NCBI GenBank assembly: GCA_947491225.1
Contig: CANLIE010000014.1
Coordinates: 1-64,000, forward strand
From: an uncultured Cellulophaga sp.
GTDB taxonomy: Bacteria > Bacteroidota > Bacteroidia > Flavobacteriales > Flavobacteriaceae
Direction of reading: 5' to 3'
Length of the DNA stretch: 64,000 bases
In this document: positions 1 to 64,000 of the stretch, one piece after another
How positions within the stretch are numbered: position 1 is the stretch's first letter
Layout: each line of letters begins with the position of its first letter
Program-made: the position numbers and the translations under genes
Notes under the pieces: generated by a model
What the model was told of the DNA's origin: nothing
What the model saw: only the letters and a program-made list of their open reading frames with translations
Database searches by the model: none

Positions 1-223
1 AAAAATGAATGCAGGAACAAATATGATGACCAGAGTAAGTGATGATATATCTATATCTGCAAAAAATAGTACAGAAAGCGTAGAAGAAAATAAGACCTTG
101 ATAGCTAAGGAAATTTTAGAAAATGCGGATAAAGTCCGTATAGAGAGTGCTAAGGAGAATATGGAGTTAGTGAGTTCTAAACAAGTAGATGTGCAGGCCA
201 ATGACAAAATAAAATTGTTTTAA
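1..223 (+). CDS. C-terminal tail of a probable T6SS VgrG spike protein (partial)
   Basis: The frame is open to the left window edge, so only the last 70 or so residues are visible. They form short alternating polar strands with repeated patterns such as ISISAKN, VRIESAKENMELV and VDVQANDKIKLF. This is the style of the beta-helical needle at the end of VgrG/gp5 spike proteins. Support from context is good: the next genes include a DUF4280 PAAR-like tip protein, and spike, adaptor, tip and effector is a usual T6SS order. The diagnostic N-terminal domains lie outside the window, so the family call is inference. Another beta-helical repeat protein cannot be excluded. Confidence 0.55.
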   Translation, partial: KMNAGTNMMTRVSDDISISAKNSTESVEENKTLIAKEILENADKVRIESAKENMELVSSKQVDVQANDKIKLF

Positions 224-245
224 TAACGAACCACACCCTGTTACC

Positions 246-1235
246 ATGGCAAAATTAGATTTTGGCACTCAAGACATAACAGAAAAAGATCAAGAGGTTG
301 TTTCTATTACCTATAACCTATCCGATATTAGAAGGACATACGGGGTTGTGCTTGTATCAGAAAATGAGAAGGAAGAAAAATTACAAGTTCATTATGAGAT
401 AGACATTATTTGTATCGATCAAATAGACGAGCATATGTATATTTTTGAATTACAAAAACATCAAACGTATATTAATGGTAAAAAACCCAATTCTATCCTA
501 GATGAATTGGTAGAGAAGTGCGGTGCGGTGCTCTATCCATTGCACATAAAAGTTAACCAGGCAGGAGAAGCCATAAGTGTAGAGAACCAAGCATCGATAC
601 AAAAACGGTGGGAGACCAAAAAAGCCGAAATCAAAAAATCCTACACAGGAAAAGAAACAGAAGCACTCGCACAGAATATGGGATCAATCATCAGCGATAC
701 AGCTCGATTATCAGAACTGTTGTTTCAGAGGGATTGGTTTATCAACCTGTTTTTTGCCCCTGTATATAGAAACAAAGAAGAAATAACATACAGGCTCCCA
801 TTTATACCATATGCACCCGCCGTTCCTTATCAGTTAAAAAGAAAAGCAACAAAACACTTGCACAAAGAAGGAGATATTCTTATAAACCTTAAAGGAAATT
901 GTGTGGACAAAAGAAGCGAAAAAGATATCTTGCGAGGTAATATGATTTCATTGTCCAAAGAGGCTAAACAAGTATGCGGTATATGCAATATAACATATCG
1001 GTTATATAAAAGTTCACCATTGATTGATATGGTCACAGGGAGTTGCTCACTTGATTTTCCGTCCAAGAAAAAGAAAAAGATGACCATAGAGATGTACCAT
1101 CTTAAAAACAAGCGGCCACTTACCTGGCTAGAAAAGCAAGAGGTTTTAAAAAAACAAGAAGAAGAAGCCCCTCAACCCACCAAAAAGAAGAAAAAGTATT
1201 TTTTATTTGGTAAAGAAGTTAAATTTGGAAAATAA
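246..1235 (+). CDS. Hypothetical T6SS-island protein between spike and PAAR-like genes
   Basis: A 329-residue soluble protein with no signal peptide or membrane segment. Its start lies 22 bp after the spike-tail gene and its end 9 bp before the DUF4280 gene, so the three are probably co-transcribed. Visible features are a mixed alpha/beta body, a charged middle (about residues 115-150), and a very lysine-rich C-terminus with KKKKK runs near residues 272-276 and 315-319. I do not recognise the family. Its place between spike and tip suggests an adaptor or chaperone that helps load an effector, but no motif proves this. Confidence 0.6.
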   Translation: MAKLDFGTQDITEKDQEVVSITYNLSDIRRTYGVVLVSENEKEEKLQVHYEIDIICIDQIDEHMYIFELQKHQTYINGKKPNSILDELVEKCGAVLYPLHIKVNQAGEAISVENQASIQKRWETKKAEIKKSYTGKETEALAQNMGSIISDTARLSELLFQRDWFINLFFAPVYRNKEEITYRLPFIPYAPAVPYQLKRKATKHLHKEGDILINLKGNCVDKRSEKDILRGNMISLSKEAKQVCGICNITYRLYKSSPLIDMVTGSCSLDFPSKKKKKMTIEMYHLKNKRPLTWLEKQEVLKKQEEEAPQPTKKKKKYFLFGKEVKFGK

Positions 1236-1244
1236 CATATTCAT

Positions 1245-1730
1245 ATGAGTACAGGACACGTAGTAGTTAATGGAGCATTATGCAAATGTAAGTATGGCAA
1301 TGTACCCGATACCCTTGTGGTACAATCCCAGCAAAAATCATATATTAACGATAGTGGTGGTAGTAACAAATTGGTGGCCAACACCATAGATATTGGGATG
1401 CCATTTAAAGCCAAAACCTTTGGGCAATGTAAACTACAACCCTCCTCTAGTGGGTACTTGCCCTGTGTGCCAGCTATTACGCAGTGGCAGGATTTTTATG
1501 ATAAAGTAGAATTAGACAATACAGGGCAGATATTAACAGAAAAGAGCAAAGCTACCTGTGCCATAGCAGGGATGCCCTGTGTAGAATTTACATGGCATGG
1601 GCAAACCGCAGCGATAGGAAGTAACAATGTGGCGCAAGCCGATGAAGAAATACAAAGCCACCTTAACCCTTTGGTGAACATCAAAAAGATGAGAAGGGTT
1701 CTTTGCCAAAGGCTAGAAAACGAATCGTAA
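1245..1730 (+). CDS. DUF4280 PAAR-like T6SS tip protein
   Basis: A 161-residue protein with the DUF4280 pattern. It starts with G-A-x-C near residues 10-13. It then has a central stretch of short hydrophobic turns ending in FGQC-x-L-QPSSSGYLPCVP, a tryptophan-containing segment (ITQWQDF), and a final C-A-I-A-G-MPC-V block followed by HGQTA. Several paired cysteines are typical. DUF4280 proteins are PAAR-like and are thought to cap the VgrG spike and recruit effectors in Bacteroidetes T6SS. The large protein starting 23 bp downstream is therefore the prime candidate cargo. The family call is firm; the tip role is established for PAAR proteins and inferred here. Confidence 0.85.
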   Translation: MSTGHVVVNGALCKCKYGNVPDTLVVQSQQKSYINDSGGSNKLVANTIDIGMPFKAKTFGQCKLQPSSSGYLPCVPAITQWQDFYDKVELDNTGQILTEKSKATCAIAGMPCVEFTWHGQTAAIGSNNVAQADEEIQSHLNPLVNIKKMRRVLCQRLENES

Positions 1731-1753
1731 CCAAACATAATAGTATTGATATT

Positions 1754-4321
1754 ATGGCAGTAAAAAATAAAATACAAATATCTGGAGATGTTATTATTGA
1801 TCATGATCAATATTTGATTACAGCAAAACCAGATGGGGTAATAAAAGTAAGTTTAAGTGATATCGAGAACGAAGAAAAGAAGCCCCAAACAATAAAATGG
1901 GTTTCTCACTGGTTTCATGGCACACCAGATGTTATAAAACAAGATCCCCAATTTCACACAGAGGATAAATTAAGCTTATTAGTAAAAAAAGTTTACTCTG
2001 GTGGTGGCCTAGGATGGCTAGAACCGTTTAAAGATAATGAGGAACCCCTATGTAAACTTCCTCACGGCTATTTTTTTAATTGCATAGGCCCTAGAAGTGT
2101 GGACAAAATAGAATGGAGGGAATATCAGATTGATGATAATGGCCCCCTTGTAGATTTAAAAGAAGGAAAACACTATGGGCAAGGAGTTCAATTACATATA
2201 TACACAACAGGTTTATATGGACAAGAGCTACAGGTGTACCTTAAAGATGTTCGTAAATTGAATGCAGATTTAACAGTTGACACAGACTTTAAAGATGATA
2301 GCAAAGACAACATAAAAGAATACTTTGGTGCAGAGGTAGATGTATACATAGATGAGCAAGGTAACGAAGTACAAAAAGCTATCATTACGATCAACATTGA
2401 GCATCGTTGGCGGGTACTGGCCAGTGGGTGGTTTAGTAGTTATGGGTTAGACATAGTATGTATTATTAGGACAACTTTGGATAATGTTGATCATGGTGAT
2501 TTTACTGGTAGTAAAGATTCTTTGAAAGTTGAAGTGCCAATTCGAGGGACTAAAATAGAAGCCCCAGAAGTCGTAAAATCAGGGAACAACCCTGTTGTTA
2601 TAGGGGATATCCCTACACATACCGCAGATTTTAAGCCCTGTTTTTATACTAAAATAGAGATAGAAACTGGAACTGAAAAATCAAAGACTTCCTATAGTCT
2701 TTTTGACAAACAAAAGGCAATTGATTTAACCCATAAACCTATTCAGATACTGGCTGGACCACATAAATTACCTATCTCTGTAAACCTGCCAGATCTTGAT
2801 ATCCAAGATTGTCTTCATATAGGTAAACCTTTAGAACACAAAGGTAAAGTTATAACAGTATCTGGAGAACCAGAGTCCTCTGAAATTATTTCAATAAATG
2901 ACAATAGTATAAAATTAAACCAAACATATCCATCTCCCAGTACATTTGAGTTTGCAAAAATGGCATGGCTTCCTAATGCTGTTCCTATCCAATATTTTAT
3001 TGAATTAAATACTTGCCGATATACTAAAAAGCTTCAAGTAGATGTTTTACCTATGCTTAAATACGAGCTTTTTTTCAAATTTATGACAGAAAACCCTTAT
3101 GATATGAGAGCAACTAAGGCTTATGTTGACAAAAAATATCGGGGTGGCAAAGGATTATTTACAGGAAAGGAAAAGAAAAAAGACAGAAAAAAAAGAAAAA
3201 AAGACGATAAGAAGGCGGTAAAAGAACGTAGGGAACAGTATAAAGAAGAAAAAGAAGAGATAGCAAAAGAAGGGTCTTTATTTAATTTTACCAACTTTGA
3301 GGTTGGGTTAGAATACTGTTTTGGTGACGAAAAAGAAGTAGGTTTTGTAAAAAACAATATTCCTATAGAGGGTGAAGGCCCTGTTTTTAATGCGCTAGAA
3401 ACGGGGATGTGGGTTATTAATCAATTAAGTTCACTTTGTTTTAAAAAAGAGGCAGAAGAAGCAGAAAGAGAAGCAGAAGAACTTATTGAAAACCCCAAGT
3501 CTGTAAAAGACAAGAAAAAAGCAAAACAATTAAAAGGACGAAAAAAGAAAAGAAAAAATTACCTTAAGAAAATTGGCAAAGAAGGCAAGAAAGTAGGCAA
3601 AAAAATGGGTAAAGTATTGCCATTTTGCATTAAAATTGATCAACCTGTTTTTGCTGGTGCTATAGCTTGGCAATATGCCTACAGCAGCAAATTTCCTTCG
3701 CAAGTGGGTAAAGAATATACTCTACAGTTTAAAGCAGACCCGCTCATTGCAATAGAGGGGCGTTTAGATTTGTTGTTTATTGCTACAAAAATTCCTTACC
3801 TTGGGCAGGCTATTAAGGCACTTACCGCAACAGCAGATGCAATAGACAGTTCAGATGATTTTTGGAATTGGTTGGTAGAGACTTTTGGCGGGGATGATGA
3901 TGATAAAATTAATATAGATGTTGATTACCATGTAGACCTTTTTGTGAGCGGAGAGTCAAAAGTAGAAGCAACTGCCACCAAGTATCATACTATTGACGGT
4001 TTTACAAGCGATGATATCTCTGTTAAATGCGAATTTAAATTTGGTATAGATTGTGAGATTAGTGCAAAAGTAGAAACCAAAAAAATATCAAGTGAGGCTG
4101 TTATTGGCGGACAAGCTTTTGCTAAATTTACGGTCGAAAAAAAATCAGACACTTTAGAATGTAGCTATGATGGCTTATTTGCAGTGGTTTATGCTAAAAT
4201 CAAATTTGATAAAGATAGAAAAAAAGGTGCAAGTAGAAAAAATGAAGGAAATGAGAAACCTGTTAATCGATTTAAAATCCACGATGGGTTTTCATTTATA
4301 AAAGAAACGAAAATCACTTAA
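1754..4321 (+). CDS. Large candidate T6SS effector of unknown activity
   Basis: I place the start at 1754 (MAVKNKIQISGD), giving 855 residues. An upstream in-frame ATG at 1703 would overlap the DUF4280 gene. The N-terminal half is beta-rich with an LVKKVYSGGGLGWLEPF motif and resembles a structural or delivery region. A strongly basic stretch around residues 465-500 (GKEKKKDRKKRKKDD) and another around 600-630 flank a region ending in a moderately hydrophobic segment (LFIATKIPYLGQAIKAL). The C-terminal part is beta-rich and acidic at first (FGGDDDDKINID). No catalytic motif was recognised. Its place after a PAAR-like gene and before tandem lipoproteins makes a periplasm-acting effector likely, possibly membrane-active. 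That is inference. Confidence 0.65.
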   Translation: MAVKNKIQISGDVIIDHDQYLITAKPDGVIKVSLSDIENEEKKPQTIKWVSHWFHGTPDVIKQDPQFHTEDKLSLLVKKVYSGGGLGWLEPFKDNEEPLCKLPHGYFFNCIGPRSVDKIEWREYQIDDNGPLVDLKEGKHYGQGVQLHIYTTGLYGQELQVYLKDVRKLNADLTVDTDFKDDSKDNIKEYFGAEVDVYIDEQGNEVQKAIITINIEHRWRVLASGWFSSYGLDIVCIIRTTLDNVDHGDFTGSKDSLKVEVPIRGTKIEAPEVVKSGNNPVVIGDIPTHTADFKPCFYTKIEIETGTEKSKTSYSLFDKQKAIDLTHKPIQILAGPHKLPISVNLPDLDIQDCLHIGKPLEHKGKVITVSGEPESSEIISINDNSIKLNQTYPSPSTFEFAKMAWLPNAVPIQYFIELNTCRYTKKLQVDVLPMLKYELFFKFMTENPYDMRATKAYVDKKYRGGKGLFTGKEKKKDRKKRKKDDKKAVKERREQYKEEKEEIAKEGSLFNFTNFEVGLEYCFGDEKEVGFVKNNIPIEGEGPVFNALETGMWVINQLSSLCFKKEAEEAEREAEELIENPKSVKDKKKAKQLKGRKKKRKNYLKKIGKEGKKVGKKMGKVLPFCIKIDQPVFAGAIAWQYAYSSKFPSQVGKEYTLQFKADPLIAIEGRLDLLFIATKIPYLGQAIKALTATADAIDSSDDFWNWLVETFGGDDDDKINIDVDYHVDLFVSGESKVEATATKYHTIDGFTSDDISVKCEFKFGIDCEISAKVETKKISSEAVIGGQAFAKFTVEKKSDTLECSYDGLFAVVYAKIKFDKDRKKGASRKNEGNEKPVNRFKIHDGFSFIKETKIT

Positions 4322-4330
4322 TAATAACGA

Positions 4331-5257
4331 ATGAAAAATCTATTTTACTTACTCTTAGTTTTGGTAAGTTGCTCAAATCAAAAAAAATCATCAATGAAAG
4401 AAACAATACAAATTGACATTTCAGCTATTCCAATAGATAAACAATTTACCTACGCAGTATCAGTAGGGGTTTTTACCTCATATGAATTATATATCAATGA
4501 TATAGCAGCAGAGAAAGACTATGATCCGGGTTCGCAGGCAGCCATAGAGATAAACCCGTATCTATTGGGTAATGGAAAACATAAGATACGGTTACGCTTG
4601 TTACCAATTCAAGGAAAAGATTTGATTGACCCAGAGGGGTATGAACTATCACATTTTAAGTTGGTAAAATATATAAAAAACCCATCAGGAAAAGGATTAA
4701 AATATAACGAAGAAATAATGAAACTACCCTTGCCCCCTATGCCTACACCACTGCCTTATGTAGAAATGGAATGGGAAGTAGAGATTAAAGATTTACCATA
4801 CAAACTAGAAGGCTGGAAAAACAGTAAGGTATTTAAAAAAGAAGATTCTTTAGAAATTAAAAAACAGGTAGTAGCCTATTATGAAGAATTAAGGGGTATT
4901 TTAAATGATGGAAATACTGATGAGTGGATTAAAAGAACACTAACAAAGCGAAAGGAAATAGGAATAGTCGAATATAGTAGTAAGAACTATATAAATAATA
5001 CTATTAAAAAGGCAAAAGAAATTGTTAAAAAAGAATGCCACAATAATATGATTTCTATTGAAGATTTTGATCTTTTTTATTATGCTGGAGGCAGAATTTT
5101 ATCCTTGGAGAGGAAAAGAACAGATTCTTTTAGAGGAATAGATGTAAACATAAAAGGGTGGAGTGTGTTGATTTATGATAATGGTGAAGATATATGGTCA
5201 TTGCCAGCTCTTATTCATATACCAAAAAATGATAATACCTTCGAAATTATTAGATGA
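4331..5257 (+). CDS. Tandem lipoprotein copy 1, candidate immunity protein
   Basis: A 308-residue lipoprotein whose signal peptide ends in the lipobox LVSC at cysteine 14-15. A beta-rich N-terminal domain contains the motif YELYINDIAAEK. A proline-rich block (KLPLPPMPTPLPYVEMEWE) leads into an alpha/beta C-terminal half. Starting 9 bp after the large effector candidate, it fits an immunity protein anchored in the periplasm. It is the first of three related tandem genes. Copies 1 and 2 differ mainly in the first 110 residues after the signal and in the last third. No known domain was recognised, so the immunity role rests on gene order. Confidence 0.7.
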   Translation: MKNLFYLLLVLVSCSNQKKSSMKETIQIDISAIPIDKQFTYAVSVGVFTSYELYINDIAAEKDYDPGSQAAIEINPYLLGNGKHKIRLRLLPIQGKDLIDPEGYELSHFKLVKYIKNPSGKGLKYNEEIMKLPLPPMPTPLPYVEMEWEVEIKDLPYKLEGWKNSKVFKKEDSLEIKKQVVAYYEELRGILNDGNTDEWIKRTLTKRKEIGIVEYSSKNYINNTIKKAKEIVKKECHNNMISIEDFDLFYYAGGRILSLERKRTDSFRGIDVNIKGWSVLIYDNGEDIWSLPALIHIPKNDNTFEIIR

Positions 5258-5289
5258 TTTTTAATTTCCAAATAATTTTCTTTTTTCAA

Positions 5290-6216
5290 ATGAAAAATCT
5301 ATTTTACTTACTCTTGATTTTGGTAAGTTGCTCAAATCAAAAAAAATCATCAATGAAAGAAGGTACCAACATCAATATTCCTATAATCCCTAAAGAAAAG
5401 CAGTTTACGTATTCTGTTGCGGTCACCGTATATAGCCCATACGAACTCTATATCAACGATATTGCAGCAGAAAAGAGCACAGAGGTAGGAGCTAACGCCG
5501 TGGTAGATATGAATCCTTATATGTTGGGCAATGGCACACATACCATTCGTTTAAAGCTTTTGCCCCAAAAGGATAAAGAGTTTTTAGACAAGGAAGCCTA
5601 CGATATGGCGCACTTTGAAGTTTATAAAGTTATTTTAGATGAAAAACGAAATGTAGAATATAACGAAGAAATAATGAAGCTACCCTTGCCCCCTATGCCT
5701 ACACCACTGCCTTATGTAGAAATGGAATGGGAAGTAGAGATTACAGATTTACCATACAAACTAGAAGGCTGGAAAAACAGTAAGGTATTTAAAAAAGAAG
5801 ATTCTTTAGAAATTAAAAAACAAGTAGTAGCCTATTATGAAGAATTAAGGGATATTTTAAATGATGGAGAAGCAGAGGAATGGATAAATAGGATATCGAG
5901 AGAGAGAAAAGAAATATGGACTTGTTTATATGAAGAAGAGTCTAATATTAATGAAAATGTTGAATCTTTAAAAGAAGATGTTTATCAAAAGTATAAGAAT
6001 CATATGCTTCCTCTAGAAGATTATGAACTCTTTTTTTATGCAAACGGAAGGATATTATCTTTAGAGCGAAAGGAGACAGAAGAATTTGAAGGATATGATG
6101 CAAATATAAAGGGTTGGGGACCATTAATATATAAAACTGATAGCGGAGGTGTTTATCACATTGGTATGATGATACATATGCCTAAGGGCAGTGATAAATT
6201 TAAGGTAATACGATAA
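5290..6216 (+). CDS. Tandem lipoprotein copy 2, candidate immunity protein
   Basis: I choose the ATG at 5290, which restores the signal peptide MKNLFYLLLILVSC almost identical to copy 1 and gives the same length, 308 residues. The ATG at 5254 would overlap copy 1 and add a non-signal leader. The proline-rich block and the following 60 residues are nearly identical to copy 1. The N-terminal domain and the last third have diverged, as expected of immunity proteins adapting to different effector variants. Its stop overlaps the start of copy 3 (TAATG), so the copies are translationally linked. Confidence 0.7.
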   Translation: MKNLFYLLLILVSCSNQKKSSMKEGTNINIPIIPKEKQFTYSVAVTVYSPYELYINDIAAEKSTEVGANAVVDMNPYMLGNGTHTIRLKLLPQKDKEFLDKEAYDMAHFEVYKVILDEKRNVEYNEEIMKLPLPPMPTPLPYVEMEWEVEITDLPYKLEGWKNSKVFKKEDSLEIKKQVVAYYEELRDILNDGEAEEWINRISRERKEIWTCLYEEESNINENVESLKEDVYQKYKNHMLPLEDYELFFYANGRILSLERKETEEFEGYDANIKGWGPLIYKTDSGGVYHIGMMIHMPKGSDKFKVIR

Positions 6217-7142
6217 TGAAAAGTGTTATTGTATTATTAATCTTGCTTGGATGTGCCAATAAAAAAAACAATACAGATCCTGAAAATTTAGGATTAAACA
6301 TTCCAAAAATTCTCGTTGAAAAACAGTTTACTTACGCAGTATCAGTAGGGGTTTTTACCTCATATGAATTATATATCAATGATATAGCAGCAGAGAAAGA
6401 CTATGATCCGGGTTCGCAGGCAGCCATATAGATAAACCCGTATCTATTGGGTAATGGAAAACATAAGATACGGTTACGCTTGTTACCAATTCAAGGAAAA
6501 GATTTGATTGACCCAGAGGGGTATGAACTATCACATTTTAAGTTGGTAAAATATATAAAAAACCCATCAGGAAAAGGATTAAAATATAACGAAGAAATAA
6601 TGAAACTACCCTTGCCCCCTATGCCCACACCACTGCCTTATGTAGAAATGGAATGGGAAGTAGAGATAACAGATTTACCATACAAACTAGAAGGCTGGAA
6701 AAACAGTAAGGTATTTAAAAAAGGAGATTCTTTAGAAATTAAAAAACAGGTAGTAGCCTATTATGAAGAATTAAGGGGTATTTTAAATGATGGAGAAGCA
6801 GAGGAATGGATAAATAGGATATCGAGAGAGAGAAAAGAAATATGGACTTGTTTATATGAAGAAGAGTCTAATATTAATGAAAATGTTGAATCTTTAAAAG
6901 AAGATGTTTATCAAAAGTATAAGAATCATATGCTTCCTCTAGAAGATTATGAACTCTTTTTTTATGCAAACGGAAGGATATTATCTTTAGAGCGAAAGGA
7001 GACAGAAGAATTTGAAGGATATGATGCAAATATAAAGGGTTGGGGACCATTAATATATAAAACTGATAGCGGAGGTGTTTATCACATTGGTATGATGATA
7101 CATATGCCTAAGGGCAGTGATAAATTTAAGGTAATACGATAA
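6216..7142 (+). pseudogene. Tandem lipoprotein copy 3, broken by one nonsense codon
   Basis: The reading frame has the same length as its neighbours (308 codons) but carries TAG at 6429-6431, where copy 1 has GAG (E). The first part encodes a lipoprotein signal with lipobox LLGC plus 71 residues. The rest stays open to 7142 in the same frame. The gene is a mosaic: after its own signal peptide it matches copy 1 through the proline-rich block, then matches copy 2 to the stop codon and beyond. A restart at the ATG at 6447 would lack the signal peptide, so the product is probably not functional. A read error at 6429 is possible. Confidence 0.85.
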
Positions 7143-7160
7143 TGAAAAGTGTTATTGTAT
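7142..7160 (+). repeat. Aborted start of a fourth lipoprotein copy (duplication junction)
   Basis: The 19 bases after copy 3 repeat the start of copy 3 itself (6216-6234, encoding MKSVIV). Identity then stops abruptly and an effector sequence begins. From this ATG only 14 codons are open. The similarity shared by copies 2 and 3 thus continues past the stop codon into the next gene, marking the right edge of a tandem duplication or gene conversion tract. Confidence 0.75.
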
Positions 7161-9101
7161 GCCAAAGTAGGAATGCAGCATTTTGAACACGGGATGAAAA
7201 TCAACGTAAAATCAAAAGCCGCCATTTCGGGCATATTTTTTGAAAAAGAAGGCAAACGGGTGCGCAATGTGCGTTTTAGCGATACAATTACCTGCCATAT
7301 CAAGAGCTATAACCTAATTGGTAAAACAGTAACGGTTTACCTGTACCGTTATGATAAAACATTATGGTTGGATTACCTTAACCCCGATGATAAAGTAAGT
7401 AGTTATACCGCTACCATAGATAGTGAAGGAAAAGCATCCTTTGATATTTGTATAGAAGAAGAATGGAATGGTTGGGTAGGCACCAGGGAAACCTTTTATA
7501 TAGAAGTCGACAAAGTGCCTTGGTACAGCAAAGCCATACGCAGCCAAGGGGTAATTGTTGGGTTTACCAAAAAAGACAAACTAAACAATCAAGTAAACCC
7601 TGTGGTGGTGGAACAGGCATCGGGAACATCTAAAAAGAAAAAATGCCCTAATTGTGATGCAGATATTACTATGGCACAGATAAAATCTCTTTGCAAAGTA
7701 GATGAAAACGGATTACAAGAAGCAATAGATTTCTTAAATTCGCAACGAAGTTTTTTTAGGCTAACCACCTGTACCCGTAAAGCACATTTTTTGGCGCAAT
7801 TAGCGACAGAAAGCCAGTTTACCAGTATGGAAGAAGGGTTTACCTATAACTGGGAGTCCTTAAAGGAAACTTTTGGTAATTTTGGTACTGCTTATGATAG
7901 CAATAATTCTAAGGCAAAAGAGTGGGGCTATGGTCATAATGGTAAAACCAAAGCCGAAGTTACAGAAACCGATAAACGTAGCATTGCCAATTGGGCGTAT
8001 GGCAAAGACCCCAAAGCATCCAATTTGGGGAACACTGCAATAACCAGTAATTGGGGCGATGAAAATGCAGATGGGTGGAAATATAGAGGAAGTGGGTTTA
8101 TACAACTTACAGGAAAAAGTAATTTTAGAAATGTTACCACCAAATACAATACATGGATTGCCAGGTTAAACGAGGATATTACAGAAGAGGATTTTAAAGA
8201 ACACCCAGAAAAATTAAGAACCAATAAAACACTGGCAATGGCAGCAGCCCTGATCTATTGGAAAGATAAAAATATCCTTACCCGATCCGATATGGGAGTG
8301 GGCGATGATGCCTTAAAAGCGGTAACCTATAGGATCAACGATGCTTTTGAAGGGTATGCCCATCGAGAATCCTATCTGGAAAAAGCGGTAAAAACCTTAA
8401 AGGTAGAAGATTGCCCGGATTACAAACACCGTAAAGGACAAAAAGGAACTGTAGTGGTGATTGGAGGAAAACCTTATGACATGTTTGCATTTACTGCGGA
8501 TAGAATACACGCTAGATATACAACTTCTGTGTACAGGAGCATGACACTTGAGAAATATAAAGAATTGAAAGAAAATAATAACCTACCAAACCCCGACTAT
8601 GTTACATATTTAAGTAGGGATGCTTTTGATTTAACGAAAGATGGAGAATATGTTTTTCACTCTGAGTTGCGTTATGGAACTAATAATGAGTGTCCACCAG
8701 GAAATGATTATTATTTGGTTTCTAAAGAGGATTCTTCCAATCCTACTAAAGGGAGTTATAAAATGTATATTTCAGACAACAATAATAATAGGGATATTAA
8801 CGGTTCAGATGGTTTAAGAGAGGGGATAGCTATACATGAGTATACTCCTAAAGATTCTCAAGGTTGTCTTACTACGGTTACAGGAACAAGCAAATCAAAA
8901 GTGTTAGAATTGTATGATGAAATTCCTGATTTATTTTTGCATAATAATATGAAAAAAGCAAAGATGATAGATGATGAAGGGGAGCATGATATGAGTATAG
9001 AACGTCGTTACGTGCGAGTTATTTTAGAAGAAAGAGAAGTCGAAGTAGGAACTTGGGAAAACTCGGCAAATGGGACTAATAAATTTATAGGAATAGAATA
9101 A
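7149..9101 (+). CDS. GH19-domain T6SS effector with C-terminal H..SQGC domain
   Basis: Frame of 650 codons opening with GTG at 7149; an internal ATG at 7173 (MQHFEHGM) is an alternative start. Residues 1-155 form a beta-rich, Ig-like leader. Residues 170-430 are a glycoside hydrolase family 19 domain with RKAHFLAQLATES (likely catalytic Glu221) and YRGSGFIQLTGKSNF. GH19 enzymes cut chitin or peptidoglycan glycan, and T6SS forms act as muramidases. Residues 440-600 carry H563-x6-S570-Q-G-C573, resembling L,D-transpeptidase (YkuD) or DUF5675 active sites. That resemblance is inferred from the motif. The 5' end lies at a duplication junction, so the original start may be lost. A lipoprotein gene follows 9 bp later. 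Confidence 0.75.
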   Translation: MLLYAKVGMQHFEHGMKINVKSKAAISGIFFEKEGKRVRNVRFSDTITCHIKSYNLIGKTVTVYLYRYDKTLWLDYLNPDDKVSSYTATIDSEGKASFDICIEEEWNGWVGTRETFYIEVDKVPWYSKAIRSQGVIVGFTKKDKLNNQVNPVVVEQASGTSKKKKCPNCDADITMAQIKSLCKVDENGLQEAIDFLNSQRSFFRLTTCTRKAHFLAQLATESQFTSMEEGFTYNWESLKETFGNFGTAYDSNNSKAKEWGYGHNGKTKAEVTETDKRSIANWAYGKDPKASNLGNTAITSNWGDENADGWKYRGSGFIQLTGKSNFRNVTTKYNTWIARLNEDITEEDFKEHPEKLRTNKTLAMAAALIYWKDKNILTRSDMGVGDDALKAVTYRINDAFEGYAHRESYLEKAVKTLKVEDCPDYKHRKGQKGTVVVIGGKPYDMFAFTADRIHARYTTSVYRSMTLEKYKELKENNNLPNPDYVTYLSRDAFDLTKDGEYVFHSELRYGTNNECPPGNDYYLVSKEDSSNPTKGSYKMYISDNNNNRDINGSDGLREGIAIHEYTPKDSQGCLTTVTGTSKSKVLELYDEIPDLFLHNNMKKAKMIDDEGEHDMSIERRYVRVILEEREVEVGTWENSANGTNKFIGIE

Positions 9102-9110
9102 TTTTAAGAT

Positions 9111-10289
9111 ATGAAAAACTTTTTCGCATTAATTATTGTAGTTAGTTTTTTTTCATGTAAAAAAGCTAAAAGTCAAATTTCAAATGATAATAAACCTAAA
9201 AAGGAAATGACAAGAAAGAATAAACCAGGAGAAATAAATTGGGATGATAAATTTTTTGAACCAGGTAAAAAAGCTATAATGGATTGTGATTTTAAAATTC
9301 CTTCAAAAGAGCTTTTTGAAAAAAAAATGAACCAAATTTTTAAGATAGACATAAAAGAGCATATTGGTGCAAAAGCTTTATGGTTAGATTACTATAAAGG
9401 GGAACCTACAGAAGAAAATATAGCTGCATCTCTCGTGGGTATGCTCTCTGGTAGATATATAAATTATGCTGATGGTATGGATCCTGATGATATTATTCCA
9501 GATCATATGTGTAAGTTTAATAAAATGATTTTTTATAATGATATTCAAGCTACCAATTGGTTTAAAACAAATGCTTCTTATGCAATTGTAGATTTAATCA
9601 AGGACAATGGGGATATTAAAAATAAAGATTTATTAAAATTTGTTTTTAATAAAATAGATTTAGCTAATGCTAATGAGCTAGAAGAACTTCTTTTTGGAAC
9701 TTATGCTAGAGGTAAAGATTATAAATATGCTCTACGCAAAGATATGTTGGATAAAATGATCGAATACGGTGCAGAATTATCCCAATTGTCTACGGTAGCC
9801 AATATAGTATCTAATGGCAGTCCAGAATCTTACGAAGAGGATACAGAGGAGTTATATGCCTATCTTATGGCACATTGTTATAAAGCAGGACAATCTGGGA
9901 TTATAGAATACTTATACGATACCTACCCCAAAATGAAAGAAGTTTTTAGAAAAAAAGATTTTTATGGTATCGAAGATCTGAAGGATTTTACAGACAATTT
10001 TTATATCCCAAAAAACAAAAGGTTTGGTCTTAGCTCTTTAGGTCCCGATCCTTATATAGATTATGGTGTTATTAATGACCCCGATGGATATACCAATTTA
10101 CGGGATGGCAAAGGTACTTCTGCCAAAGTGATCAAAAAGATAAAAGAAGGAGAAAAATTTGCTATCGAAACCAATACAGGGGATTGGTGGTCAGTGGTCA
10201 CAGAAGATGGTATAAATGGCTGGATACACAGCAGTAGGATAAAAGTAATTGAGGGTTTTTCTTTTGAGATGAACTACCGTAAGAATTAG
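9111..10289 (+). CDS. Lipoprotein with C-terminal SH3b domain, candidate immunity protein
   Basis: A 392-residue lipoprotein with signal MKNFFALIIVVSFFSC. The middle (about residues 40-310) is helical and of unknown family. Residues 327-385 form a bacterial SH3 domain with the usual signs: YTNLRDGKGTSAKVI, then a KEGEKF turn and GDWWSV...GWIHSSRI. Bacterial SH3 domains bind peptidoglycan, so a periplasmic lipoprotein beside a peptidoglycan-cutting effector is a sensible immunity protein, either shielding the wall or binding the enzyme. It begins 9 bp after the effector and is followed by a terminator-like hairpin. Confidence 0.7.
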   Translation: MKNFFALIIVVSFFSCKKAKSQISNDNKPKKEMTRKNKPGEINWDDKFFEPGKKAIMDCDFKIPSKELFEKKMNQIFKIDIKEHIGAKALWLDYYKGEPTEENIAASLVGMLSGRYINYADGMDPDDIIPDHMCKFNKMIFYNDIQATNWFKTNASYAIVDLIKDNGDIKNKDLLKFVFNKIDLANANELEELLFGTYARGKDYKYALRKDMLDKMIEYGAELSQLSTVANIVSNGSPESYEEDTEELYAYLMAHCYKAGQSGIIEYLYDTYPKMKEVFRKKDFYGIEDLKDFTDNFYIPKNKRFGLSSLGPDPYIDYGVINDPDGYTNLRDGKGTSAKVIKKIKEGEKFAIETNTGDWWSVVTEDGINGWIHSSRIKVIEGFSFEMNYRKN

Positions 10290-10304
10290 AAATTTTATCA
10301 ATCC

Positions 10305-10349
10305 TTAAAAAATAGAGTGGTTCATTTTACTATAAACTGCTCTTTTTTT
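10305..10349 (+). terminator. Terminator hairpin after the GH19 effector and lipoprotein pair
   Basis: An A-run precedes an 8-bp stem (GAGTGGTT with AACTGCTC, two G-U pairs) with a 12-base loop, followed by a run of seven Ts. It lies 25 bp after the lipoprotein stop. Confidence 0.55.
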
Positions 10350-10356
10350 ATGTTTT

Positions 10357-10508
10357 TTAAATCATCCCCAATACGCCAAGCGAACAGATGATAATGGGGT
10401 AGTACATAATATGAGTATAAAACGTAGACCTGTACGATTGATTTTGGAAGAACGAGAAGCTACGCAAAAAAACACTGAAAGTGGGAAAGTTTATTGGGTC
10501 TTGGTTTG
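10357..10508 (+). pseudogene. Displaced effector C-terminal fragment
   Basis: Without a start codon, the frame reads KRTDDNGVVHNMSIKRR and then LILEEREA. This matches the end of the GH19 effector at 7149-9101 (DDEGEHDMSIERRYVRVILEEREV) at most positions. It stops at 10506-10508. It is the leftover tail of a second, related effector whose body was lost or replaced. Confidence 0.7.
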
Positions 10509-10714
10509 ATTTTGATAAAAACAAGAAGATTTTTGAAGTTGCAAAAAAATATAATTTCATAGTAAATTATTCAACAAAAACAACTTTAATAGATTTAACT
10601 GTAGTGAGTGGAACAAGACATGCAGCAAGACATGATGATCATGGTCATTTAGGAATAAAAAGCACGTATAAACCAAGCAAGCAAGATACTATTAGTGTCA
10701 ATGTAATAGAATAA
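10481..10714 (+). pseudogene. Small ORF continuing the displaced effector tail in another frame
   Basis: A 77-codon frame starting with GTG at 10481 that overlaps the end of the displaced tail in the +1 frame. The open frame extends further upstream without an ATG, so this is more likely the frameshifted end of the lost effector than an independent gene. The product has a His/Asp-rich stretch (HAARHDDHGHLGIKS) that looks like part of an enzyme active site, though no family is recognised. It ends 16 bp before the next lipoprotein, as expected of an effector end followed by its immunity gene. Confidence 0.45.
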
Positions 10715-10730
10715 ACTAACTTATAGAAAT

Positions 10731-11558
10731 ATGAAAAATAATTTTTTTTTATTGATGCTTTTATTACTTTTTTTCCAATGTAATAGCAGTTCTAAAAATA
10801 ATAGTAACCTTCAAGGAAATCATAATAAACGTTATAACAATACAGAATCATCGTATGAAAAAATAAAAACGGCTATTAAGTCTAAAGATACAATTATTGT
10901 TAAACTAGAAAATTTGAAGGTGATTGTGGAAGTAGATGAAGATGAAAAAGAAGATTTTAATATAGAATATAATGAATTAATAGGACTAAATAAAGCTGGT
11001 AAAGTCTATGAAAAAAGAGATACTATTCGCATTAATAGTGAATATAACGACATAACTGGCATATCCAATTTGAATAATAAAAAACTTATTATTAAGGGAA
11101 TCGATAATGTTAAAGAATTAAACGTTACGTTTTCATATTCCATAGGAATAGGTTATGCTTTTGATGCTTTAAATGATGAAGTACCCGCTCTAATTAATGA
11201 ATATATATATATAATAAAAGAACCTATTATTCTTGATCTATTGCAAAGCAATGAATTAATTGTGAAAAGTGAAAAAGATTATGAATTTAAGATTATGGAA
11301 AAATATTTTAATGAAATCAAACAAAAAATTTACACTAATAAAAAAGAGTTATATTCAAAGTTAATGAATGACAAATCCTCTACATACTACAAAGATGAAT
11401 ATTATCGAAATTCAATGCAAGCATTTTTGAATAAGAAAGAGAGTGATTTTAATTCTTTGAAAGAGTTAGACGCTTTTATACAAGTTGCAGATGTAGTTAT
11501 TCAGTTTAAAGGAAAAACAAAGGATGGTAAAGAGTTTACAGAATATCTAGGAGGGTAA
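10731..11558 (+). CDS. Lipoprotein, candidate immunity protein for the displaced tail
   Basis: A 275-residue lipoprotein with signal MKNNFFLLMLLLLFFQC. The mature part is rich in Asn, Lys, Glu and Ile, and no domain was recognised. It sits just behind a displaced effector tail. Orphan effector-end and immunity pairs are common in polymorphic toxin arrays, where the orphan immunity gene is kept to protect against sister strains. That explanation is inference from order and signal peptide. Confidence 0.65.
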   Translation: MKNNFFLLMLLLLFFQCNSSSKNNSNLQGNHNKRYNNTESSYEKIKTAIKSKDTIIVKLENLKVIVEVDEDEKEDFNIEYNELIGLNKAGKVYEKRDTIRINSEYNDITGISNLNNKKLIIKGIDNVKELNVTFSYSIGIGYAFDALNDEVPALINEYIYIIKEPIILDLLQSNELIVKSEKDYEFKIMEKYFNEIKQKIYTNKKELYSKLMNDKSSTYYKDEYYRNSMQAFLNKKESDFNSLKELDAFIQVADVVIQFKGKTKDGKEFTEYLGG

Positions 11559-11565
11559 CATGAAA

Positions 11566-11822
11566 AATAGATTTCTTAAATTCGCAACGAAGTTTTTTTA
11601 GGCTAACCACCTGTACCCGTAAAGCACATTTTTTGGCACAATTAGCGACAGAAAGCAAGTTTACCAGTATGGAAGAAGGGTTTACCTATAACTGGGAGTC
11701 CTTAAAGGAAACTTTTGGTAATTTTGGTACTGCTTATGATAGCAATAATTCTAAGGCAAAAGAGTGGGGCTATGGTCATAATGGTAAAACCAAAGCCGAA
11801 GTTACAGAAACCGATAAACGTA
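11566..11822 (+). pseudogene. GH19 effector fragment, 257-bp segmental copy
   Basis: These 257 bases repeat 7724-7980 of the GH19 effector with only a few differences, including two close substitutions near 11637 and 11655. The copy includes the active-site ATES motif but has no start and lacks the second half of the GH19 domain. At 11823 it changes abruptly to SH3-like coding sequence. The ATG at 11560 is in a different frame and gives only 13 codons. High identity points to recent duplication. Confidence 0.85.
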
Positions 11823-12077
11823 ACAGCTATTATACCCTATGGCGACGAAGTAAAAATCACTAATAAAAATGGCAATTGGTATACTGTTGAAGGGTATGAA
11901 GGTGTCAGCCATAAGGATAATTTCTCAGAATAAAGCACCATTGATAAAAGTAGTATTACCACGGGTGCCATAGCAGCTTGCGATATTCCCGTCAAAGCAA
12001 AACAACTAATAGGATATACCGGTTTAAAGCAAAGTAGGACAAATAAGGATTATTATGTATGTCACCACGAAATATTT
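11823..12077 (+). pseudogene. Detached N-terminal coding sequence of the 1188-residue effector
   Basis: Upstream of the ATG at 12078 the same frame encodes an SH3-like stretch (TAIIPYGDEVKITNKNG, then WYTVEGYEG), then a TAA at 11931-11933. It stays open again with KAKQLIGYTGLKQSRTNKDY and CHHEIFM. The GYTG and HHEIF pattern recalls the cell-wall binding modules found in front of lysozyme-like effectors. The 1188-residue protein therefore seems to have lost its true beginning through a stop codon and the upstream junction at 11822. Confidence 0.6.
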
Positions 12078-15000
12078 ATGGCTGCCAATAACGATGAAAA
12101 GATCAAAGAATTTCTAAACGATAGTTTTGATATATATTCTGAAGAAGAAAACCCTTTGGATAAAAAGAAATACTATAAGCTGCCAAAAGACACCAAACTT
12201 CACAAAACTTTAAAAGTACCCAATAACCCTACCATAAAAGCAAAAACACCCGTAAAGGTAATTGCCAAAAAAGGAAAATTTTGTAAAGTAAAAATCCTTG
12301 ACAAGGTAGAACGTACTGTTGAGAAAGGTGCGTTATTTGTAAATGCAACACAATCAAAAGGTAAAAAAATAGTGTATGACATTGTAAATTTTGACTATAT
12401 CTCTAAAATATTTGATGGTATTGTTTCTAAAAAAGATACCCTTACCCACGTATCTAATGTAAAAAATACGTTGGTAAAAGTGCGGTTCGAGCCCAAAGAA
12501 CAAACTATCGATTATGATTTTTGGATTCCCGTTTCTGACTTATCAAAGAATTATGAATTTAAAACTGAAAGTAAACAAACAAAAGTTTTTAAGAGTATTA
12601 GAAATGTCGAAAGTGTTACAAACTATGTAATGAGCCCTAAAAAGGAATCTGAAAAATTCAAATGGCCCGTGTTCAGTTTTATCCGTGATGTGTTGGGTGC
12701 TGAGGATGATGACAACAACCCAAAAGAAGTAGGGCGAAAAAATATTACTAAAAAAACATATAATAAAGAAATTGAAAAAAAAGTACCGGGTGTTGTAGAA
12801 CGCAGTTTAATGAAGACTACAGATGGAAAATTGATAAAATGGACAAAATATGACCCCAAAGAACCTAGGGACCATTATCCTGTAAACCCTAAAAATACCC
12901 CAAAATTTAATGAGATAAATGCAGCATTTAATGGGAAATTAAGTCTGACAGAAGTATCTCGTTTATTTTCCAATGGTTCTTTTTACTGTAATAAAAATGG
13001 TATTAAAGGAGATAAAAATTCTCTATATAGAGGATTAACATATATATACAAAGAAAAAGAAGAAGCACCTATAGTTCCCAATATTATACACGAAGATGAA
13101 AATGCAATACAAGCCATACTTCCTGTAGAGGTGTATAAAAAATTTGAAATCAGTGAAACCAATTATAAAATCTTACCTATAGACAATACAGGCAAAGACC
13201 CTATAGTTCACGAAGAGGTAGATACCCTTTTTGCTTTTTTCAAAAATAAACTGCCCAATGTATCCGGTTTTGAACTAAAATGGAGAGGGGCTTGTAATGA
13301 AAAAGGAGAAAAGCTATTATCAACCAATCCAGCAGCCACCCATAGAATTGTAGAGTTTGATATACAAGATTTTAACGAAAAACAAGAAATACAAAGTCAT
13401 AGGTTACAAGGAGGCTATACCCCAAAAGTTGGGGATGAAGTAGGTCTGGTCAAAGATGTAAAAGATATTTGGCTGGCAAGGCCAGAAAATAAGGAAGATG
13501 TGGACTTTCTGCTAGAAAAACCAACGGTAATAAAGCTCACTAACGAAAAAGATATTATATTAGGGGAAGAAAATGGAGATTTTCATTACAAACAGGTAGA
13601 GACCCATAACCTATACCTTGGCAACGAAAATGAAAATAAACAAAAAGGTTGGGTAAAAAGTAGTGAATTAAAGAAAGATCAATTCTTTAGCCCTTATAAT
13701 TGGGGGCAGTTTGGTTTTAATGTATTAGATGGTGGTGATGAATATATTTATGAAATAAAGGACTCCCAGGATTTTACCAAGACCAAGAGTGCTTTTGTAA
13801 AGAAAATTTGGGAAAACTTCAACATAATGGATTATGTGATAAACGCAGACGAGGTTAGGTTTGCGCTGGGTATGAACGAGGTGCGCTACGAAATGGGCAG
13901 AATAGTTGCCAAGCACAAAAATGAATGGAGTTATTCCTATGAAGAAATAAAAGCCGATGTAGAAAAGTTTTATAATGCACAAATCAACTTTGCCAAAAAA
14001 AATAAACGTGAGCAAAGCGTAATTGATGAAATGGAAGACCTAAAACAAGAATATCTTGGTAACTTAGAGCAACAGGTAACAGATTTGATGTTTTGGAACG
14101 ATGCTGCTAATGCAACCTACAATCCAGAATCTCCCAAAATAGAGGAGCCAAAATCCAATAAAAGAGATTTTGGAATTACCGATGAGGACAGGGCGATGAA
14201 TGAAGGACCCGCAACAACTACTTGTGAACCTACAACTACTAGTGAACCTACAACTACGGTATCAAAACCAGCGGATACAAAACAGGAAAAATCGAAACAA
14301 CCAGAACGTATCTTCCCTGCTAATAGTACCGTATATCACTTTCATCCTATTGCTTTTATTAATCAAATGAAATTGATGTTTGGAAGTGGAAATTGTACGC
14401 AATGTGAAGCAGAATTTACATACGAACAAATAAAAGAAATATTTCCTGCTGCTGCCAAAAATGAAACTCTTGCAAAACAGCTTGTTGATGAACTAAATCT
14501 GGTAAGAGAAAAATATAGTATTGATACCTGCCAGAAAAAAGCACACCTGATTGCGCAATTTGGGGCAGAAACTAATTTTAGTGCATTGGTTGAAAATGTT
14601 GGCGGGTACTCGAAAAAAACACTTAGAACATTTTCTTATTTTAAAAAACATCCTAATGAGGTTGAACAATATGTTGGTAATGCAAAAGAAGTAGCAAAAC
14701 GAATTTATGGTAAACGAGCTGATCTAGGAAATAACACCATGGAAGATGGTTATACCTACATAGGAAGAGGTCTGATACAACTAACGGGTAAAGCTAATTA
14801 TGAAAGGGTTAACAAAGAATTTAAAAAAGCATTCCCCAATCAGGGAGACTTAATAGCCAATCCAGAATTATTAGAACAACCTAAGTACGCAGTCATGTCT
14901 GCCATGAGTTATTGGATTAATGGTGGTTTAGATACACTGGCTAATGATGGAGGGTATGAGAATGTAGATAAAATCACTAAATTTATAAACAGGTATACTG

Positions 15001-15644
15001 ATACTTACGTAAAAAGGAAAAATGCTTTTGTAGACGCATATTATGCCTTTAAGTTATTTAATTGTGAACTGCTAACTGATGAAAATAGTTCTAAACCAGA
15101 CCCTAACCTTAAAATAGCAGAGGGATTGGCATGGGCAGAAAGCTTGGCTATTACAGAAACACAGCTAAAAGCGAATCCTAATACTCCTTATATTGTTAAA
15201 TATAAAATGGAATCAGGCTCTGAAGGTCACCTAAGAACGGAACAAACCGAAGCAGGAAAATCAAAAATGGATTGTTCAGAATTGGTATGTAGATACCTTC
15301 AAAAAACAGAATGGAGTACAGATGTGAAATACATTACCTCCAGAGGTTTTGTTGCTTATGCAGCACAGCACTCTGATAAATTTTTGGTAAATGATGGCGA
15401 TCCGCAGGCAGGAGATGTATTTGCTTGGAAAGGTCATACCGGTATTGTAAAAAGTTATGACCCTACTACTAAAAAATTAACAACCATAGAATCCATAAGC
15501 GAATTCGATAACGCCTGGCATAAAGGAATTACGTTTAAGGGTATTGTGATGTGGGAATATGAGAAAGACAAAGGTCATCTAAAAAGTAAAGGCTCAAAAA
15601 TAGTACGCTACTATACTCCAAAAAAACACCATACAGAATCTTAG
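12078..15644 (+). CDS. GH19 plus NlpC/P60-like dual-domain effector
   Basis: A 1188-residue protein. Residues 1-680 are unrecognised and may serve delivery or binding. A Thr/Pro linker (about 712-735) leads to a GH19 domain (about 760-990) with AHLIAQFGAET (likely catalytic Glu831) and YIGRGLIQLTGKANY. Residues 1010-1180 are NlpC/P60 or CHAP-like, with MDCSELVCRYL (Cys1066) and GDVFAWKGHTGIV (His1120). The first domain should cut glycan strands and the second the peptides, which suits a T6SS toxin attacking the wall twice. The likely immunity lipoprotein starts 5 bp later. The coding frame seems truncated at its 5' end, so expression is uncertain. Confidence 0.78.
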   Translation: MAANNDEKIKEFLNDSFDIYSEEENPLDKKKYYKLPKDTKLHKTLKVPNNPTIKAKTPVKVIAKKGKFCKVKILDKVERTVEKGALFVNATQSKGKKIVYDIVNFDYISKIFDGIVSKKDTLTHVSNVKNTLVKVRFEPKEQTIDYDFWIPVSDLSKNYEFKTESKQTKVFKSIRNVESVTNYVMSPKKESEKFKWPVFSFIRDVLGAEDDDNNPKEVGRKNITKKTYNKEIEKKVPGVVERSLMKTTDGKLIKWTKYDPKEPRDHYPVNPKNTPKFNEINAAFNGKLSLTEVSRLFSNGSFYCNKNGIKGDKNSLYRGLTYIYKEKEEAPIVPNIIHEDENAIQAILPVEVYKKFEISETNYKILPIDNTGKDPIVHEEVDTLFAFFKNKLPNVSGFELKWRGACNEKGEKLLSTNPAATHRIVEFDIQDFNEKQEIQSHRLQGGYTPKVGDEVGLVKDVKDIWLARPENKEDVDFLLEKPTVIKLTNEKDIILGEENGDFHYKQVETHNLYLGNENENKQKGWVKSSELKKDQFFSPYNWGQFGFNVLDGGDEYIYEIKDSQDFTKTKSAFVKKIWENFNIMDYVINADEVRFALGMNEVRYEMGRIVAKHKNEWSYSYEEIKADVEKFYNAQINFAKKNKREQSVIDEMEDLKQEYLGNLEQQVTDLMFWNDAANATYNPESPKIEEPKSNKRDFGITDEDRAMNEGPATTTCEPTTTSEPTTTVSKPADTKQEKSKQPERIFPANSTVYHFHPIAFINQMKLMFGSGNCTQCEAEFTYEQIKEIFPAAAKNETLAKQLVDELNLVREKYSIDTCQKKAHLIAQFGAETNFSALVENVGGYSKKTLRTFSYFKKHPNEVEQYVGNAKEVAKRIYGKRADLGNNTMEDGYTYIGRGLIQLTGKANYERVNKEFKKAFPNQGDLIANPELLEQPKYAVMSAMSYWINGGLDTLANDGGYENVDKITKFINRYTDTYVKRKNAFVDAYYAFKLFNCELLTDENSSKPDPNLKIAEGLAWAESLAITETQLKANPNTPYIVKYKMESGSEGHLRTEQTEAGKSKMDCSELVCRYLQKTEWSTDVKYITSRGFVAYAAQHSDKFLVNDGDPQAGDVFAWKGHTGIVKSYDPTTKKLTTIESISEFDNAWHKGITFKGIVMWEYEKDKGHLKSKGSKIVRYYTPKKHHTES

Positions 15645-15649
15645 AAAAC

Positions 15650-16534
15650 ATGAAGTATTTAATTATAGTGATATTTGTATCATTTTTTTCTTGCAAAGGA
15701 AAAGTTGATAAATCAATTGAAGTATCTTCTATCGATTCTTTTGAACTCTTAGCAAACAAAGAGCTACAATCGAAATCATTGGAAGAATTACGTTTCATAC
15801 GAAATGAAGTTTATGCACGTAAAGGGCATGTCTTTAAAGATAAAAGCCTAAATGATCACTATGCTAGTAAAAAGTGGTATACGCCTAAGGCTAACGCTAA
15901 AATAGTTTTATCTACTACAGAAGAAGAGTATGTAAAAAAAATAAAAGATTTAGAAAAAAGCATTACAGAAAATCAATCTCTTCTTACATTACCAACAGTC
16001 AACTTAGAAAAAGAAAGAAAATCTTATGAAAACAAAGGCTTTAAAATTGTAGAAGAAGTAAAAGGTCTATATAATAATGATTTGATTACCGATGTTGTTT
16101 GGGTTATCAACAAAATGACAAGACCCAAAGAGGGAGGAACTGCCAAAATGGAATATTGGCTCCAAGTATTTTTAGGAACATCTGTTGACACAGAATATAA
16201 ATCACTTTTTAAATCTGATAAGGTAATACCTTGTAATAATTGCTATAATTGGCAAAACAAATCTGATCATTCCTATTATGATATAAACCTAAAAAACAAA
16301 AAAATAAGCTTTTACACTAATCAATGGACTCAAGATGTTGGCTCGGATATAAAGTTTGATTTTGAATTTGTTAATGGGTCAATGATTTTGAATCAAATAA
16401 AAAAGAAACAAGTACTTTTTAAAGAAAATGAACGAGAAGAAGAAGAAACAATCAAACCTTCCAAAACAGTCCGTTTACAAAATTTTAATGTTTATGATTG
16501 GAAATATGTAGATCCTGGTATGTTGTCTGGGTAA
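15650..16534 (+). CDS. YARHG-domain lipoprotein copy 1, candidate immunity protein
   Basis: A 294-residue lipoprotein with signal ending FFSC. Residues 40-75 match the YARHG domain: ELRFIRNEVYARKGHVFKD followed by YASKKWY. This domain is found in surface and periplasmic proteins of many bacteria. The rest is a beta-rich domain ending in NFNVYDWKYVDPGMLSG. It begins 5 bp after the dual-domain effector, so it is the likely immunity protein. A second copy at 18726-19622 keeps the YARHG part and the last 19 residues but differs in between, consistent with specificity divergence. Confidence 0.75.
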   Translation: MKYLIIVIFVSFFSCKGKVDKSIEVSSIDSFELLANKELQSKSLEELRFIRNEVYARKGHVFKDKSLNDHYASKKWYTPKANAKIVLSTTEEEYVKKIKDLEKSITENQSLLTLPTVNLEKERKSYENKGFKIVEEVKGLYNNDLITDVVWVINKMTRPKEGGTAKMEYWLQVFLGTSVDTEYKSLFKSDKVIPCNNCYNWQNKSDHSYYDINLKNKKISFYTNQWTQDVGSDIKFDFEFVNGSMILNQIKKKQVLFKENEREEEETIKPSKTVRLQNFNVYDWKYVDPGMLSG

Positions 16535-16538
16535 AAGT

Positions 16539-16703
16539 ATGAAAACCGATGACTTAGCGATTTGTTTTTCATCATATCCTGCTAATAAAATATCATTCTA
16601 CATGAAACCCAAAAGTTTTGTAGTTACACATGAAATGGAAGAAGAAAATTTACCTTTGATCAACGTAAATAATCCTCAAGAAACTTATGCTTCACTTAGA
16701 TAA
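16539..16703 (+). CDS. Small ORF of 54 codons, uncertain
   Basis: Starts at ATG 16539, four bases after the YARHG lipoprotein stop, and ends 9 bp before the next lipoprotein. The product (starting MKTDDLAICFSSYPAN) has no signal peptide or known motif. It is internally acidic (HEMEEENLPL). Tight spacing within the cassette favours a real or formerly real gene, perhaps the remnant of an effector end. Confidence 0.35.
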   Translation: MKTDDLAICFSSYPANKISFYMKPKSFVVTHEMEEENLPLINVNNPQETYASLR

Positions 16704-16712
16704 AACTGATAT

Positions 16713-17726
16713 ATGAAACATATACATTTGATCTCATTTTGTATTATTATACTGTATTCTTGTAAAGGTTTTAATCAAAAAGAAAATATTGATATTACCG
16801 ATAAAAATACAGAAGTCTCAACATTTAAGTATAGTTTAGAAGTTGTAAAATATGAACCTAATGAAGAACTCGACTATTGTAGAAAGAATGTCTTCAAGAT
16901 TAAACAAAACGATCAATACTTAGACAGTATTAAAACTAAAATAGAATATGGTTGTTGTCAAGTCGAAAACAAACTAACTCTTTTTGATAACTCTTTCGAA
17001 ATTACAGATTTAAATAATGATGGTCATAAAGAAGTATCTTTTGTTTATATGTATATGTGTAGAGGGGATGTTTCTTCTGATAATTTAAAAGCTGTTCTAT
17101 ATGACACCCAAGAAAAGAAAATTCATACTATTGATGGATATACATTAAATCAAGCATTTAGGCAAGCATCTGATACAACTGGAACAATCGAAAAAGTAAG
17201 CAATAATTTTCCTAAATCTTTTTTAACTTATTTAAAAAAACAGTGGTATTCTTATTCTTTTGATGAACGAATACCTAAACATAGTTCCAAAAACAAAATA
17301 CAAGTAATCAATCTAAAAGAGAAGATTAAAATTGAAAGAGAGAAAACAAAAAACTTAAATAAACATATTAAAAAAGCTGTTTTGTCTTCTCCAAACATTG
17401 AAGTGACACTTTTAGACGGTAAGGTTCTTAATTATAATGAACCTGTATTTTATACAGATGAATATAGCATTGATGTGATAGACAATCACAGTATAGAGTT
17501 AATGAATAGAGATTCTAGATCGGATACTAAAATTGAATCTTTTTGGTATTTTGACCCTAAAAAAGAAACGTTAATACTTTATAAAATTAAAGGATCATTT
17601 TTGCTAGAAGATAGTAAAAAAACATGTGTTCTAAATAATATTAATTATGATATTAAAGGCTTTAATCCTGATGAAATTATAGAAATCCTTAGAGAGAACA
17701 GTGATTGTATTGAAAAGCCTTTTTAA
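16713..17726 (+). CDS. Lipoprotein with calcium-site-like motif, candidate immunity protein
   Basis: A 337-residue lipoprotein with signal MKHIHLISFCIIILYSC. The middle has ITDLNNDGHKEVSFVYMYMC and CRGDVSSDNLK, where DLNNDGHKE is typical of FG-GAP or EF-hand-like calcium loops. Flavobacterial proteins with this TDLNNDG...CRGDVS signature are annotated as the M949_RS01915 family, whose name refers to surface polysaccharide but whose role is unclear; that match is from memory. In this island it most likely acts as an immunity or accessory lipoprotein. No copy is present in the second duplicated unit. Confidence 0.6.
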   Translation: MKHIHLISFCIIILYSCKGFNQKENIDITDKNTEVSTFKYSLEVVKYEPNEELDYCRKNVFKIKQNDQYLDSIKTKIEYGCCQVENKLTLFDNSFEITDLNNDGHKEVSFVYMYMCRGDVSSDNLKAVLYDTQEKKIHTIDGYTLNQAFRQASDTTGTIEKVSNNFPKSFLTYLKKQWYSYSFDERIPKHSSKNKIQVINLKEKIKIEREKTKNLNKHIKKAVLSSPNIEVTLLDGKVLNYNEPVFYTDEYSIDVIDNHSIELMNRDSRSDTKIESFWYFDPKKETLILYKIKGSFLLEDSKKTCVLNNINYDIKGFNPDEIIEILRENSDCIEKPF

Positions 17727-17736
17727 TATATTTAGC

Positions 17737-17764
17737 TACCGCTAGTTTGTAACTAGTGGCGGTA
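17737..17764. repeat. Palindromic repeat R1
   Basis: A 28-base inverted repeat: outer arms ACCG/CGGT and inner arms CTAGTT/AACTAG around TGT, with a TGG bulge. It recurs at 18431-18456, 19681-19708 and 20374-20399, always followed by a conserved ATGAGTAAG-like stretch. It is identical to R3. Confidence 0.8.
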
Positions 17765-17850
17765 AGAGTAAGCGATACAATATATAGTATTAATCCACAG
17801 CAGTATTGTTATAAAACAATGTTTAATCGATAAAAAAGAGTAACTACAGG

Positions 17851-18390
17851 GTGTCTGAGAACAAAAATAGATTTAATATAATTAACACGGTATTTAACCC
17901 TGATTATGAAATAGTTATAGATTTTAGCGATAAAAGTCTTACCGAAAAGCAGCGTTTATTGGCTAATATTTCTAAATTAGGAAAGAGCTGTGTAGCCGAA
18001 AAACAGTCTACTCCTTTTATTAGAATTAAAGACGTCCACAGTAATCAGATTCTATTTAATGATCGGTTGGCCATAACATGGAACCAAGAAATCAGTAAGG
18101 ATATTAACCCAACATATTTTATAGATTTGATCTATCTTTCTGATAATGATACGATGCTTTATTCTTGTCTTTATAAAAATCTTCCAAACTCCAATTTATT
18201 TTTTGATACCCTGTATTTTGATTACAAAGTAAAAGACAAGTCTTTAGAACTATATCGCAATATGCTATCATACATCATAAACAAAAATAAAGACAATATT
18301 AAGGCGACTATTGGAGATCAAATTCACATTTTCGGTTTAGTCCATGATATACAACTATCTGCCAAAAAATGGGATATTACAGTACTTTAG
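17851..18390 (+). CDS. 179-residue protein of unknown function, copy 1
   Basis: Starts with GTG at 17851; a TAA 27 bp upstream in frame leaves no ATG option. No signal peptide, so it should stay in the cytoplasm, unlike the surrounding lipoproteins. It contains DFSDKSLTEKQRLLANISK and a C-terminal GDQIHIFGLVHDIQLSAKKW. No family was recognised. It lies between palindromic repeats R1 and R2, and the whole block is duplicated at 19670-20410 with about five amino-acid changes. A cytoplasmic chaperone or regulator for the effectors is possible but unproved. Confidence 0.6.
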   Translation: MSENKNRFNIINTVFNPDYEIVIDFSDKSLTEKQRLLANISKLGKSCVAEKQSTPFIRIKDVHSNQILFNDRLAITWNQEISKDINPTYFIDLIYLSDNDTMLYSCLYKNLPNSNLFFDTLYFDYKVKDKSLELYRNMLSYIINKNKDNIKATIGDQIHIFGLVHDIQLSAKKWDITVL

Positions 18391-18430
18391 CCTACAACTT
18401 AGGCAAACGTAAAAAACGATGTAATCCCTA

Positions 18431-18456
18431 GTACTAGTTTATAACTAGTGACGGTA
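18431..18456. repeat. Palindromic repeat R2
   Basis: Inverted repeat with perfect arms ACTAGTT/AACTAGT around TAT, followed by GACGGTATGAGTAAG. It lies 40 bp after the 179-residue gene and 21 bp before the displaced effector tail. It is nearly identical to R4. Confidence 0.75.
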
Positions 18457-18476
18457 TGAGTAAGAAAATAAGTAAT

Positions 18477-18720
18477 CCACAGGCGGGGGACGTGTTTGCG
18501 TGGAAAGGGCATACAGGAATCGTAAAAAGTTATGACCCTGCTACCAAAAAAATAACAACCATAGAATCCATAAGCGAATCCGATAACGCCTGGCATAAAG
18601 GAATTACGTTTAAGGGGGGTTGTTATGTGGGAATATGAGAAGGACAAAGGACACTTAAAGAGTAAAGACTTTAAAACAGTACGCTACTATACCCCAAAAA
18701 AACATCATACAGAATCCTAG
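18477..18720 (+). pseudogene. Displaced C-terminal tail of the NlpC/P60-like effector
   Basis: About 240 bases repeat 15398-15644, the end of the dual-domain effector, including PQAGDVFAWKGHTGIVKSYD and the final YYTPKKHHTES. The catalytic cysteine half is missing. A small length change in the G-rich stretch near 18613-18622 puts the last part in another frame. It precedes the second YARHG lipoprotein exactly as the full effector precedes the first, so it marks the left end of a duplicated unit. Confidence 0.88.
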
Positions 18721-18725
18721 AAAAT

Positions 18726-19622
18726 ATGAAGTATCTAATTATAGCAATATTTATATCATTTTTTTCTTGTAAAGAAAAAGTTAACACGTCAATTAAAACA
18801 TCCCCTACGGATTCTTTTGAACTCTTAGCAGATAACGAGCTACAATCGAAATCATTGGAAGAACTACGTTTTATCAGAAACGAAGTTTTTGCGCGCAAGG
18901 GGCATGTTTTTAAAGACCAAGAATTACAAAACTACTATTCCAGTAAAAAATGGTACAGCCCCAATCCGGAAACTAAAGTACAATTAACCTCCGAAGAAGA
19001 AAGCTATATCAATAAAATTAAGAGTTTAGAAACGACAATAAAAACCAAAAAATCATTAGACCCCCTACAAACAGTTGACTTAAAAAAAGAAAGGGGAGTT
19101 TATGAAAAAAACGATTTTTATATCAACACTGAATTAAAAGGATTTTTCAATGACGATAACTTCGAAGATATAATATGGATAGTTGATATTAGTACAGATA
19201 ATAGTTTAGGAGGTAATACGAAAGAAGAATATAGGCTTCAAATATTTTTAGGAACTGAAATAAGTAATAAGTACATAAAATATTTAAAATCAGATTCAGT
19301 AATCCCTTGTAACAATTGTGATAATTGGGAAAATGAATCAGAATATTCTTTTTCTAATGTAAAACTAGAAAATAAAGCATTCCATTTTTCAACAATGCAA
19401 TTATATCGTGGTTCAGGTACGCAAGGATTTAGCCAAAAAAACACATTTATTTTTAATTTCGATAATGACAATATAATCTTGAGTAAAGTGATAAAAAATT
19501 ATCAAAATTATGACACAAACAAAAAGAAACAGAATACAGTAATACAGAAAGACAAGATAAATTTACAAGATTTTAATGTTTACGATTGGAAGTATGTAGA
19601 TCCTGGCATGTTGTCTGGATAA
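18726..19622 (+). CDS. YARHG-domain lipoprotein copy 2, orphan immunity candidate
   Basis: A 298-residue lipoprotein with signal MKYLIIAIFISFFSC and a YARHG domain (ELRFIRNEVFARKGHVFKDQ). N-terminus and final NVYDWKYVDPGMLSG match copy 1 at 15650-16534, while the middle differs strongly. It follows a displaced effector tail with the same 5-bp spacing as copy 1, so it is an orphan immunity candidate for an effector that is no longer complete here. Confidence 0.72.
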   Translation: MKYLIIAIFISFFSCKEKVNTSIKTSPTDSFELLADNELQSKSLEELRFIRNEVFARKGHVFKDQELQNYYSSKKWYSPNPETKVQLTSEEESYINKIKSLETTIKTKKSLDPLQTVDLKKERGVYEKNDFYINTELKGFFNDDNFEDIIWIVDISTDNSLGGNTKEEYRLQIFLGTEISNKYIKYLKSDSVIPCNNCDNWENESEYSFSNVKLENKAFHFSTMQLYRGSGTQGFSQKNTFIFNFDNDNIILSKVIKNYQNYDTNKKKQNTVIQKDKINLQDFNVYDWKYVDPGMLSG

Positions 19623-19680
19623 AAAAATCTGAGTAAGTGACAACAATACATGATTAATCCCTCGCTGCTCCTAGTATGGC

Positions 19681-19708
19681 TACCGCTAGTTTGTAACTAG
19701 TGGCGGTA
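19681..19708. repeat. Palindromic repeat R3
   Basis: Identical to R1 over 28 bases and followed by the same downstream sequence leading into the second copy of the 179-residue gene. Confidence 0.8.
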
Positions 19709-19793
19709 TGAGTAAGCAATATAATATATAAGTAATCCACAGCAGTAGTGTTATAAAACGATGTTTAATCGATAAAAAAAGAGTAACTACAGG

Positions 19794-20333
19794 GTGTCTG
19801 AGAACAAAAATAGATTTGATATAATTAACACGGTATTTAACCCTGATTATGAAATAGTTATAGATTTTAGCGATAAAAGTCTTACCGAAAAGCAGCGTTT
19901 ATTGGCTAATATTTCTAAATTAGGAAAGAGTTGTGTAGCCAAAAAACAGTCTACTCCTTTTGTTAGAATTAAAGACGTCCACAGTAATCAGATTCTATTT
20001 AATGATCGGTTGGCCATAATATGGAACCAAGAAATCAGTAAGGATATTAACCCAACATATTTTATAGATTTGATCTACCTTTCGGATAGTGATACGATGC
20101 TTTATTCTTGTCTCTATAAAAATCTTCCAAACTCCAATTTATTTTTTGATACCCTGTATTTTGATTACAAAGTAAAAGACAAGTCTTTAGAACTATATCG
20201 CAATATGCTATCATACATCATAAACAAAAATAAAGACAATATTAAGGCGACTATTGGAGATCAAATTCACATTTTCGGTTTAGTCCATGATATACAACTA
20301 TCTGCCAAAAAATGGGATATTACAGTACTTTAG
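19794..20333 (+). CDS. 179-residue protein of unknown function, copy 2
   Basis: Near-identical to the gene at 17851-18390, again with a GTG start. Changes are few and conservative (for example N9 to D, E to K near residue 51, I to V near 57, T to I near 76, N to S near 93). Few changes and no frame damage suggest either recent duplication or selection to keep both. No signal peptide and no recognised domain. Confidence 0.6.
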   Translation: MSENKNRFDIINTVFNPDYEIVIDFSDKSLTEKQRLLANISKLGKSCVAKKQSTPFVRIKDVHSNQILFNDRLAIIWNQEISKDINPTYFIDLIYLSDSDTMLYSCLYKNLPNSNLFFDTLYFDYKVKDKSLELYRNMLSYIINKNKDNIKATIGDQIHIFGLVHDIQLSAKKWDITVL

Positions 20334-20373
20334 CCTACAACTTAGGCAAACGTAAAAAACGATGTAATCCCTA

Positions 20374-20399
20374 GTACTAGTTTATAACTAGTGGCGGTA
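20374..20399. repeat. Palindromic repeat R4
   Basis: Same perfect inner palindrome as R2 (ACTAGTT/AACTAGT), followed by GGCGGTATGAGTAAGTAG. It forms the right end of the duplicated block and of the accessory island. Confidence 0.75.
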
Positions 20400-20539
20400 T
20401 GAGTAAGTAGTAACAGTATAGTAAATCTAAATCCATACTATTTTGGTTAATAAATAATCAAATTAAAGGTACTAACTCCAAAGGAGAAGTAGCCAATTTT
20501 TCAATAATAAAAAGCTTTAATTTTTGGCATTAAATTGAT

Positions 20540-20547
20540 TACATTTG
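20540..20547 (+). promoter_or_regulatory. Probable -7 box of clpP
   Basis: TACATTTG fits the Bacteroidetes TAnnTTTG box, 18 bp before the clpP start. A well-spaced TTG -33 element was not clear. Confidence 0.5.
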
Positions 20548-20565
20548 TATTCTAATAAAAATTAA

Positions 20566-21114
20566 ATGAGTTCAAAAAAAGGAAAAGTTCAAGAAGCAAT
20601 TGATGAGAAGTTGTTGAATGAAAGAAAAGTGTTTTTGTGGGGAATGGTAGATGATGATTCTGCAAAACACGTTATAGATCGTTTGTTATACCTAGATTTA
20701 CAAAATAATGATGAAATACAATTAGTAATCAATAGTCCAGGGGGGTATGTAACTTCAGGTTTTGCAATTTATGACACTATAAAATCCTTAAAAAGTCCCG
20801 TTTCTACAGTTTGCTCTGGTTTAGCAGCTTCTATGGGTTCTATTTTGTTGTCTGTGGGTGCTAAGGGTAGACGCTTTATTCAGCCGCATGCGCAAGTTAT
20901 GATTCACCAACCAAGTGGCGGCGCAAGAGGACAAGCTTCTAATATAGAAATACAAGCAAAAGAGATTATTAAAACAAGAGAGCTTAGTGCAAGAATTTTG
21001 GCAAATAACTGTGGTCAAAAATTTGATAAAGTAATGAAAGATTTTGATCGAGATTATTGGATGAATGCAGAAGAATCAATCGCCTATGGAATAGTAGACG
21101 GAATTTTAGAATAA
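20566..21114 (+). CDS. clpP: ATP-dependent Clp protease proteolytic subunit
   Basis: A 182-residue ClpP with a complete catalytic triad: Ser89 in SGLAASMGS, His114 in VMIHQPSGG and Asp163 in DFDRDYWM. ClpP forms a double-ring chamber that degrades proteins fed by ClpX or ClpA. This copy is not next to clpX, and its N-terminus is short compared with the usual 220-residue flavobacterial ClpP linked to tig-clpX. It may be a second, stand-alone paralogue. It has its own promoter-like box and a strong terminator. Confidence 0.93.
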   Translation: MSSKKGKVQEAIDEKLLNERKVFLWGMVDDDSAKHVIDRLLYLDLQNNDEIQLVINSPGGYVTSGFAIYDTIKSLKSPVSTVCSGLAASMGSILLSVGAKGRRFIQPHAQVMIHQPSGGARGQASNIEIQAKEIIKTRELSARILANNCGQKFDKVMKDFDRDYWMNAEESIAYGIVDGILE

Positions 21115-21129
21115 GATTAAATTTAGATG

Positions 21130-21174
21130 AAAAAAGTCCTTCATAATAAAGATAAAATTATGAAGGACTTTTTT
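21130..21174 (+). terminator. Rho-independent terminator of clpP
   Basis: A long stem (AAAAAAGTCCTTCATAAT with its complement) around a short A-rich loop, ending in a T-run, 16 bp after the stop. Confidence 0.85.
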
Positions 21175-21278
21175 ATAGAGACGATTAATAGTTGATATTT
21201 TAGAATACGAGTAGAATTAGTAATTTGGGTCATAAGTTTTGTGAACTTAGCATTCAATTACATAAGCATTAACAAAAT

Positions 21279-22622
21279 ATGTCACAACCTTTAAAAAATA
21301 TTGCCATAGTTGGCTCAGGATTAGTAGGCTCTTTATTGGCTATTTATTTAAGGAAAATGGGTCATAAGGTTACTGTTTTTGATAGACGACCAGATATACG
21401 TACTGTTGAATTTTCAGGTCGTTCCATAAACCTTGCAATGAGTAATAGGGGTTGGAATGCTTTAAAACAAGTTGGTCTAGAAGATGAAATAAAAAAAATA
21501 GCTATTCCTTTGTATCAGCGCGCAATGCATGTAAATAATAAGCCTGTGTATTTTCAAAAATATGGACAAGATAATGAGGCTATTTGGTCTACTTCAAGAG
21601 GACTTTTAAATAGAAAAATGGTTGATTTGGCAGAAGCTGAAGGCACAGAGTTTCGTTTTTCTGAAAAAGTATGGGATGTAGATTTACCAGGAGCAAAAAT
21701 ATATACAGGGGAAACAGAGAAAGGTATTTGGGAAGAGTATAAATTTGATTGTATTTTTGGTTGCGATGGTGCTTTTTCTAGAGTAAGGCATAAGATGCAG
21801 AGGCGTAGCAGGTTTGATTATTCTCAAGAATTTATTAAAGTAGGCTATAAAGAATTATCAATTTTACCAGATAAAGATGGAGCACATAAATTAGATAAAA
21901 ACTCTTTTCATATTTGGCCTAGAGGAGAATTTATGTTAATTGCTATGCCTAATATAGATGGTAGTTTTACATGTACACTTTTTATGCCTTTTGAAGGCGA
22001 AAATTCTTTTGAAACCATAAAAACAAAAGAGAATGCAAGAAACTTTTTTTCTACCTATTTCCCTAATGTAATGCCAGATATAGATAACTTGATAGAAGAT
22101 TTTTTTAAGAATCCTACAAGTGCTATGGTAACAACAAAATGTTATCCTTGGACGTATTGGGACAAGGTAGCTTTGGTTGGTGATTCTGCACATGCAATTG
22201 TACCTTTTTATGGGCAAGGAATGAATGCTGGTTTTGAAGATATATATGTGTTGTTTAACTTAATGAAAAAATATGGAGATGATTGGGAAAGTGTATTTCT
22301 AGCTTATCAGAAAGAGCGTAAACCTAATGCAGATGCAATTGCAGAGTTAAGCTACAGAAATTTTATTGAGATGAGTTGTAAAACAGCTGATTCTAAATTC
22401 TTGCTACAAAAGAAAATAGAAAAAAAGTTTGCAGCGGAGTACCCAGACAAATGGTTGCCAGTATATGCAAGGGTTACTTTTTCAGATAATCCATATAAAG
22501 ATGCTTTAGCAATTGGGGATCAACAAGAAAAAATAATGCAACAAATTATGAAAATACCTGATATTGAAGAAATTTGGGATAGCCAAGAAGTAACAGATAA
22601 AATCATAAATCTATTAAACTAA
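21279..22622 (+). CDS. kmo: Kynurenine 3-monooxygenase
   Basis: A 447-residue FAD-dependent hydroxylase. The N-terminal dinucleotide fold shows AIVGSGLVGSLLAIYLRKMG, and a second FAD motif reads KVALVGDSAHAIVPFYGQGMN near residue 300. The R-S-I-N-L-A stretch (GRSINLAMSNRG) and length fit KMO, which turns kynurenine into 3-hydroxykynurenine using NADPH and O2 in tryptophan breakdown or the kynurenine route to NAD. The C-terminal part is helical, as in KMO. No other kynurenine-pathway gene is nearby. It ends at a shared bidirectional terminator. Confidence 0.9.
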   Translation: MSQPLKNIAIVGSGLVGSLLAIYLRKMGHKVTVFDRRPDIRTVEFSGRSINLAMSNRGWNALKQVGLEDEIKKIAIPLYQRAMHVNNKPVYFQKYGQDNEAIWSTSRGLLNRKMVDLAEAEGTEFRFSEKVWDVDLPGAKIYTGETEKGIWEEYKFDCIFGCDGAFSRVRHKMQRRSRFDYSQEFIKVGYKELSILPDKDGAHKLDKNSFHIWPRGEFMLIAMPNIDGSFTCTLFMPFEGENSFETIKTKENARNFFSTYFPNVMPDIDNLIEDFFKNPTSAMVTTKCYPWTYWDKVALVGDSAHAIVPFYGQGMNAGFEDIYVLFNLMKKYGDDWESVFLAYQKERKPNADAIAELSYRNFIEMSCKTADSKFLLQKKIEKKFAAEYPDKWLPVYARVTFSDNPYKDALAIGDQQEKIMQQIMKIPDIEEIWDSQEVTDKIINLLN

Positions 22623-22650
22623 AAAAGATTGCTATATAGCAATCTTTTTT
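22621..22650. terminator. Bidirectional terminator between kmo and the coiled-coil gene
   Basis: A perfect 30-base palindrome with A-run, GATTGC/GCAATC stem and T-run. It can stop transcription from both sides. Confidence 0.85.
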
Positions 22651-22670
22651 AGTTTAATAGAGATGTTTTC

Positions 22671-23450
22671 TTATAATTTAGAAAACATTTTTTGCATTCT
22701 TTCCATTTCTTCATCTGCTAATGCTGGATCTACCAATATCCTACCACTATGCTCATCTGTAATTATTTTTTTGCGAGCAGCAATTTCTACTTGTACCTGT
22801 GGTGGTATAGTAAAGAAAGAACCTCCAGAAGCACCTCTTTCAATAGGTACTACCGCTAAGCCATTTTTTACGTTAAGTCTAATTTTTTTATAAGCCTTAA
22901 CTAAGCGTTCTTCAATTTGATTTTGAAATTCTTCAGATTTTTTAATCAATTCTTTTTCTTCTTTTTCTGTCTCAGCCAAGATTTCATTTAACTCACTTTT
23001 TTTATGTTTTAAGTGTGCTTCTTTAGCAGACAAACGCTCTTTAGTATCAGAAATAACCTGTTTTTTCTGTTCTATTTGAGCTTTAAATTCTTTAATGTTT
23101 TTTTCAGCTAATTGGATTTCTAATTCTTGAAATTCAACTTCCTTTGATAAAGAATTGAATTCACGACTGTTTCTAACATTTTTTTGTTGTTCAGCATATT
23201 TTTTAATTAAGGCTTTTGCTTCCTCAATTAAATTCTTTTTTGCGCCTATTTCAAAATTAACTGTTTCTACATCAGTCTTTAATTTGTCCAATCTGGTTTT
23301 AAGTCCTAAGACTTCATCTGCCAAATCTTCAACTTCCAACGGGAGTTCCCCTCTAACGTTTCTTATCTCGTCTACTCTAGAATCAATTAATTGCAGGTCA
23401 TATAATGCTCTTAATTTTTCTTCTACCGTTGTTTCTTTCTTCTTTGCCAT
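22671..23450 (-). CDS. Coiled-coil protein of the C4 zinc-ribbon (CT398-like) family without the cysteines
   Basis: A 259-residue protein: a long antiparallel coiled coil (about residues 30-180) followed by a short C-terminal domain with LPPQ-like IPPQVQVEI and DEHSGRILVDP. In the family the C-terminal domain holds four zinc-binding cysteines. Here they read GASGGSFF and DEHSGRIL, so none remains, while the fold residues are kept. The gene lies 3 bp after the Nif3-like gene, a pairing common in Bacteroidetes. The function is not established; CT398-like proteins were linked to sigma-54 binding in Chlamydia. Confidence 0.8.
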   Translation of the reverse strand: MAKKKETTVEEKLRALYDLQLIDSRVDEIRNVRGELPLEVEDLADEVLGLKTRLDKLKTDVETVNFEIGAKKNLIEEAKALIKKYAEQQKNVRNSREFNSLSKEVEFQELEIQLAEKNIKEFKAQIEQKKQVISDTKERLSAKEAHLKHKKSELNEILAETEKEEKELIKKSEEFQNQIEERLVKAYKKIRLNVKNGLAVVPIERGASGGSFFTIPPQVQVEIAARKKIITDEHSGRILVDPALADEEMERMQKMFSKL

Positions 23451-23453
23451 ATT

Positions 23454-24548
23454 TTAAAAATACTTGATAGGATTTGTAATGCTCTCTGATAAAGAGATTG
23501 CAAAATTAGGGATTTTTTTTGTAAGTATCTCAACTAAAAGATTTTTTGTAAATTGCTCTGTTTCAAAGTGTCCAATATCTGCTACTATTATTTTTCCTTC
23601 GGCTTCATAAAATTGATGATATTTAAGGTCAGATGTAATAAAAATATCAGCATTTACAGCTTTTGCAGCATTTATAGCAAATGAACCACTGCCACCTAAA
23701 ACAGCAATTTTTTTTATTTTTTTATCTAATAATTGAGAGTGTCTAATACAAGATACTTTCATTATATCTTTTAAATGGGTTAAAAAATCCATTTCATTCA
23801 TTGCTTTTGCAAGTTCGCCAACCATACCCATCCCTATATTTTGGTTGGTATTTTCTAGTGTTGTAACCTCATAGGCTACCTCTTCATAGGAATGATTGTT
23901 TAAAAGTGTTTCTATGATTTTATGTTCTTTAGCTTTTTCAAAAGTCATATTTAATTGTACTTCTTCCTCATAATGGGTTTTCCCTATTTTTCCTATTGTT
24001 GGATTGGCATTTTCTTTAGCATTAAAGCTGCCAATACCTTCAGTGGAGAAACTACAATTACTGTAATTTCCTATAGTCCCAGCACCAGCTGAAAATAATA
24101 CTTCTTTTAATTTTTGAGCCTCTTTCTTGGGAACATACGTTGTTAGTTTTTTTATGGTTCCCTTCTGTGGAATCAATATTTTTGTATTTGTAATACCTAA
24201 GACTTCACATATTTTTGCATTAACTCCCATATGGCTATTATCAAGAGCAGTATGCATACTATATATAGAAATATTGTTCTTTATAGCTTTTAAAACCACA
24301 CGTTCTACATAGTTTGACCCAGTTATTTTTTTTAAACCACTAAATATTATTGGATGAAAACTGAGGATAAGATTACAGTTTTTAACAATAGCTTCATCCA
24401 CAACATTTTCTAATGTGTCTAATGTAGCGAGAACGCCAGTCACGTGCATTGAATTATCTCCAATTAGCAGCCCAACATTATCAAAACCTTCAGCATAATC
24501 TAAAGGAGCAAACTCTTCTATGATATTAGTAATTTCTTTAACAGTCAT
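23454..24548 (-). CDS. Nif3-like dinuclear metal-centre protein
   Basis: A 364-residue Nif3/YqfO family protein. Family signs include FDNVGLLIGD near the N-terminus, LSFHPIIFSGLKKI (metal-binding His) and YSMHTALDN. The C-terminal part has VAVLGGSGSF-like AVLGGSGSFA and the metal site DIGHFETEQF. Its length shows the middle insert (PII-like domain) of the long form. It is often annotated as GTP cyclohydrolase I type 2, but that activity is doubtful. It is co-transcribed with the coiled-coil gene downstream. Confidence 0.88.
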   Translation of the reverse strand: MTVKEITNIIEEFAPLDYAEGFDNVGLLIGDNSMHVTGVLATLDTLENVVDEAIVKNCNLILSFHPIIFSGLKKITGSNYVERVVLKAIKNNISIYSMHTALDNSHMGVNAKICEVLGITNTKILIPQKGTIKKLTTYVPKKEAQKLKEVLFSAGAGTIGNYSNCSFSTEGIGSFNAKENANPTIGKIGKTHYEEEVQLNMTFEKAKEHKIIETLLNNHSYEEVAYEVTTLENTNQNIGMGMVGELAKAMNEMDFLTHLKDIMKVSCIRHSQLLDKKIKKIAVLGGSGSFAINAAKAVNADIFITSDLKYHQFYEAEGKIIVADIGHFETEQFTKNLLVEILTKKIPNFAISLSESITNPIKYF

Positions 24549-24600
24549 TTTTAATGGCTTTAATGGTTTTCAAAGATAAAATATTATATTTTCGTTCCTT

Positions 24601-25599
24601 ATGCAATTACTTAGAAAAATATTGTTTCCTTTTTCATTACTATATGGTTTTGTAGTATACCTACGAAATTATTTGTTTGATGTAGGTGTTTTTAAATCAA
24701 AATCTTTTAGTACACCAACTATTTGCGTCGGTAATTTGAGTGCAGGAGGTACAGGAAAAACACCAATGATAGAATTTTTGATATATGCTTTGCAAGATAA
24801 ATACAGGGTTGCTGTGCTTAGCAGGGGTTATGGTAGGAAATCTAAAGGTTTCTTGTTAGCAAATAACAACTCTACAGTAGAACAGTTAGGAGATGAACCT
24901 TATCAAATATATAATAAATTTACAGGAATAGTTTTGGCTGTAGATGCAGACAGGAGAAATGGTTTAGTTGTTTTAGAAAAGGAAGTAAAACCAGATATTA
25001 TTTTGTTAGATGATGCTTTTCAGCATAGAAAAGTAAAACCAACTTTTAATATATTACTAACGTCTTATGATAATCTTTATGTGAAGGATTGGTATCTGCC
25101 AGCAGGTAATTTACGTGATGCTAAGAATCAGTCTAAAAGAGCTCATATAATAATAGTTACAAAGTGTCCTGATGCTATTAATGAGAATGATCAAAAAATA
25201 GTTGAAAAACAATTGAAAATTGAAAAAGGGCAAGAATTATTTTTTTCTAAGTTGGTGTATGAGAATGAATTAAAAGGAAACAAGCAAATGTTAACATTGA
25301 AAGAAATAAAAGGCAAGACCGTTACACTTGTTACTGGCATTGCTAACCCTAAACCTTTAATAAGTTTTTTGCAAAATAAACATATAGTGGTTGAGCATCT
25401 TCAATTTAAGGATCATCATTTTTTTACAGAAGCCGAAATAGAGAAAATTAACTCAAAACAATTGGTTATAACTACAGAAAAGGATTATGTAAGGTTAAAA
25501 GGAAAAGTATGTAATATGTTTTATGTAGAGGTAAAACATAAAATATTAAACAATGGAAAAAGTACCTTGTTAAAATCTGTTGAGGATAAAATTGGCTAA
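24601..25599 (+). CDS. lpxK: Tetraacyldisaccharide 4'-kinase
   Basis: A 332-residue LpxK, which adds the 4' phosphate to the lipid A precursor at the inner membrane. The N-terminal hydrophobic helix (residues 8-28) should anchor it, and the P-loop SAGGTGKT is at residues 47-54. LLDDAFQHRKVK near residue 138 is the conserved DDxxQH site of LpxK. It is divergent from the Nif3-like gene and convergent with the histidine kinase gene, whose end it overlaps by 4 bases. Confidence 0.92.
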   Translation: MQLLRKILFPFSLLYGFVVYLRNYLFDVGVFKSKSFSTPTICVGNLSAGGTGKTPMIEFLIYALQDKYRVAVLSRGYGRKSKGFLLANNNSTVEQLGDEPYQIYNKFTGIVLAVDADRRNGLVVLEKEVKPDIILLDDAFQHRKVKPTFNILLTSYDNLYVKDWYLPAGNLRDAKNQSKRAHIIIVTKCPDAINENDQKIVEKQLKIEKGQELFFSKLVYENELKGNKQMLTLKEIKGKTVTLVTGIANPKPLISFLQNKHIVVEHLQFKDHHFFTEAEIEKINSKQLVITTEKDYVRLKGKVCNMFYVEVKHKILNNGKSTLLKSVEDKIG

Positions 25600-27800
25600 G
25601 TTTTTTTATTAAAAATATTTTCACCTATTTTTTGATAAAAATAATCTGGTTTAAAAGGTTTGGTAACAATATCATTACAACCAGCAGCATAAAAATTTTC
25701 TACACTATCATCCAAAGAAATTGCAGTAAGTGCTATAATGGGTATTTTTTTATTGAATTTACGAATCTCTATAGTTGCCTCTACGCCACTAATACCTGGC
25801 ATATGAATATCCATTAAAATGGCATCGTAAGTATTTGTTTTTACTAATTCAATAGCTTCCATTCCATTATTAGCAATATCGCTTGTCATTTCTTTTTTTG
25901 AAAGCATCTTTTTAGTAATGACTTGGTTTATCTTATTGTCTTCTACAATTAATAAGTGTAAGCCCTTGTAAGAAAATTCTACAGGTGTAATCTCAACAGA
26001 TAAATCATCTTCAGTAGCGTTCATACACTTTAAATCTATTTCAAAGCTAAAAATGGATCCTTTTCCTTTTTTACTTTCTAGGTGAATTGTACTTCCAAAT
26101 AGCCCTAATAGACTTTTTACAATTGTTAAACCTAAACCAGTTCCTCCATATTCTCTGTTTATTTGAACTGATCCTTGCTCAAAACTATCAAAAATACTCT
26201 CTTGTAATTCTTCTGAAATACCAATACCAGTATCTTTTACTTCAAAGTATATGGTAGAAATATCATCTACTTTTTTTAATTGATTAACTGTCACAGTTAC
26301 TTCACCGTTTTTAGTGAATTTTATAGCATTTCCTAAAAGATTTATTAAAATCTGAGATATTTTAATAGGATCTCCCATATGAGATTTTGGTATTCTATTA
26401 TCATAATTAAGTGTAAGTCTAGTGTTATTAGCTTTGGCACTTTGCTGAAGAGAATCAATTACTTCATATAATGTTTTTCTTAGGCTAAACTCTATTTGCA
26501 GTGTTTCTAATTTTTGTGCATCAATTTTATTTACTTGAAGAATATCATTTATAAAATTTAATAAATAATCTCCAGAAAATTTTAATGATTTAAGATGATC
26601 TTTTTGACTGTCAGTAGGGTTTTCTTCCAATAATAAATTTGTTAAACCAGTTACAGCATATAAAGGTGTGCGTAATTCATGGCTAACAGTGGATAAAAAA
26701 TTAGTTTTTGCTTCCATAGCTTGTACGGCTTCGTCTTTGGCAATCTCTAGTTCATCATTGGTTTTTTGTAAAAGGGTATTGGTTCTTATTTTAATTTGGT
26801 TGTTTCTGTATAAGGAAATAGCTAGTAAGGAGATAATGGCTAAAATTGCAAAAGCAACTATGCTTGTACTTTCAGATCTGTTTTTAGATTCCTCTAGGTT
26901 AATATTTGTTTGTTCTAATCGCTTATTGTCTGCTTCAAGTCTTTCTATATGAACATCATCAGCTGTTCTTTCTTCTGCTTTTACTTTTTTTATATTGTAG
27001 AGTGAATCTTTTATTTTTGTTAAATTTTTATTGTAAAGTAAAGAGGATTTGTAGTTACCAATCTTTTCATAGGTTTTAGTAAGCAAAGTATTGGCTTCTA
27101 GTACTTGTTTTATAAAAGCATTCTTCTTAGCTATTTTTAGTGCTTCTAAGGAATTTTTAATACTTTCTTTTGGGTTGTCTATGTTGTTTATTTTTGCTAA
27201 CCCTAAGTACCCCATAGTTGCTAAATAGTCTTTTTCATAAATGTCAGAATTAACAATCAATGCATTATAAAAAGAAGAAGCTTTGGTGTAGTTCGTTTTT
27301 TGAAAGTTGATGTCTGCTTCTGTAAGCGTCATACGGTTTAATAAGTTCCTATCATTATTGAGTTGTCTAGCATAGGATAACTTCTGCTCTGCCTGAAAAT
27401 TATTATTCTCTAAATAAAGATATACAGCTTCTATATATGTGTTTTCACTAGATCCATATGGGTAAGCTATGTTTTTTAACAGCACTTTAGTTCTTTCCCA
27501 ATAAAACTTAGACCTATTAAGGTTGCCAAGCTTTAGGTATAATAATGAATATTGATGAAAACAATCTATCTGTCCCTTTTCATCTTCATTCTTTTCTGCT
27601 ATTTCTGTTGCTTTTAGGATAGCTTTAAGAGCTGCGTCTATTTTGTTTTGATTTTTGTACTTTCTTGATAGGGAAAAATAATAATCCATATCTTTTCGAG
27701 ATTCGGTTATCTCTTGTGCATATATGTTACAAAACATAAAGAGGCTATAAATAGCAACAAGAAGGTTCTTTAATTTTATATGTTTAGTATTAATTTTCAA
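25596..27800 (-). CDS. Hybrid sensor histidine kinase with TPR sensor region
   Basis: A 734-residue protein. A signal peptide (residues 8-28) precedes TPR-like helical repeats (about 35-270). A coiled coil (275-310) leads to a membrane segment (315-330). The kinase core follows: H-box NFLSTVSHELRTP with phospho-accepting His374, N-box NLLGNAIKF, and G-boxes DTGIGI and GGTGLGLTI. The C-terminus is a receiver domain with Asp664 in LMDIHMPG. Sensor, kinase and receiver in one chain suggest a phosphorelay with an unlinked partner. The start codon is TTG at 27800, overlapping the gap stop by 4 bases, so translation is probably coupled. Confidence 0.88.
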   Translation of the reverse strand: MKINTKHIKLKNLLVAIYSLFMFCNIYAQEITESRKDMDYYFSLSRKYKNQNKIDAALKAILKATEIAEKNEDEKGQIDCFHQYSLLYLKLGNLNRSKFYWERTKVLLKNIAYPYGSSENTYIEAVYLYLENNNFQAEQKLSYARQLNNDRNLLNRMTLTEADINFQKTNYTKASSFYNALIVNSDIYEKDYLATMGYLGLAKINNIDNPKESIKNSLEALKIAKKNAFIKQVLEANTLLTKTYEKIGNYKSSLLYNKNLTKIKDSLYNIKKVKAEERTADDVHIERLEADNKRLEQTNINLEESKNRSESTSIVAFAILAIISLLAISLYRNNQIKIRTNTLLQKTNDELEIAKDEAVQAMEAKTNFLSTVSHELRTPLYAVTGLTNLLLEENPTDSQKDHLKSLKFSGDYLLNFINDILQVNKIDAQKLETLQIEFSLRKTLYEVIDSLQQSAKANNTRLTLNYDNRIPKSHMGDPIKISQILINLLGNAIKFTKNGEVTVTVNQLKKVDDISTIYFEVKDTGIGISEELQESIFDSFEQGSVQINREYGGTGLGLTIVKSLLGLFGSTIHLESKKGKGSIFSFEIDLKCMNATEDDLSVEITPVEFSYKGLHLLIVEDNKINQVITKKMLSKKEMTSDIANNGMEAIELVKTNTYDAILMDIHMPGISGVEATIEIRKFNKKIPIIALTAISLDDSVENFYAAGCNDIVTKPFKPDYFYQKIGENIFNKKT

Positions 27801-28807
27801 ATATATTTTTTAGTGGTCAATAAATTTATGAGGTCAACTAATCTGCTACTGTAGCCAGATTCATTATCATACCATCCAATAACTTTTACCATTTTTCCAA
27901 TTACAGAAGTCATCTGAGAATCAAACGTACAAGAATAACAACTATTGTTCACATCTATGGAAACTATTGGATCTTCAGTGTACAACATTACTTCTTTTAA
28001 ACTGGTATTGGCATATTTCTTAAATGCACTATTTATTTCAGAAATAGATGTCTCTTTCTTTACATTAAATGTAATATCTGTTAAAGATCCATTTGCTACA
28101 GGAACTCTAATGCCACAGCCACCAATTACATTTGCTAAATCAGGAAATATTTTGGTTAAAGCTCTAGCAGCTCCTGTAGTTGTAGGTATTATAGATTGTC
28201 CGGCAGCTCTTGCCCTACGCAAATCTTTATGTGGTTGGTCATGTAAACTCTGGTCTGTGGTGTAGGAGTGTATTGTGGTAATATATGCTTGCTCTATGCC
28301 ACAGACATCTTGTATGACTTTAACCATAGGAGCAGCATTATTTGTAGTGCAAGAGGCATTAGATATAATATTGTCATCCTTAGTAATATCAGAATGGTTA
28401 ATTCCATAGACAATCATTTTTATAGAATTGTCTACTGGCGGAACAGATAAAATAACTTTTTTAGCACCATTTTTTAAATGAAAATTTAAATCTTTTTTTG
28501 TTTTAAATTTCCCTGAAGATTCTATTACAATATCTGTGTTAGTAGCCTTCCAATTTATGTTTTTTGGAGAAGAATAATTGGTTAATGTAATGGATTTATC
28601 ATTTACTATAATGGTGCTTTCCGTACTAGAAACCTCTTCTTTAAAAACACCATGAATACTGTCGTACTTTAATAAATGTGCCAATGTTTGCGCATTTGCC
28701 AAATCATTAATAGCAACTACATTTATGTGGGGGTATTGCTGTAATAGTCTAAAAAGTGTACGACCAATTCTACCAAAACCGTTTATGCCTATATTTATTT
28801 TTTTCAT
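27797..28807 (-). CDS. gap: Glyceraldehyde-3-phosphate dehydrogenase
   Basis: A 336-residue type I GAPDH with the NAD-binding start INIGINGFGRIGRTLFRLL and the active-site SNASCTTNNA, Cys153. Typical blocks RRARAAGQSIIPTTTGAA and the end WYDNESGYSSRLVDL are present. It makes 1,3-bisphosphoglycerate in glycolysis or works in reverse. It is unusual that its stop overlaps the start of a hybrid histidine kinase gene. Flavobacteria often have more than one gap gene, so this may be a secondary isoform. Confidence 0.93.
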   Translation of the reverse strand: MKKINIGINGFGRIGRTLFRLLQQYPHINVVAINDLANAQTLAHLLKYDSIHGVFKEEVSSTESTIIVNDKSITLTNYSSPKNINWKATNTDIVIESSGKFKTKKDLNFHLKNGAKKVILSVPPVDNSIKMIVYGINHSDITKDDNIISNASCTTNNAAPMVKVIQDVCGIEQAYITTIHSYTTDQSLHDQPHKDLRRARAAGQSIIPTTTGAARALTKIFPDLANVIGGCGIRVPVANGSLTDITFNVKKETSISEINSAFKKYANTSLKEVMLYTEDPIVSIDVNNSCYSCTFDSQMTSVIGKMVKVIGWYDNESGYSSRLVDLINLLTTKKYI

Positions 28808-28882
28808 TTTAATACGAAAAAATAATGCTTAAATAAGTTAATATACCAATAAACTGTATATATATTAATAAAGCTTATCTGT

Positions 28883-29758
28883 TTAGTTAATATGTTTATG
28901 TGCTTTGTATGATGATCGGACTAGTGCACCACTTTCTACATGTCTAAAGCCCATTTCTAAACCTAAATCTTCATACTTTTTAAATTGATCTGGTAAAATA
29001 AATTGTTTAACAGGGAGATGTTTTTTTGAAGGTTGAAGATATTGCCCAATTGTAACGATGTCTACATTAGCTTTTCTTAAGTCTTCCATTGTTTGTATAA
29101 CTTCCTCTTCTTGCTCGCCTAAACCAAGCATTATTCCAGATTTAGTTCTTCTGGCTCCATTATCTTTTAAGTAGCGTAATACATCTAGGCTTCTTTCATA
29201 TTTTGCTTGTATGCGTACTTCTCTAGTAAGCCTCTTTACAGTCTCCATATTATGAGAAACTACTTCAGGAGCAACGGTAATGATTCTATCTAAATGAGTA
29301 CTTATCCCTTGAAAATCAGGAATTAATGTTTCTAGGGTTGTTTCTGGATTCATTCTTCTTATTGCTTTAACGGTTTCTGACCATATTATGGATCCCATAT
29401 CTTTAAGGTCATCCCTGTCTACAGATGTAATTACAGCATGTTTAATACTCATTATTTTAATAGAGCGTGCCACCTTTTCTGGTTCTTCCCAATCTACGTT
29501 TTCAGGTCTTCCAGTTTTTACACCACAAAAGCCACATGATCTTGTGCATACATTACCAAGTATCATAAAAGTAGCAGTACCTTCTCCCCAACACTCTCCC
29601 ATATTAGGACAGCTTCCAGATGTGCAAATTGTATTTAAATTGTATTTGTCAACCAGACCTCTTAGCTGAGTGTACTTCTTGCCAGTTGGTAGTTTTACAC
29701 GTAACCATTTTGGTTTTCCTTTTGGTGGATGGACGTTTTCTACGGTATTAGTACTCAT
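28883..29758 (-). CDS. lipA: Lipoyl synthase
   Basis: A 291-residue radical SAM enzyme that inserts two sulfurs into octanoyl groups on lipoyl domains. Both iron-sulfur sites are visible: C45-x4-C50-x5-C56 for the auxiliary cluster, and C71-x3-C75-x2-C78 for the SAM cluster. The C-terminal SGALVRSSY holds the serine that completes the auxiliary cluster. Length is normal. It has no operon partner except possibly the ECF sigma gene upstream, 56 bp away. Confidence 0.95.
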
Positions 29759-29814
29759 AAAAATATTTTGTACAAATATACGAACAAAATAGTGTATGAA
29801 TTAGAGAGAAAGGA

Positions 29815-30396
29815 TCAAGATTTGTCTTTAGTTTTTATAATTCCTGAGAGTAATTTTTTAGCGCGTAGTAGTTTAACTTTTACATTGCTAATTGGTTCAT
29901 TTAACTCTTTTGAAATTTCAGCATAACTAAGTTCATTAAAATACCTAAGATTTATTATTTTTTGATAATTAGGTTTTAATTTTTTAATGTCTTGTAAAAG
30001 AGTTGCTAAATTTTGTTCTGTGATTAATATGTCTTCAATACTGGGTGTATCATCTAATACTTTTTTTACGGCATCATTACCATAATTTATATTTTCTAAT
30101 ATATTCCTTTTACGTTTTCTAAATAAATCTATATGTAGATTTTTGGCAATTGTAATTAACCAAGTTTTAAAATTAAAATTAGAGTTATAAGAATCTATCT
30201 TGTCAAAAGCTTTGGAAAAAGTTTGTATGGTAATATCCTCAGCGTCGTTCTCATTTTCTGTCCTAACAAGTAAAAAGCCATAAACATCATTCCAAAAAGC
30301 ATCTAGTAGCATACTAAAAGCAATTTGCTTGCCTGCTTTAGCTTTTTCTAAAATAATTAGAAGTTCTTCTTCAGATATTTTCATAAAAAAAGGCAA
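29815..30396 (-). CDS. ECF-type RNA polymerase sigma factor
   Basis: A 193-residue sigma-70 family protein with region 2 (DAEDITIQTFSKAFDKI, then FKTWLITIAKNLHIDLFRKRKR) and region 4 (INLRYFNELSYAEISKELN, then PISNVKVKLLRAKKLL). No anti-sigma gene is adjacent in the visible order; the next gene upstream encodes a small cysteine-rich membrane protein. It probably controls an envelope or stress regulon, but the target is unknown. Confidence 0.88.
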   Translation of the reverse strand: MPFFMKISEEELLIILEKAKAGKQIAFSMLLDAFWNDVYGFLLVRTENENDAEDITIQTFSKAFDKIDSYNSNFNFKTWLITIAKNLHIDLFRKRKRNILENINYGNDAVKKVLDDTPSIEDILITEQNLATLLQDIKKLKPNYQKIINLRYFNELSYAEISKELNEPISNVKVKLLRAKKLLSGIIKTKDKS

Positions 30397-30411
30397 ATTT
30401 TATTTTGCCTA

Positions 30412-30618
30412 TTATATTTCTGTTGTAGCTTCCATTTTACAATCTTGTTCTTCGGGGAGTTTGCCGCACATACCACAAGCCTCACCATCTTTATTAAGGA
30501 AAGGACTTTGACTAGCGCAAGTGCCTGCAAATTTCCCATCTTTTTTTGCCCATATTTTAATTGCAATACCTGCAAAAGCAATAGCTAGAATACCTATAGT
30601 TAAAAAGAATAGTAACAT
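30412..30618 (-). CDS. Small cysteine-rich membrane protein
   Basis: 68 residues: one N-terminal membrane helix (about 3-24), then a short soluble tail with four cysteines in TCASQSPF, EACGMCGKLP and DCKMEA. CGMCG suggests metal or redox chemistry. The overlapping alternative frame at 30381-30581 lacks such order, so this frame is preferred. It lies 15 bp upstream of the sigma factor gene on the same strand. Function unknown. Confidence 0.65.
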   Translation of the reverse strand: MLLFFLTIGILAIAFAGIAIKIWAKKDGKFAGTCASQSPFLNKDGEACGMCGKLPEEQDCKMEATTEI

Positions 30619-30672
30619 ATCTATATTTTTTACAAAGATAGCAAATAATGATTTAATTGGTAAGCATTATTG

Positions 30673-31437
30673 TTAATTGCAATAGCTGATGTTGGCAACA
30701 ATATTTTCTATTGTTGGACTTTTATTACCTCCTTTGGGTTCAATTGTAATGTAACCAACTGCATTCTCTCCATAGGGTAGTGCCATTAACTTGTTTTTAT
30801 CGTTTATGTCATTAATAATTCCTATATTAATCATCTTTCCATCTACTTCAGCCCACATTTGTAAACATTGATTTTCTGGTAGGTTAGGTATATTCCTAAC
30901 ATTTATATATGATAGTTTTTTTACAGGATTTATGTATGCTACAGCTTTTAATTCTTTGGCTTTAAGGTTTCCTTTAACACTGTACTTTTTTGTTCTTGGA
31001 TTATTTAGAACAATAAATTGATTTCTAACATCTTCCAATTGTTGTTTCATATTATCCTCAATAGTCTTCATTTTATTGTTGACAATCGTATTCTCTTCTT
31101 TAAGTGATTTGTTTTGGTTCCAAAAGAAAAAAGAAGCTGTGGCAAAAAGAAAAGCAACACAGCAAGCAGCAGCAATATATTTATAAAACTTACTTTGTTC
31201 TTTATTTTCTGCCTTAACTTTATTTAGAATTTTATTTTTTAAACCATCAGGAGTTTCCATCGCATGGAGTTTTGCAAATGCTTCTAAGTTATCTTGCAGT
31301 TCGTCGTAAACTGTACTAACTTCTGGGTATATTGCAATATACCGTTCTACTCTTAGGGATTCTTCCTGAGTTGTGTTGTCTAAAAGATACTTTTCTAAAA
31401 GATCTGTTTCTAAAAATTGTTTTATTTTATCAGTCAT
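30673..31437 (-). CDS. Anti-sigma factor, RskA-like
   Basis: A 254-residue membrane protein. The N-terminal cytoplasmic helical domain (residues 1-85, including EKYLLDNTTQEESLRVERYI) is the sigma-binding part. One membrane helix (about 86-107) and a coiled coil follow. The periplasmic domain (about 130-250) is the RskA C-terminal type (NLPENQCLQMWAEVDGKMINIG). It overlaps the upstream ECF sigma gene by 4 bases, as expected of a sigma/anti-sigma pair. Loss or cleavage of this protein should free the sigma factor. Confidence 0.88.
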   Translation of the reverse strand: MTDKIKQFLETDLLEKYLLDNTTQEESLRVERYIAIYPEVSTVYDELQDNLEAFAKLHAMETPDGLKNKILNKVKAENKEQSKFYKYIAAACCVAFLFATASFFFWNQNKSLKEENTIVNNKMKTIEDNMKQQLEDVRNQFIVLNNPRTKKYSVKGNLKAKELKAVAYINPVKKLSYINVRNIPNLPENQCLQMWAEVDGKMINIGIINDINDKNKLMALPYGENAVGYITIEPKGGNKSPTIENIVANISYCN

Positions 31438-31997
31438 ATCAAAAATATTAAAAAGAAAAACATAGCAATTGCTCCGTAAATTTTCTTTAGTTCCCTAAGT
31501 CCTATTTTTAACCTAGACTTTATGGTTCCTAAAGGGATATTCAATTCTTCACTAGCCTCTTGTTGGGTCATTCCTTCAAAAAACAAGGCTTCCAGTACAA
31601 TTTGATATTTGGACTCTAGCTTGTGTAAATTGTCCTTAACATCCATTAATTCTGGTTTTGTGCTTTCCGTACCTAAATTATATACGTCAGAAACATCCAT
31701 TTGGATTTCTCTATCTGTCTTTGTGTTAGTACTTCTTAATTTATCTATAGCAGTATTGCGCGTAATTCTAAATAGCCAAGTGAATAATTTTGCTTTGGAA
31801 GAGTCATAAGTGTCTGCTTTTTTCCATATTTTAACAAAACTTTCTTGTAAGACATCCTGAGCTAAATCTTCATCTCTGACTACTTTGTTTGCTACTCCAA
31901 ACAATGTGTCACCATAGTGATCATATAATAATGAAATAGCTTTTTCATTACGATCTTGTAGTAACTCTACAATATGTTTCTCAAGAAGTGTACTCAT
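31434..31997 (-). CDS. ECF-type sigma factor partnered with RskA-like anti-sigma
   Basis: A 187-residue SigK-like ECF sigma factor. Region 2 shows DEDLAQDVLQESFVKIWKKA and LFTWLFRITRNTAIDKLRS. Region 4 shows EALFFEGMTQQEASEELNI and PLGTIKSRLKIGLRELKK. The C-terminus adds a hydrophobic MFFFLIFLI tail, unusual for a sigma factor and possibly membrane-associated. The anti-sigma gene follows with a 4-base overlap, giving a standard regulatory pair. Confidence 0.9.
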   Translation of the reverse strand: MSTLLEKHIVELLQDRNEKAISLLYDHYGDTLFGVANKVVRDEDLAQDVLQESFVKIWKKADTYDSSKAKLFTWLFRITRNTAIDKLRSTNTKTDREIQMDVSDVYNLGTESTKPELMDVKDNLHKLESKYQIVLEALFFEGMTQQEASEELNIPLGTIKSRLKIGLRELKKIYGAIAMFFFLIFLI

Positions 31998-32172
31998 ATG
32001 TTCTTGTCACGATATTTTCATATTTTTTTAAGCTGTGGCATCCAATATACTTTTTCTAACGTATATAGACAAAACACAAGATTACAAAAATGATTGCGTT
32101 TATAAAAATATTTATAAGTTAAGTGTGCAACTGGTTATTGCCACTTATTTTTGGTTAGTTTGGTTTGGTATA

Positions 32173-32200
32173 GCCCCTGTAATTTTAATTGCAGGGGTTA
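32173..32200. terminator. Hairpin overlapping the murB stop
   Basis: CCCCTG and CAGGGG arms separated by an AT-rich loop. It overlaps the murB TAA on the minus strand. A T-rich tail lies on the plus side only. Confidence 0.5.
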
Positions 32201-33214
32201 TTTTATGATGTTAACTTCTGCTTGTATATTAATGTTAAAATTATCTAATACAGATTTTTGTATTTTTCTTGATAGCTCCAAAATTTCTTTTCCTGTAGCA
32301 TTACCATAGTTTACTAGTACAAGTGCTTGGTTTATATGTACGCCGGCATCACCATCTCTTTTTCCTTTAAATCCACATTGCTCTATGAGCCAACCTGCAG
32401 GTATTTTGTAAGTGGCGTCTGATAGTTTATAAAATGGTGCGGCTGGGTTTTTTTCAATGAATTTATCAAAAACTAATTTGTCAACTATTGGATTTTTAAA
32501 GAAACTCCCACTATTACCCAATTGCTTAGGGTCTGGAAGTTTACTTTTTCTAATTGTAATTACTGCATTAGAAATATCTTTGATGGTTGGTTGATTTATT
32601 TTGTTTTTTGCGAGCTCAGATTCTATTGAACCATAAGATATTTTAAGTAAATGATTTTTTTTGGACAATTTTAAAACTATAGAGGTAATTATAAATTTGT
32701 TTTTTCCCTCATTTTTAAAAAAGGAATCTCTATAGTTAAATTTACAATCTTCTTTGGTAAAATTGTGTAACTCTCCACTAAGTGTATGCAAAGCTTTACA
32801 ACTAACAAAATTATCTTTTAGTTCTACACCATACGCACCAATATTTTGAATAGGAGCAGTACCCACATTTCCAGGAATTAGCGACATATTTTCTAATCCT
32901 CCATACTCATTATTTACGCACCATAAAACAAGTTCATGCCAATTTTCACCCGCCATAACCTTAAGCCAAATGAAATCATCATCTTCCTTTATGATTTCTT
33001 TTCCCTTGATATTAATGTGAATTACAAGAGCATCAATATCACTGGTAAATAATATATTACTACCGCCACTAATAATAAATCTATTTGAATATTCATTTAA
33101 GTTAAAAACATACTTAAGCTCTTTTAAAGTATTTACTTCGCAAAAGAATTTGGCTTTAACGTCAATTCCAAATGTATTATAGTTTTTTAATGATATGTTT
33201 TTAAGAATTTTCAT
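32198..33214 (-). CDS. murB: UDP-N-acetylenolpyruvoylglucosamine reductase
   Basis: A 338-residue FAD enzyme of peptidoglycan synthesis that makes UDP-N-acetylmuramic acid with NADPH. Typical signs are YNTFGIDVKAKFF at the N-terminus, SGGSNILFT, the flavin-site segment IPGNVGTAPIQNIGAYGVE, and YRDSFFK. GNSGSFFKNP carries the catalytic serine. This is the longer type I form. The start overlaps the stop of the aminotransferase gene by one base (TAATG), so the two are co-translated. Confidence 0.94.
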   Translation of the reverse strand: MKILKNISLKNYNTFGIDVKAKFFCEVNTLKELKYVFNLNEYSNRFIISGGSNILFTSDIDALVIHINIKGKEIIKEDDDFIWLKVMAGENWHELVLWCVNNEYGGLENMSLIPGNVGTAPIQNIGAYGVELKDNFVSCKALHTLSGELHNFTKEDCKFNYRDSFFKNEGKNKFIITSIVLKLSKKNHLLKISYGSIESELAKNKINQPTIKDISNAVITIRKSKLPDPKQLGNSGSFFKNPIVDKLVFDKFIEKNPAAPFYKLSDATYKIPAGWLIEQCGFKGKRDGDAGVHINQALVLVNYGNATGKEILELSRKIQKSVLDNFNINIQAEVNIIK

Positions 33215-34422
33215 TAATCTTTATATACTGCTAATGCTTCTTTTAATATTTTAACTGCTCTAGTTAGACTTTCTTTGTCTAGAACATAAGCAATGCGAAT
33301 TTGATTTTTACCTAAGCCTTCTGTCGCATAGAATCCAGCAGCTGGTGCAACCATAACGGTTTCTCTATTTATACTAAAATCTTCTAAGAGCCATTGAGCA
33401 AATTTATCAGCATCTTTCACTGGTAATTCTACAATACAATAAAAAGCTCCTTGAGGTTTGGCAACACGAACTCCATTAACTTTCTCTAGTTCAGAAATTA
33501 GAATATTTCTTCTTTCTACATATTCTTCAATTACATCTGTAAAATAACTGGCCGGTGTTTCTAAAGCTGCTTCGCTGGCAATTTGAGCATAGGTTGGTGG
33601 AGATAATCGTGCTTGTGCAAATTTAAGTGCAGTTTGTATGACTTCTTTGTTTTTTGAGACAAGACAGCCTATGCGAGCTCCACACATACTATATCGTTTA
33701 GATACAGAGTCTACAATGATTGCGTGTTCTTCTATCCCTTTTTCTTGCAAAATGGAATAATGCTCTTTACCATCATAAGTAAACTCCCTGTATACTTCAT
33801 CAGCGATTAAGAACAAGTTATGTTTTTTAACAATGCTAGCTAACTTTTTTATCTCTTCTTTGCTGTATAAATATCCAGTTGGATTGCCAGGGTTACATAT
33901 TAGAATTGCTTTAGTTTTTGGCGTAATCAACTTTTCGAATTCTTCAATTGGGGGAAGGGCAAAGTTATCTTCAATCCTTGATACAACAGGAACTACATTT
34001 ACACCAGCAGCAGTAGCAAAACCATTGTAGTTAGCATAAAATGGTTCTGGTATTATTATTTCGTCTTCTGCGTCTGCAATACTACCCATTACAAAAGACA
34101 AAGCTTCAGACCCACCTGTAGTTACAATTATTTCTTGTGCGGTAACCTCTATTTGTTGTTTTTTATAGTAAGCAGCTATTTTTTCTCTGTAAATTTCAGA
34201 ACCTTCAGTTCTGCTATAGGCTATAACTTCTAAGGAATTGTTTTTAACAGCATCTAATGCTACTTTAGGGGTTTTAATATCTGGTTGACCTATGTTTAGG
34301 TGAATGACGCTGATTCCCTTTTTTTTTGCGTTTTCTGCATATGGTACCAACTTACGAATTGGTGACTCAGGCATTGCTAGCCCTTTTGTTGAAATTGATG
34401 GCATAAAAAAATGTTTTGACAA
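33214..34422 (-). CDS. PLP-dependent class I/II aminotransferase
   Basis: A 402-residue fold-type I aminotransferase of the aspartate-aminotransferase group. Visible blocks are NIGQPDIKTP, TTGGSEALSF, the PLP-site LICNPGNPTGYLYS, and the lysine site DSVSKRYSMCGARIGCL. The C-terminal NQIRIAYV holds the substrate carboxylate-binding Arg. Substrate cannot be fixed from motifs alone; aspartate or an aromatic or branched amino acid is likely. It is translationally coupled to murB. Confidence 0.88.
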   Translation of the reverse strand: MSKHFFMPSISTKGLAMPESPIRKLVPYAENAKKKGISVIHLNIGQPDIKTPKVALDAVKNNSLEVIAYSRTEGSEIYREKIAAYYKKQQIEVTAQEIIVTTGGSEALSFVMGSIADAEDEIIIPEPFYANYNGFATAAGVNVVPVVSRIEDNFALPPIEEFEKLITPKTKAILICNPGNPTGYLYSKEEIKKLASIVKKHNLFLIADEVYREFTYDGKEHYSILQEKGIEEHAIIVDSVSKRYSMCGARIGCLVSKNKEVIQTALKFAQARLSPPTYAQIASEAALETPASYFTDVIEEYVERRNILISELEKVNGVRVAKPQGAFYCIVELPVKDADKFAQWLLEDFSINRETVMVAPAAGFYATEGLGKNQIRIAYVLDKESLTRAVKILKEALAVYKD

Positions 34423-34545
34423 AAATGAGAAATACTAGTGTAGAAAACAACTCATAATGACTTATTTTTTATGGGTTTAATACTGTTTTTTAAGGTGTTT
34501 ATGATTTTTTTTGTAACTTTAAGAGATTGCCCCCAATAAATAAAT

Positions 34546-35874
34546 TTGATGATAAAGAGAATCTTGTTTGTTATATTGCTTTTCCCGCTTATCTCTGGAG
34601 CGCAAACTTTTGAGTTGCCAGAAGTAAAAAGGTATGAAAAAATAAGTTTTAAGCTTATAAATAATCTTATTGTTGTTCCTGTAAAAGTTAATGGAACTGC
34701 ACTTTCATTTATTCTGGATTCTGGAGTAAGCAAGCCCATATTGTTTAATTTGTCTCAAGACTCTATTGATTTGAAAAATGTTTCGGAAATAAAACTGAAA
34801 GGTTTAGGAGAAGGGGAATCTGTAAAAGCATTGAGCTCTATGGATAATGTTTTTGAACTAAAGTCGATAAAAAACAATAGCCAACAAATTTATGTTGTAT
34901 TGGATAAAGAGCTAAATTTCTCTCCTAAGTTAGGAATTCCAGTGCACGGTATTATTGGTTATGATTTCTTTAAAAATTTTATTGTTGAGGTTAATTATGG
35001 GTCTAAATTCTTAAAAGTATATAATCCTGATAGATACAAATATAAATCAGGAAAAAATATTGAAACACTTAAATTTAAGGTTACAAATAAGAAGGCATAT
35101 GTAACAGCTAAAGCAATTATAAATGAGGATAAAGAAATACCTGTAAAATTATTGTTAGACACAGGAAGTAGTGATGCCGTTTGGCTCTTTGAAAATGAAG
35201 AGGCAGGAATTGCTGTGCCTAATTTAAATTTTAGTGATTTTTTGGGTAAAGGACTAAGTGGGAATATATATGGGCGTCGTACAAAAATAAATCAGTTAAA
35301 CTTAGGTATGTATAAAATTAAAAATACCAAAACAGCATTTCCAGATAGCTCTTCAATAAAAGGGTTAAAAAAAATGGGTGCTAGAAATGGAAGTATAGGA
35401 GGGGAGGTATTAAAAAGGTTTAATTGGGTTATTGATTATCCAAATGAGAAAATTAGTTTAAAAAGGAATAGCAATTATAAAAAACCCTTTTGGTTTAATA
35501 CTAGTGGTATAGGATTGCAGCATAGTGGTATGCGTTATGTTGGTGAGAAGGCTGTGGATAAAGAAAAAACGCTAGGGATTTATAATAAAAAAATGATCTC
35601 CACGAATAATACAGTTCATTTTGATAATGAAATAGTAATTAGTTTAGTGCCTCAAATTGTAATTTCAGACATAAGGGATGATAGTCCTGCAAAATTAGCA
35701 GGGTTAAAGGTAGGTGATGTTATTTTAGCTGTCAACAAAAAAGATGCACATAATTATAAACTACAAGAACTTACTCTTATGGTAGATGATGTGCCTGGTA
35801 AGAAAGTTAGTATATTGATAGAGAGAAGAGGGGAAAGGTTATTGTTTAACCTCAGAATCAAAAAAATATTTTAA
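34546..35874 (+). CDS. Secreted retropepsin-like aspartic protease with PDZ domain
   Basis: A 442-residue protein with a signal peptide (residues 1-19, cleaved after SGA). Two pepsin-like halves carry the motifs FILDSGVSKP (Asp58) and LLLDTGSSDA (Asp205). A C-terminal PDZ domain (about 360-440) has IRDDSPAKLAGLKVGDVILA. Two motifs in one chain mean it need not dimerise. Such proteins are common in Bacteroidetes and are thought to act in the periplasm or at the surface; substrates are unknown. The gene ends at a strong hairpin. Confidence 0.85.
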   Translation: MMIKRILFVILLFPLISGAQTFELPEVKRYEKISFKLINNLIVVPVKVNGTALSFILDSGVSKPILFNLSQDSIDLKNVSEIKLKGLGEGESVKALSSMDNVFELKSIKNNSQQIYVVLDKELNFSPKLGIPVHGIIGYDFFKNFIVEVNYGSKFLKVYNPDRYKYKSGKNIETLKFKVTNKKAYVTAKAIINEDKEIPVKLLLDTGSSDAVWLFENEEAGIAVPNLNFSDFLGKGLSGNIYGRRTKINQLNLGMYKIKNTKTAFPDSSSIKGLKKMGARNGSIGGEVLKRFNWVIDYPNEKISLKRNSNYKKPFWFNTSGIGLQHSGMRYVGEKAVDKEKTLGIYNKKMISTNNTVHFDNEIVISLVPQIVISDIRDDSPAKLAGLKVGDVILAVNKKDAHNYKLQELTLMVDDVPGKKVSILIERRGERLLFNLRIKKIF

Positions 35875-35878
35875 ATAA

Positions 35879-35903
35879 AAAGCGCTCCATCAGGGAGCGC
35901 TTT
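35879..35903. terminator. Terminator between the aspartic protease and DUF1573 genes
   Basis: Perfect 10-bp stem AAAGCGCTCC / GGAGCGCTTT with a 5-base loop between convergent genes. Confidence 0.85.
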
Positions 35904-35927
35904 AAATATATAATAATATATTATTTA

Positions 35928-36326
35928 TTATTGTATTGCTACTTTAGCCTCTATAAGCTCACCTTTTATTTTTAAAACTTTAGTAGGTGTTTCAGCATTA
36001 GATATAACAGTTATTGCTTTTCTAATTGGACCAACGGGTCTTTTAGTGTCATACTTTACTTCAATAATACCAGTTTTGCCAGGCATTATAGGTTCTTCTG
36101 GCTTTTTAGGTATTGTGCAGCCACAGCTAGAGTTTACCTTGCTTATTATTAAAGGGGCATTGCCTGTATTAGTAAATTCAAAAATTCTAACGCCATTGCT
36201 TCCTCTTTCAACTTTACCATAATCTACAGTTTCAGTTTTAAATTCAATTTTAGCCTTCTTTTCTTGAGCATTCAGGTTAAATGCAAGTAGGCTTACAAAT
36301 AATATTAATACTATTTTTTTCATCAT
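35928..36326 (-). CDS. DUF1573 periplasmic protein
   Basis: A 132-residue exported protein with a signal peptide ending in AFNLNAQ. The DUF1573 Ig-like (ASH/MSP-type) domain shows FEFTNTGNAPLIISKVNSSCGCT with its paired cysteines, then PIMPGKTGIIEVKYDTKRPVG. Such proteins are abundant in Bacteroidetes and probably serve as periplasmic binding or scaffold modules. No specific role is established. Confidence 0.88.
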   Translation of the reverse strand: MMKKIVLILFVSLLAFNLNAQEKKAKIEFKTETVDYGKVERGSNGVRIFEFTNTGNAPLIISKVNSSCGCTIPKKPEEPIMPGKTGIIEVKYDTKRPVGPIRKAITVISNAETPTKVLKIKGELIEAKVAIQ

Positions 36327-36345
36327 TTTGGGTTTTGATTAAAGT

Positions 36346-36353
36346 CAAATATA
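36346..36353 (-). promoter_or_regulatory. Probable -7 box of the DUF1573 gene
   Basis: TATATTTG on the minus strand fits TAnnTTTG and lies 19 bp before the start codon. Confidence 0.45.
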
Positions 36354-36452
36354 CAATTTTCAATTCAACCTATAAAATTCTTTGTGTTATGTGATAACGT
36401 TACTTATTTTTGTTTCGTATTCAATGTACTTAAAATATCCCTTAATTTTCTC

Positions 36453-36460
36453 TAATTTTG
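36453..36460 (+). promoter_or_regulatory. Probable -7 box of valS
   Basis: TAATTTTG fits TAnnTTTG, 61 bp before the valS ATG, implying an untranslated leader of about 55 bases. Confidence 0.45.
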
Positions 36461-36521
36461 CGGATTTTATCATCTAAATAAAAGTATTTATTAACAGTTA
36501 AGCAAAAATTATACCAAAAGA

Positions 36522-39155
36522 ATGGAAATAGCATCTAAATACAATTCACAAAATTCTGAAAACCGTTGGTATAACTATTGGTTAGAGCATAAATATTTTC
36601 ATTCTACTCCAGATGATAGAGAGCCCTATACTATTGTAATTCCACCGCCAAATGTTACTGGAGTTTTACATATGGGACATATGTTAAATAATACAATACA
36701 AGATGTTTTAATACGTAGAGCCCGTTTGCAAGGTAAAAATGCTTGTTGGGTTCCAGGTACAGACCACGCATCTATTGCTACCGAAGCAAAAGTCGTTGCA
36801 AAGTTAAAAGAACAAGGTATAAATAAAGCAGATTTATCTAGAGAAGAGTTTTTAAAACACGCTTGGGATTGGACAGAAGATTACGGAGGTGTTATTTTAG
36901 ATCAGCTTAAAAAATTAGGCTGTTCTTGTGACTGGGAGCGTACTTCTTTTACAATGGATGACCATATGTCTAAATCTGTAATAAAAGTATTTGTAGATCT
37001 TTATAATAAGGGTAAAATATACAGAGGTTACCGTATGGTAAACTGGGATCCAGAGGCACAAACTACTTTGTCTGACGAAGAGGTAATATATGAAGAAAAA
37101 CAAGGAAACCTTTATTATATAAAATATAAAATAGAAGGTTCTAATGATACATTAACCATTGCAACCACTCGCCCTGAAACTATTTTTGGAGATACTGCAA
37201 TATGTATAAACCCTAATGATGAACGTTTTACACATTTAAAAGGTAAAAAAGCAATAGTGCCTATAGCAAATAGAGTTATACCTATTATAGAAGATGAGTA
37301 TGTAGATATTGAGTTTGGTACAGGATGTTTAAAAGTTACACCAGCACATGATGTAAATGATAAAAATCTTGGAGATAAACATAACCTAGATGTTATAGAC
37401 ATATTTAATGCAGATGCAAGCTTAAATAGTTTTGGTTTACACTATCAAGGTAAAGATAGATTTCTTGTGCGTAAAGAAATTTCTAAAGAGTTAGAGGAAA
37501 AAGGTTTTTTAATTAAGACGGAACAACATTTAAATAAAGTTGGTACATCAGAGCGTACTAAGGCAGTTATAGAACCAAGATTATCAGATCAGTGGTTTTT
37601 AAAGATGGAAGAGTTGGCTAAGCCAGCCATAGAAGCTGTTCTTGGTGAGAATGCTGAGGTTAAATTGTTTCCTAAAAAGTTTGAAAACACATACCGTCAC
37701 TGGATGGAAAATATCCGTGATTGGAATATTTCTCGTCAATTATGGTGGGGACAACAAATACCTGCTTATTATTTTGGTGATGGTGCTGATGATTTTGTTG
37801 TAGCAGAAAACAAAGAAAATGCTTTAAAATTAGCTCAAGAAAAATCAGGAAACACTACCTTAAAAATGGAAGACCTTCGTCAAGATGAAGATGCATTGGA
37901 TACTTGGTTCTCTTCTTGGTTGTGGCCAATGAGTGTTTTTAATGGTATTCTAGAACCAGAAAACGAAGAAATTAAATATTATTACCCAACCAATGATTTA
38001 GTTACAGGTCCAGACATTTTATTTTTCTGGGTTGCCCGTATGATAGTTGCTGGGTACGAATATAAAAATCAAAAACCTTTTGAGAATGTTTATTTAACCG
38101 GTTTAGTTAGGGATAAACAAAGACGTAAAATGTCTAAATCTTTAGGTAATTCCCCAGATGCATTAAAATTAATTGAAGAGTATGGAGCAGATGGTGTTAG
38201 AGTAGGGCTTTTATTAAGTTCTGCTGCTGGTAACGATTTAATGTTTGATGAAGCTCTTTGTCAGCAAGGAAAAAACTTTGCTAATAAAATATGGAATGGC
38301 TTTAGATTAATAAAAGGTTGGGAAATTGCTGACTTATCACAACCAGAAGCTTCTAAAGTTGGATTAGAGTGGTATAATGCTAAGTTTAATAAAACATTAG
38401 TAGAGATTGAAGATCATTTTAGTAAATACCGTATTTCAGATGCTTTAATGTCTATTTATAAATTGGTTTGGGATGATTATAGCTCTTGGTTGCTAGAAAT
38501 AGTAAAGCCAGCATACCAACAGCCAATAGATAGAACAACATACAATGCCTTAATTTCTGTTTTTGAAGAGAATTTAAAATTATTACATCCATTTATGCCA
38601 TTCTTAACAGAAGAAGTATGGCAGCATATTACAGACCGTACTCCAGAGCAAGCTTTGGTTATTGCACAATGGCCAATACAACAAAAAGTAGATGAAGCCA
38701 TTATTTCTAATTTTGATTTTGCTGCTGAGGTTATTTCAGGAATTAGAAATATAAGAAAAGAGAAAAATATTCCTATGAAAGAAGCTTTAGAGTTATCTGT
38801 GTTAGATACAGAGAGTGTTTCTAAGGACTGGGATGTAATTATCTCTAAGCTGACTAACGTTTCTTCAATTTCTTACACAGATGTGGCTTTAGACAGTGCT
38901 CTTTCCTTTAGAGTTAAATCTAATGAGTATTTTATTCCAATGGTTGGCGCTATTGATATAGAGGCTGAGATAAAAAAAATAGAAGAGGAGTTAAAATACA
39001 CCAAAGGTTTTTTAATTTCTGTACAAAAAAAATTAAGTAATGAGCGTTTTGTAAGCAATGCTCCAGATAAGGTAATAGAAATAGAACGTAACAAACAAGC
39101 TGATGCAGAAGCTAAAATAGAAACATTGGAAAAAAGTCTAAGAGGATTACAATAA
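36522..39155 (+). CDS. valS: Valyl-tRNA synthetase
   Basis: An 877-residue class I synthetase. The ATP site motifs are H50-M-G-H53 in [11 protein letters not shown] and K536-MSKS in [12 protein letters not shown]. The editing domain (about 190-340) has the [10 protein letters not shown] stretch. A C-terminal coiled-coil arm (about 810-875) is typical of ValRS. The N-terminus [14 protein letters not shown] fits the family. Full length, single gene with its own promoter-like box and terminator. Confidence 0.96.
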
Positions 39156-39181
39156 TCTTTTTAATAATACATACATAAAGT

Positions 39182-39211
39182 AAAAAGCTACTCTAATTTA
39201 GAATAGCTTTT
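39182..39211 (+). terminator. Terminator of valS
   Basis: Stem AAAAAGCTACTCT with AGAATAGCTTTTT (12 of 13 pairs) ending in a T-run, 26 bp after the stop. Confidence 0.8.
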
Positions 39212-39271
39212 TTTATTTATTATAATTCCTTGTATTGTATGTGTTAAAAGTAAAGAGCAAAGAAGGTAATT

Positions 39272-39574
39272 TTACTTATTTCTTATTTCTTTATTGACCA
39301 ATTCTATATAATTTTTCATAGCTTGTTTTGGTCCCTGATTTTTAGCTTGAATTAAAGCATTTGCTTTAAAAGCATTAATAAGTGGTGTTTTACTACCAGG
39401 GTTATCAAAGTTTTTGTGTGCTATACGATAATAAGCATAGAGTTTTAAAAGTAAATCTGCTGGAAGTGGATCTGTGTATTTATTAACAAAATTCACAGAC
39501 TCCAAAAATTTTATATGCAGTTTATCATCTTTCATTAGAGCTTGGCATTGTTGCAATACAGGTTTTAGCTCCAA
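39272..39574 (-). CDS. Acyl-CoA-binding protein
   Basis: A 100-residue four-helix ACBP. The family shows KLYAYYRIAHKNFDNPGS, here with the usual KLYAYYKQ-type block and a C-terminal AMKNYIELV in place of the WDAW-type segment, so it is a divergent form. ACBPs carry long-chain acyl-CoA in the cytosol. Its start overlaps the end of psd by 50 bases, and it closes a phospholipid-related operon, which fits a role in acyl supply. Confidence 0.75.
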   Translation of the reverse strand: MELKPVLQQCQALMKDDKLHIKFLESVNFVNKYTDPLPADLLLKLYAYYRIAHKNFDNPGSKTPLINAFKANALIQAKNQGPKQAMKNYIELVNKEIRNK

Positions 39575-40193
39575 CTACTTTTTGGTTAAGTTTTACAGTT
39601 ATAGTGCTATCTAGTGGTAAGTATAAATCTACCCTAGATCCAAATTTAATGAAGCCTGCATCATCTCCTTGTTGAACATTGTCGCCAACCTCTGCGTAAT
39701 TTACAATTCGCTTGGCTAAGGCGCCAGCAATTTGTCTATATAAGATATCCCCAAATTTAGGAGTGTTTATGACCACAGTTGTGCGTTCGTTTTCAGTACT
39801 TGCTTTGGGGTGCCATGCAACTAAATATTTTCCGGGATGGTATTTTGAGTATTTTATTACTCCACTAGCTGCATATCTTGTTACATGTACATTAATGGGA
39901 GACATAAAAATAGAGACTTGTTTTCGTTTACCTTTAAAGTATTCTGTTTCTTCTACCTCTTCAATTACAACAACTTTTCCATCTACAGGTGCTAAAATAT
40001 CATTAAAACTTTTTATAGTCTTCCTAGTAGGATTTCTAAAAAATTGTAAAATAAGTATTAAAAATACCAAAGCGCCTACTTGTAATATCCATTTTAACCA
40101 GTTTATGTTAATAAATTGTTCAGATAATAAAACAATAGCAATGATTAATATAAATGTAATAGTTATGATTTTTTGTCCCTCTTTATGAAACAT
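39525..40193 (-). CDS. psd: Phosphatidylserine decarboxylase proenzyme
   Basis: A 222-residue archaeal/short-type Psd. Two membrane segments near residues 10-45 anchor it. The block SIFMSPINVHVTRYAASG and the C-terminal self-cleavage site FIKFGSRVDLYLP (cut between Gly and Ser, giving the pyruvoyl group) are clear. It converts phosphatidylserine to phosphatidylethanolamine. The gene overlaps cdsA by 11 bases upstream and the ACBP gene by 50 bases downstream, so the three are tightly coupled. Confidence 0.93.
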   Translation of the reverse strand: MFHKEGQKIITITFILIIAIVLLSEQFININWLKWILQVGALVFLILILQFFRNPTRKTIKSFNDILAPVDGKVVVIEEVEETEYFKGKRKQVSIFMSPINVHVTRYAASGVIKYSKYHPGKYLVAWHPKASTENERTTVVINTPKFGDILYRQIAGALAKRIVNYAEVGDNVQQGDDAGFIKFGSRVDLYLPLDSTITVKLNQKVVGAKTCIATMPSSNER

Positions 40194-40986
40194 AAGAAAA
40201 TATAATTAAAGTTAAAAATGCAAATGGAGCAGCAAACACAAGGCTATCTAGTCTATCCCAAATACCACCGTGTCCTGGTAATATAGCGCCACTGTCTTTT
40301 ACATTGGCTTTTCTTTTAAATTTAGATTCTATTAAGTCACCTAAATTTCCAGTTATGACTACAACTGTAGCTAATATTAGCCATTGTATTATAGTTAGGT
40401 TTGTTTCGTATTTAGAAATAATATATGCTGCAATTAAGGAAAAAAATAAGCCACCTAAAGATCCTTCTATTGTTTTTTTTGGGGATACAGAAGGAAACAA
40501 TTTAGTGTGTCCAATACTTTTTCCAACAAAATATGCAAAACTATCATTTACCCAAATTAATATAAATATCCCCATTATTAAAATTTTTTCAAAACCACCA
40601 CTTCTATATGGAATCATAGTTAAAAAAATACAACCACCACCAAGAAAAAAAAGACCAATTAGGAATTTTTCAATAGGATTAAAAATGTATTCTCTTTTTA
40701 AAAACAAAAATAATAATAAGAATATATTTGTTATAAGTGTAAGAATTAATAGGGAGTTAATAATCCACTCATCTTCAATAAGATAAATATAGCTCCACCA
40801 AAGCGCTAAATAGGCAACAAAAATATAATAACCTTTAAGTTTAACAATGCGTTTATATTCAAACAAGCATGCTAAGCCAAATGCCATAAATAAAAAATCG
40901 AACGCATCCGAATTTAAAAATACAGCTGATAATAAAAGCACTACATAAATAACGCCAGTGATAGATCTTTTAAAAATTTCTTTCAT
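40183..40986 (-). CDS. cdsA: Phosphatidate cytidylyltransferase
   Basis: A 267-residue multi-pass membrane enzyme that makes CDP-diacylglycerol from phosphatidate and CTP. Several hydrophobic helices are visible, and the C-terminal CDS signature is clear: SKFKRKANVKDSGAILPGHGGIWDRLDSLVFAAP. It starts two bases after the LUD gene, and psd follows, giving successive steps of phosphatidylethanolamine synthesis. The PS synthase gene is not in the window. Confidence 0.94.
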   Translation of the reverse strand: MKEIFKRSITGVIYVVLLLSAVFLNSDAFDFLFMAFGLACLFEYKRIVKLKGYYIFVAYLALWWSYIYLIEDEWIINSLLILTLITNIFLLLFLFLKREYIFNPIEKFLIGLFFLGGGCIFLTMIPYRSGGFEKILIMGIFILIWVNDSFAYFVGKSIGHTKLFPSVSPKKTIEGSLGGLFFSLIAAYIISKYETNLTIIQWLILATVVVITGNLGDLIESKFKRKANVKDSGAILPGHGGIWDRLDSLVFAAPFAFLTLIIFSYVS

Positions 40987-40988
40987 AC

Positions 40989-41594
40989 TTATAAATCTTC
41001 CATCAAGATAAGATATAAGTTTTTAGAGGTGCTACCATAAGACAAAAAATCTTCTTCTTTTATATTAGATCGAAAATGTTTTATGGTAGTTATGTTTGCT
41101 GGAATACTTCCTTGATATTTCTTTTTTATGCTTTTTAGCCCATCACCTAATGATGAGGTTAATTGGCTTGTAGTGGCATAAACTATAAAATTGTCTGGTA
41201 ACTCATTCATCTTTTTTTCCTTTAATTGATTGGATGAAATAAGTATGGATCCGTTTTGAGCTATAAGGTGCTCACAGGTGGTAAAAAAGACAGTACTTTT
41301 TTGAATAGATTTTGAAAACTTAATATGTTTAGAAAATTTTTCTTCTAGTTTATGGTCTATTGAAAAAAAAGAACAGTCTTTCCAATTGTTTTCTTCAACA
41401 ATGTTTTTTAGTGCAAAAGAAACTTCTTCAAAAGAATCGCAGTACAAAAACTTACCACCATTCTTTTTAAAATAAATGGTAAACTTTTCGTCTATTGGCA
41501 AATTAAGTTCTGGCATATGAACACCACGATTTTTTTCGGGTATATGAGAACTCTTTTTTTTACCTCCTCCAAAAAGTTTACCAAATATGCTCAT
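40989..41594 (-). CDS. LUD-domain protein (LutC/YkgG-like)
   Basis: A 201-residue protein of the LUD family. Seen are STVFFTTCEHLIAQNGSILISS and the late IVYATTSQLTSSLGDGLKSI, in the usual order of LutC-like proteins. LutC belongs to a lactate-oxidation complex, but stand-alone copies next to ftsH and cdsA are common in flavobacteria, and their role is not known. An N-terminal Gly/Lys-rich stretch (FGKLFGGGKKKSSH) precedes the domain. Confidence 0.75.
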   Translation of the reverse strand: MSIFGKLFGGGKKKSSHIPEKNRGVHMPELNLPIDEKFTIYFKKNGGKFLYCDSFEEVSFALKNIVEENNWKDCSFFSIDHKLEEKFSKHIKFSKSIQKSTVFFTTCEHLIAQNGSILISSNQLKEKKMNELPDNFIVYATTSQLTSSLGDGLKSIKKKYQGSIPANITTIKHFRSNIKEEDFLSYGSTSKNLYLILMEDL

Positions 41595-41616
41595 TTAAAA
41601 CTTTAAAAATTATTTT

Positions 41617-43590
41617 TTATCCTTCTTCAGAATTTGGAGCTTCTTTTTTTGCTTCCTCTATTTCTTCAGCTATATCCTTTTCAAAAAGTCTTTTTCCAAA
41701 AATCTTTTCTAAATCATCTTTAAAGATAACTTCTTTTTCCAATAAACGTTCAGCTAACTCAGTAAGTTTATCTTTGTTTTTTTCTAAAAGCTCTACAGCT
41801 CTTTTATATTGTTCTTCAATTATGCTAGAAATTTCTTCATCAATTGTACGTGCTGTTTCTTCACTATATGGTTTAGAGAACCCATACTCATTTTGCCCTG
41901 AGGAATCATAGTATGTAAGGTTACCTATTTTATTATTTAAGCCATATATGGTTACCATAGCTCTTGCTTGTTTGGTCACTTTTTCTAAGTCACTTAAAGC
42001 TCCAGTTGAAATTTGGTTGAAGATTACTTTCTCTGCAGCACGCCCACCTAATGTTGCACACATTTCATCTTGCATTTGTTGTGGACGAACAATTAAACGT
42101 TCTTCTGGTAAATACCAAGCTGCTCCTAAAGATTGTCCTCTAGGCACAATGGTTACCTTTACTAGTGGTGCAGCATGTTCAAGCATCCAGCTTACAGTTG
42201 CATGGCCAGCTTCATGGAAGGCTATGGTTTTTTTCTCGTCAGGAGTAATTATTTTGTTTTTCTTTTCTAAACCACCAACAATCCTATCTACTGCATCTAA
42301 GAAATCTTGTTTGTTAACCGCCTTCTTTTCTTTACGAGCCGCAATTAGAGCTGCTTCATTACAAACATTTGCGATATCTGCACCAGAAAAACCAGGAGTC
42401 TGTTTTGCTAAGAAATCTAAGTCAAGTGTTTCAGCAGTTTTAAGTGGTTTAACATGAACTTCAAAAATTTCTCTACGTTCTCTAATGTCTGGTAGGTCTA
42501 CGTATATTTGCCTGTCAAACCTTCCAGCTCTCATTAATGCTTTATCTAAAACATCTGCACGGTTAGTGGCTGCCAAAACAATAACATTTGTATTGGTTCC
42601 AAAACCATCCATTTCTGTTAGTAATTGGTTAAGTGTATTTTCTCTTTCATCATTAGAGCCAGTTATATTGTTTTTTCCACGAGCTCTACCAATGGCATCA
42701 ATCTCATCTATAAATATAATTGCTGGAGACTTATCTTTGGCTTGTTTAAATAAATCACGTACCCTAGAAGCACCAACGCCAACAAACATTTCAACAAAAT
42801 CTGATCCAGATAAGGAAAAGAAAGGAACTTTAGCTTCACCAGCAACAGCTTTTGCAAGTAAAGTTTTACCTGTACCTGGAGGCCCTACCAATAATGCTCC
42901 TTTAGGTATTTTACCTCCTAAAGAAGTATATTTTTCAGGGTTTCTAAGAAATTCAACAATTTCCTCTACTTCTTCTTTAGCTCCTTCTAAACCTGCAACA
43001 TCTTTAAAAGAGGTACGCGTATCCGTTTTTTCATCAAAAAGTTTTGCTTTGGATTTTCCAATATTGAATATTTGTCCGCCAGCGCCACCGCCAGCACCAC
43101 CAGACATCCTGCGCATCATAAAAATCCAAATGCCTATAATTAATATAAATGGTAATAATGTAAATAAAAGGTTTTCAAAAGTATTGGATTCTTTTTCACT
43201 ATCTATTACGGTATCTACATTGTTTTCTTTTACAGCTTCTTGAATATTATTTACAAATATATCAGTAGATGCATAGTTAACAATATAGCTAGGCGTTTGT
43301 CCTGGGTTTAGAGAAAAACTAGGTTTAGAAACAGCCTTATGCTCTTCCTTAGCTAATGCTTCTGGTGTTAAGTAAACTTTTGCATATCCTGCATTAGATA
43401 TAATCATTACTTTTTTTACATCACCATTTTTAACGTACTCTAATAAATCTGATGTTGTTCTTTTACTTGTAGTGGATAAGCCATCACTATTTAAAAACTG
43501 AAACCCAATTATTAATGCTACTAAGATTCCATATATCCACCAAGAGTTAAATTTTGGTTTAGTAGGTTTTGTATTATTGTCTTTTGCCAT
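41617..43590 (-). CDS. ftsH: ATP-dependent zinc metalloprotease FtsH
   Basis: A 657-residue membrane AAA protease. Two membrane helices (about 17-33 and 142-160) enclose a periplasmic domain. The AAA part shows Walker A GPPGTGKT (236-243), Walker B IIFIDEID and the second region of homology. The peptidase site HEAGH starts at His459. FtsH removes damaged membrane proteins and controls short-lived regulators. The gene sits 9 bp after rsfS, and cdsA and psd follow, linking it to membrane upkeep. Confidence 0.96.
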   Translation of the reverse strand: MAKDNNTKPTKPKFNSWWIYGILVALIIGFQFLNSDGLSTTSKRTTSDLLEYVKNGDVKKVMIISNAGYAKVYLTPEALAKEEHKAVSKPSFSLNPGQTPSYIVNYASTDIFVNNIQEAVKENNVDTVIDSEKESNTFENLLFTLLPFILIIGIWIFMMRRMSGGAGGGAGGQIFNIGKSKAKLFDEKTDTRTSFKDVAGLEGAKEEVEEIVEFLRNPEKYTSLGGKIPKGALLVGPPGTGKTLLAKAVAGEAKVPFFSLSGSDFVEMFVGVGASRVRDLFKQAKDKSPAIIFIDEIDAIGRARGKNNITGSNDERENTLNQLLTEMDGFGTNTNVIVLAATNRADVLDKALMRAGRFDRQIYVDLPDIRERREIFEVHVKPLKTAETLDLDFLAKQTPGFSGADIANVCNEAALIAARKEKKAVNKQDFLDAVDRIVGGLEKKNKIITPDEKKTIAFHEAGHATVSWMLEHAAPLVKVTIVPRGQSLGAAWYLPEERLIVRPQQMQDEMCATLGGRAAEKVIFNQISTGALSDLEKVTKQARAMVTIYGLNNKIGNLTYYDSSGQNEYGFSKPYSEETARTIDEEISSIIEEQYKRAVELLEKNKDKLTELAERLLEKEVIFKDDLEKIFGKRLFEKDIAEEIEEAKKEAPNSEEG

Positions 43591-43599
43591 TTTTATTTT

Positions 43600-43977
43600 T
43601 TACTGGTTATAACTACTTTCTATTGCTGTTACCTTAGCATCTCCCCAAAGACCTTCTATGTCATAAAAATCCCTTATTTGTTTTTGGAAGACGTGAACTA
43701 CAATGTTAACGTAGTCTAATAAAACCCATTCCGAGTTATCTAATCCTTCTATATGCCATGGCTTGTCTTGTATGGCTTTACTTACTGTTTTTTGGATTGA
43801 ATTTACAATTGCACTTACATGTGTATTGGAAGTACCGTTACATACTATAAAATAGTCACATACTGTGTTTTCTATATCCCTAAGATCTAGTAAATTTATA
43901 TCGTGTCCTTTAACTTCTTCTATTCCTTGTAAAATTAAAGCAATTAGCTCATCTGCACTAGCTTTCTTTTTTTGCAT
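43600..43977 (-). CDS. rsfS: Ribosomal silencing factor RsfS
   Basis: A 125-residue RsfS (Iojap/YbeB) with signs such as DYFIVCNGTSNTHVSAI and WVLLDYVNIVVHVFQKQIRDFY. It binds ribosomal protein L14 and blocks subunit joining when nutrients are low. First gene of the ftsH operon, with a promoter-like box upstream. Confidence 0.93.
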   Translation of the reverse strand: MQKKKASADELIALILQGIEEVKGHDINLLDLRDIENTVCDYFIVCNGTSNTHVSAIVNSIQKTVSKAIQDKPWHIEGLDNSEWVLLDYVNIVVHVFQKQIRDFYDIEGLWGDAKVTAIESSYNQ

Positions 43978-43996
43978 TCAAAAATTTTATATTGTA

Positions 43997-44004
43997 CAAA
44001 GTTA
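43997..44004 (-). promoter_or_regulatory. Probable -7 box of the rsfS-ftsH operon
   Basis: TAACTTTG on the minus strand fits TAnnTTTG, 19 bp before the rsfS start. Confidence 0.45.
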
Positions 44005-44070
44005 TTGTTTTTTTGTTTTTTTAACTATAGTTTTTAACATAAGATTACATTATATTGAAATAAACTACTT

Positions 44071-44799
44071 ATGCAGATAATCAAACTTAATGCCACCAAC
44101 TCTACAAACGAACATTTAAAGCGATTGTTGTTGGAGGAAAATATAGAAAATTTTACTGTAGTTGTTGCGGAAAAACAATTGAAGGGTCGGGGTCAAATGG
44201 GCGCCGAATGGTTGTCTGAATATGGTAAAAATTTGACTTTTAGTGTTTTATGTAAAAATAATTACCTAGAGGTTAAAGATCAGTTTAGATTAAATATGTG
44301 TGTGTCATTGGCTATTTATAAGGCTTTAAGTGGCCTTGGTATTCAAGGATTGTCTGTAAAGTGGCCAAATGACATTTTGTCAGCTAATTCCAAAATATGT
44401 GGAATTCTAATAGAAAATATCTTATCTGGCAGAAAAATACAGTCGTCAATTATTGGAATTGGGCTTAACGTTAATCAAGTTTCATTTACGAATCTTCCTA
44501 ATGTGTCTTCCTTGAAACTATTAAAAGGAGTAACATTTAACTTAGATGAAGTTTTAAACCTTATTCTAGAAAGCCTTAAAAAATGCGTAGTTATAGATTT
44601 TTTACAGAATGGTAGTTTAGCTAAGCAGTATGAAGAAGTATTGTTTAGACGTCACAAACCATCTACCTTTAAAAATAGTAATGATGAGTTTTTTATGGGA
44701 TTTATACAAGGTATTTCCTCTAGTGGAAAACTTATTGTTATGCTAGAGGATAATCTTTTAAAAGAATTTGATTTAAAAGAAATACGTTTGTTATACTAA
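44071..44799 (+). CDS. birA: Biotin--[acetyl-CoA-carboxylase] ligase
   Basis: A 242-residue catalytic-type BirA that activates biotin and attaches it to carrier proteins. Motifs: NSTNEHLKRL, KGRGQMGAEWLSEYGKNLTFS (biotin-AMP loop, with G-R-G in place), and VKWPNDILS. SGRKIQSSIIGIGLNVNQ follows. No N-terminal DNA-binding domain, so it is not a repressor. Divergent from rsfS; its stop overlaps the convergent SRPBCC gene by 4 bases. Confidence 0.92.
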   Translation: MQIIKLNATNSTNEHLKRLLLEENIENFTVVVAEKQLKGRGQMGAEWLSEYGKNLTFSVLCKNNYLEVKDQFRLNMCVSLAIYKALSGLGIQGLSVKWPNDILSANSKICGILIENILSGRKIQSSIIGIGLNVNQVSFTNLPNVSSLKLLKGVTFNLDEVLNLILESLKKCVVIDFLQNGSLAKQYEEVLFRRHKPSTFKNSNDEFFMGFIQGISSSGKLIVMLEDNLLKEFDLKEIRLLY

Positions 44800-45188
44800 A
44801 TGTTTTCTAAGTTTTCAGATAGAGTTTCCATAAATTTTGTAATTGGAGATTTTACCATCATTGCCATCATTGCATTAAATTCACCTTCAAAGCTAAGAGT
44901 TACTTCACTTTCATTGTCAGATATTGCATTAATATCTGCTGTTAAAGTAAATGGAAGTTTGTCACTTGCGGCTCCTAGTATTATTTTATCATTAGGATAT
45001 TGTTCCTTTAACTTTAACATAATTTCTGGCATTCCTTTTAAAGCAAATAGAAATTTTTGATCACTTAATACCTCAAACTTACTTATATTTTCTGGCATTA
45101 GCTTTTCAAAATTTTTAATATCAATTAAAAAATTAAAAACTTCTTTATTACTTTTTGCTACTAGTTTTTTTGATGATTCTATGTGCAT
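44796..45188 (-). CDS. SRPBCC-fold (START-like) protein
   Basis: A 130-residue protein with the helix-grip pattern: ESSKKLVAKSNKEVFNFLIDIKNFEKLMP at the start and EVTLSFEGEFNAMMAMMVKSP near the end. This matches small SRPBCC proteins that bind hydrophobic ligands. It follows pyrE by 4 bp, a pairing I believe is common in flavobacteria. Its ligand is unknown. Confidence 0.78.
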   Translation of the reverse strand: MHIESSKKLVAKSNKEVFNFLIDIKNFEKLMPENISKFEVLSDQKFLFALKGMPEIMLKLKEQYPNDKIILGAASDKLPFTLTADINAISDNESEVTLSFEGEFNAMMAMMVKSPITKFMETLSENLENI

Positions 45189-45192
45189 AATA

Positions 45193-45834
45193 TTAAGGTT
45201 TCCAGATAGATGGGTTGCTTTTCCATTGCAACAAAGTGTTTAATTGATCTTCTTTTATGTAATTAGTGTCTGATGCTTGTTGTATTAAATTAGTATAATC
45301 ACTTAATGTATGTAATTGTAAATTTTCACTTTTAAAATTTTCATCAGCAATAGTAAAACCATACGTAAAAATAGCAACCATTCCCTTAACATTGGCACCT
45401 GCTTCTTTAAGTGCCTTTACAGCGTTTAAACTACTTTTTCCTGTGCTAATTAAGTCTTCTATAACTACAACATTTTGATTAAAAGATAGTTGTCCTTCAA
45501 TTTGATTTTGTCTACCATGCGATTTAGGTTCTGGTCTAACATATATAAAAGGCAGACCTAAATATTCTGCAACAAGCATACCAATACCTATAGCACCAGT
45601 AGCAACACCAGCAATAACGTCAGGTTTGCCGTATAACTCTTCTACTTGCTTACCCAATTCTTCTCTTACATAGTTGCGAATCATTGGATATGAGAGAATA
45701 ATTCTGTTATCACAGTAAATTGGAGATTTCCATCCAGAAGCCCATATAAAAGGATTTTCTGGTTTCAACTTTATTGCATTAATTTGCAATAAAAGTTCGG
45801 CTGTTTTTTTAGCAGTATCTTTATTTAAAACCAT
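45193..45834 (-). CDS. pyrE: Orotate phosphoribosyltransferase
   Basis: I place the start at 45834 (MVLNKDTAKKTAELL), giving 213 residues. The longer frame up to 45954 adds 40 residues that lie antisense to the NUDIX gene. The enzyme makes OMP from orotate and PRPP in pyrimidine synthesis. Signs are the PRPP motif VVVIEDLISTGKSSLNA and the loop VRPEPKSHGRQNQIEG. A TACATTTG box lies only 4 bp before the ATG, which suggests a leaderless mRNA. The SRPBCC gene is downstream. Confidence 0.93.
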   Translation of the reverse strand: MVLNKDTAKKTAELLLQINAIKLKPENPFIWASGWKSPIYCDNRIILSYPMIRNYVREELGKQVEELYGKPDVIAGVATGAIGIGMLVAEYLGLPFIYVRPEPKSHGRQNQIEGQLSFNQNVVVIEDLISTGKSSLNAVKALKEAGANVKGMVAIFTYGFTIADENFKSENLQLHTLSDYTNLIQQASDTNYIKEDQLNTLLQWKSNPSIWKP

Positions 45835-45838
45835 AGCA

Positions 45839-45846
45839 CAAATGTA
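45839..45846 (-). promoter_or_regulatory. Probable -7 box of pyrE overlapping the NUDIX start codon
   Basis: TACATTTG on the minus strand fits TAnnTTTG, 4 bp from the pyrE ATG and overlapping the ATG of the divergent NUDIX gene at 45842. Confidence 0.45.
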
Positions 45847-46426
45847 TAAAGTTTTTGTGAATGAATTGCCCTTGATTTTAACAAATAAACTCTCGGACAT
45901 TGCAGATAACAAATATTTTTTGTTAAATGAGCAAGCAATTAACGAGGCTATCAAGGCCTTGTCTAAAAATAAATTGCCTAAAGCTTACATATACCATCCT
46001 AATAAAGAGGAAATTCTAAAAAAATTCTCTAAAAAAATACCAATTGTTGTAGCTGGTGGGGGTGTTGTGACGAACAAAGATGGTAAGGTTCTTTTTATTT
46101 ATAGAAATAATAAATGGGATTTGCCTAAGGGTAAAATTGATAAAGGAGAAACAATTGAGGAGTGTGCTATTAGAGAAGTAGAGGAAGAAACTGGAGTACA
46201 AGGATTAAAAATTGAAAACATTCTAAAGACAACGTATCATATTTTTAAGCGTAATGGTAAATACAAGCTTAAAGAGGTGCATTGGTTTGCTATGAAGACT
46301 TCTTATAAAGGAAAGCTTATAGGTCAGGAAAATGAAGGTATAGAGAAGGTAAAGTGGAAAGGGCCTGATAAAATAGCTAAGGCTTTAGAGAATTCCTATA
46401 TAAATATTAGGATTTTGTTTGAGTAG
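45842..46426 (+). CDS. NUDIX hydrolase
   Basis: A 194-residue protein. The first 70 residues are an N-terminal domain of unknown role. The NUDIX domain follows, with the full box GKIDKGETIEECAIREVEEETGVQ fitting G-x5-E-x7-REUxEExGU, with catalytic Glu residues in REVEEE. Substrate is probably a nucleoside diphosphate derivative. It starts 7 bp from divergent pyrE. The IS1595 element is inserted about 40 bp after its stop. Confidence 0.88.
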   Translation: MYKVFVNELPLILTNKLSDIADNKYFLLNEQAINEAIKALSKNKLPKAYIYHPNKEEILKKFSKKIPIVVAGGGVVTNKDGKVLFIYRNNKWDLPKGKIDKGETIEECAIREVEEETGVQGLKIENILKTTYHIFKRNGKYKLKEVHWFAMKTSYKGKLIGQENEGIEKVKWKGPDKIAKALENSYINIRILFE

Positions 46427-46457
46427 GAGTAAGTTACTCTGCTTTTGGATAGAAATT

Positions 46458-46465
46458 AAAGTTTT
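46458..46465 (+). repeat. Left target-site duplication of the IS element
   Basis: AAAGTTTT, repeated exactly at 47451-47458, flanks the IS1595 element. An 8-bp duplication is typical of the family. Confidence 0.85.
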
Positions 46466-47450
46466 AATGCTTATCCGTAAGTTTCCCCAAGATAATTCCA
46501 TCTATATGACACTGCTGCTATCATCATTCTATCGAATAGGTCATCAAAGTAACGTCTGTTGAATTTATAACAGAATTCATTGAGATAATTCTGTAAAAAG
46601 TCATCATCTATTCTGTGGTGCACATCCAAGAACAACCTTTTGGCATTGCTTATAGCAGTATGTACCCATGGTAAGACCTTTACAAGATCCTTTTTGGAGA
46701 TGACCTTGGACTCGATTTCAAAGTCCTTTTCTAAATCCACATAGCTGTTAGACTTGTCTGCCACTATTTTTGTGTTCTTCTCTACAGATTTTGTGATCTT
46801 ATCGGTTATGCATTTCTTTTTCAAAGATTCCACAACTTTCATTTTTAAATATCCTACCTTTTTCTGCTTACTATGCTTTTTAGGATCATAGTCATCTCCA
46901 GCATCTTTAGATTCAACACTTACTAGGACTGTGGTTTGACGTTGGCTACCCCGTCAACGCTTTAATGGTTCAGATTTATCCATTGTTATAGAGACAGTCT
47001 CAAAAAAACCTTCATCCAGTTCTATTTCTTCCTTTAAAATATACTCATCATCCCTGAGTCCCATAACACTTCTTAACTTGTGCATCATCGCCCAGATAGG
47101 CTCATAGCGTTTATGACCTAACTGACGCTGGACTTCCTTTGCTGAAAACGACTTCTTGGTACTGGTAAGAAGGTGCATAGCAATGAACCAATACAGAAAA
47201 GGCAATTTACTACCGTGCATCACTGTTCCACTTTTCAAAGTAGTACGGTGTTTACATTCCCATTGCTTGCGATATTGTTTCCAATAATGAGAGGTGCAAC
47301 CACACTTTTTACAAGTAATGCCTTGTTTTATCCTGTAGGATTTAAAAGCTGATTTACAACTTTGCTCATCAGGAAAATACTTTGTGAATTCTAATAATTT
47401 CATACCTTAAAATACGAAATATTTACTAGGGAAACTAGCGGGCAAGTATA
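46466..47450 (-). mobile_element. IS1595-family insertion sequence, 985 bp
   Basis: Ends form imperfect inverted repeats: the left has CTTATCCGTAAGTTTCCCC (46470-46488) and the right, read inward, CTTGCCCGCTAGTTTCCCT (47428-47446), 14 of 19 matching. A perfect 8-bp direct repeat AAAGTTTT flanks the element. It contains one transposase frame on the minus strand. Length and duplication fit IS1595. It is inserted between the NUDIX gene and the bacteriocin locus. Confidence 0.9.
46471..47403 (-). pseudogene. IS1595 transposase with one nonsense codon
   Basis: A 310-codon frame split by TGA at 46954-46956. The 149 residues before it hold the N-terminal zinc ribbon (CKKCGCTSHYWKQYRKQWEC, with the second pair partly changed) and the first acidic residue of the ISXO2-like domain (EIELDEGFFE). 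The frame resumes at once with RGSQRQTTVLVSVESKD and the rest of the catalytic core. Both parts are in the same frame, so a single point change explains the break. Confidence 0.88.
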
Positions 47451-47458
47451 AAAGTTTT
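47451..47458 (+). repeat. Right target-site duplication of the IS element
   Basis: AAAGTTTT, identical to 46458-46465. Confidence 0.85.
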
Positions 47459-47725
47459 TATTTATTCTAATCTAAATTATAGGAAAAAAAACTTGCAATA
47501 CAATTGTGTAATACATCAGCTATCATATATGTTTAGGTGATAATATTACGCCTTCTTATTTTTCACTATATAGCAGCCTATGTAAAACAACACATACAGC
47601 TAATTTAATTATTTACCATGATCATTGTTTTATCTCTACAGTATTTGACTTCATTAGTGGTATTTGTTATGTCATTAAAAAAGTAAAAAAAATGTATTTA
47701 TTTTTTTATTTAAGAGTATTTTTCT
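47459..47725. other. Non-coding stretch between the IS element and the bacteriocin promoter
   Basis: Very AT-rich with poly-T and poly-A runs. No convincing ORF or RNA was seen. It may contain far-upstream regulatory sites for the peptide genes. Confidence 0.5.
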
Positions 47726-47733
47726 TATGTTTG
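47726..47733 (+). promoter_or_regulatory. Probable -7 box of the bacteriocin operon
   Basis: TATGTTTG fits TAnnTTTG, about 98 bp before the first peptide ATG. Its last base is the first base of a 23-bp palindrome. No clear -33 TTG. Confidence 0.45.
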
Positions 47734-47755
47734 ATTGTCAAATAATTTGACAATC
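47733..47755. promoter_or_regulatory. Perfect 23-bp palindrome, candidate operator
   Basis: Arms GATTGTCAAAT and ATTTGACAATC with one central A. It directly follows the promoter-like box, where a bound regulator would block transcription start. No T-run follows, so a terminator is less likely. Confidence 0.6.
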
Positions 47756-47830
47756 ATTGCTATTTATTATGGTAATGGTATGTTTTAACTTAATAATTTA
47801 TGTTTTTATAAAAAATTAGAATTGAATCAG

Positions 47831-47989
47831 ATGGAGAACCTACAAGGTGGGAGCCAACCTGTTACCCCCGCTTTTGCATTCACATGTGGTCTTGGGATGG
47901 CCACGGCTGTACTCGGATTTGCAGTTTTGGGTCCAGTAGCATTGCTTGGCTTGGCATTATGTTTTAACGGTGATGAAAGCGATAGATAA
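47831..47989 (+). CDS. Bacteriocin-like peptide 1 with double-glycine leader
   Basis: From the ATG at 47831 the peptide has 52 residues with GG at positions 6-7. Cleavage after GG gives a 45-residue mature part (starting SQPVTPAFAFTCGLG) that is Gly/Ala/Leu-rich and hydrophobic, with Cys12 and Cys37 and an acidic tail. Upstream, the same frame reads KKLELNQ in front of MENLQGG, a common Bacteroidetes leader pattern, but no ATG precedes it. TTG at 47822 is a possible start. The C39-type exporter at 49898-52075 is the expected processing enzyme. Class II bacteriocin identity is inferred. Confidence 0.75.
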   Translation: MENLQGGSQPVTPAFAFTCGLGMATAVLGFAVLGPVALLGLALCFNGDESDR

Positions 47990-48005
47990 TCATTAAAAAT
48001 AAAAT

Positions 48006-48188
48006 ATGAAAACAATAGACAATTATAATATGGAATTAATAAGAGGTGGAAATGAAGTCGATGATGCTTTTATTGCTGGGTTAACATGTGGCGCTGCAAT
48101 CTTCATGCCTTCTGTAAATGGTTTTGCGCGTTTATTTGGGCGAGCTATTCCAATTTTATCATGTATAAATTATATAACTTCTCATTGA
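48006..48188 (+). CDS. Bacteriocin-like peptide 2 with double-glycine leader
   Basis: A 60-residue peptide with leader MKTIDNYNMELIRGG and a predicted 45-residue mature part (starting NEVDDAFIAGLTCG). Cys13 and Cys38 have the same 24-residue spacing as in peptide 1, and TCG is shared. Two GG-leader peptides 16 bp apart suggest a two-component bacteriocin. It is distinguished from random small ORFs by the GG site, the conserved pair of cysteines and the exporter downstream. Confidence 0.78.
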   Translation: MKTIDNYNMELIRGGNEVDDAFIAGLTCGAAIFMPSVNGFARLFGRAIPILSCINYITSH

Positions 48189-48209
48189 GAAATGAAGAAT
48201 AATTAATTA

Positions 48210-48239
48210 TAAGCTGGTTCTAGATTTAGAGCCAGCTTA
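48210..48239 (+). terminator. Hairpin after the peptide genes, candidate attenuator
   Basis: Stem TAAGCTGGTTCTA / TTAGAGCCAGCTTA with a 3-base loop and one wobble pair, 21 bp after peptide 2. No long T-run, so it may only partly stop transcription or protect the upstream mRNA. Confidence 0.55.
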
Positions 48240-48268
48240 TTAATAAAATTAAAGTATGTATAAAAAGT

Positions 48269-48457
48269 ATGTATAATAAATTTTCAATTTTTTTTTTCAA
48301 TATTATATTAATCATTGTGGTTTTTAAATCTTCTTATTCAATATATATCAATAATGATTATGGTGTGAAATCAAATTTTATTAATTACCTAATTATTTTC
48401 TTTTACTTCTGCTATTTGTTTATGTTGTTAAAAAAAACAATTGAAAGGAAAAATTGA
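48269..48457 (+). CDS. Small membrane protein, candidate bacteriocin immunity protein
   Basis: 62 residues with two hydrophobic helices (about 5-24 and 38-55) and a basic C-terminus (KKTIERKN). No known family. Small two-helix proteins next to class II bacteriocin genes often give self-protection, so immunity is the best guess. Base composition is low in GC even for this window. Confidence 0.55.
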   Translation: MYNKFSIFFFNIILIIVVFKSSYSIYINNDYGVKSNFINYLIIFFYFCYLFMLLKKTIERKN

Positions 48458-48460
48458 TAT

Positions 48461-49131
48461 ATGTCAAATAATATTTCTAGTATTCTTTTTCGTCTAAAAC
48501 TCAAAACTTCTTCTTTTTTTTATGTTTGTTTTTAATTATATTGTTGTTTGATTTTGTGTCTTCAATGTTGTTGAATACAGAAAATTTATTAACAGAATCT
48601 CTTGCTCAACAATTAACACAACAACAAATAGAAGAGGTCTTAAATTTTCAACAAAAATGGCAATGGTTAGGATATTTGATAGCACCGTTATTATTGTTGC
48701 TAAAAATTTCAATTATAGCGGGCGTATTAGATTTAGGCTGCTTTATTTTTGGAAAGGAAATTAAATATAAAAAGCTCTTTGCTGTTGTTGTTAAAGCTGA
48801 GTTTGTCTTTTTACTTGTTATTGTCTGTAAGACTAGTTGGTTCTATTTTTTTAAAACAGACTATACATTAGAAGATCTCCAATTCTTTTATCCTTTTTCT
48901 ATGTTAAGCATTACAGGCTATGATGGGTTACAGCCTTGGTATATATATCCGTTGCAAGTAGTAAATCTCTTTGAAATTGTGTATTGGATTCTTCTTGCTC
49001 TTATGCTAGACAAACTTTTGAGTACAGCAAAAGATAAAAATACAGGCATTAAAATTGTTGCCAGTAGCTATGGAGTTGGCTTGCTTATCTGGGTAGTGGT
49101 AATTATGTTTTTTACCTTAAATATGAGTTAA
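48461..49131 (+). CDS. Multi-pass membrane protein of the bacteriocin locus, apparent frameshift
   Basis: The main frame (from TTG 48526, 201 residues) has about five hydrophobic segments. No ATG precedes it in frame. An ATG at 48461 in another frame encodes MSNNISSILFRLKLKTSSFF and hits a run of eight Ts (48514-48521). A one-base shift there joins the two frames into one protein of about 223 residues with a natural N-terminal amphipathic helix. So the true gene probably starts at 48461 with a frameshift, read error or slippage. The family resembles membrane proteins found in Bacteroidetes peptide-export loci; role unknown. Confidence 0.6.
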
Positions 49132-49184
49132 AATAGCTGTTGGCTATTGGGAATTATTGTGGAAATTTACAAATCAAAATCTAA

Positions 49185-49700
49185 ATGAAGAAAAAATTAA
49201 AAATAATTATTCCAATTATTGCTTTACTATTGTTGGGGTATTTGGGTTATAAACTTATTACTAAAATACAACAAAAAGAAGAGGTTGCAATTACTTTGCA
49301 AACTGTTCCTAACTTTTTTTTTCAAAACTTGGACAAAACAGAATTCTCGAATAAAAATTTGGAGCAAAACAAAGCAACTATCTTTATTTATTTTAATAGC
49401 GAATGCGACTATTGCCAGCACGAGGCAGAAAACATTGCAGAAAATCTACACCTTTTTAAAGAAGTACAAATTCTTTTTGTTTCAGCAGAACCCATTATTA
49501 CCATAAAAGCATTTGCAGAAAATTACAATTTGAACAAATCAAATAGTGTTAAATTCTTATATGATAATACTGATACTTTTGCTACTAAATTTGATGCGAA
49601 TTCAATTCCTTACATTCTAATTTATAATGTAAATAAAGAATTGGTTAAAAAACAAAAAGGGCAATTAAAAACAACTGCTATTTTAAAGACATTGGAATAA
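49185..49700 (+). CDS. Membrane-anchored thioredoxin-like protein
   Basis: 171 residues: one N-terminal membrane helix (about 5-24), then a TlpA/AhpC-like thioredoxin domain with active-site CDYC (ECDYCQHEAENI, around residue 75) and a cis-proline region NSIPYILIY. It should face the periplasm and handle disulfides. The two peptides in this locus each have two cysteines, so it is a candidate to form or repair their disulfide bond. That link is inference from context. Confidence 0.8.
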   Translation: MKKKLKIIIPIIALLLLGYLGYKLITKIQQKEEVAITLQTVPNFFFQNLDKTEFSNKNLEQNKATIFIYFNSECDYCQHEAENIAENLHLFKEVQILFVSAEPIITIKAFAENYNLNKSNSVKFLYDNTDTFATKFDANSIPYILIYNVNKELVKKQKGQLKTTAILKTLE

Positions 49701-49727
49701 TTCTTCATTTTTTAGACTAAAAATCAG

Positions 49728-49835
49728 TTCGAGTGATTTTCTGTCAGATTGAGCATTGCTGAAATCAAATGTATTTTGATTGAAGGTAGCGAGCAAAGCT
49801 CGTCGAAATCAAATAAAATTGTATCGAAAACCTTT
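49728..49835. repeat. Probable flavobacterial intergenic repeat with hairpin
   Basis: The stretch has CGAGCAAAGCTCG (short hairpin near 49788) plus GTTCGAG and GTATCGA elements typical of dispersed palindromic repeats in Flavobacteriia. Only one copy is in the window, so the repeat status is from memory of similar genomes. Confidence 0.4.
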
Positions 49836-49897
49836 TTAATAATAAGTAATTCTCACTGTTACAAAATAGGTTAATTAAAAATTTTCTCAGCTATTAT

Positions 49898-52075
49898 ATG
49901 AAACCAAGTATTCAAAAAAAGACCCCAAAACAACTCAATAAATCTTTTGTATTGCAACAAGACCAAAGCGACTGCGGTGTAGCTTGCTTACTCTCAGTAA
50001 TCAATTTTTATGAGGGTAGTGGTTCGCTAGAGAAATTGCGGGAACTTAGCGGTACAACAAAACAAGGGACAACCTTATTAGGGCTATACCAAGCAGCAAA
50101 CAGTCTTGGTTTTACCGCAGCTGGCAACGAGGCAGGTATACAAGCGGTTATAGATCATAAAGAGCCGTTAATTCTACACGTTCTACTAGAAGAACGTTTA
50201 CAGCATTATTTGGTTTGCTATGGGTTTAAAGACGGTAAATTTATAATGGGAGACCCTGCAAAGGGAATTGTACATTATACAAAAGAAGAATTAGATACCG
50301 TTTGGAAATCCAAAAGTTGTTTAACGCTCACGCCTAACGAGAATTTTGTTGAGGCTACGGAGATAAAATCTAGCAAAAAAGAATGGTTTTTAAACCTTTT
50401 ACGTGAGGATAAAAAATTATTAAGCTTTAGCGTTTTGTTAGGCTTGGGTATTGCCATTTTAGGAATGGCAATGTCCATATTTTCGCAAAAATTAATAGAT
50501 GAAATTTTACCATCTAAAGATTTATCAAAATTGATAACTGGGATTATCTTGGTTGCTTTTTTATTACTGGTGCGGGTTATGTTTACCGCCTTGCGCGATT
50601 ATTTTTTAATACGCCAAACAAAAGACTTTAACAATAGAATTATTGACAGTTTTTATTCTTCCTTGTTATATCTTCCCAAACCATTTTTTGATACCCGTAA
50701 AATAGGGGAATTGGTAGCAAGACTAAATGATACCCAAAGGGTGCAAAGAGTTATCTCAATGGTTGCTAGTAGCGTTATCATTAACGCCTTGGTGACTGTG
50801 GTTTCTTTAGGCTTTTTGTTTTATTATTCTTGGCAGACGGCTTTAATAGCATTGGTAAGTCTGCCGTTTTACTTTTTATTAATTTATAGTTTTAACAAAC
50901 GTATTATCAATGCCCAAAAAGAAGTAATGCAAGGCTATGCTTTTAACGAAAGTAATTACATAACCTCTATGCAGGGCATAGCCACCATTAAAAACAATAA
51001 TAGGCAGGGTGTTTTTAAACAAATAAACCAACTTATTTATGGTAATTATCAAGAAAAAGCATTTTTACTTGGAAAAATCAATGTACGACTATCTGCGATT
51101 TCAGGTGTGTTCAGCGTACTTTTTTTAATTGGTATTCTGTCTTTTACGGCGATTAGGGTGTATAATGAAACAATGCTTTTAGGAGAGTTAATGGCTATTT
51201 TAGGTATTGCAGGGAGTTTGTTACCGTCCGTTGCAAGTTTGGCGTTGATTAGTATCCCTATAAACGAGGCTAAAGTTGCTTTTAACAGAATGTTTGAGTT
51301 TACTTCCATAGACAAGGAACAAAATGGGGAAACCAAGCTATCAAATTTCAATAGTTTGGAAGTAAAAAACTTATCTTTTCGTTTTGCAGGTCGTAGTCAA
51401 TTACTAAAGGATATTAATTTTCGTTTGGATAAAAATGAATGTATTGCTATTGTAGGAGAAAGCGGTTGTGGTAAAAGTACGCTGGGACAGGTAATTCAAA
51501 AATTTTACCCGTTTGAAAATGGAACGATAATCATAAATAACACTGCCAATCTAGCATCATTAGATACAGAAGATTGGAGAAATATTATTGGGGTTATTCC
51601 GCAAGAAATTACAATTTTTAACGGTACACTTTTAGATAATATTTTATTGGGCAAAGGGGATAAGCCTGAGAATATTGTAAAATTTTGCCGAGATTATGGT
51701 TTTGAACCTTTTATTTCCGATTTACCACAAGGCTACGCCACAATTTTGGGAGAAGAGGGCATAAACTTGTCTGGCGGTCAAAAACAACTTTTAGCATTGA
51801 TACGCATACTTTATAAAAAACCACAATTACTCCTTTTGGATGAATTTACATCTTCTATGGATAGAAAAACAGAAAGCTTTGTGTTGAATTTGTTGCAAAA
51901 ACTAAAACAAGAATTGAGCATTGTTTTTATTTCACACAGATTACATTCCTTAAAACATTTGGCAGACAAAATCTATATTATTGAAAATGGGAATTCCAAT
52001 GTCTTTGGCTCGCACGGGGAATTAATGAAAACAGATAATTTTTACAGTCAGTTTTGGAAAAATTTATTGGATTAA
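49898..52075 (+). CDS. C39-peptidase ABC exporter for GG-leader peptides
   Basis: A 725-residue peptidase-containing ABC transporter. The N-terminal C39 domain (about 15-140) has QSDCGVACLL (Cys26), LQHYLVCYG (His) and MGDPAKG (Asp). Six membrane helices follow (about 170-460). The ATPase domain has Walker A GESGCGKST, signature NLSGGQKQ and Walker B LLLLDE. Such proteins cut leaders after GG and export the mature peptide. It is the last gene of the locus. Gram-negative versions usually need a HlyD-type adaptor, and none is encoded here. Confidence 0.93.
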   Translation: MKPSIQKKTPKQLNKSFVLQQDQSDCGVACLLSVINFYEGSGSLEKLRELSGTTKQGTTLLGLYQAANSLGFTAAGNEAGIQAVIDHKEPLILHVLLEERLQHYLVCYGFKDGKFIMGDPAKGIVHYTKEELDTVWKSKSCLTLTPNENFVEATEIKSSKKEWFLNLLREDKKLLSFSVLLGLGIAILGMAMSIFSQKLIDEILPSKDLSKLITGIILVAFLLLVRVMFTALRDYFLIRQTKDFNNRIIDSFYSSLLYLPKPFFDTRKIGELVARLNDTQRVQRVISMVASSVIINALVTVVSLGFLFYYSWQTALIALVSLPFYFLLIYSFNKRIINAQKEVMQGYAFNESNYITSMQGIATIKNNNRQGVFKQINQLIYGNYQEKAFLLGKINVRLSAISGVFSVLFLIGILSFTAIRVYNETMLLGELMAILGIAGSLLPSVASLALISIPINEAKVAFNRMFEFTSIDKEQNGETKLSNFNSLEVKNLSFRFAGRSQLLKDINFRLDKNECIAIVGESGCGKSTLGQVIQKFYPFENGTIIINNTANLASLDTEDWRNIIGVIPQEITIFNGTLLDNILLGKGDKPENIVKFCRDYGFEPFISDLPQGYATILGEEGINLSGGQKQLLALIRILYKKPQLLLLDEFTSSMDRKTESFVLNLLQKLKQELSIVFISHRLHSLKHLADKIYIIENGNSNVFGSHGELMKTDNFYSQFWKNLLD

Positions 52076-52094
52076 ATCTGCAATTAAATCTCCT

Positions 52095-53837
52095 TTATTT
52101 CAAAACCCGATACACAGGATATTGTAAATGTGCTTTTTCATAATGCTCAGATTTTTTGTGCAACCAATCTAGCTGTGCGTACCAATTGTTGGCAAAATTT
52201 TCATCTTCAGTTTTTAACTGATCAAAATCTGCTTTAAGCACTGGATTATTTTTTAATAGTTTTGCTGCTACGTCTTCAAAAACATACGGAGAAAAACCTT
52301 CTTTTTGTTGTAAAATAGTATCAAAAAAATTCCAATTAAAAAAAGAATCAATTGCTTCTGGTTCTAGAGTTTCTAATAGGTAACGTATACCTCTTTGATT
52401 GGTTGATATATAAAAATCACCTTTGCGGAATTGTATGTTTTCAATTGTAGGGGATACTTTTGTGTTGTTATGTGGGTAATGACCTTCGTAAGCATTTTTC
52501 CGTGTTTGGTAATTTTCTATTTTGTATGATTCTACTTTAATGATAGTATCCTTTTCCAGTGTTTTGTATTCTATGTTGTTGGCATTTAAAAGAGGCATTA
52601 TTTTATGCCATCCTTTAGGTATGATGTATGCGCTAGGTATTGTAACACTGTTGGTTACCTTCATATGATTTTTGTAGATGACTTCTCTAGTAAATGGTCT
52701 AGTTTTATCATATTTTAAACGCTGTAAGCCCGTAACTTCACTTGGTATTCTATCTGCTTCATACCCTTTAAAGTTTAAAATGGATGTTTGTGTGGTATCT
52801 ATTGTAAAGTGTAATGGATAAGTTTCGTTTAATTTGTGAGTTACAAAAGCTTCATTACGTAATTCTTTTATTTTTTGTCCATCTCTTTCAGTGATGTCAA
52901 TCATTTTTTGCAGAAGATAATATGTCCCCATAACTCGTTTTTTATAAGGTTTAAGCATATGTGTTTCTACCATCATACCCAAAGTATTCCATAATGTAGT
53001 ATAACCTGTGGAATATCTAGGATAGTCCATAAATTGGGAAAACCCTTTTTCAGGAGTACTATTAAAAACATTGACATATGGTGTTATATCCCAATTTATT
53101 TTTTCTAATGCCGTTTCTAAAGAAGGCATCATCTCTGTATGTAGATAATTACCCAGTTTACCACCCAGTTTATTGTGTTGGGTAAACAAATGTGTTAATG
53201 TATACTGATAATCTGCGCCATTACTAACATGATTGTCTATAAATACATCAGGATTTGTTAAATGAAAGATTGTGGCAAATGTTTTAGCATTTTTAGTGTC
53301 ACTTTTAATAAAATCTCTATTGAGGTCATAGTTTTGTGCATTGCCTCTAAAACCATAATTTTTTGGACCATTTTGGTTGGTTCTGGAATTGGAGTTTCTA
53401 TTTAATGCGCCTCCTATATTGTAAATTGGGATAGTAGCTAAAACAGTATTTTTAGGAGTTTTTATTTTTTTTATAGCCAGATCTCTGTATAACAATATTG
53501 TGGCGTCTATACCGTCACTTTCTCCAGGGTGTATTCCATTATTTATTAAAATGACGTTTTTTTCTTTGTTTATTTTTTTAAAATTAAAGTCACCGTCTGG
53601 GTTGTATGTGACTAAGTGTAATGGAAATCCGCTATCAGTTTCACCTATTGTACGAACATTTATTTCTGGAAATTCTTTTGCCAATTTAATATAAAAACTT
53701 ATTACCTCTTGGTAGGTTGGTGTTTCTAAACCGTTGCTGGTTTCAAAAAAAGTTTGGAAATCTTTTTCCTTATCTTCTGGGTTTTCACTGCAAGCAGCAA
53801 GTAATAATATGCAAAAAAGCCAAATTGTATTTTTCAT
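52095..53837 (-). CDS. M14-family zinc carboxypeptidase lipoprotein
   Basis: A 580-residue secreted protein with lipobox LAAC16. The M14 zinc site starts with NNGIHPGESDGID (His103, Glu106), followed by NYDLNRDFIK and the third ligand in FIDNHVSNGADY. The long C-terminal half (about 340-580) is not the usual carboxypeptidase fold and may bind substrate. The expected product is an outer-membrane or periplasmic peptidase. It follows coaD by 18 bp. Confidence 0.85.
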   Translation of the reverse strand: MKNTIWLFCILLLAACSENPEDKEKDFQTFFETSNGLETPTYQEVISFYIKLAKEFPEINVRTIGETDSGFPLHLVTYNPDGDFNFKKINKEKNVILINNGIHPGESDGIDATILLYRDLAIKKIKTPKNTVLATIPIYNIGGALNRNSNSRTNQNGPKNYGFRGNAQNYDLNRDFIKSDTKNAKTFATIFHLTNPDVFIDNHVSNGADYQYTLTHLFTQHNKLGGKLGNYLHTEMMPSLETALEKINWDITPYVNVFNSTPEKGFSQFMDYPRYSTGYTTLWNTLGMMVETHMLKPYKKRVMGTYYLLQKMIDITERDGQKIKELRNEAFVTHKLNETYPLHFTIDTTQTSILNFKGYEADRIPSEVTGLQRLKYDKTRPFTREVIYKNHMKVTNSVTIPSAYIIPKGWHKIMPLLNANNIEYKTLEKDTIIKVESYKIENYQTRKNAYEGHYPHNNTKVSPTIENIQFRKGDFYISTNQRGIRYLLETLEPEAIDSFFNWNFFDTILQQKEGFSPYVFEDVAAKLLKNNPVLKADFDQLKTEDENFANNWYAQLDWLHKKSEHYEKAHLQYPVYRVLK

Positions 53838-53855
53838 TTTTTATAACTCTAGATT

Positions 53856-54311
53856 TTATTTTACCCTAACAGTATGGGGAACTAAGCCTGTGTAGTCGCC
53901 ATTGTTTCTAATAACATCACGAACAATAGAGGAGCTTATATATGATTTTCCTGATGAGGTTAATAGAAATACGGTTTCTATTTCAGATAACTTTCTATTA
54001 GTGTGTGCTATGGCTTTTTCAAACTCAAAATCAGCAGGGTTTCTTAATCCACGAAGTATGAAATTTGCATCTATTTTTTTACAAAAGTCAACTGTTAGTC
54101 CTTCATAGGTCATTACCTTTATCTTAGATACGCCTTTATATGCTTTTTTTATAAACTGCATTCTTTCTTCTAAAGTAAACATATATTTTTTATCGGCATT
54201 TATGCCAATGGCAATAATGATTTCATCAAAAAGTGTTATACCTCTATTTATAATATCTGTATGACCTAATGTAAGAGGATCAAAAGAACCTGGGAAAATA
54301 GCACGTTTCAT
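53856..54311 (-). CDS. coaD: Phosphopantetheine adenylyltransferase
   Basis: A 151-residue PPAT, the fourth step of coenzyme A synthesis. Signs are the nucleotidyltransferase start IFPGSFDPLTLGHTDII with His17, the loop RGLRNPADFEFE, and ISSSIVRDV near the end. Part of the ddl-coaD-M14 run on the minus strand. Confidence 0.95.
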   Translation of the reverse strand: MKRAIFPGSFDPLTLGHTDIINRGITLFDEIIIAIGINADKKYMFTLEERMQFIKKAYKGVSKIKVMTYEGLTVDFCKKIDANFILRGLRNPADFEFEKAIAHTNRKLSEIETVFLLTSSGKSYISSSIVRDVIRNNGDYTGLVPHTVRVK

Positions 54312-54381
54312 TTAGCGTAATGTTTTATAATTAGTTTGCTATACAATCTATTAGAGAAATCAGCATATAAAGTTAGCTAAA

Positions 54382-55356
54382 TTATCTTAAAGCTTCAGTA
54401 ATTGCACTTTCAAATAATTGTGAAAGCGAAATTCCTGCAACGGCTGCTTGTTGCGGTAAAATACTTTCTTCTGTTAGTCCTGGTGTTGTATTCATTTCTA
54501 ACATATATGGTTCATTACCAACAAAAATAAATTCACTTCTAGAATATCCTTTCATTTTAAGGATTTTGTATATACGTTTGGCCATAAAACTAACTTTTTC
54601 TTCTTGCTCTTTTGAAATACGGGCTGGGGTAATCTCTTGAGATTTACCTTCGTATTTAGCCTCATAATCAAAAAAATCATTTTCTGTGGTAATTTCAGTA
54701 ATTGGTAAAACAATTGGTTTGCCATTGTAGGTAATAACACCAACAGATACCTCTGTGCCATCTAAAAAAGCTTCAATAATAATTTCATCATCAGCTTCAT
54801 ATGCATTTTCTATAGCTTGTACTAAATCTTCTTTTTTATAAACTTTAGATATTCCAAAACTACTACCAGCTTTATTTGCTTTTACAAAACACGGTAAACC
54901 AACAGTGTTTATAATTTCGTTTTCATTTACAACATCACCTTTGTTTAAATAATAAGAAGCAGCAGACTTTATGCCATACGGTTTTAATGTACTTAGTAAG
55001 TCTCTTTTGTTAAATGTAAGTGCAGCTTGGTAAAAATTGCAGGCAGTTTGTGGTAGGCTAATTAGCTCAAAATAAGCCTGTAAATAACCATCTTCTCCAG
55101 GTGTGCCATGAATTGCATTAAAAACACAATCAAATTTTACTTTTTTTCCATTGGTCATAATTGAGAAATCGTTTTTATCAACAGGAAACTCATCTTCATT
55201 GTCATTTACATAAATCCATTTATTTTTTAAAATATGAATTTTAAACAAGTTAAATTTCTTGGTATCTAGTTGTTTGTATATAACGTTTCCGCTTTTTAGG
55301 GATATTTTATACTCTTTAGAGTAGCCTCCCATAATTATGGCAATATTTTTTTTCAT
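54382..55356 (-). CDS. ddl: D-alanine--D-alanine ligase
   Basis: A 324-residue ATP-grasp enzyme for the cell wall dipeptide. Signs: IIMGGYSKEYKISLKSG at the start, HGTPGEDGYLQ, KANKAGSSFGISKV, EAFLDGTEVSVGV, and LEMNTTPGLTEESILPQQ at the metal site. Divergent from the PASTA protein gene, a common flavobacterial neighbourhood. Confidence 0.94.
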   Translation of the reverse strand: MKKNIAIIMGGYSKEYKISLKSGNVIYKQLDTKKFNLFKIHILKNKWIYVNDNEDEFPVDKNDFSIMTNGKKVKFDCVFNAIHGTPGEDGYLQAYFELISLPQTACNFYQAALTFNKRDLLSTLKPYGIKSAASYYLNKGDVVNENEIINTVGLPCFVKANKAGSSFGISKVYKKEDLVQAIENAYEADDEIIIEAFLDGTEVSVGVITYNGKPIVLPITEITTENDFFDYEAKYEGKSQEITPARISKEQEEKVSFMAKRIYKILKMKGYSRSEFIFVGNEPYMLEMNTTPGLTEESILPQQAAVAGISLSQLFESAITEALR

Positions 55357-55458
55357 GGTAATTAATAAGGGTCTTTAATTGGTAATAACAAATATCATTT
55401 TTTTAAATTAAAGAAAAAAGCATTGGGTTTTATATATTTGCGTTATAATAGTATAGTT

Positions 55459-56013
55459 ATGCGAAATTTTTTCAACTTCTTAAAAAGTAAATCACTTGTA
55501 ATACAATTAGGACTAGCTTTTTTAACCACCATAGTATTAGTTTTTGGTGTGTTACAATGGTTAAAATCAACAACTAACCATGGGGAGTTTGTAGAGGTGC
55601 CTGATTTTTCTAAAATGACAGTTTCTCAAATGAAGCATGAAGTAGATAAAGTAGGGCTTAGATTCCATATTTTGGATTCCGCTAACTATAACCCTAATTA
55701 TCCTAGGTTTTCAATTATTGAACAAAATCCACCAGCAGGGAATAAAGTAAAAAAGAATAGAAAAATATATTTCACAGTTAACCCATCTGATTACAAAAAG
55801 GTATCTGTGCCATACGTAGTACAAAAGACAAAAAGAAATGCGACTTCTATGTTGCGTGCAGTTGGTTTAGATGTACAAAAGGTTACTTATGTAGATAATA
55901 TTGGTAAAGATATGGTACTTGGTGTTAAATATATGGGTAAAGATATAAAACCAGGGAAAAAACTACCTAAAACATCAAAGGTAGAGTTAATTTGTGGTAA
56001 TGGTAATCGCTAA
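55459..56013 (+). CDS. PASTA-domain membrane protein
   Basis: I prefer the start at 55459 (MRNFFNFLKSK), giving 184 residues; the ATG at 55423 adds a 12-residue leader of low quality. One membrane helix (about 14-35) is followed by two PASTA domains (VEVPDFSKMTVSQMK and VSVPYVVQKTKRNA). PASTA domains bind peptidoglycan or beta-lactam-like ligands. Here they occur without a kinase or transpeptidase domain. Its place next to ddl supports a wall role. Confidence 0.85.
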   Translation: MRNFFNFLKSKSLVIQLGLAFLTTIVLVFGVLQWLKSTTNHGEFVEVPDFSKMTVSQMKHEVDKVGLRFHILDSANYNPNYPRFSIIEQNPPAGNKVKKNRKIYFTVNPSDYKKVSVPYVVQKTKRNATSMLRAVGLDVQKVTYVDNIGKDMVLGVKYMGKDIKPGKKLPKTSKVELICGNGNR

Positions 56014-56037
56014 TTAATAGAGCTAACAGATATATTT

Positions 56038-57063
56038 ATGAGCGAATATTTTGGGTCAGAATCTAATGAAGAAGAACTTTATGAACACCATAAAATAATA
56101 GCAACAAAAGGGCAAGAGCCATTACGCATAGATAAATTTTTAATGAATTTTATTGAAAATGCTACAAGAAATCAAATTCAAAAGGCAGCAAAAGATGGTC
56201 ATATTTGGGTAAATAATGTTGTTGTAAAGCAAAATTATAAAGTAAAACCAGGTGATGATATACGTGTGATGTTTACGCATCCACCATATGAATTTTTGTT
56301 GCAAGCAGAAGACATTCCAATAAATGTTGTTTATGAAGATGATGTTCTTATGGTTGTAAATAAACCCGCAGGTATGGTTGTACACCCAGGACATGGTAAT
56401 TATTCTGGTACTTTAATTAATGCTTTGCTACACCATTGTAAGGATTTGCCTAATAATACAAGTGATAGGCCAGGGCTAGTGCATAGAATAGATAAAGATA
56501 CTTCTGGGTTATTGGTTGTCGCAAAGACTGAAGCTGCAATGACATTTTTGGCAAAACAATTTTTTGATAAGACATCAGAAAGAGAATATATTGCTATTGT
56601 TTGGGGTAATGTAGAGGATGAGGAAGGAACAATAGAAGGTCATTTAGGAAGGCATCCAAAAAACAGATTACAGATGCACGTTTTTCCAGAGGGAGATCAA
56701 GGAAAAGAAGCTATTACGCATTATAAAGTTTTAGAGCGTTTAGGATATGTAACTGTCGTTTCTTGTAAATTGGAAACAGGAAGGACACATCAAATAAGGG
56801 CACATATGAAATATATTGGACATACACTTTTTAATGATGAACGTTATGGAGGAGAACAAATCTTAAAAGGAACAACTTTTACGAAATACAAGCAGTTTGT
56901 AGATAATACTTTTAAAATTTTGCCAAGGCAGGCGTTACACGCTAAAACTTTGGGTTTTGTACACCCAGTAACCAAAGAGTTTATGAGATTTGATTCTGAA
57001 CTTCCTGAGGATATGTCTAATGCAATTGAAAAATGGAAGCTTTATGCAAAACATTTAGGATAA
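56038..57063 (+). CDS. rluD: RluD-type 23S rRNA pseudouridine synthase
   Basis: A 341-residue protein with an N-terminal S4 domain (RIDKFLMNFIENATRNQIQK) and the catalytic block PGLVHRIDKDTSGLLVVAKT with the conserved Asp. GRTHQIRAHMKYIGH is the second RluA/RluD signature. It is probably specific for large subunit rRNA helix 69, the usual RluD target, but the site cannot be proved from sequence. It starts 24 bp after the PASTA gene. Confidence 0.9.
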   Translation: MSEYFGSESNEEELYEHHKIIATKGQEPLRIDKFLMNFIENATRNQIQKAAKDGHIWVNNVVVKQNYKVKPGDDIRVMFTHPPYEFLLQAEDIPINVVYEDDVLMVVNKPAGMVVHPGHGNYSGTLINALLHHCKDLPNNTSDRPGLVHRIDKDTSGLLVVAKTEAAMTFLAKQFFDKTSEREYIAIVWGNVEDEEGTIEGHLGRHPKNRLQMHVFPEGDQGKEAITHYKVLERLGYVTVVSCKLETGRTHQIRAHMKYIGHTLFNDERYGGEQILKGTTFTKYKQFVDNTFKILPRQALHAKTLGFVHPVTKEFMRFDSELPEDMSNAIEKWKLYAKHLG

Positions 57064-57160
57064 ATATCTATTTTTAATGCAAGTAGTATTTAAAACTCTT
57101 TTAGTGGATGAATGTTTTTTATAAAAATCATTCTTAACTTTTATATTAAATTAAATAAAA

Positions 57161-57922
57161 ATGAAGATTGTTATTTCACCCGCAAAGTCTTTGGATTTTG
57201 AAACAAAATTACCAACAGAAAAATATACAGAGCCAAACTTTTTAGATGAAGCTAAAAAGTTAAATGAGATTCTTAAAAAGAAATCACCTAAAGCAATATC
57301 TGAGTTAATGAGTATTTCTGATAATTTAGCACAATTAAATTGGCAACGTAATCAAGATTTTACAATTCCGTTTACTACAGAAAATGCAAGGCAAGCAGTG
57401 TATGCGTTTAATGGTGATGTTTATCAAGGTCTAGACGTTTATTCTTTACCTAATGACAAATTAGATATTTTGCAAGATAAACTAAGAATCTTATCTGGTT
57501 TATATGGTGTTTTAAAACCATTAGACTTAATAATGCCTTACCGCTTAGAAATGGGAACAAAAATGTCTGTAGGTAAAAATAAAAATCTGTATGAATTTTG
57601 GAAGAAAGATATAACTGCTTATTTAAATGAAGAGTTAAAGCAAGATGATATTTTCTTAAATCTTGCTAGTAACGAGTACTTTAGTGCAGTAGATAAAAAG
57701 AATATAAAATCTACTATAGTTACTCCAGTTTTTAAAGATTGGAAGAATGACAAACTAAAAGTAATTAGCTTTTATGCAAAAAAGGCTAGAGGGTCTATGG
57801 TACGTTACATTATAGATACAGATGCACAAAGCTTAAATGACATTAAGAATTTTAATACAGACGGTTACGCTTTTAGTAATAAGTATACTCTAAAAGATAA
57901 TATGCCAGTATTTGTAAGATAA
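57161..57922 (+). CDS. yaaA: Peroxide stress protein YaaA
   Basis: A 253-residue YaaA/DUF328 protein, full length. Typical blocks are [62 protein letters not shown] and [11 protein letters not shown]. In E. coli it protects DNA from oxidative damage by lowering free iron and may bind DNA. Confidence 0.93.
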
Positions 57923-58011
57923 TTTTATAAGATGTAAAGAAAGCTAATTTTAAACTCTATTTTTGATATTAAATTTTAAACTCATTCAAGATGCAAAACG
58001 GATAAATTATT

Positions 58012-58140
58012 CTATTTCTTTTTCTCAACATTTATTTTTTCTTCAATAGTTGGTTTCTTTTTCAATTTTCGTTTTCTTCTAGAACCATAAGTTCCATTAA
58101 TAATTTTTCCTCTTTTAGATTTTTTATCTCCTTTTCCCAT
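58012..58140 (-). CDS. 30S ribosomal protein THX
   Basis: A 42-residue, very basic protein starting MGKGDKKSKRGKIINGTYGS, then RRKRKLKKKP. This fits the bacterial THX family, which binds the head of the small subunit and has the same MGKGDKKTKRGKI start. It is too short for ordinary gene callers. A short acidic-basic tail (TIEEKINVEKKK) ends it. Located between convergent yaaA and the UDG-like gene. Confidence 0.88.
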   Translation of the reverse strand: MGKGDKKSKRGKIINGTYGSRRKRKLKKKPTIEEKINVEKKK

Positions 58141-58301
58141 AATAGTTTATTATTTCCTTATAAGATAAGGATTTTTAAAAAAATATCAAGTTTATTTTTT
58201 ATAAATTTTTTGATATTTTTTTAAAAAGCTTAGATTCAAATAGTATTCTTCTTACTTTAGGGGAATGTTATTTTTTTATAATATAATTTTCAACTACTAA
58301 T

Positions 58302-58955
58302 TTGTTTTTACACACCCATCCATACAAACCTTTTATATATAAAGAAGCTACTAAGCTTATTGTAGGTACTTTGCCTCCTCCACGTTTTACAACCAAACAT
58401 TTAAGAGAAAAGGATGTAGATTTCTGTTACGGAAGTAGTGATGGCCAATTATGGCCTATCTTAAACCGTATTTTTAAGCTTGACTTAAAATTTGAAAATA
58501 CTGAAAGAGCTATTAATCAGCGAAAAGACTTTTTAAAGTCTCGTAAAATAGGTATTTGTGATATTGTAGCAAGTGCAGAGCGCGCTAAGATTGATGCATC
58601 AGACATAGGAATGCAGAACATTAAATTAAGAAATATTATTAAATATGTAGAAAAATATAAAAATGTGGATACACTAATATTCACTGGAGGAAATAGTAAA
58701 AATGGGCCAGAATATTTTTTTAGGAAACATATAAAAGAACATAACTTAAAACTAAGTGTTATTTCTAATAATGTTCCACGTATACATTCATTTGAATTAA
58801 AAGATAGAATAATAAAAACCGTTTCGTTAACAGCACCTTCTGGCGCTGCTAATAGAGCAGTTGGTAGCCTTAAATCATATAAGTTGTTAAAAAACAAAAA
58901 CCCGAAATTCAATACAATTGATTTTCGAGTAATGCAGTATGCTAATTTTTTTTAA
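58302..58955 (+). CDS. Uracil-DNA glycosylase superfamily protein
   Basis: A 217-residue protein; the start must be TTG at 58302 because a stop lies 16 bases upstream and no ATG falls between. Signs: LIVGTLPPPRF near the start, FCYGSSDGQLWPILNRIF, RKIGICDIVAS, and a late LTAPSGAANRA. These fit a bacterial UDG-fold family annotated as uracil-DNA glycosylase, though the active-site Asp/His pair is not typical. Function in base-excision repair is inferred. Confidence 0.65.
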   Translation: MFLHTHPYKPFIYKEATKLIVGTLPPPRFTTKHLREKDVDFCYGSSDGQLWPILNRIFKLDLKFENTERAINQRKDFLKSRKIGICDIVASAERAKIDASDIGMQNIKLRNIIKYVEKYKNVDTLIFTGGNSKNGPEYFFRKHIKEHNLKLSVISNNVPRIHSFELKDRIIKTVSLTAPSGAANRAVGSLKSYKLLKNKNPKFNTIDFRVMQYANFF

Positions 58956-59038
58956 AAAATAGCTAATCTATAAAATAATAGACTAAAATTTTAACCCAGA
59001 TTTTATGGGCATAAATTTTTATTGATTTTATCTAATGG

Positions 59039-59179
59039 TTATTTCTTTTTTTGTTGCTTCTTAATAGTATCAGCATCCATATCAAACTTATTTGTTTTTA
59101 TACCTGTATTCCCAGTTGGGTTTGTAGGGTATGTTTGTTTTACTTTTCTTTTTAATCTTTTATCTTCAATAATTCCCAT
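59039..59179 (-). CDS. Small basic protein of 46 residues
   Basis: Minus-strand frame starting MGIIEDKRLKRKVKQTYPT and ending TIKKQQKKK. Lys-rich, soluble, with a central PTGNTGIKTNKFDMD. No family recognised. A composition like that of ribosome-associated small proteins, and a clean start and stop, make it plausible. Located between the UDG-like gene and the ABC-F gene. Confidence 0.5.
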   Translation of the reverse strand: MGIIEDKRLKRKVKQTYPTNPTGNTGIKTNKFDMDADTIKKQQKKK

Positions 59180-59332
59180 ATCATTTGTTTTTTATGTTCA
59201 ATCTCAAGATACAGGTATTTTTCTAAAATAGTAGTTAATAGGCTTGTAATCCTTTGTTAATGAGTGTTAAATTAGATTTTAATTATTTGTGCCTAAAGTG
59301 TAAAAAGCACTATTACATTCTTTACTTTTTGT

Positions 59333-59340
59333 TAGTTTTG
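59333..59340 (+). promoter_or_regulatory. Probable -7 box of the ABC-F gene
   Basis: TAGTTTTG fits TAnnTTTG, 19 bp before the ATG. Confidence 0.45.
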
Positions 59341-59359
59341 CAATCTTTAAAACAACCCT

Positions 59360-60997
59360 ATGATTACAGTAGATAATATTGCAGTAGAATTTAGTGGAAC
59401 AACACTGTTTAGTGGCGTAAATTTTGTTATTAATGAAAATGATAAAATTGCCTTAATGGGTAAAAATGGAGCAGGCAAATCAACAATGATGAAAATTGTT
59501 GCTGGAAAGCAAAAAGCAACCAAAGGCAAAGTCAGCTGTCCAAAAGATACTGTAATTGCTTACTTGCCGCAGCACTTATTAACGGAAGATAATAGCACTG
59601 TTGTAGAAGAAGCATCCAAAGCTTTTAGCCACGTTTTTACAATGCGAGACCGTATGGAGCACTTAAATACAGCGTTAGAAACTAGGACAGATTATGAGAG
59701 CGATGCCTATATGGCAATCATAGAAGAAGTTTCAGAACTTGGGGAGCAATATTATGCTTTAGAGGATGTAAATTATGATGCCGAAGTAGAAAAAGCTTTA
59801 AAAGGATTGGGTTTTAAATCAGAAGATTTTACAAGGTTAACAAGTGAGTTTAGTGGTGGTTGGCGTATGCGAATAGAGTTAGCTAAAATTCTATTGCAAA
59901 AGCCAGATCTAATTTTGTTAGATGAACCAACAAATCATATAGATATAGAATCTGTAATTTGGTTAGAAGATTTTTTGGTAAACAAAGCCAAAGCAGTTAT
60001 GGTTATATCTCATGATAGAGCTTTTATAGATAATATTACCAATAGAACTATAGAAGTTACTATGGGTAAAATCTACGATTATAAAGCAAATTACTCTCAT
60101 TATTTACAATTAAGAGAAGAACGAAGAGCTCACCAAATTAAGGCTTACGAAGAACAGCAGAAGTTTATAGAAGATAATATGCGTTTTATAGAACGATTTA
60201 AAGGAACGTATTCCAAAACAAATCAAGTTACCTCTAGGGAGCGTATGTTAGAAAAATTAGAAATCATAGAAATTGATGAGATTGATACTACTGCTTTAAA
60301 ATTAAAATTTCCATCTACACAGCGTTCAGGAGATTATCCAGTATTGGTTGAAGATTTAACAAAAACATACGGAAATCATACCGTTTTTAAAAATGCGAAT
60401 ATGTCTATTTCTAGAGGCGAAAAAGTATCTTTTGTTGGTAGAAATGGTGAAGGTAAATCTACTATGATTAAATCTATTTTAGGAGAAATAGAGTATGAAG
60501 GTAAATGTAGTTTGGGACATAATGTGCAGGTAGGATACTTTGCGCAGAACCAAGCTTCATTATTAGATCCTGAATTGACTATTTTTCAGACAGTAGATGA
60601 GGTAGCTAAAGGAGATGTGCGTACACAGATAAAAAATATCTTGGGGCGTTTTATGTTTAAGGGAGATGATGTGGATAAAAAGGTCAGTGTGCTTTCTGGG
60701 GGAGAAAAAACTAGGCTAGCTATGGTTAAATTATTATTAGAACCAGTAAACCTTTTAATATTAGATGAACCAACAAACCACTTAGATTTAAAATCCAAGG
60801 ATGTTTTAAAAGAAGCGTTGTTAAACTTTGATGGAACTCTAATTTTAGTGTCACATGATCGTGATTTTTTACAAGGATTAGCGCAAAAAGTATTCGAATT
60901 TAAAGATCAACGTGTTATAGAACACTTTGAGACTATTGATGCTTTCTTAGAACGAAATAGAATAAAAAGTATAAAGGATATTGATTTAAAAAAATAG
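59360..60997 (+). CDS. ABC-F family ribosome-associated ATPase
   Basis: A 545-residue protein with two ABC ATPase domains and no membrane helices. First domain: Walker A GKNGAGKST, signature EFSGGWRMR, Walker B LILLDEPTNHID. Second: GRNGEGKST, VLSGGEKTR, LLILDEPTNHLD. A linker arm (about 240-300) lies between. ABC-F proteins act at the ribosome E site in translation control, and some give antibiotic resistance. This length and linker fit the Uup/YbiT side, not a clear resistance type. Confidence 0.92.
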   Translation: MITVDNIAVEFSGTTLFSGVNFVINENDKIALMGKNGAGKSTMMKIVAGKQKATKGKVSCPKDTVIAYLPQHLLTEDNSTVVEEASKAFSHVFTMRDRMEHLNTALETRTDYESDAYMAIIEEVSELGEQYYALEDVNYDAEVEKALKGLGFKSEDFTRLTSEFSGGWRMRIELAKILLQKPDLILLDEPTNHIDIESVIWLEDFLVNKAKAVMVISHDRAFIDNITNRTIEVTMGKIYDYKANYSHYLQLREERRAHQIKAYEEQQKFIEDNMRFIERFKGTYSKTNQVTSRERMLEKLEIIEIDEIDTTALKLKFPSTQRSGDYPVLVEDLTKTYGNHTVFKNANMSISRGEKVSFVGRNGEGKSTMIKSILGEIEYEGKCSLGHNVQVGYFAQNQASLLDPELTIFQTVDEVAKGDVRTQIKNILGRFMFKGDDVDKKVSVLSGGEKTRLAMVKLLLEPVNLLILDEPTNHLDLKSKDVLKEALLNFDGTLILVSHDRDFLQGLAQKVFEFKDQRVIEHFETIDAFLERNRIKSIKDIDLKK

Positions 60998-61000
60998 GAT

Positions 61001-61034
61001 AAAAGGTGTTAGTAAAAAAACCAACACCTTTTTT
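61001..61034. terminator. Bidirectional terminator between ABC-F and trpA
   Basis: AAAAGGTGTT / AACACCTTTT stem with an A-rich loop and T-run, just after the ABC-F stop and before the trpA end. Confidence 0.85.
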
Positions 61035-61035
61035 G

Positions 61036-61818
61036 TTATCTTATGCTTTTTACAAATTCCCCAATATTATTTACGCCTTTACTAGTTAGGTGTTTAATAA
61101 AAGCTGAACCAATAATGGCGCCTTTAGCATCTGTGGTTGCTTGGCTAAATGTTTCTGTATTGCTAATCCCAAATCCTACTATTTGTGGGTTTTTTAAATT
61201 CATTGCTGCAATACGTTTAAAATAATTTTGTTGGGTATTTCCAAAGCCAGATTGTGACCCAGTTACGCTTGCAGAACTTACCATATAAATAAATCCGTTA
61301 GAAACACTATCAATAAAATTGATGCGTTCATCAGAAGTTTGTGGGGTTATTAAAAATACATTTATAAGCCCGTATTTTTCAAAAATGACTTGGTATTCTT
61401 CGTGGTAAACATCTACAGGTAAATCTGGTATTATTAATCCGTCTATTCCAATTTCTTGACATTTTTTGCAGAATGCTTCTACACCATACTGCATCATTGG
61501 ATTAAAATAACCCATAATAATGAGTGGAATGGAAACAGTTTCTCTAATATTTTTAAGTTGTTTAAAAAGCAAATTGGTGGTCATACCATTCTCTAAGGCC
61601 TTTGTAGAACTTGCTTGTATGGTAGGGCCATCTGCCAAAGGATCACTAAAGGGCAATCCAATTTCTATCATATCTACACCATTTTTTTCTAAATCTTGAA
61701 TGATTTGTACGGTGTTATTTAGATCTGGGTAACCAGCTGTAAAATATATTGAAAGAAGTTTTTTCTCTTCTTGCATTTTTTGATTAATTCTGTTCATCAT
61801 AGAAAGTATGAAGTGCAA
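61036..61818 (-). CDS. trpA: Tryptophan synthase alpha subunit
   Basis: A 260-residue TIM barrel that splits indole-3-glycerol phosphate and passes indole to TrpB. The signature MIEIGLPFSDPLADGPTIQ holds the catalytic Glu and Asp, and GLIIPDLPVD and IVGFGISN are conserved. I read the start at 61818 (MHFILSMMNRINQ); a start at the later MMNRINQ is equally possible. Last gene of the trp operon, ending at a shared terminator. Confidence 0.94.
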   Translation of the reverse strand: MHFILSMMNRINQKMQEEKKLLSIYFTAGYPDLNNTVQIIQDLEKNGVDMIEIGLPFSDPLADGPTIQASSTKALENGMTTNLLFKQLKNIRETVSIPLIIMGYFNPMMQYGVEAFCKKCQEIGIDGLIIPDLPVDVYHEEYQVIFEKYGLINVFLITPQTSDERINFIDSVSNGFIYMVSSASVTGSQSGFGNTQQNYFKRIAAMNLKNPQIVGFGISNTETFSQATTDAKGAIIGSAFIKHLTSKGVNNIGEFVKSIR

Positions 61819-61846
61819 AGTAGATTCAACACTACTTTGTACAAAT

Positions 61847-63028
61847 TTATAAGTTAAAATATTTTATATAATTGTCTAAATCCTTGTCGCCGCGACCAGA
61901 CAAACTTATAACAACAACATCATCTGGGTTAAACGTTTTGTGCTTGAATATGGCTAATGCATGACTGCTTTCTATGGCTGGTATAATACCTTCCAGTTTG
62001 GTTAATTCTAGGCCAGAAGTCATAGCTTCATCATCTGTTGCAGAGTAAAACTCCCCACGGCCAGAGGTATACAAATGAGAATGAAGCGGGCCAACCCCAG
62101 GATAATCTAAACCAGCAGAAATAGAGTAAGGCTCCGTAATTTGCCCGTCATTAGTTTGCATTAACAATGTTCTGCAACCGTGTATTATACCTTCTTTACC
62201 TAAAGCGGATGTTGCAGCGCTTTCTCCAGAATGTATTCCTTTTCCTGCAGCTTCAACAGCAATGATACCTACTTCTTTTTCGTGTAAAAAATGATAATAT
62301 GTGCCAGCAGCATTGCTGCCACCTCCAATACAAGCAACTACATAATCTGGATTTTCACGACCTTCTTTTTCTTTTAATTGCCACTTAATTTCTTCAGAAA
62401 TAACGGATTGAAAACGGGTTACCATATCTGGATATGGATGCGGACCAATAGCTGAGCCAATAATATAATGTGTATCTACAGGATTATTAATCCAATCACG
62501 AATAGCTTCATTGGTGGCATCTTTAAGTGTTTTACTGCCTGATGTTGCTGGCCTTACTTCTGCGCCTAACATTTTCATACGAGCTACGTTTGGTGCTTGC
62601 CTTGTTATATCTATTTCACCCATATAAACAATACAATCTATACCCATTAAGGCACAAACGGTAGCAGTAGCAACACCATGTTGTCCTGCACCAGTTTCTG
62701 CAATGATGCGTTTTTTTCCTAATTTTTTTGCTACTAAAATTTGACCAATAGTATTGTTTACTTTATGTGCGCCAGTATGGTTTAAATCTTCTCTTTTTAA
62801 ATATACTTTTGTGTTATGTTTTTTAGACAATCTTTTGGCAAAATATAAAGGAGATGGTCTGCCAACATAATCTTTTAAAAGCTGGTCAAATTCCTCCTTA
62901 AAAGAAGGTTCTTGCATTATTTTAAGGTAATTTTGACGTAAATTTTCTACGTTAGGATATAACATTTCTGGAATGTAAGCACCGCCAAATGTTCCGTAGT
63001 ACCCTTTTTCTGTTACATTGTAATTCAT
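61847..63028 (-). CDS. trpB: Tryptophan synthase beta subunit
   Basis: A 393-residue PLP enzyme joining indole and serine. The PLP lysine is in LNHTGAHKVNNTIGQ; other signs are AETGAGQHGVATA, the phosphate loop CIGGGSNAAGTYY, and SLSGRGDKDL at the end. Full length. Located 28 bp before trpA and 72 bp after trpF. Confidence 0.96.
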   Translation of the reverse strand: MNYNVTEKGYYGTFGGAYIPEMLYPNVENLRQNYLKIMQEPSFKEEFDQLLKDYVGRPSPLYFAKRLSKKHNTKVYLKREDLNHTGAHKVNNTIGQILVAKKLGKKRIIAETGAGQHGVATATVCALMGIDCIVYMGEIDITRQAPNVARMKMLGAEVRPATSGSKTLKDATNEAIRDWINNPVDTHYIIGSAIGPHPYPDMVTRFQSVISEEIKWQLKEKEGRENPDYVVACIGGGSNAAGTYYHFLHEKEVGIIAVEAAGKGIHSGESAATSALGKEGIIHGCRTLLMQTNDGQITEPYSISAGLDYPGVGPLHSHLYTSGRGEFYSATDDEAMTSGLELTKLEGIIPAIESSHALAIFKHKTFNPDDVVVISLSGRGDKDLDNYIKYFNL

Positions 63029-63100
63029 TTTTTTTAGTATTAAGTACTTAGTGTGTTGTGCATAGCTTTTTAACTTTAAAAGTTTGTTAGAAAATATGGA

Positions 63101-63757
63101 CTAACTAACTTGTTGCTTTGTACGTACGAGTTCTTTAAATTGTTTTAATCTTTTAATATCTTTTAATCCTGGTTCAGTTTCAAAACTACTATTTACATCT
63201 AGTGCAATACAGTATTTTGATGCAGGCGTATTTAAAAATGTAGTTACCTTATCTATATCTTTTAGTCCTATGCCTCCACTTAAAAAATAAGGTTTGGTTG
63301 ATGGGTAATTTTCTAAAACAGACCAGTTAAATGTATATCCATTACCTCCTGGTAATTTCCCCTTAGTATCAAACAAAAAGAAATCACATACTTTTTCATA
63401 AACTTTTAAAACACTAAAATCAAAAGTGTCTTTTATTGAAAATACTTTAATTATTTGTGGTTGCTTTCCTTTAAGTCCAAGGCTAGAATTTCGTAATCCT
63501 TTACAAAATTCAATGGTTTCTTTACCATGTAGTTGTACAGCATCTAAACTGTATTGGTTTATTTTATTTACAATATAATCTAATGGAGCATCTACAAAGA
63601 CACCAACTTTTTTTATCGTAGTTGGTATTTGTCCCATTTTACCTTTAAAGAACCTAGAAGAAGGCTCCCAGAATATAAAGCCTAAATAATCTGGTTGCAG
63701 TGTTGCTACTGCCTCCATATTATCTGTATACTTCATACCACAAACTTTCAGTTTCAT
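63101..63757 (-). CDS. trpF: Phosphoribosylanthranilate isomerase
   Basis: A 218-residue TIM barrel with the catalytic Cys in LKVCGMKYTDN and the general acid Asp in CIALDVNSSFETEPGLKD. VQLHGKETIEFCK is also conserved. It overlaps trpC by 4 bases, as expected of a tight trp operon. Confidence 0.93.
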   Translation of the reverse strand: MKLKVCGMKYTDNMEAVATLQPDYLGFIFWEPSSRFFKGKMGQIPTTIKKVGVFVDAPLDYIVNKINQYSLDAVQLHGKETIEFCKGLRNSSLGLKGKQPQIIKVFSIKDTFDFSVLKVYEKVCDFFLFDTKGKLPGGNGYTFNWSVLENYPSTKPYFLSGGIGLKDIDKVTTFLNTPASKYCIALDVNSSFETEPGLKDIKRLKQFKELVRTKQQVS

Positions 63758-64000
63758 TTGACTAGAGATTTTATAAAGTTAGTTGCACTTTTTCCGGGGT
63801 TATCTGTTTTCATAAAATTCTCACCAATTAAAAAGCCTTGAAAACCATAAGGCTGTAATTCTTTTATTGCCTCAATAGTACTAATACCACTTTCAGATAC
63901 TTTTACAAAATCATTAGGAATCAATGTAGATAAAGATTTACTGGTATTTAAGCTGACATCAAAAGTTTTTAAATTTCTGTTGTTTACTCCTAGCATATCT
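63754..64000 (-). CDS. trpC: Indole-3-glycerol-phosphate synthase, C-terminal part
   Basis: The last 80 or so residues of TrpC; the gene continues past the right edge. Signs are GVNNRNLKTFDVSL, VSESGISTIEAIKEL and FLIGENFMKTDNPG, all in the usual TrpC C-terminal order. The Met at the start of the visible part is internal. Confidence 0.93.
   Translation of the reverse strand, partial: DMLGVNNRNLKTFDVSLNTSKSLSTLIPNDFVKVSESGISTIEAIKELQPYGFQGFLIGENFMKTDNPGKSATNFIKSLVK

What the first reader, a model, noticed from the sequence alone, without database searches (positions are those of the whole stretch)
47726..52075. Putative two-peptide bacteriocin locus with matched cysteine spacing and dedicated exporter
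Two adjacent GG-leader peptides both give 45-residue mature parts and both have C-x24-C with a TCG motif. A small two-helix protein, a multi-pass membrane protein, a thioredoxin-like protein and a C39-peptidase ABC exporter follow on the same strand. GG-leader peptides and C39 exporters are established; the exact pairing and a disulfide-bonded two-component antibacterial are inference. I do not recall this peptide pair being described.
Basis: partly seen in the sequence, partly recalled or inferred. Interest (0 to 1): 0.85.

Follow-up and report, generated by a model that had tools for sequence, protein, structure and literature searches.

The report
Two-peptide flavobacterial bacteriocin gene cluster
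A flavobacterium carries an acquired gene cluster that probably makes and exports a pair of small peptides to inhibit rival bacteria, beside a likely self-protection gene; related paired clusters occur in other members of its phylum.

Summary
The genes are all there, and the pairing is conserved, not chance. The exporter module (membrane protein, thioredoxin-like protein, C39 ABC exporter) has the published layout of bacteroidetocin (class IIf) clusters; the cargo differs. A profile around the second peptide (beta) found relatives in 19 distinct loci. Of these, 17 have another leader peptide (alpha) 3-34 nt upstream, and all 17 have a 49-65-residue hydrophobic protein (two predicted membrane segments in 16, three in one) directly downstream: the layout of a two-peptide bacteriocin with one immunity gene. 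An uncultured Aquimarina carries relatives of both window peptides (60% and 80% identical). Glycines four residues apart are enriched in alpha, weakly in beta. Alpha and beta similarity does not follow the neighbouring membrane protein. The cluster is an insertion: its two flanking genes lie 15-39 nt apart in 17 of 17 congeners. Corrections: equal C-x24-C spacing is not a family rule (3 of 17 pairs), and the window's alpha gene lacks the ATG that 15 of 17 relatives have, so this copy may be impaired. Killing, disulfides and immunity are inferred. Verdict: new variant of a known kind, a two-peptide, probably immunity-bearing branch of bacteroidetocin-type systems.

The parts
47822..47989 (+). 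alpha peptide precursor (P1), only in-frame start TTG, GG leader, 45-residue mature part with 2 Cys
   Evidence: 60% identical to the alpha of L091
48006..48188 (+). beta peptide precursor (P2), 15-residue GG leader, 45-residue mature part with 2 Cys
   Evidence: 80% identical to the beta of L091; 58% to a decayed copy in G071
48269..48457 (+). small two-TM protein, candidate immunity protein
   Evidence: equivalent ORF after beta in 17 of 17 paired loci; W-L091 alignment score 104 against a shuffle maximum of 39 in 2000
48526..49131 (+). multi-pass membrane protein of the exporter module; longest in-frame start is TTG, first upstream ATG (48462) is in another frame
   Evidence: weak NCBIfam YknW match E 3.9e-6, below its cut-off, 2 of 15 relatives match it
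49185..49700 (+). membrane-anchored thioredoxin-like protein with CDYC, presumed disulfide-forming
   Evidence: AhpC-TSA E 3.5e-12, ResA-like E 8e-12
49898..52075 (+). C39-peptidase ABC exporter
47732..47756 (.). perfect inverted repeat (11-base arms, 3-base loop) upstream of alpha, possible operator
   Evidence: the ten-base arms pair up nowhere else in the fetched loci except copies of this stretch
46471..47403 (-). split IS1595-family transposase remnant (46471-46842 and 46954-47403) at the left edge of the insertion
46427..52094 (.). whole inserted stretch between a NUDIX gene and a conserved 580-residue gene that are neighbours in congeners

Best explanation
An acquired bacteroidetocin-type cluster whose cargo is a two-peptide bacteriocin. 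Two leader peptides, alpha and beta, are cut after their GG by the C39 domain and exported by the ABC protein, with the membrane protein and a thioredoxin-like protein that closes a disulfide in each. The two hydrophobic, glycine-rich helical peptides act together on the envelope of competing, probably related, Bacteroidota, and the small two-TM protein protects the producer. Shown by comparison: conserved pair, conserved order, small membrane ORF, exporter homology, insertion. Inferred: cleavage, disulfides, joint killing, immunity. The window's own alpha gene may be poorly translated.
For: Leader peptides on the coding strand only, 94 against 0. Beta profile found 19 distinct loci; 17 have alpha 3-34 nt upstream; of the 6 loci not used to build the profile, 5 have alpha, the sixth being a broken beta near a contig end. 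A small hydrophobic ORF follows beta within 2-145 nt in 17 of 17; over 68 clusters with peptides 37 have such an ORF between peptide and membrane protein, against 2 of 68 on the reverse strand. Gly at i,i+4: alpha 46 against 29.8 +/- 4.4 shuffled (0 of 2000), beta 35 against 26.4 +/- 4.2 (P 0.025). Alpha-beta similarity co-varies (rho 0.36, P 0.003), alpha-small 0.32 (P 0.001), alpha-TM -0.10, beta-TM -0.09, TM-ABC 0.43 (P 0.001), 16 loci. Paired and single-peptide clusters mix on the exporter tree. Published knock-outs show peptide, TM and oxidoreductase genes needed for full toxin activity in Bacteroides and the four genes sufficient in E. coli (PMC6671954, sections read).
Against: Many clusters have one peptide only (20 of 87 had an adjacent pair), so alpha-like peptides may work alone. 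P1 lacks the usual ATG and the TM gene lacks an ATG in frame. The window's alpha and its Aquimarina relative contain no GxxxG (read; 14 of 17 alpha do). Beta-small co-variation is weak (0.20, P 0.06) and the small protein also follows the ABC protein (0.34, P 0.007) and faintly the TM protein (0.16, P 0.046). In Bacteroides no immunity gene was found (PMC6671954). AlphaFold models are of middling confidence and place no disulfide. 31 of 68 clusters showed no small two-TM ORF by the automatic test, one of them (L137) a paired locus where one search does find it.
Confidence: 0.66

Rival explanations
1. Two independent one-peptide bacteriocins of bacteroidetocin type that merely share one exporter and happen to sit together.
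For: Single-peptide clusters with the same exporter are common; multi-peptide arrays such as six leader peptides in L065 exist.
Against: Fixed alpha-then-beta order with 3-34 nt gaps in 17 loci and one small membrane ORF for both; alpha-beta co-variation. A possible order exception is L150 (by eye).
Confidence: 0.2
2. A decaying cargo: the exporter is kept but the peptide pair in this genome is no longer made.
For: P1 without ATG, TM gene without in-frame ATG; split transposase beside it; a clearly decayed copy in G071, with a broken peptide leader and a split ABC gene.
Against: Mature parts, P2, Trx and ABC are intact open frames and strongly conserved in Aquimarina; L129 also has only a 10-residue alpha leader; the genome is a 366-contig draft, so small errors are possible.
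Confidence: 0.35
3. Peptide signals (pheromones) exported and cleaved by a C39 exporter, not antibacterials.
For: C39 exporters also handle signals in Gram-positives (recalled, no call).
Against: No sensor or regulator gene lies in the inserted stretch; high sequence variability, membrane-active composition and a small basic-tailed membrane ORF fit toxin and immunity; exporter relatives in Bacteroides export killers (PMC6671954).
Confidence: 0.07

Closest known systems
Bacteroidetocins (class IIf), Coyne et al. 2019, PMC6671954 (sections 7, 8, 14, 15 read) and BamA target paper PMC8546649 (passages)
   Same: GG leader of 15 residues (P2), mature 42-53 residues with at least two Cys, gene set of multi-TM protein, thiol oxidoreductase and C39 ABC exporter, Bacteroidota hosts.
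   Different: Two peptides in fixed order, hydrophobic with 2 Cys each, not the 4-Cys peptides of A and B; peptides precede the TM gene; a small two-TM ORF is present where no immunity gene was found in Bacteroides. Figure 8 of the paper (19 loci) is not held as text, so I cannot say whether any of them has a pair.
Class IIb two-peptide bacteriocins of Gram-positive bacteria (PMC6957408, passages)
   Same: Two adjacent leader peptides, GxxxG-type motifs, a TM-containing immunity protein; short ones of 42-55 residues exist.
   Different: Gram-negative host, two Cys per peptide with a thiol oxidoreductase and extra TM protein in the cluster; two-component action not tested.
Cdz contact-dependent glycine-zipper system of Caulobacter (PMC5380434, abstract and passages)
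   Same: Two small glycine-zipper proteins, ABC exporter, small membrane immunity protein, patchy and transposase-flanked distribution in relatives.
   Different: Cdz proteins are 84-86 residues, the search there filtered out Cys-interrupted zippers, the cluster has an adaptor gene (CdzB); none lies in the window cluster, which has a thioredoxin-like and a multi-TM protein instead.

Membership tests
Bacteroidetocin (class IIf) | GG leader of 15-16 residues, small mature peptide with at least two Cys | tested here: met
   P2 15-residue leader, 45 residues, 2 Cys; P1 only 10 residues from its TTG
Bacteroidetocin (class IIf) | neighbouring TM protein, thiol oxidoreductase and C39 ABC exporter | tested here: met
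   TM profile also finds clusters with 4-Cys, Lys-first peptides behind the TM gene, L034, L078, L079
Bacteroidetocin (class IIf) | peptide sequence reachable from bacteroidetocins A and B by iterated tblastn | not tested
   sequences of A and B are not in the paper text that I could see and no named Bacteroides cluster was fetched
Bacteroidetocin (class IIf) | kills Bacteroidota, target BamA | not testable with these tools
   needs bench work
Class IIb two-peptide bacteriocin | two adjacent different leader peptides conserved as a pair | tested here: met
   17 of 19 beta loci
Class IIb two-peptide bacteriocin | GxxxG-type motifs in both peptides | tested here: inconclusive
   enriched in alpha and weakly in beta over the family; present in 14 of 17 alpha and 17 of 17 beta; the window's alpha has none (read)
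Class IIb two-peptide bacteriocin | one TM-containing immunity protein | tested here: inconclusive
   small hydrophobic ORF after beta in 17 of 17; protection not tested
Class IIb two-peptide bacteriocin | both peptides needed for full activity | not testable with these tools
   needs bench work
Cdz glycine-zipper system | no Cys in the zipper, HlyD-type adaptor gene beside the ABC gene | tested here: not met
   2 Cys in each window peptide; no adaptor among the cluster ORFs

The most novel reading that the evidence does not exclude
Bacteroidota hold a widespread two-peptide, immunity-bearing branch of class IIf weapons: disulfide-closed glycine-zipper alpha and beta peptides that must combine to kill, carried as an alpha-beta-immunity cassette that moves between exporter modules independently.
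Probability: 0.5. Interest if true: 0.72.

Novelty: new variant of a known kind. Interest (0 to 1): 0.6.

Why it matters
In the Bacteroidetes peptide toxins tested in print (four bacteroidetocins, per PMC8546649) single peptides act and no immunity gene was found. A conserved alpha-beta-small-protein cassette in the same exporter setting would give a two-component version with self-protection, a tractable system for how membrane-active pairs cross a Gram-negative envelope, and a ready list of natural cassettes for narrow-spectrum agents.

Tried and rejected
Matched C-x24-C as a structural rule: rejected, 19-53 spacing over 98 distinct two-Cys peptides, equal in 3 of 17 pairs. YknW identity of the TM protein: not adopted, 26.5 bits against a cut-off of 110, 2 of 15 relatives. 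Pfam and NCBIfam gave no relevant family for P1, P2 or the small protein (only weak unrelated matches up to E 1). Half of the class-search hits were not this system: of 20 genomes with a TM-profile match, 9 have a C39 exporter beside it and 1 has the TM and Trx genes but the contig ends there, counting the own genome; 10 have no such exporter. A shared operator: the inverted repeat upstream of alpha is confined to the window. AlphaFold: beta two helices (pLDDT 70.2, pTM 0.37), alpha one long helix (76.6, 0.32); too weak for a disulfide or pairing argument. Paper searches for a described Bacteroidetes two-peptide system: no listed title or abstract start described one; listings only, apart from the five papers opened. 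This does not prove absence from print.

Dropped rows: 8 of 95 clusters as duplicates; L137 (its ABC frame is split), leaving 16; L091 from parts; L031 from alignments A4-A6 (an unnamed-source locus), leaving 16; L133 fell out of the tree (35 rows). L028 and L146 are the two beta loci without a seen alpha: L028 has a decayed leader, L146 a broken beta 312 bases from a contig start.

Full report
Observation. P1 and P2 both give 45-residue mature parts with two cysteines 24 residues apart and a TCG. The exporter is a C39-peptidase ABC protein, the thioredoxin-like protein has CDYC, and the membrane protein has only a weak match to the YknW family (2 of 15 relatives match it).

Host and insertion. 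The window lies in a 3.59 Mb, 366-contig draft. I infer Flavobacteriaceae, because contigs of same-family genomes have the lengths of named flavobacterial records. The NUDIX gene (45842-46426) and the conserved 580-residue gene (52095-53837; it looks like an M14-type peptidase by recall, without a Pfam match) are 15-39 nt apart between matched ends in 17 of 17 other genomes of the genus, and 5,674 nt apart here (gaps read from the coordinates). The TM protein is found in 1 of 18 genomes of the genus, the own one. A split IS1595-family transposase lies at the left edge. So the cluster is an acquisition. The own genome has a second exporter module on contig 68, 77% identical in its ABC protein, cut off by the contig start before any peptide gene.

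Relatives. The window TM protein matched 8 of 299 family genomes including the own one; a profile matched 20 of 395 class genomes, of which 10 are this kind of cluster, own included. A scan of named species genomes gave 134 relatives, the best 80 kept, in Flavobacterium, Aquimarina, Tenacibaculum, Winogradskyella, Kordia, Capnocytophaga, Spirosoma and others. In 87 non-redundant clusters, 74 have at least one leader peptide within 3 kb upstream of the TM gene and 20 have an adjacent pair; 94 strong calls fall on the coding strand and none on the other.

The pair. A profile of 13 P2-like peptides found 19 distinct loci. In 17 of them an alpha peptide ends 3-34 nt before beta, and a 49-65-residue hydrophobic ORF begins 2-145 nt after it. 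The seed was chosen partly from visible pairs; of six loci outside the seed five have alpha. The automatic caller alone found adjacent pairs in 16 of 18 beta loci. The Aquimarina locus L091 carries relatives of both window peptides, 60% and 80% identical, with a 37% identical small protein, although its ABC protein is less like the window's (66%) than that of L081 (77%), whose peptides are only 31% identical. Across 16 loci alpha and beta co-vary with each other and alpha with the small protein, while neither peptide follows the TM protein; beta-small is weak, and the small protein also follows the ABC protein. Dropping the window's two nearest relatives leaves alpha-beta at 0.40 (P 0.007), alpha-small at 0.30 (P 0.018) and beta-small at 0.16 (P 0.15). 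On the exporter tree paired and single-peptide clusters are interleaved, for example L116 (pair) with L107 (single) at 100/100 support. The simplest reading is a cargo cassette that is exchanged on a conserved exporter.

Composition. Glycines at i,i+4 are enriched in alpha (46 against 29.8 expected, 0 of 2000 shuffles), weakly in beta (35 against 26.4, P 0.025); in alpha, spacings 7 and 8 are also mildly raised (P 0.018 and 0.026). Related sequences were not down-weighted. This is the kind of motif reported for class IIb bacteriocins (PMC6957408, passages) and Cdz proteins (PMC5380434, passages). The window's alpha itself has no GxxxG.

Small protein. Over 68 clusters with peptides, 37 have a small two-TM ORF between peptide and TM gene, against 2 on the reverse strand of the same stretches. 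The tail is basic (mean +2.3 over the last 12 residues). In Capnocytophaga L089 two near-identical copies follow a single peptide. Position, membrane nature and divergence fit immunity; for Bacteroides bacteroidetocins no immunity gene was found and producers inhibit themselves (PMC6671954).

Lesions. P1 has no ATG where 15 of 17 alpha peptides have one, leaving TTG 47822 and a 10-residue leader; L129 likewise has only a 10-residue leader, from an ATG. The TM gene's longest frame begins with TTG, and the nearest upstream ATG is in another frame. These may be draft errors, real damage or non-standard starts; intact relatives exist.

Known systems. By gene set this is a bacteroidetocin-type cluster, although the peptides could not be compared with bacteroidetocins A and B. 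Clusters L034, L078 and L079, with 4-Cys, Lys-first peptides behind the TM gene, share the TM family; their ABC proteins are 31% (L078), 49% (L079) and, in two pieces, 44% and 61% (L034) identical to the window's. It works like a class IIb pair by layout and composition, but membership hinges on joint activity, which cannot be tested here. It fails two Cdz features. I therefore call it a new variant of a known kind.

Noticed in passing
window 47732-47756: Perfect inverted repeat with 11-base arms and a 3-base loop upstream of the first peptide gene, not seen paired in other fetched loci; possible operator.
   Followed up: partly
L026 (own genome contig 68) 61-3372: Second exporter module of the same kind in this genome, cut off by the contig start before its peptides.
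   Followed up: partly
L065 4403-5803: Six GG-leader peptides, five with 4 Cys, in a row before the same exporter module; a multi-peptide arsenal.
   Followed up: no
L092 and L094 (Aquimarina), up to 4 kb upstream of the TM gene: Arrays with two kinds of leader peptide: 15-residue leaders with 2-Cys peptides and 23-residue KKLSLKKMNVAQL leaders with 3-5-Cys peptides.
   Followed up: no
L089 7393-7844 (Capnocytophaga periodontitidis): Two near-identical small two-TM ORFs follow one peptide, inside the exporter module.
   Followed up: no
L100 and L101: A Paludibacter MAG contig gives the same peptide and gene offsets as Flavobacterium frigoris, perhaps a binning error.
   Followed up: no
L079 5504-5920: Two tandem 4-Cys bacteroidetocin-like peptides (KFWG and KFFG starts) behind the TM gene.
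   Followed up: no
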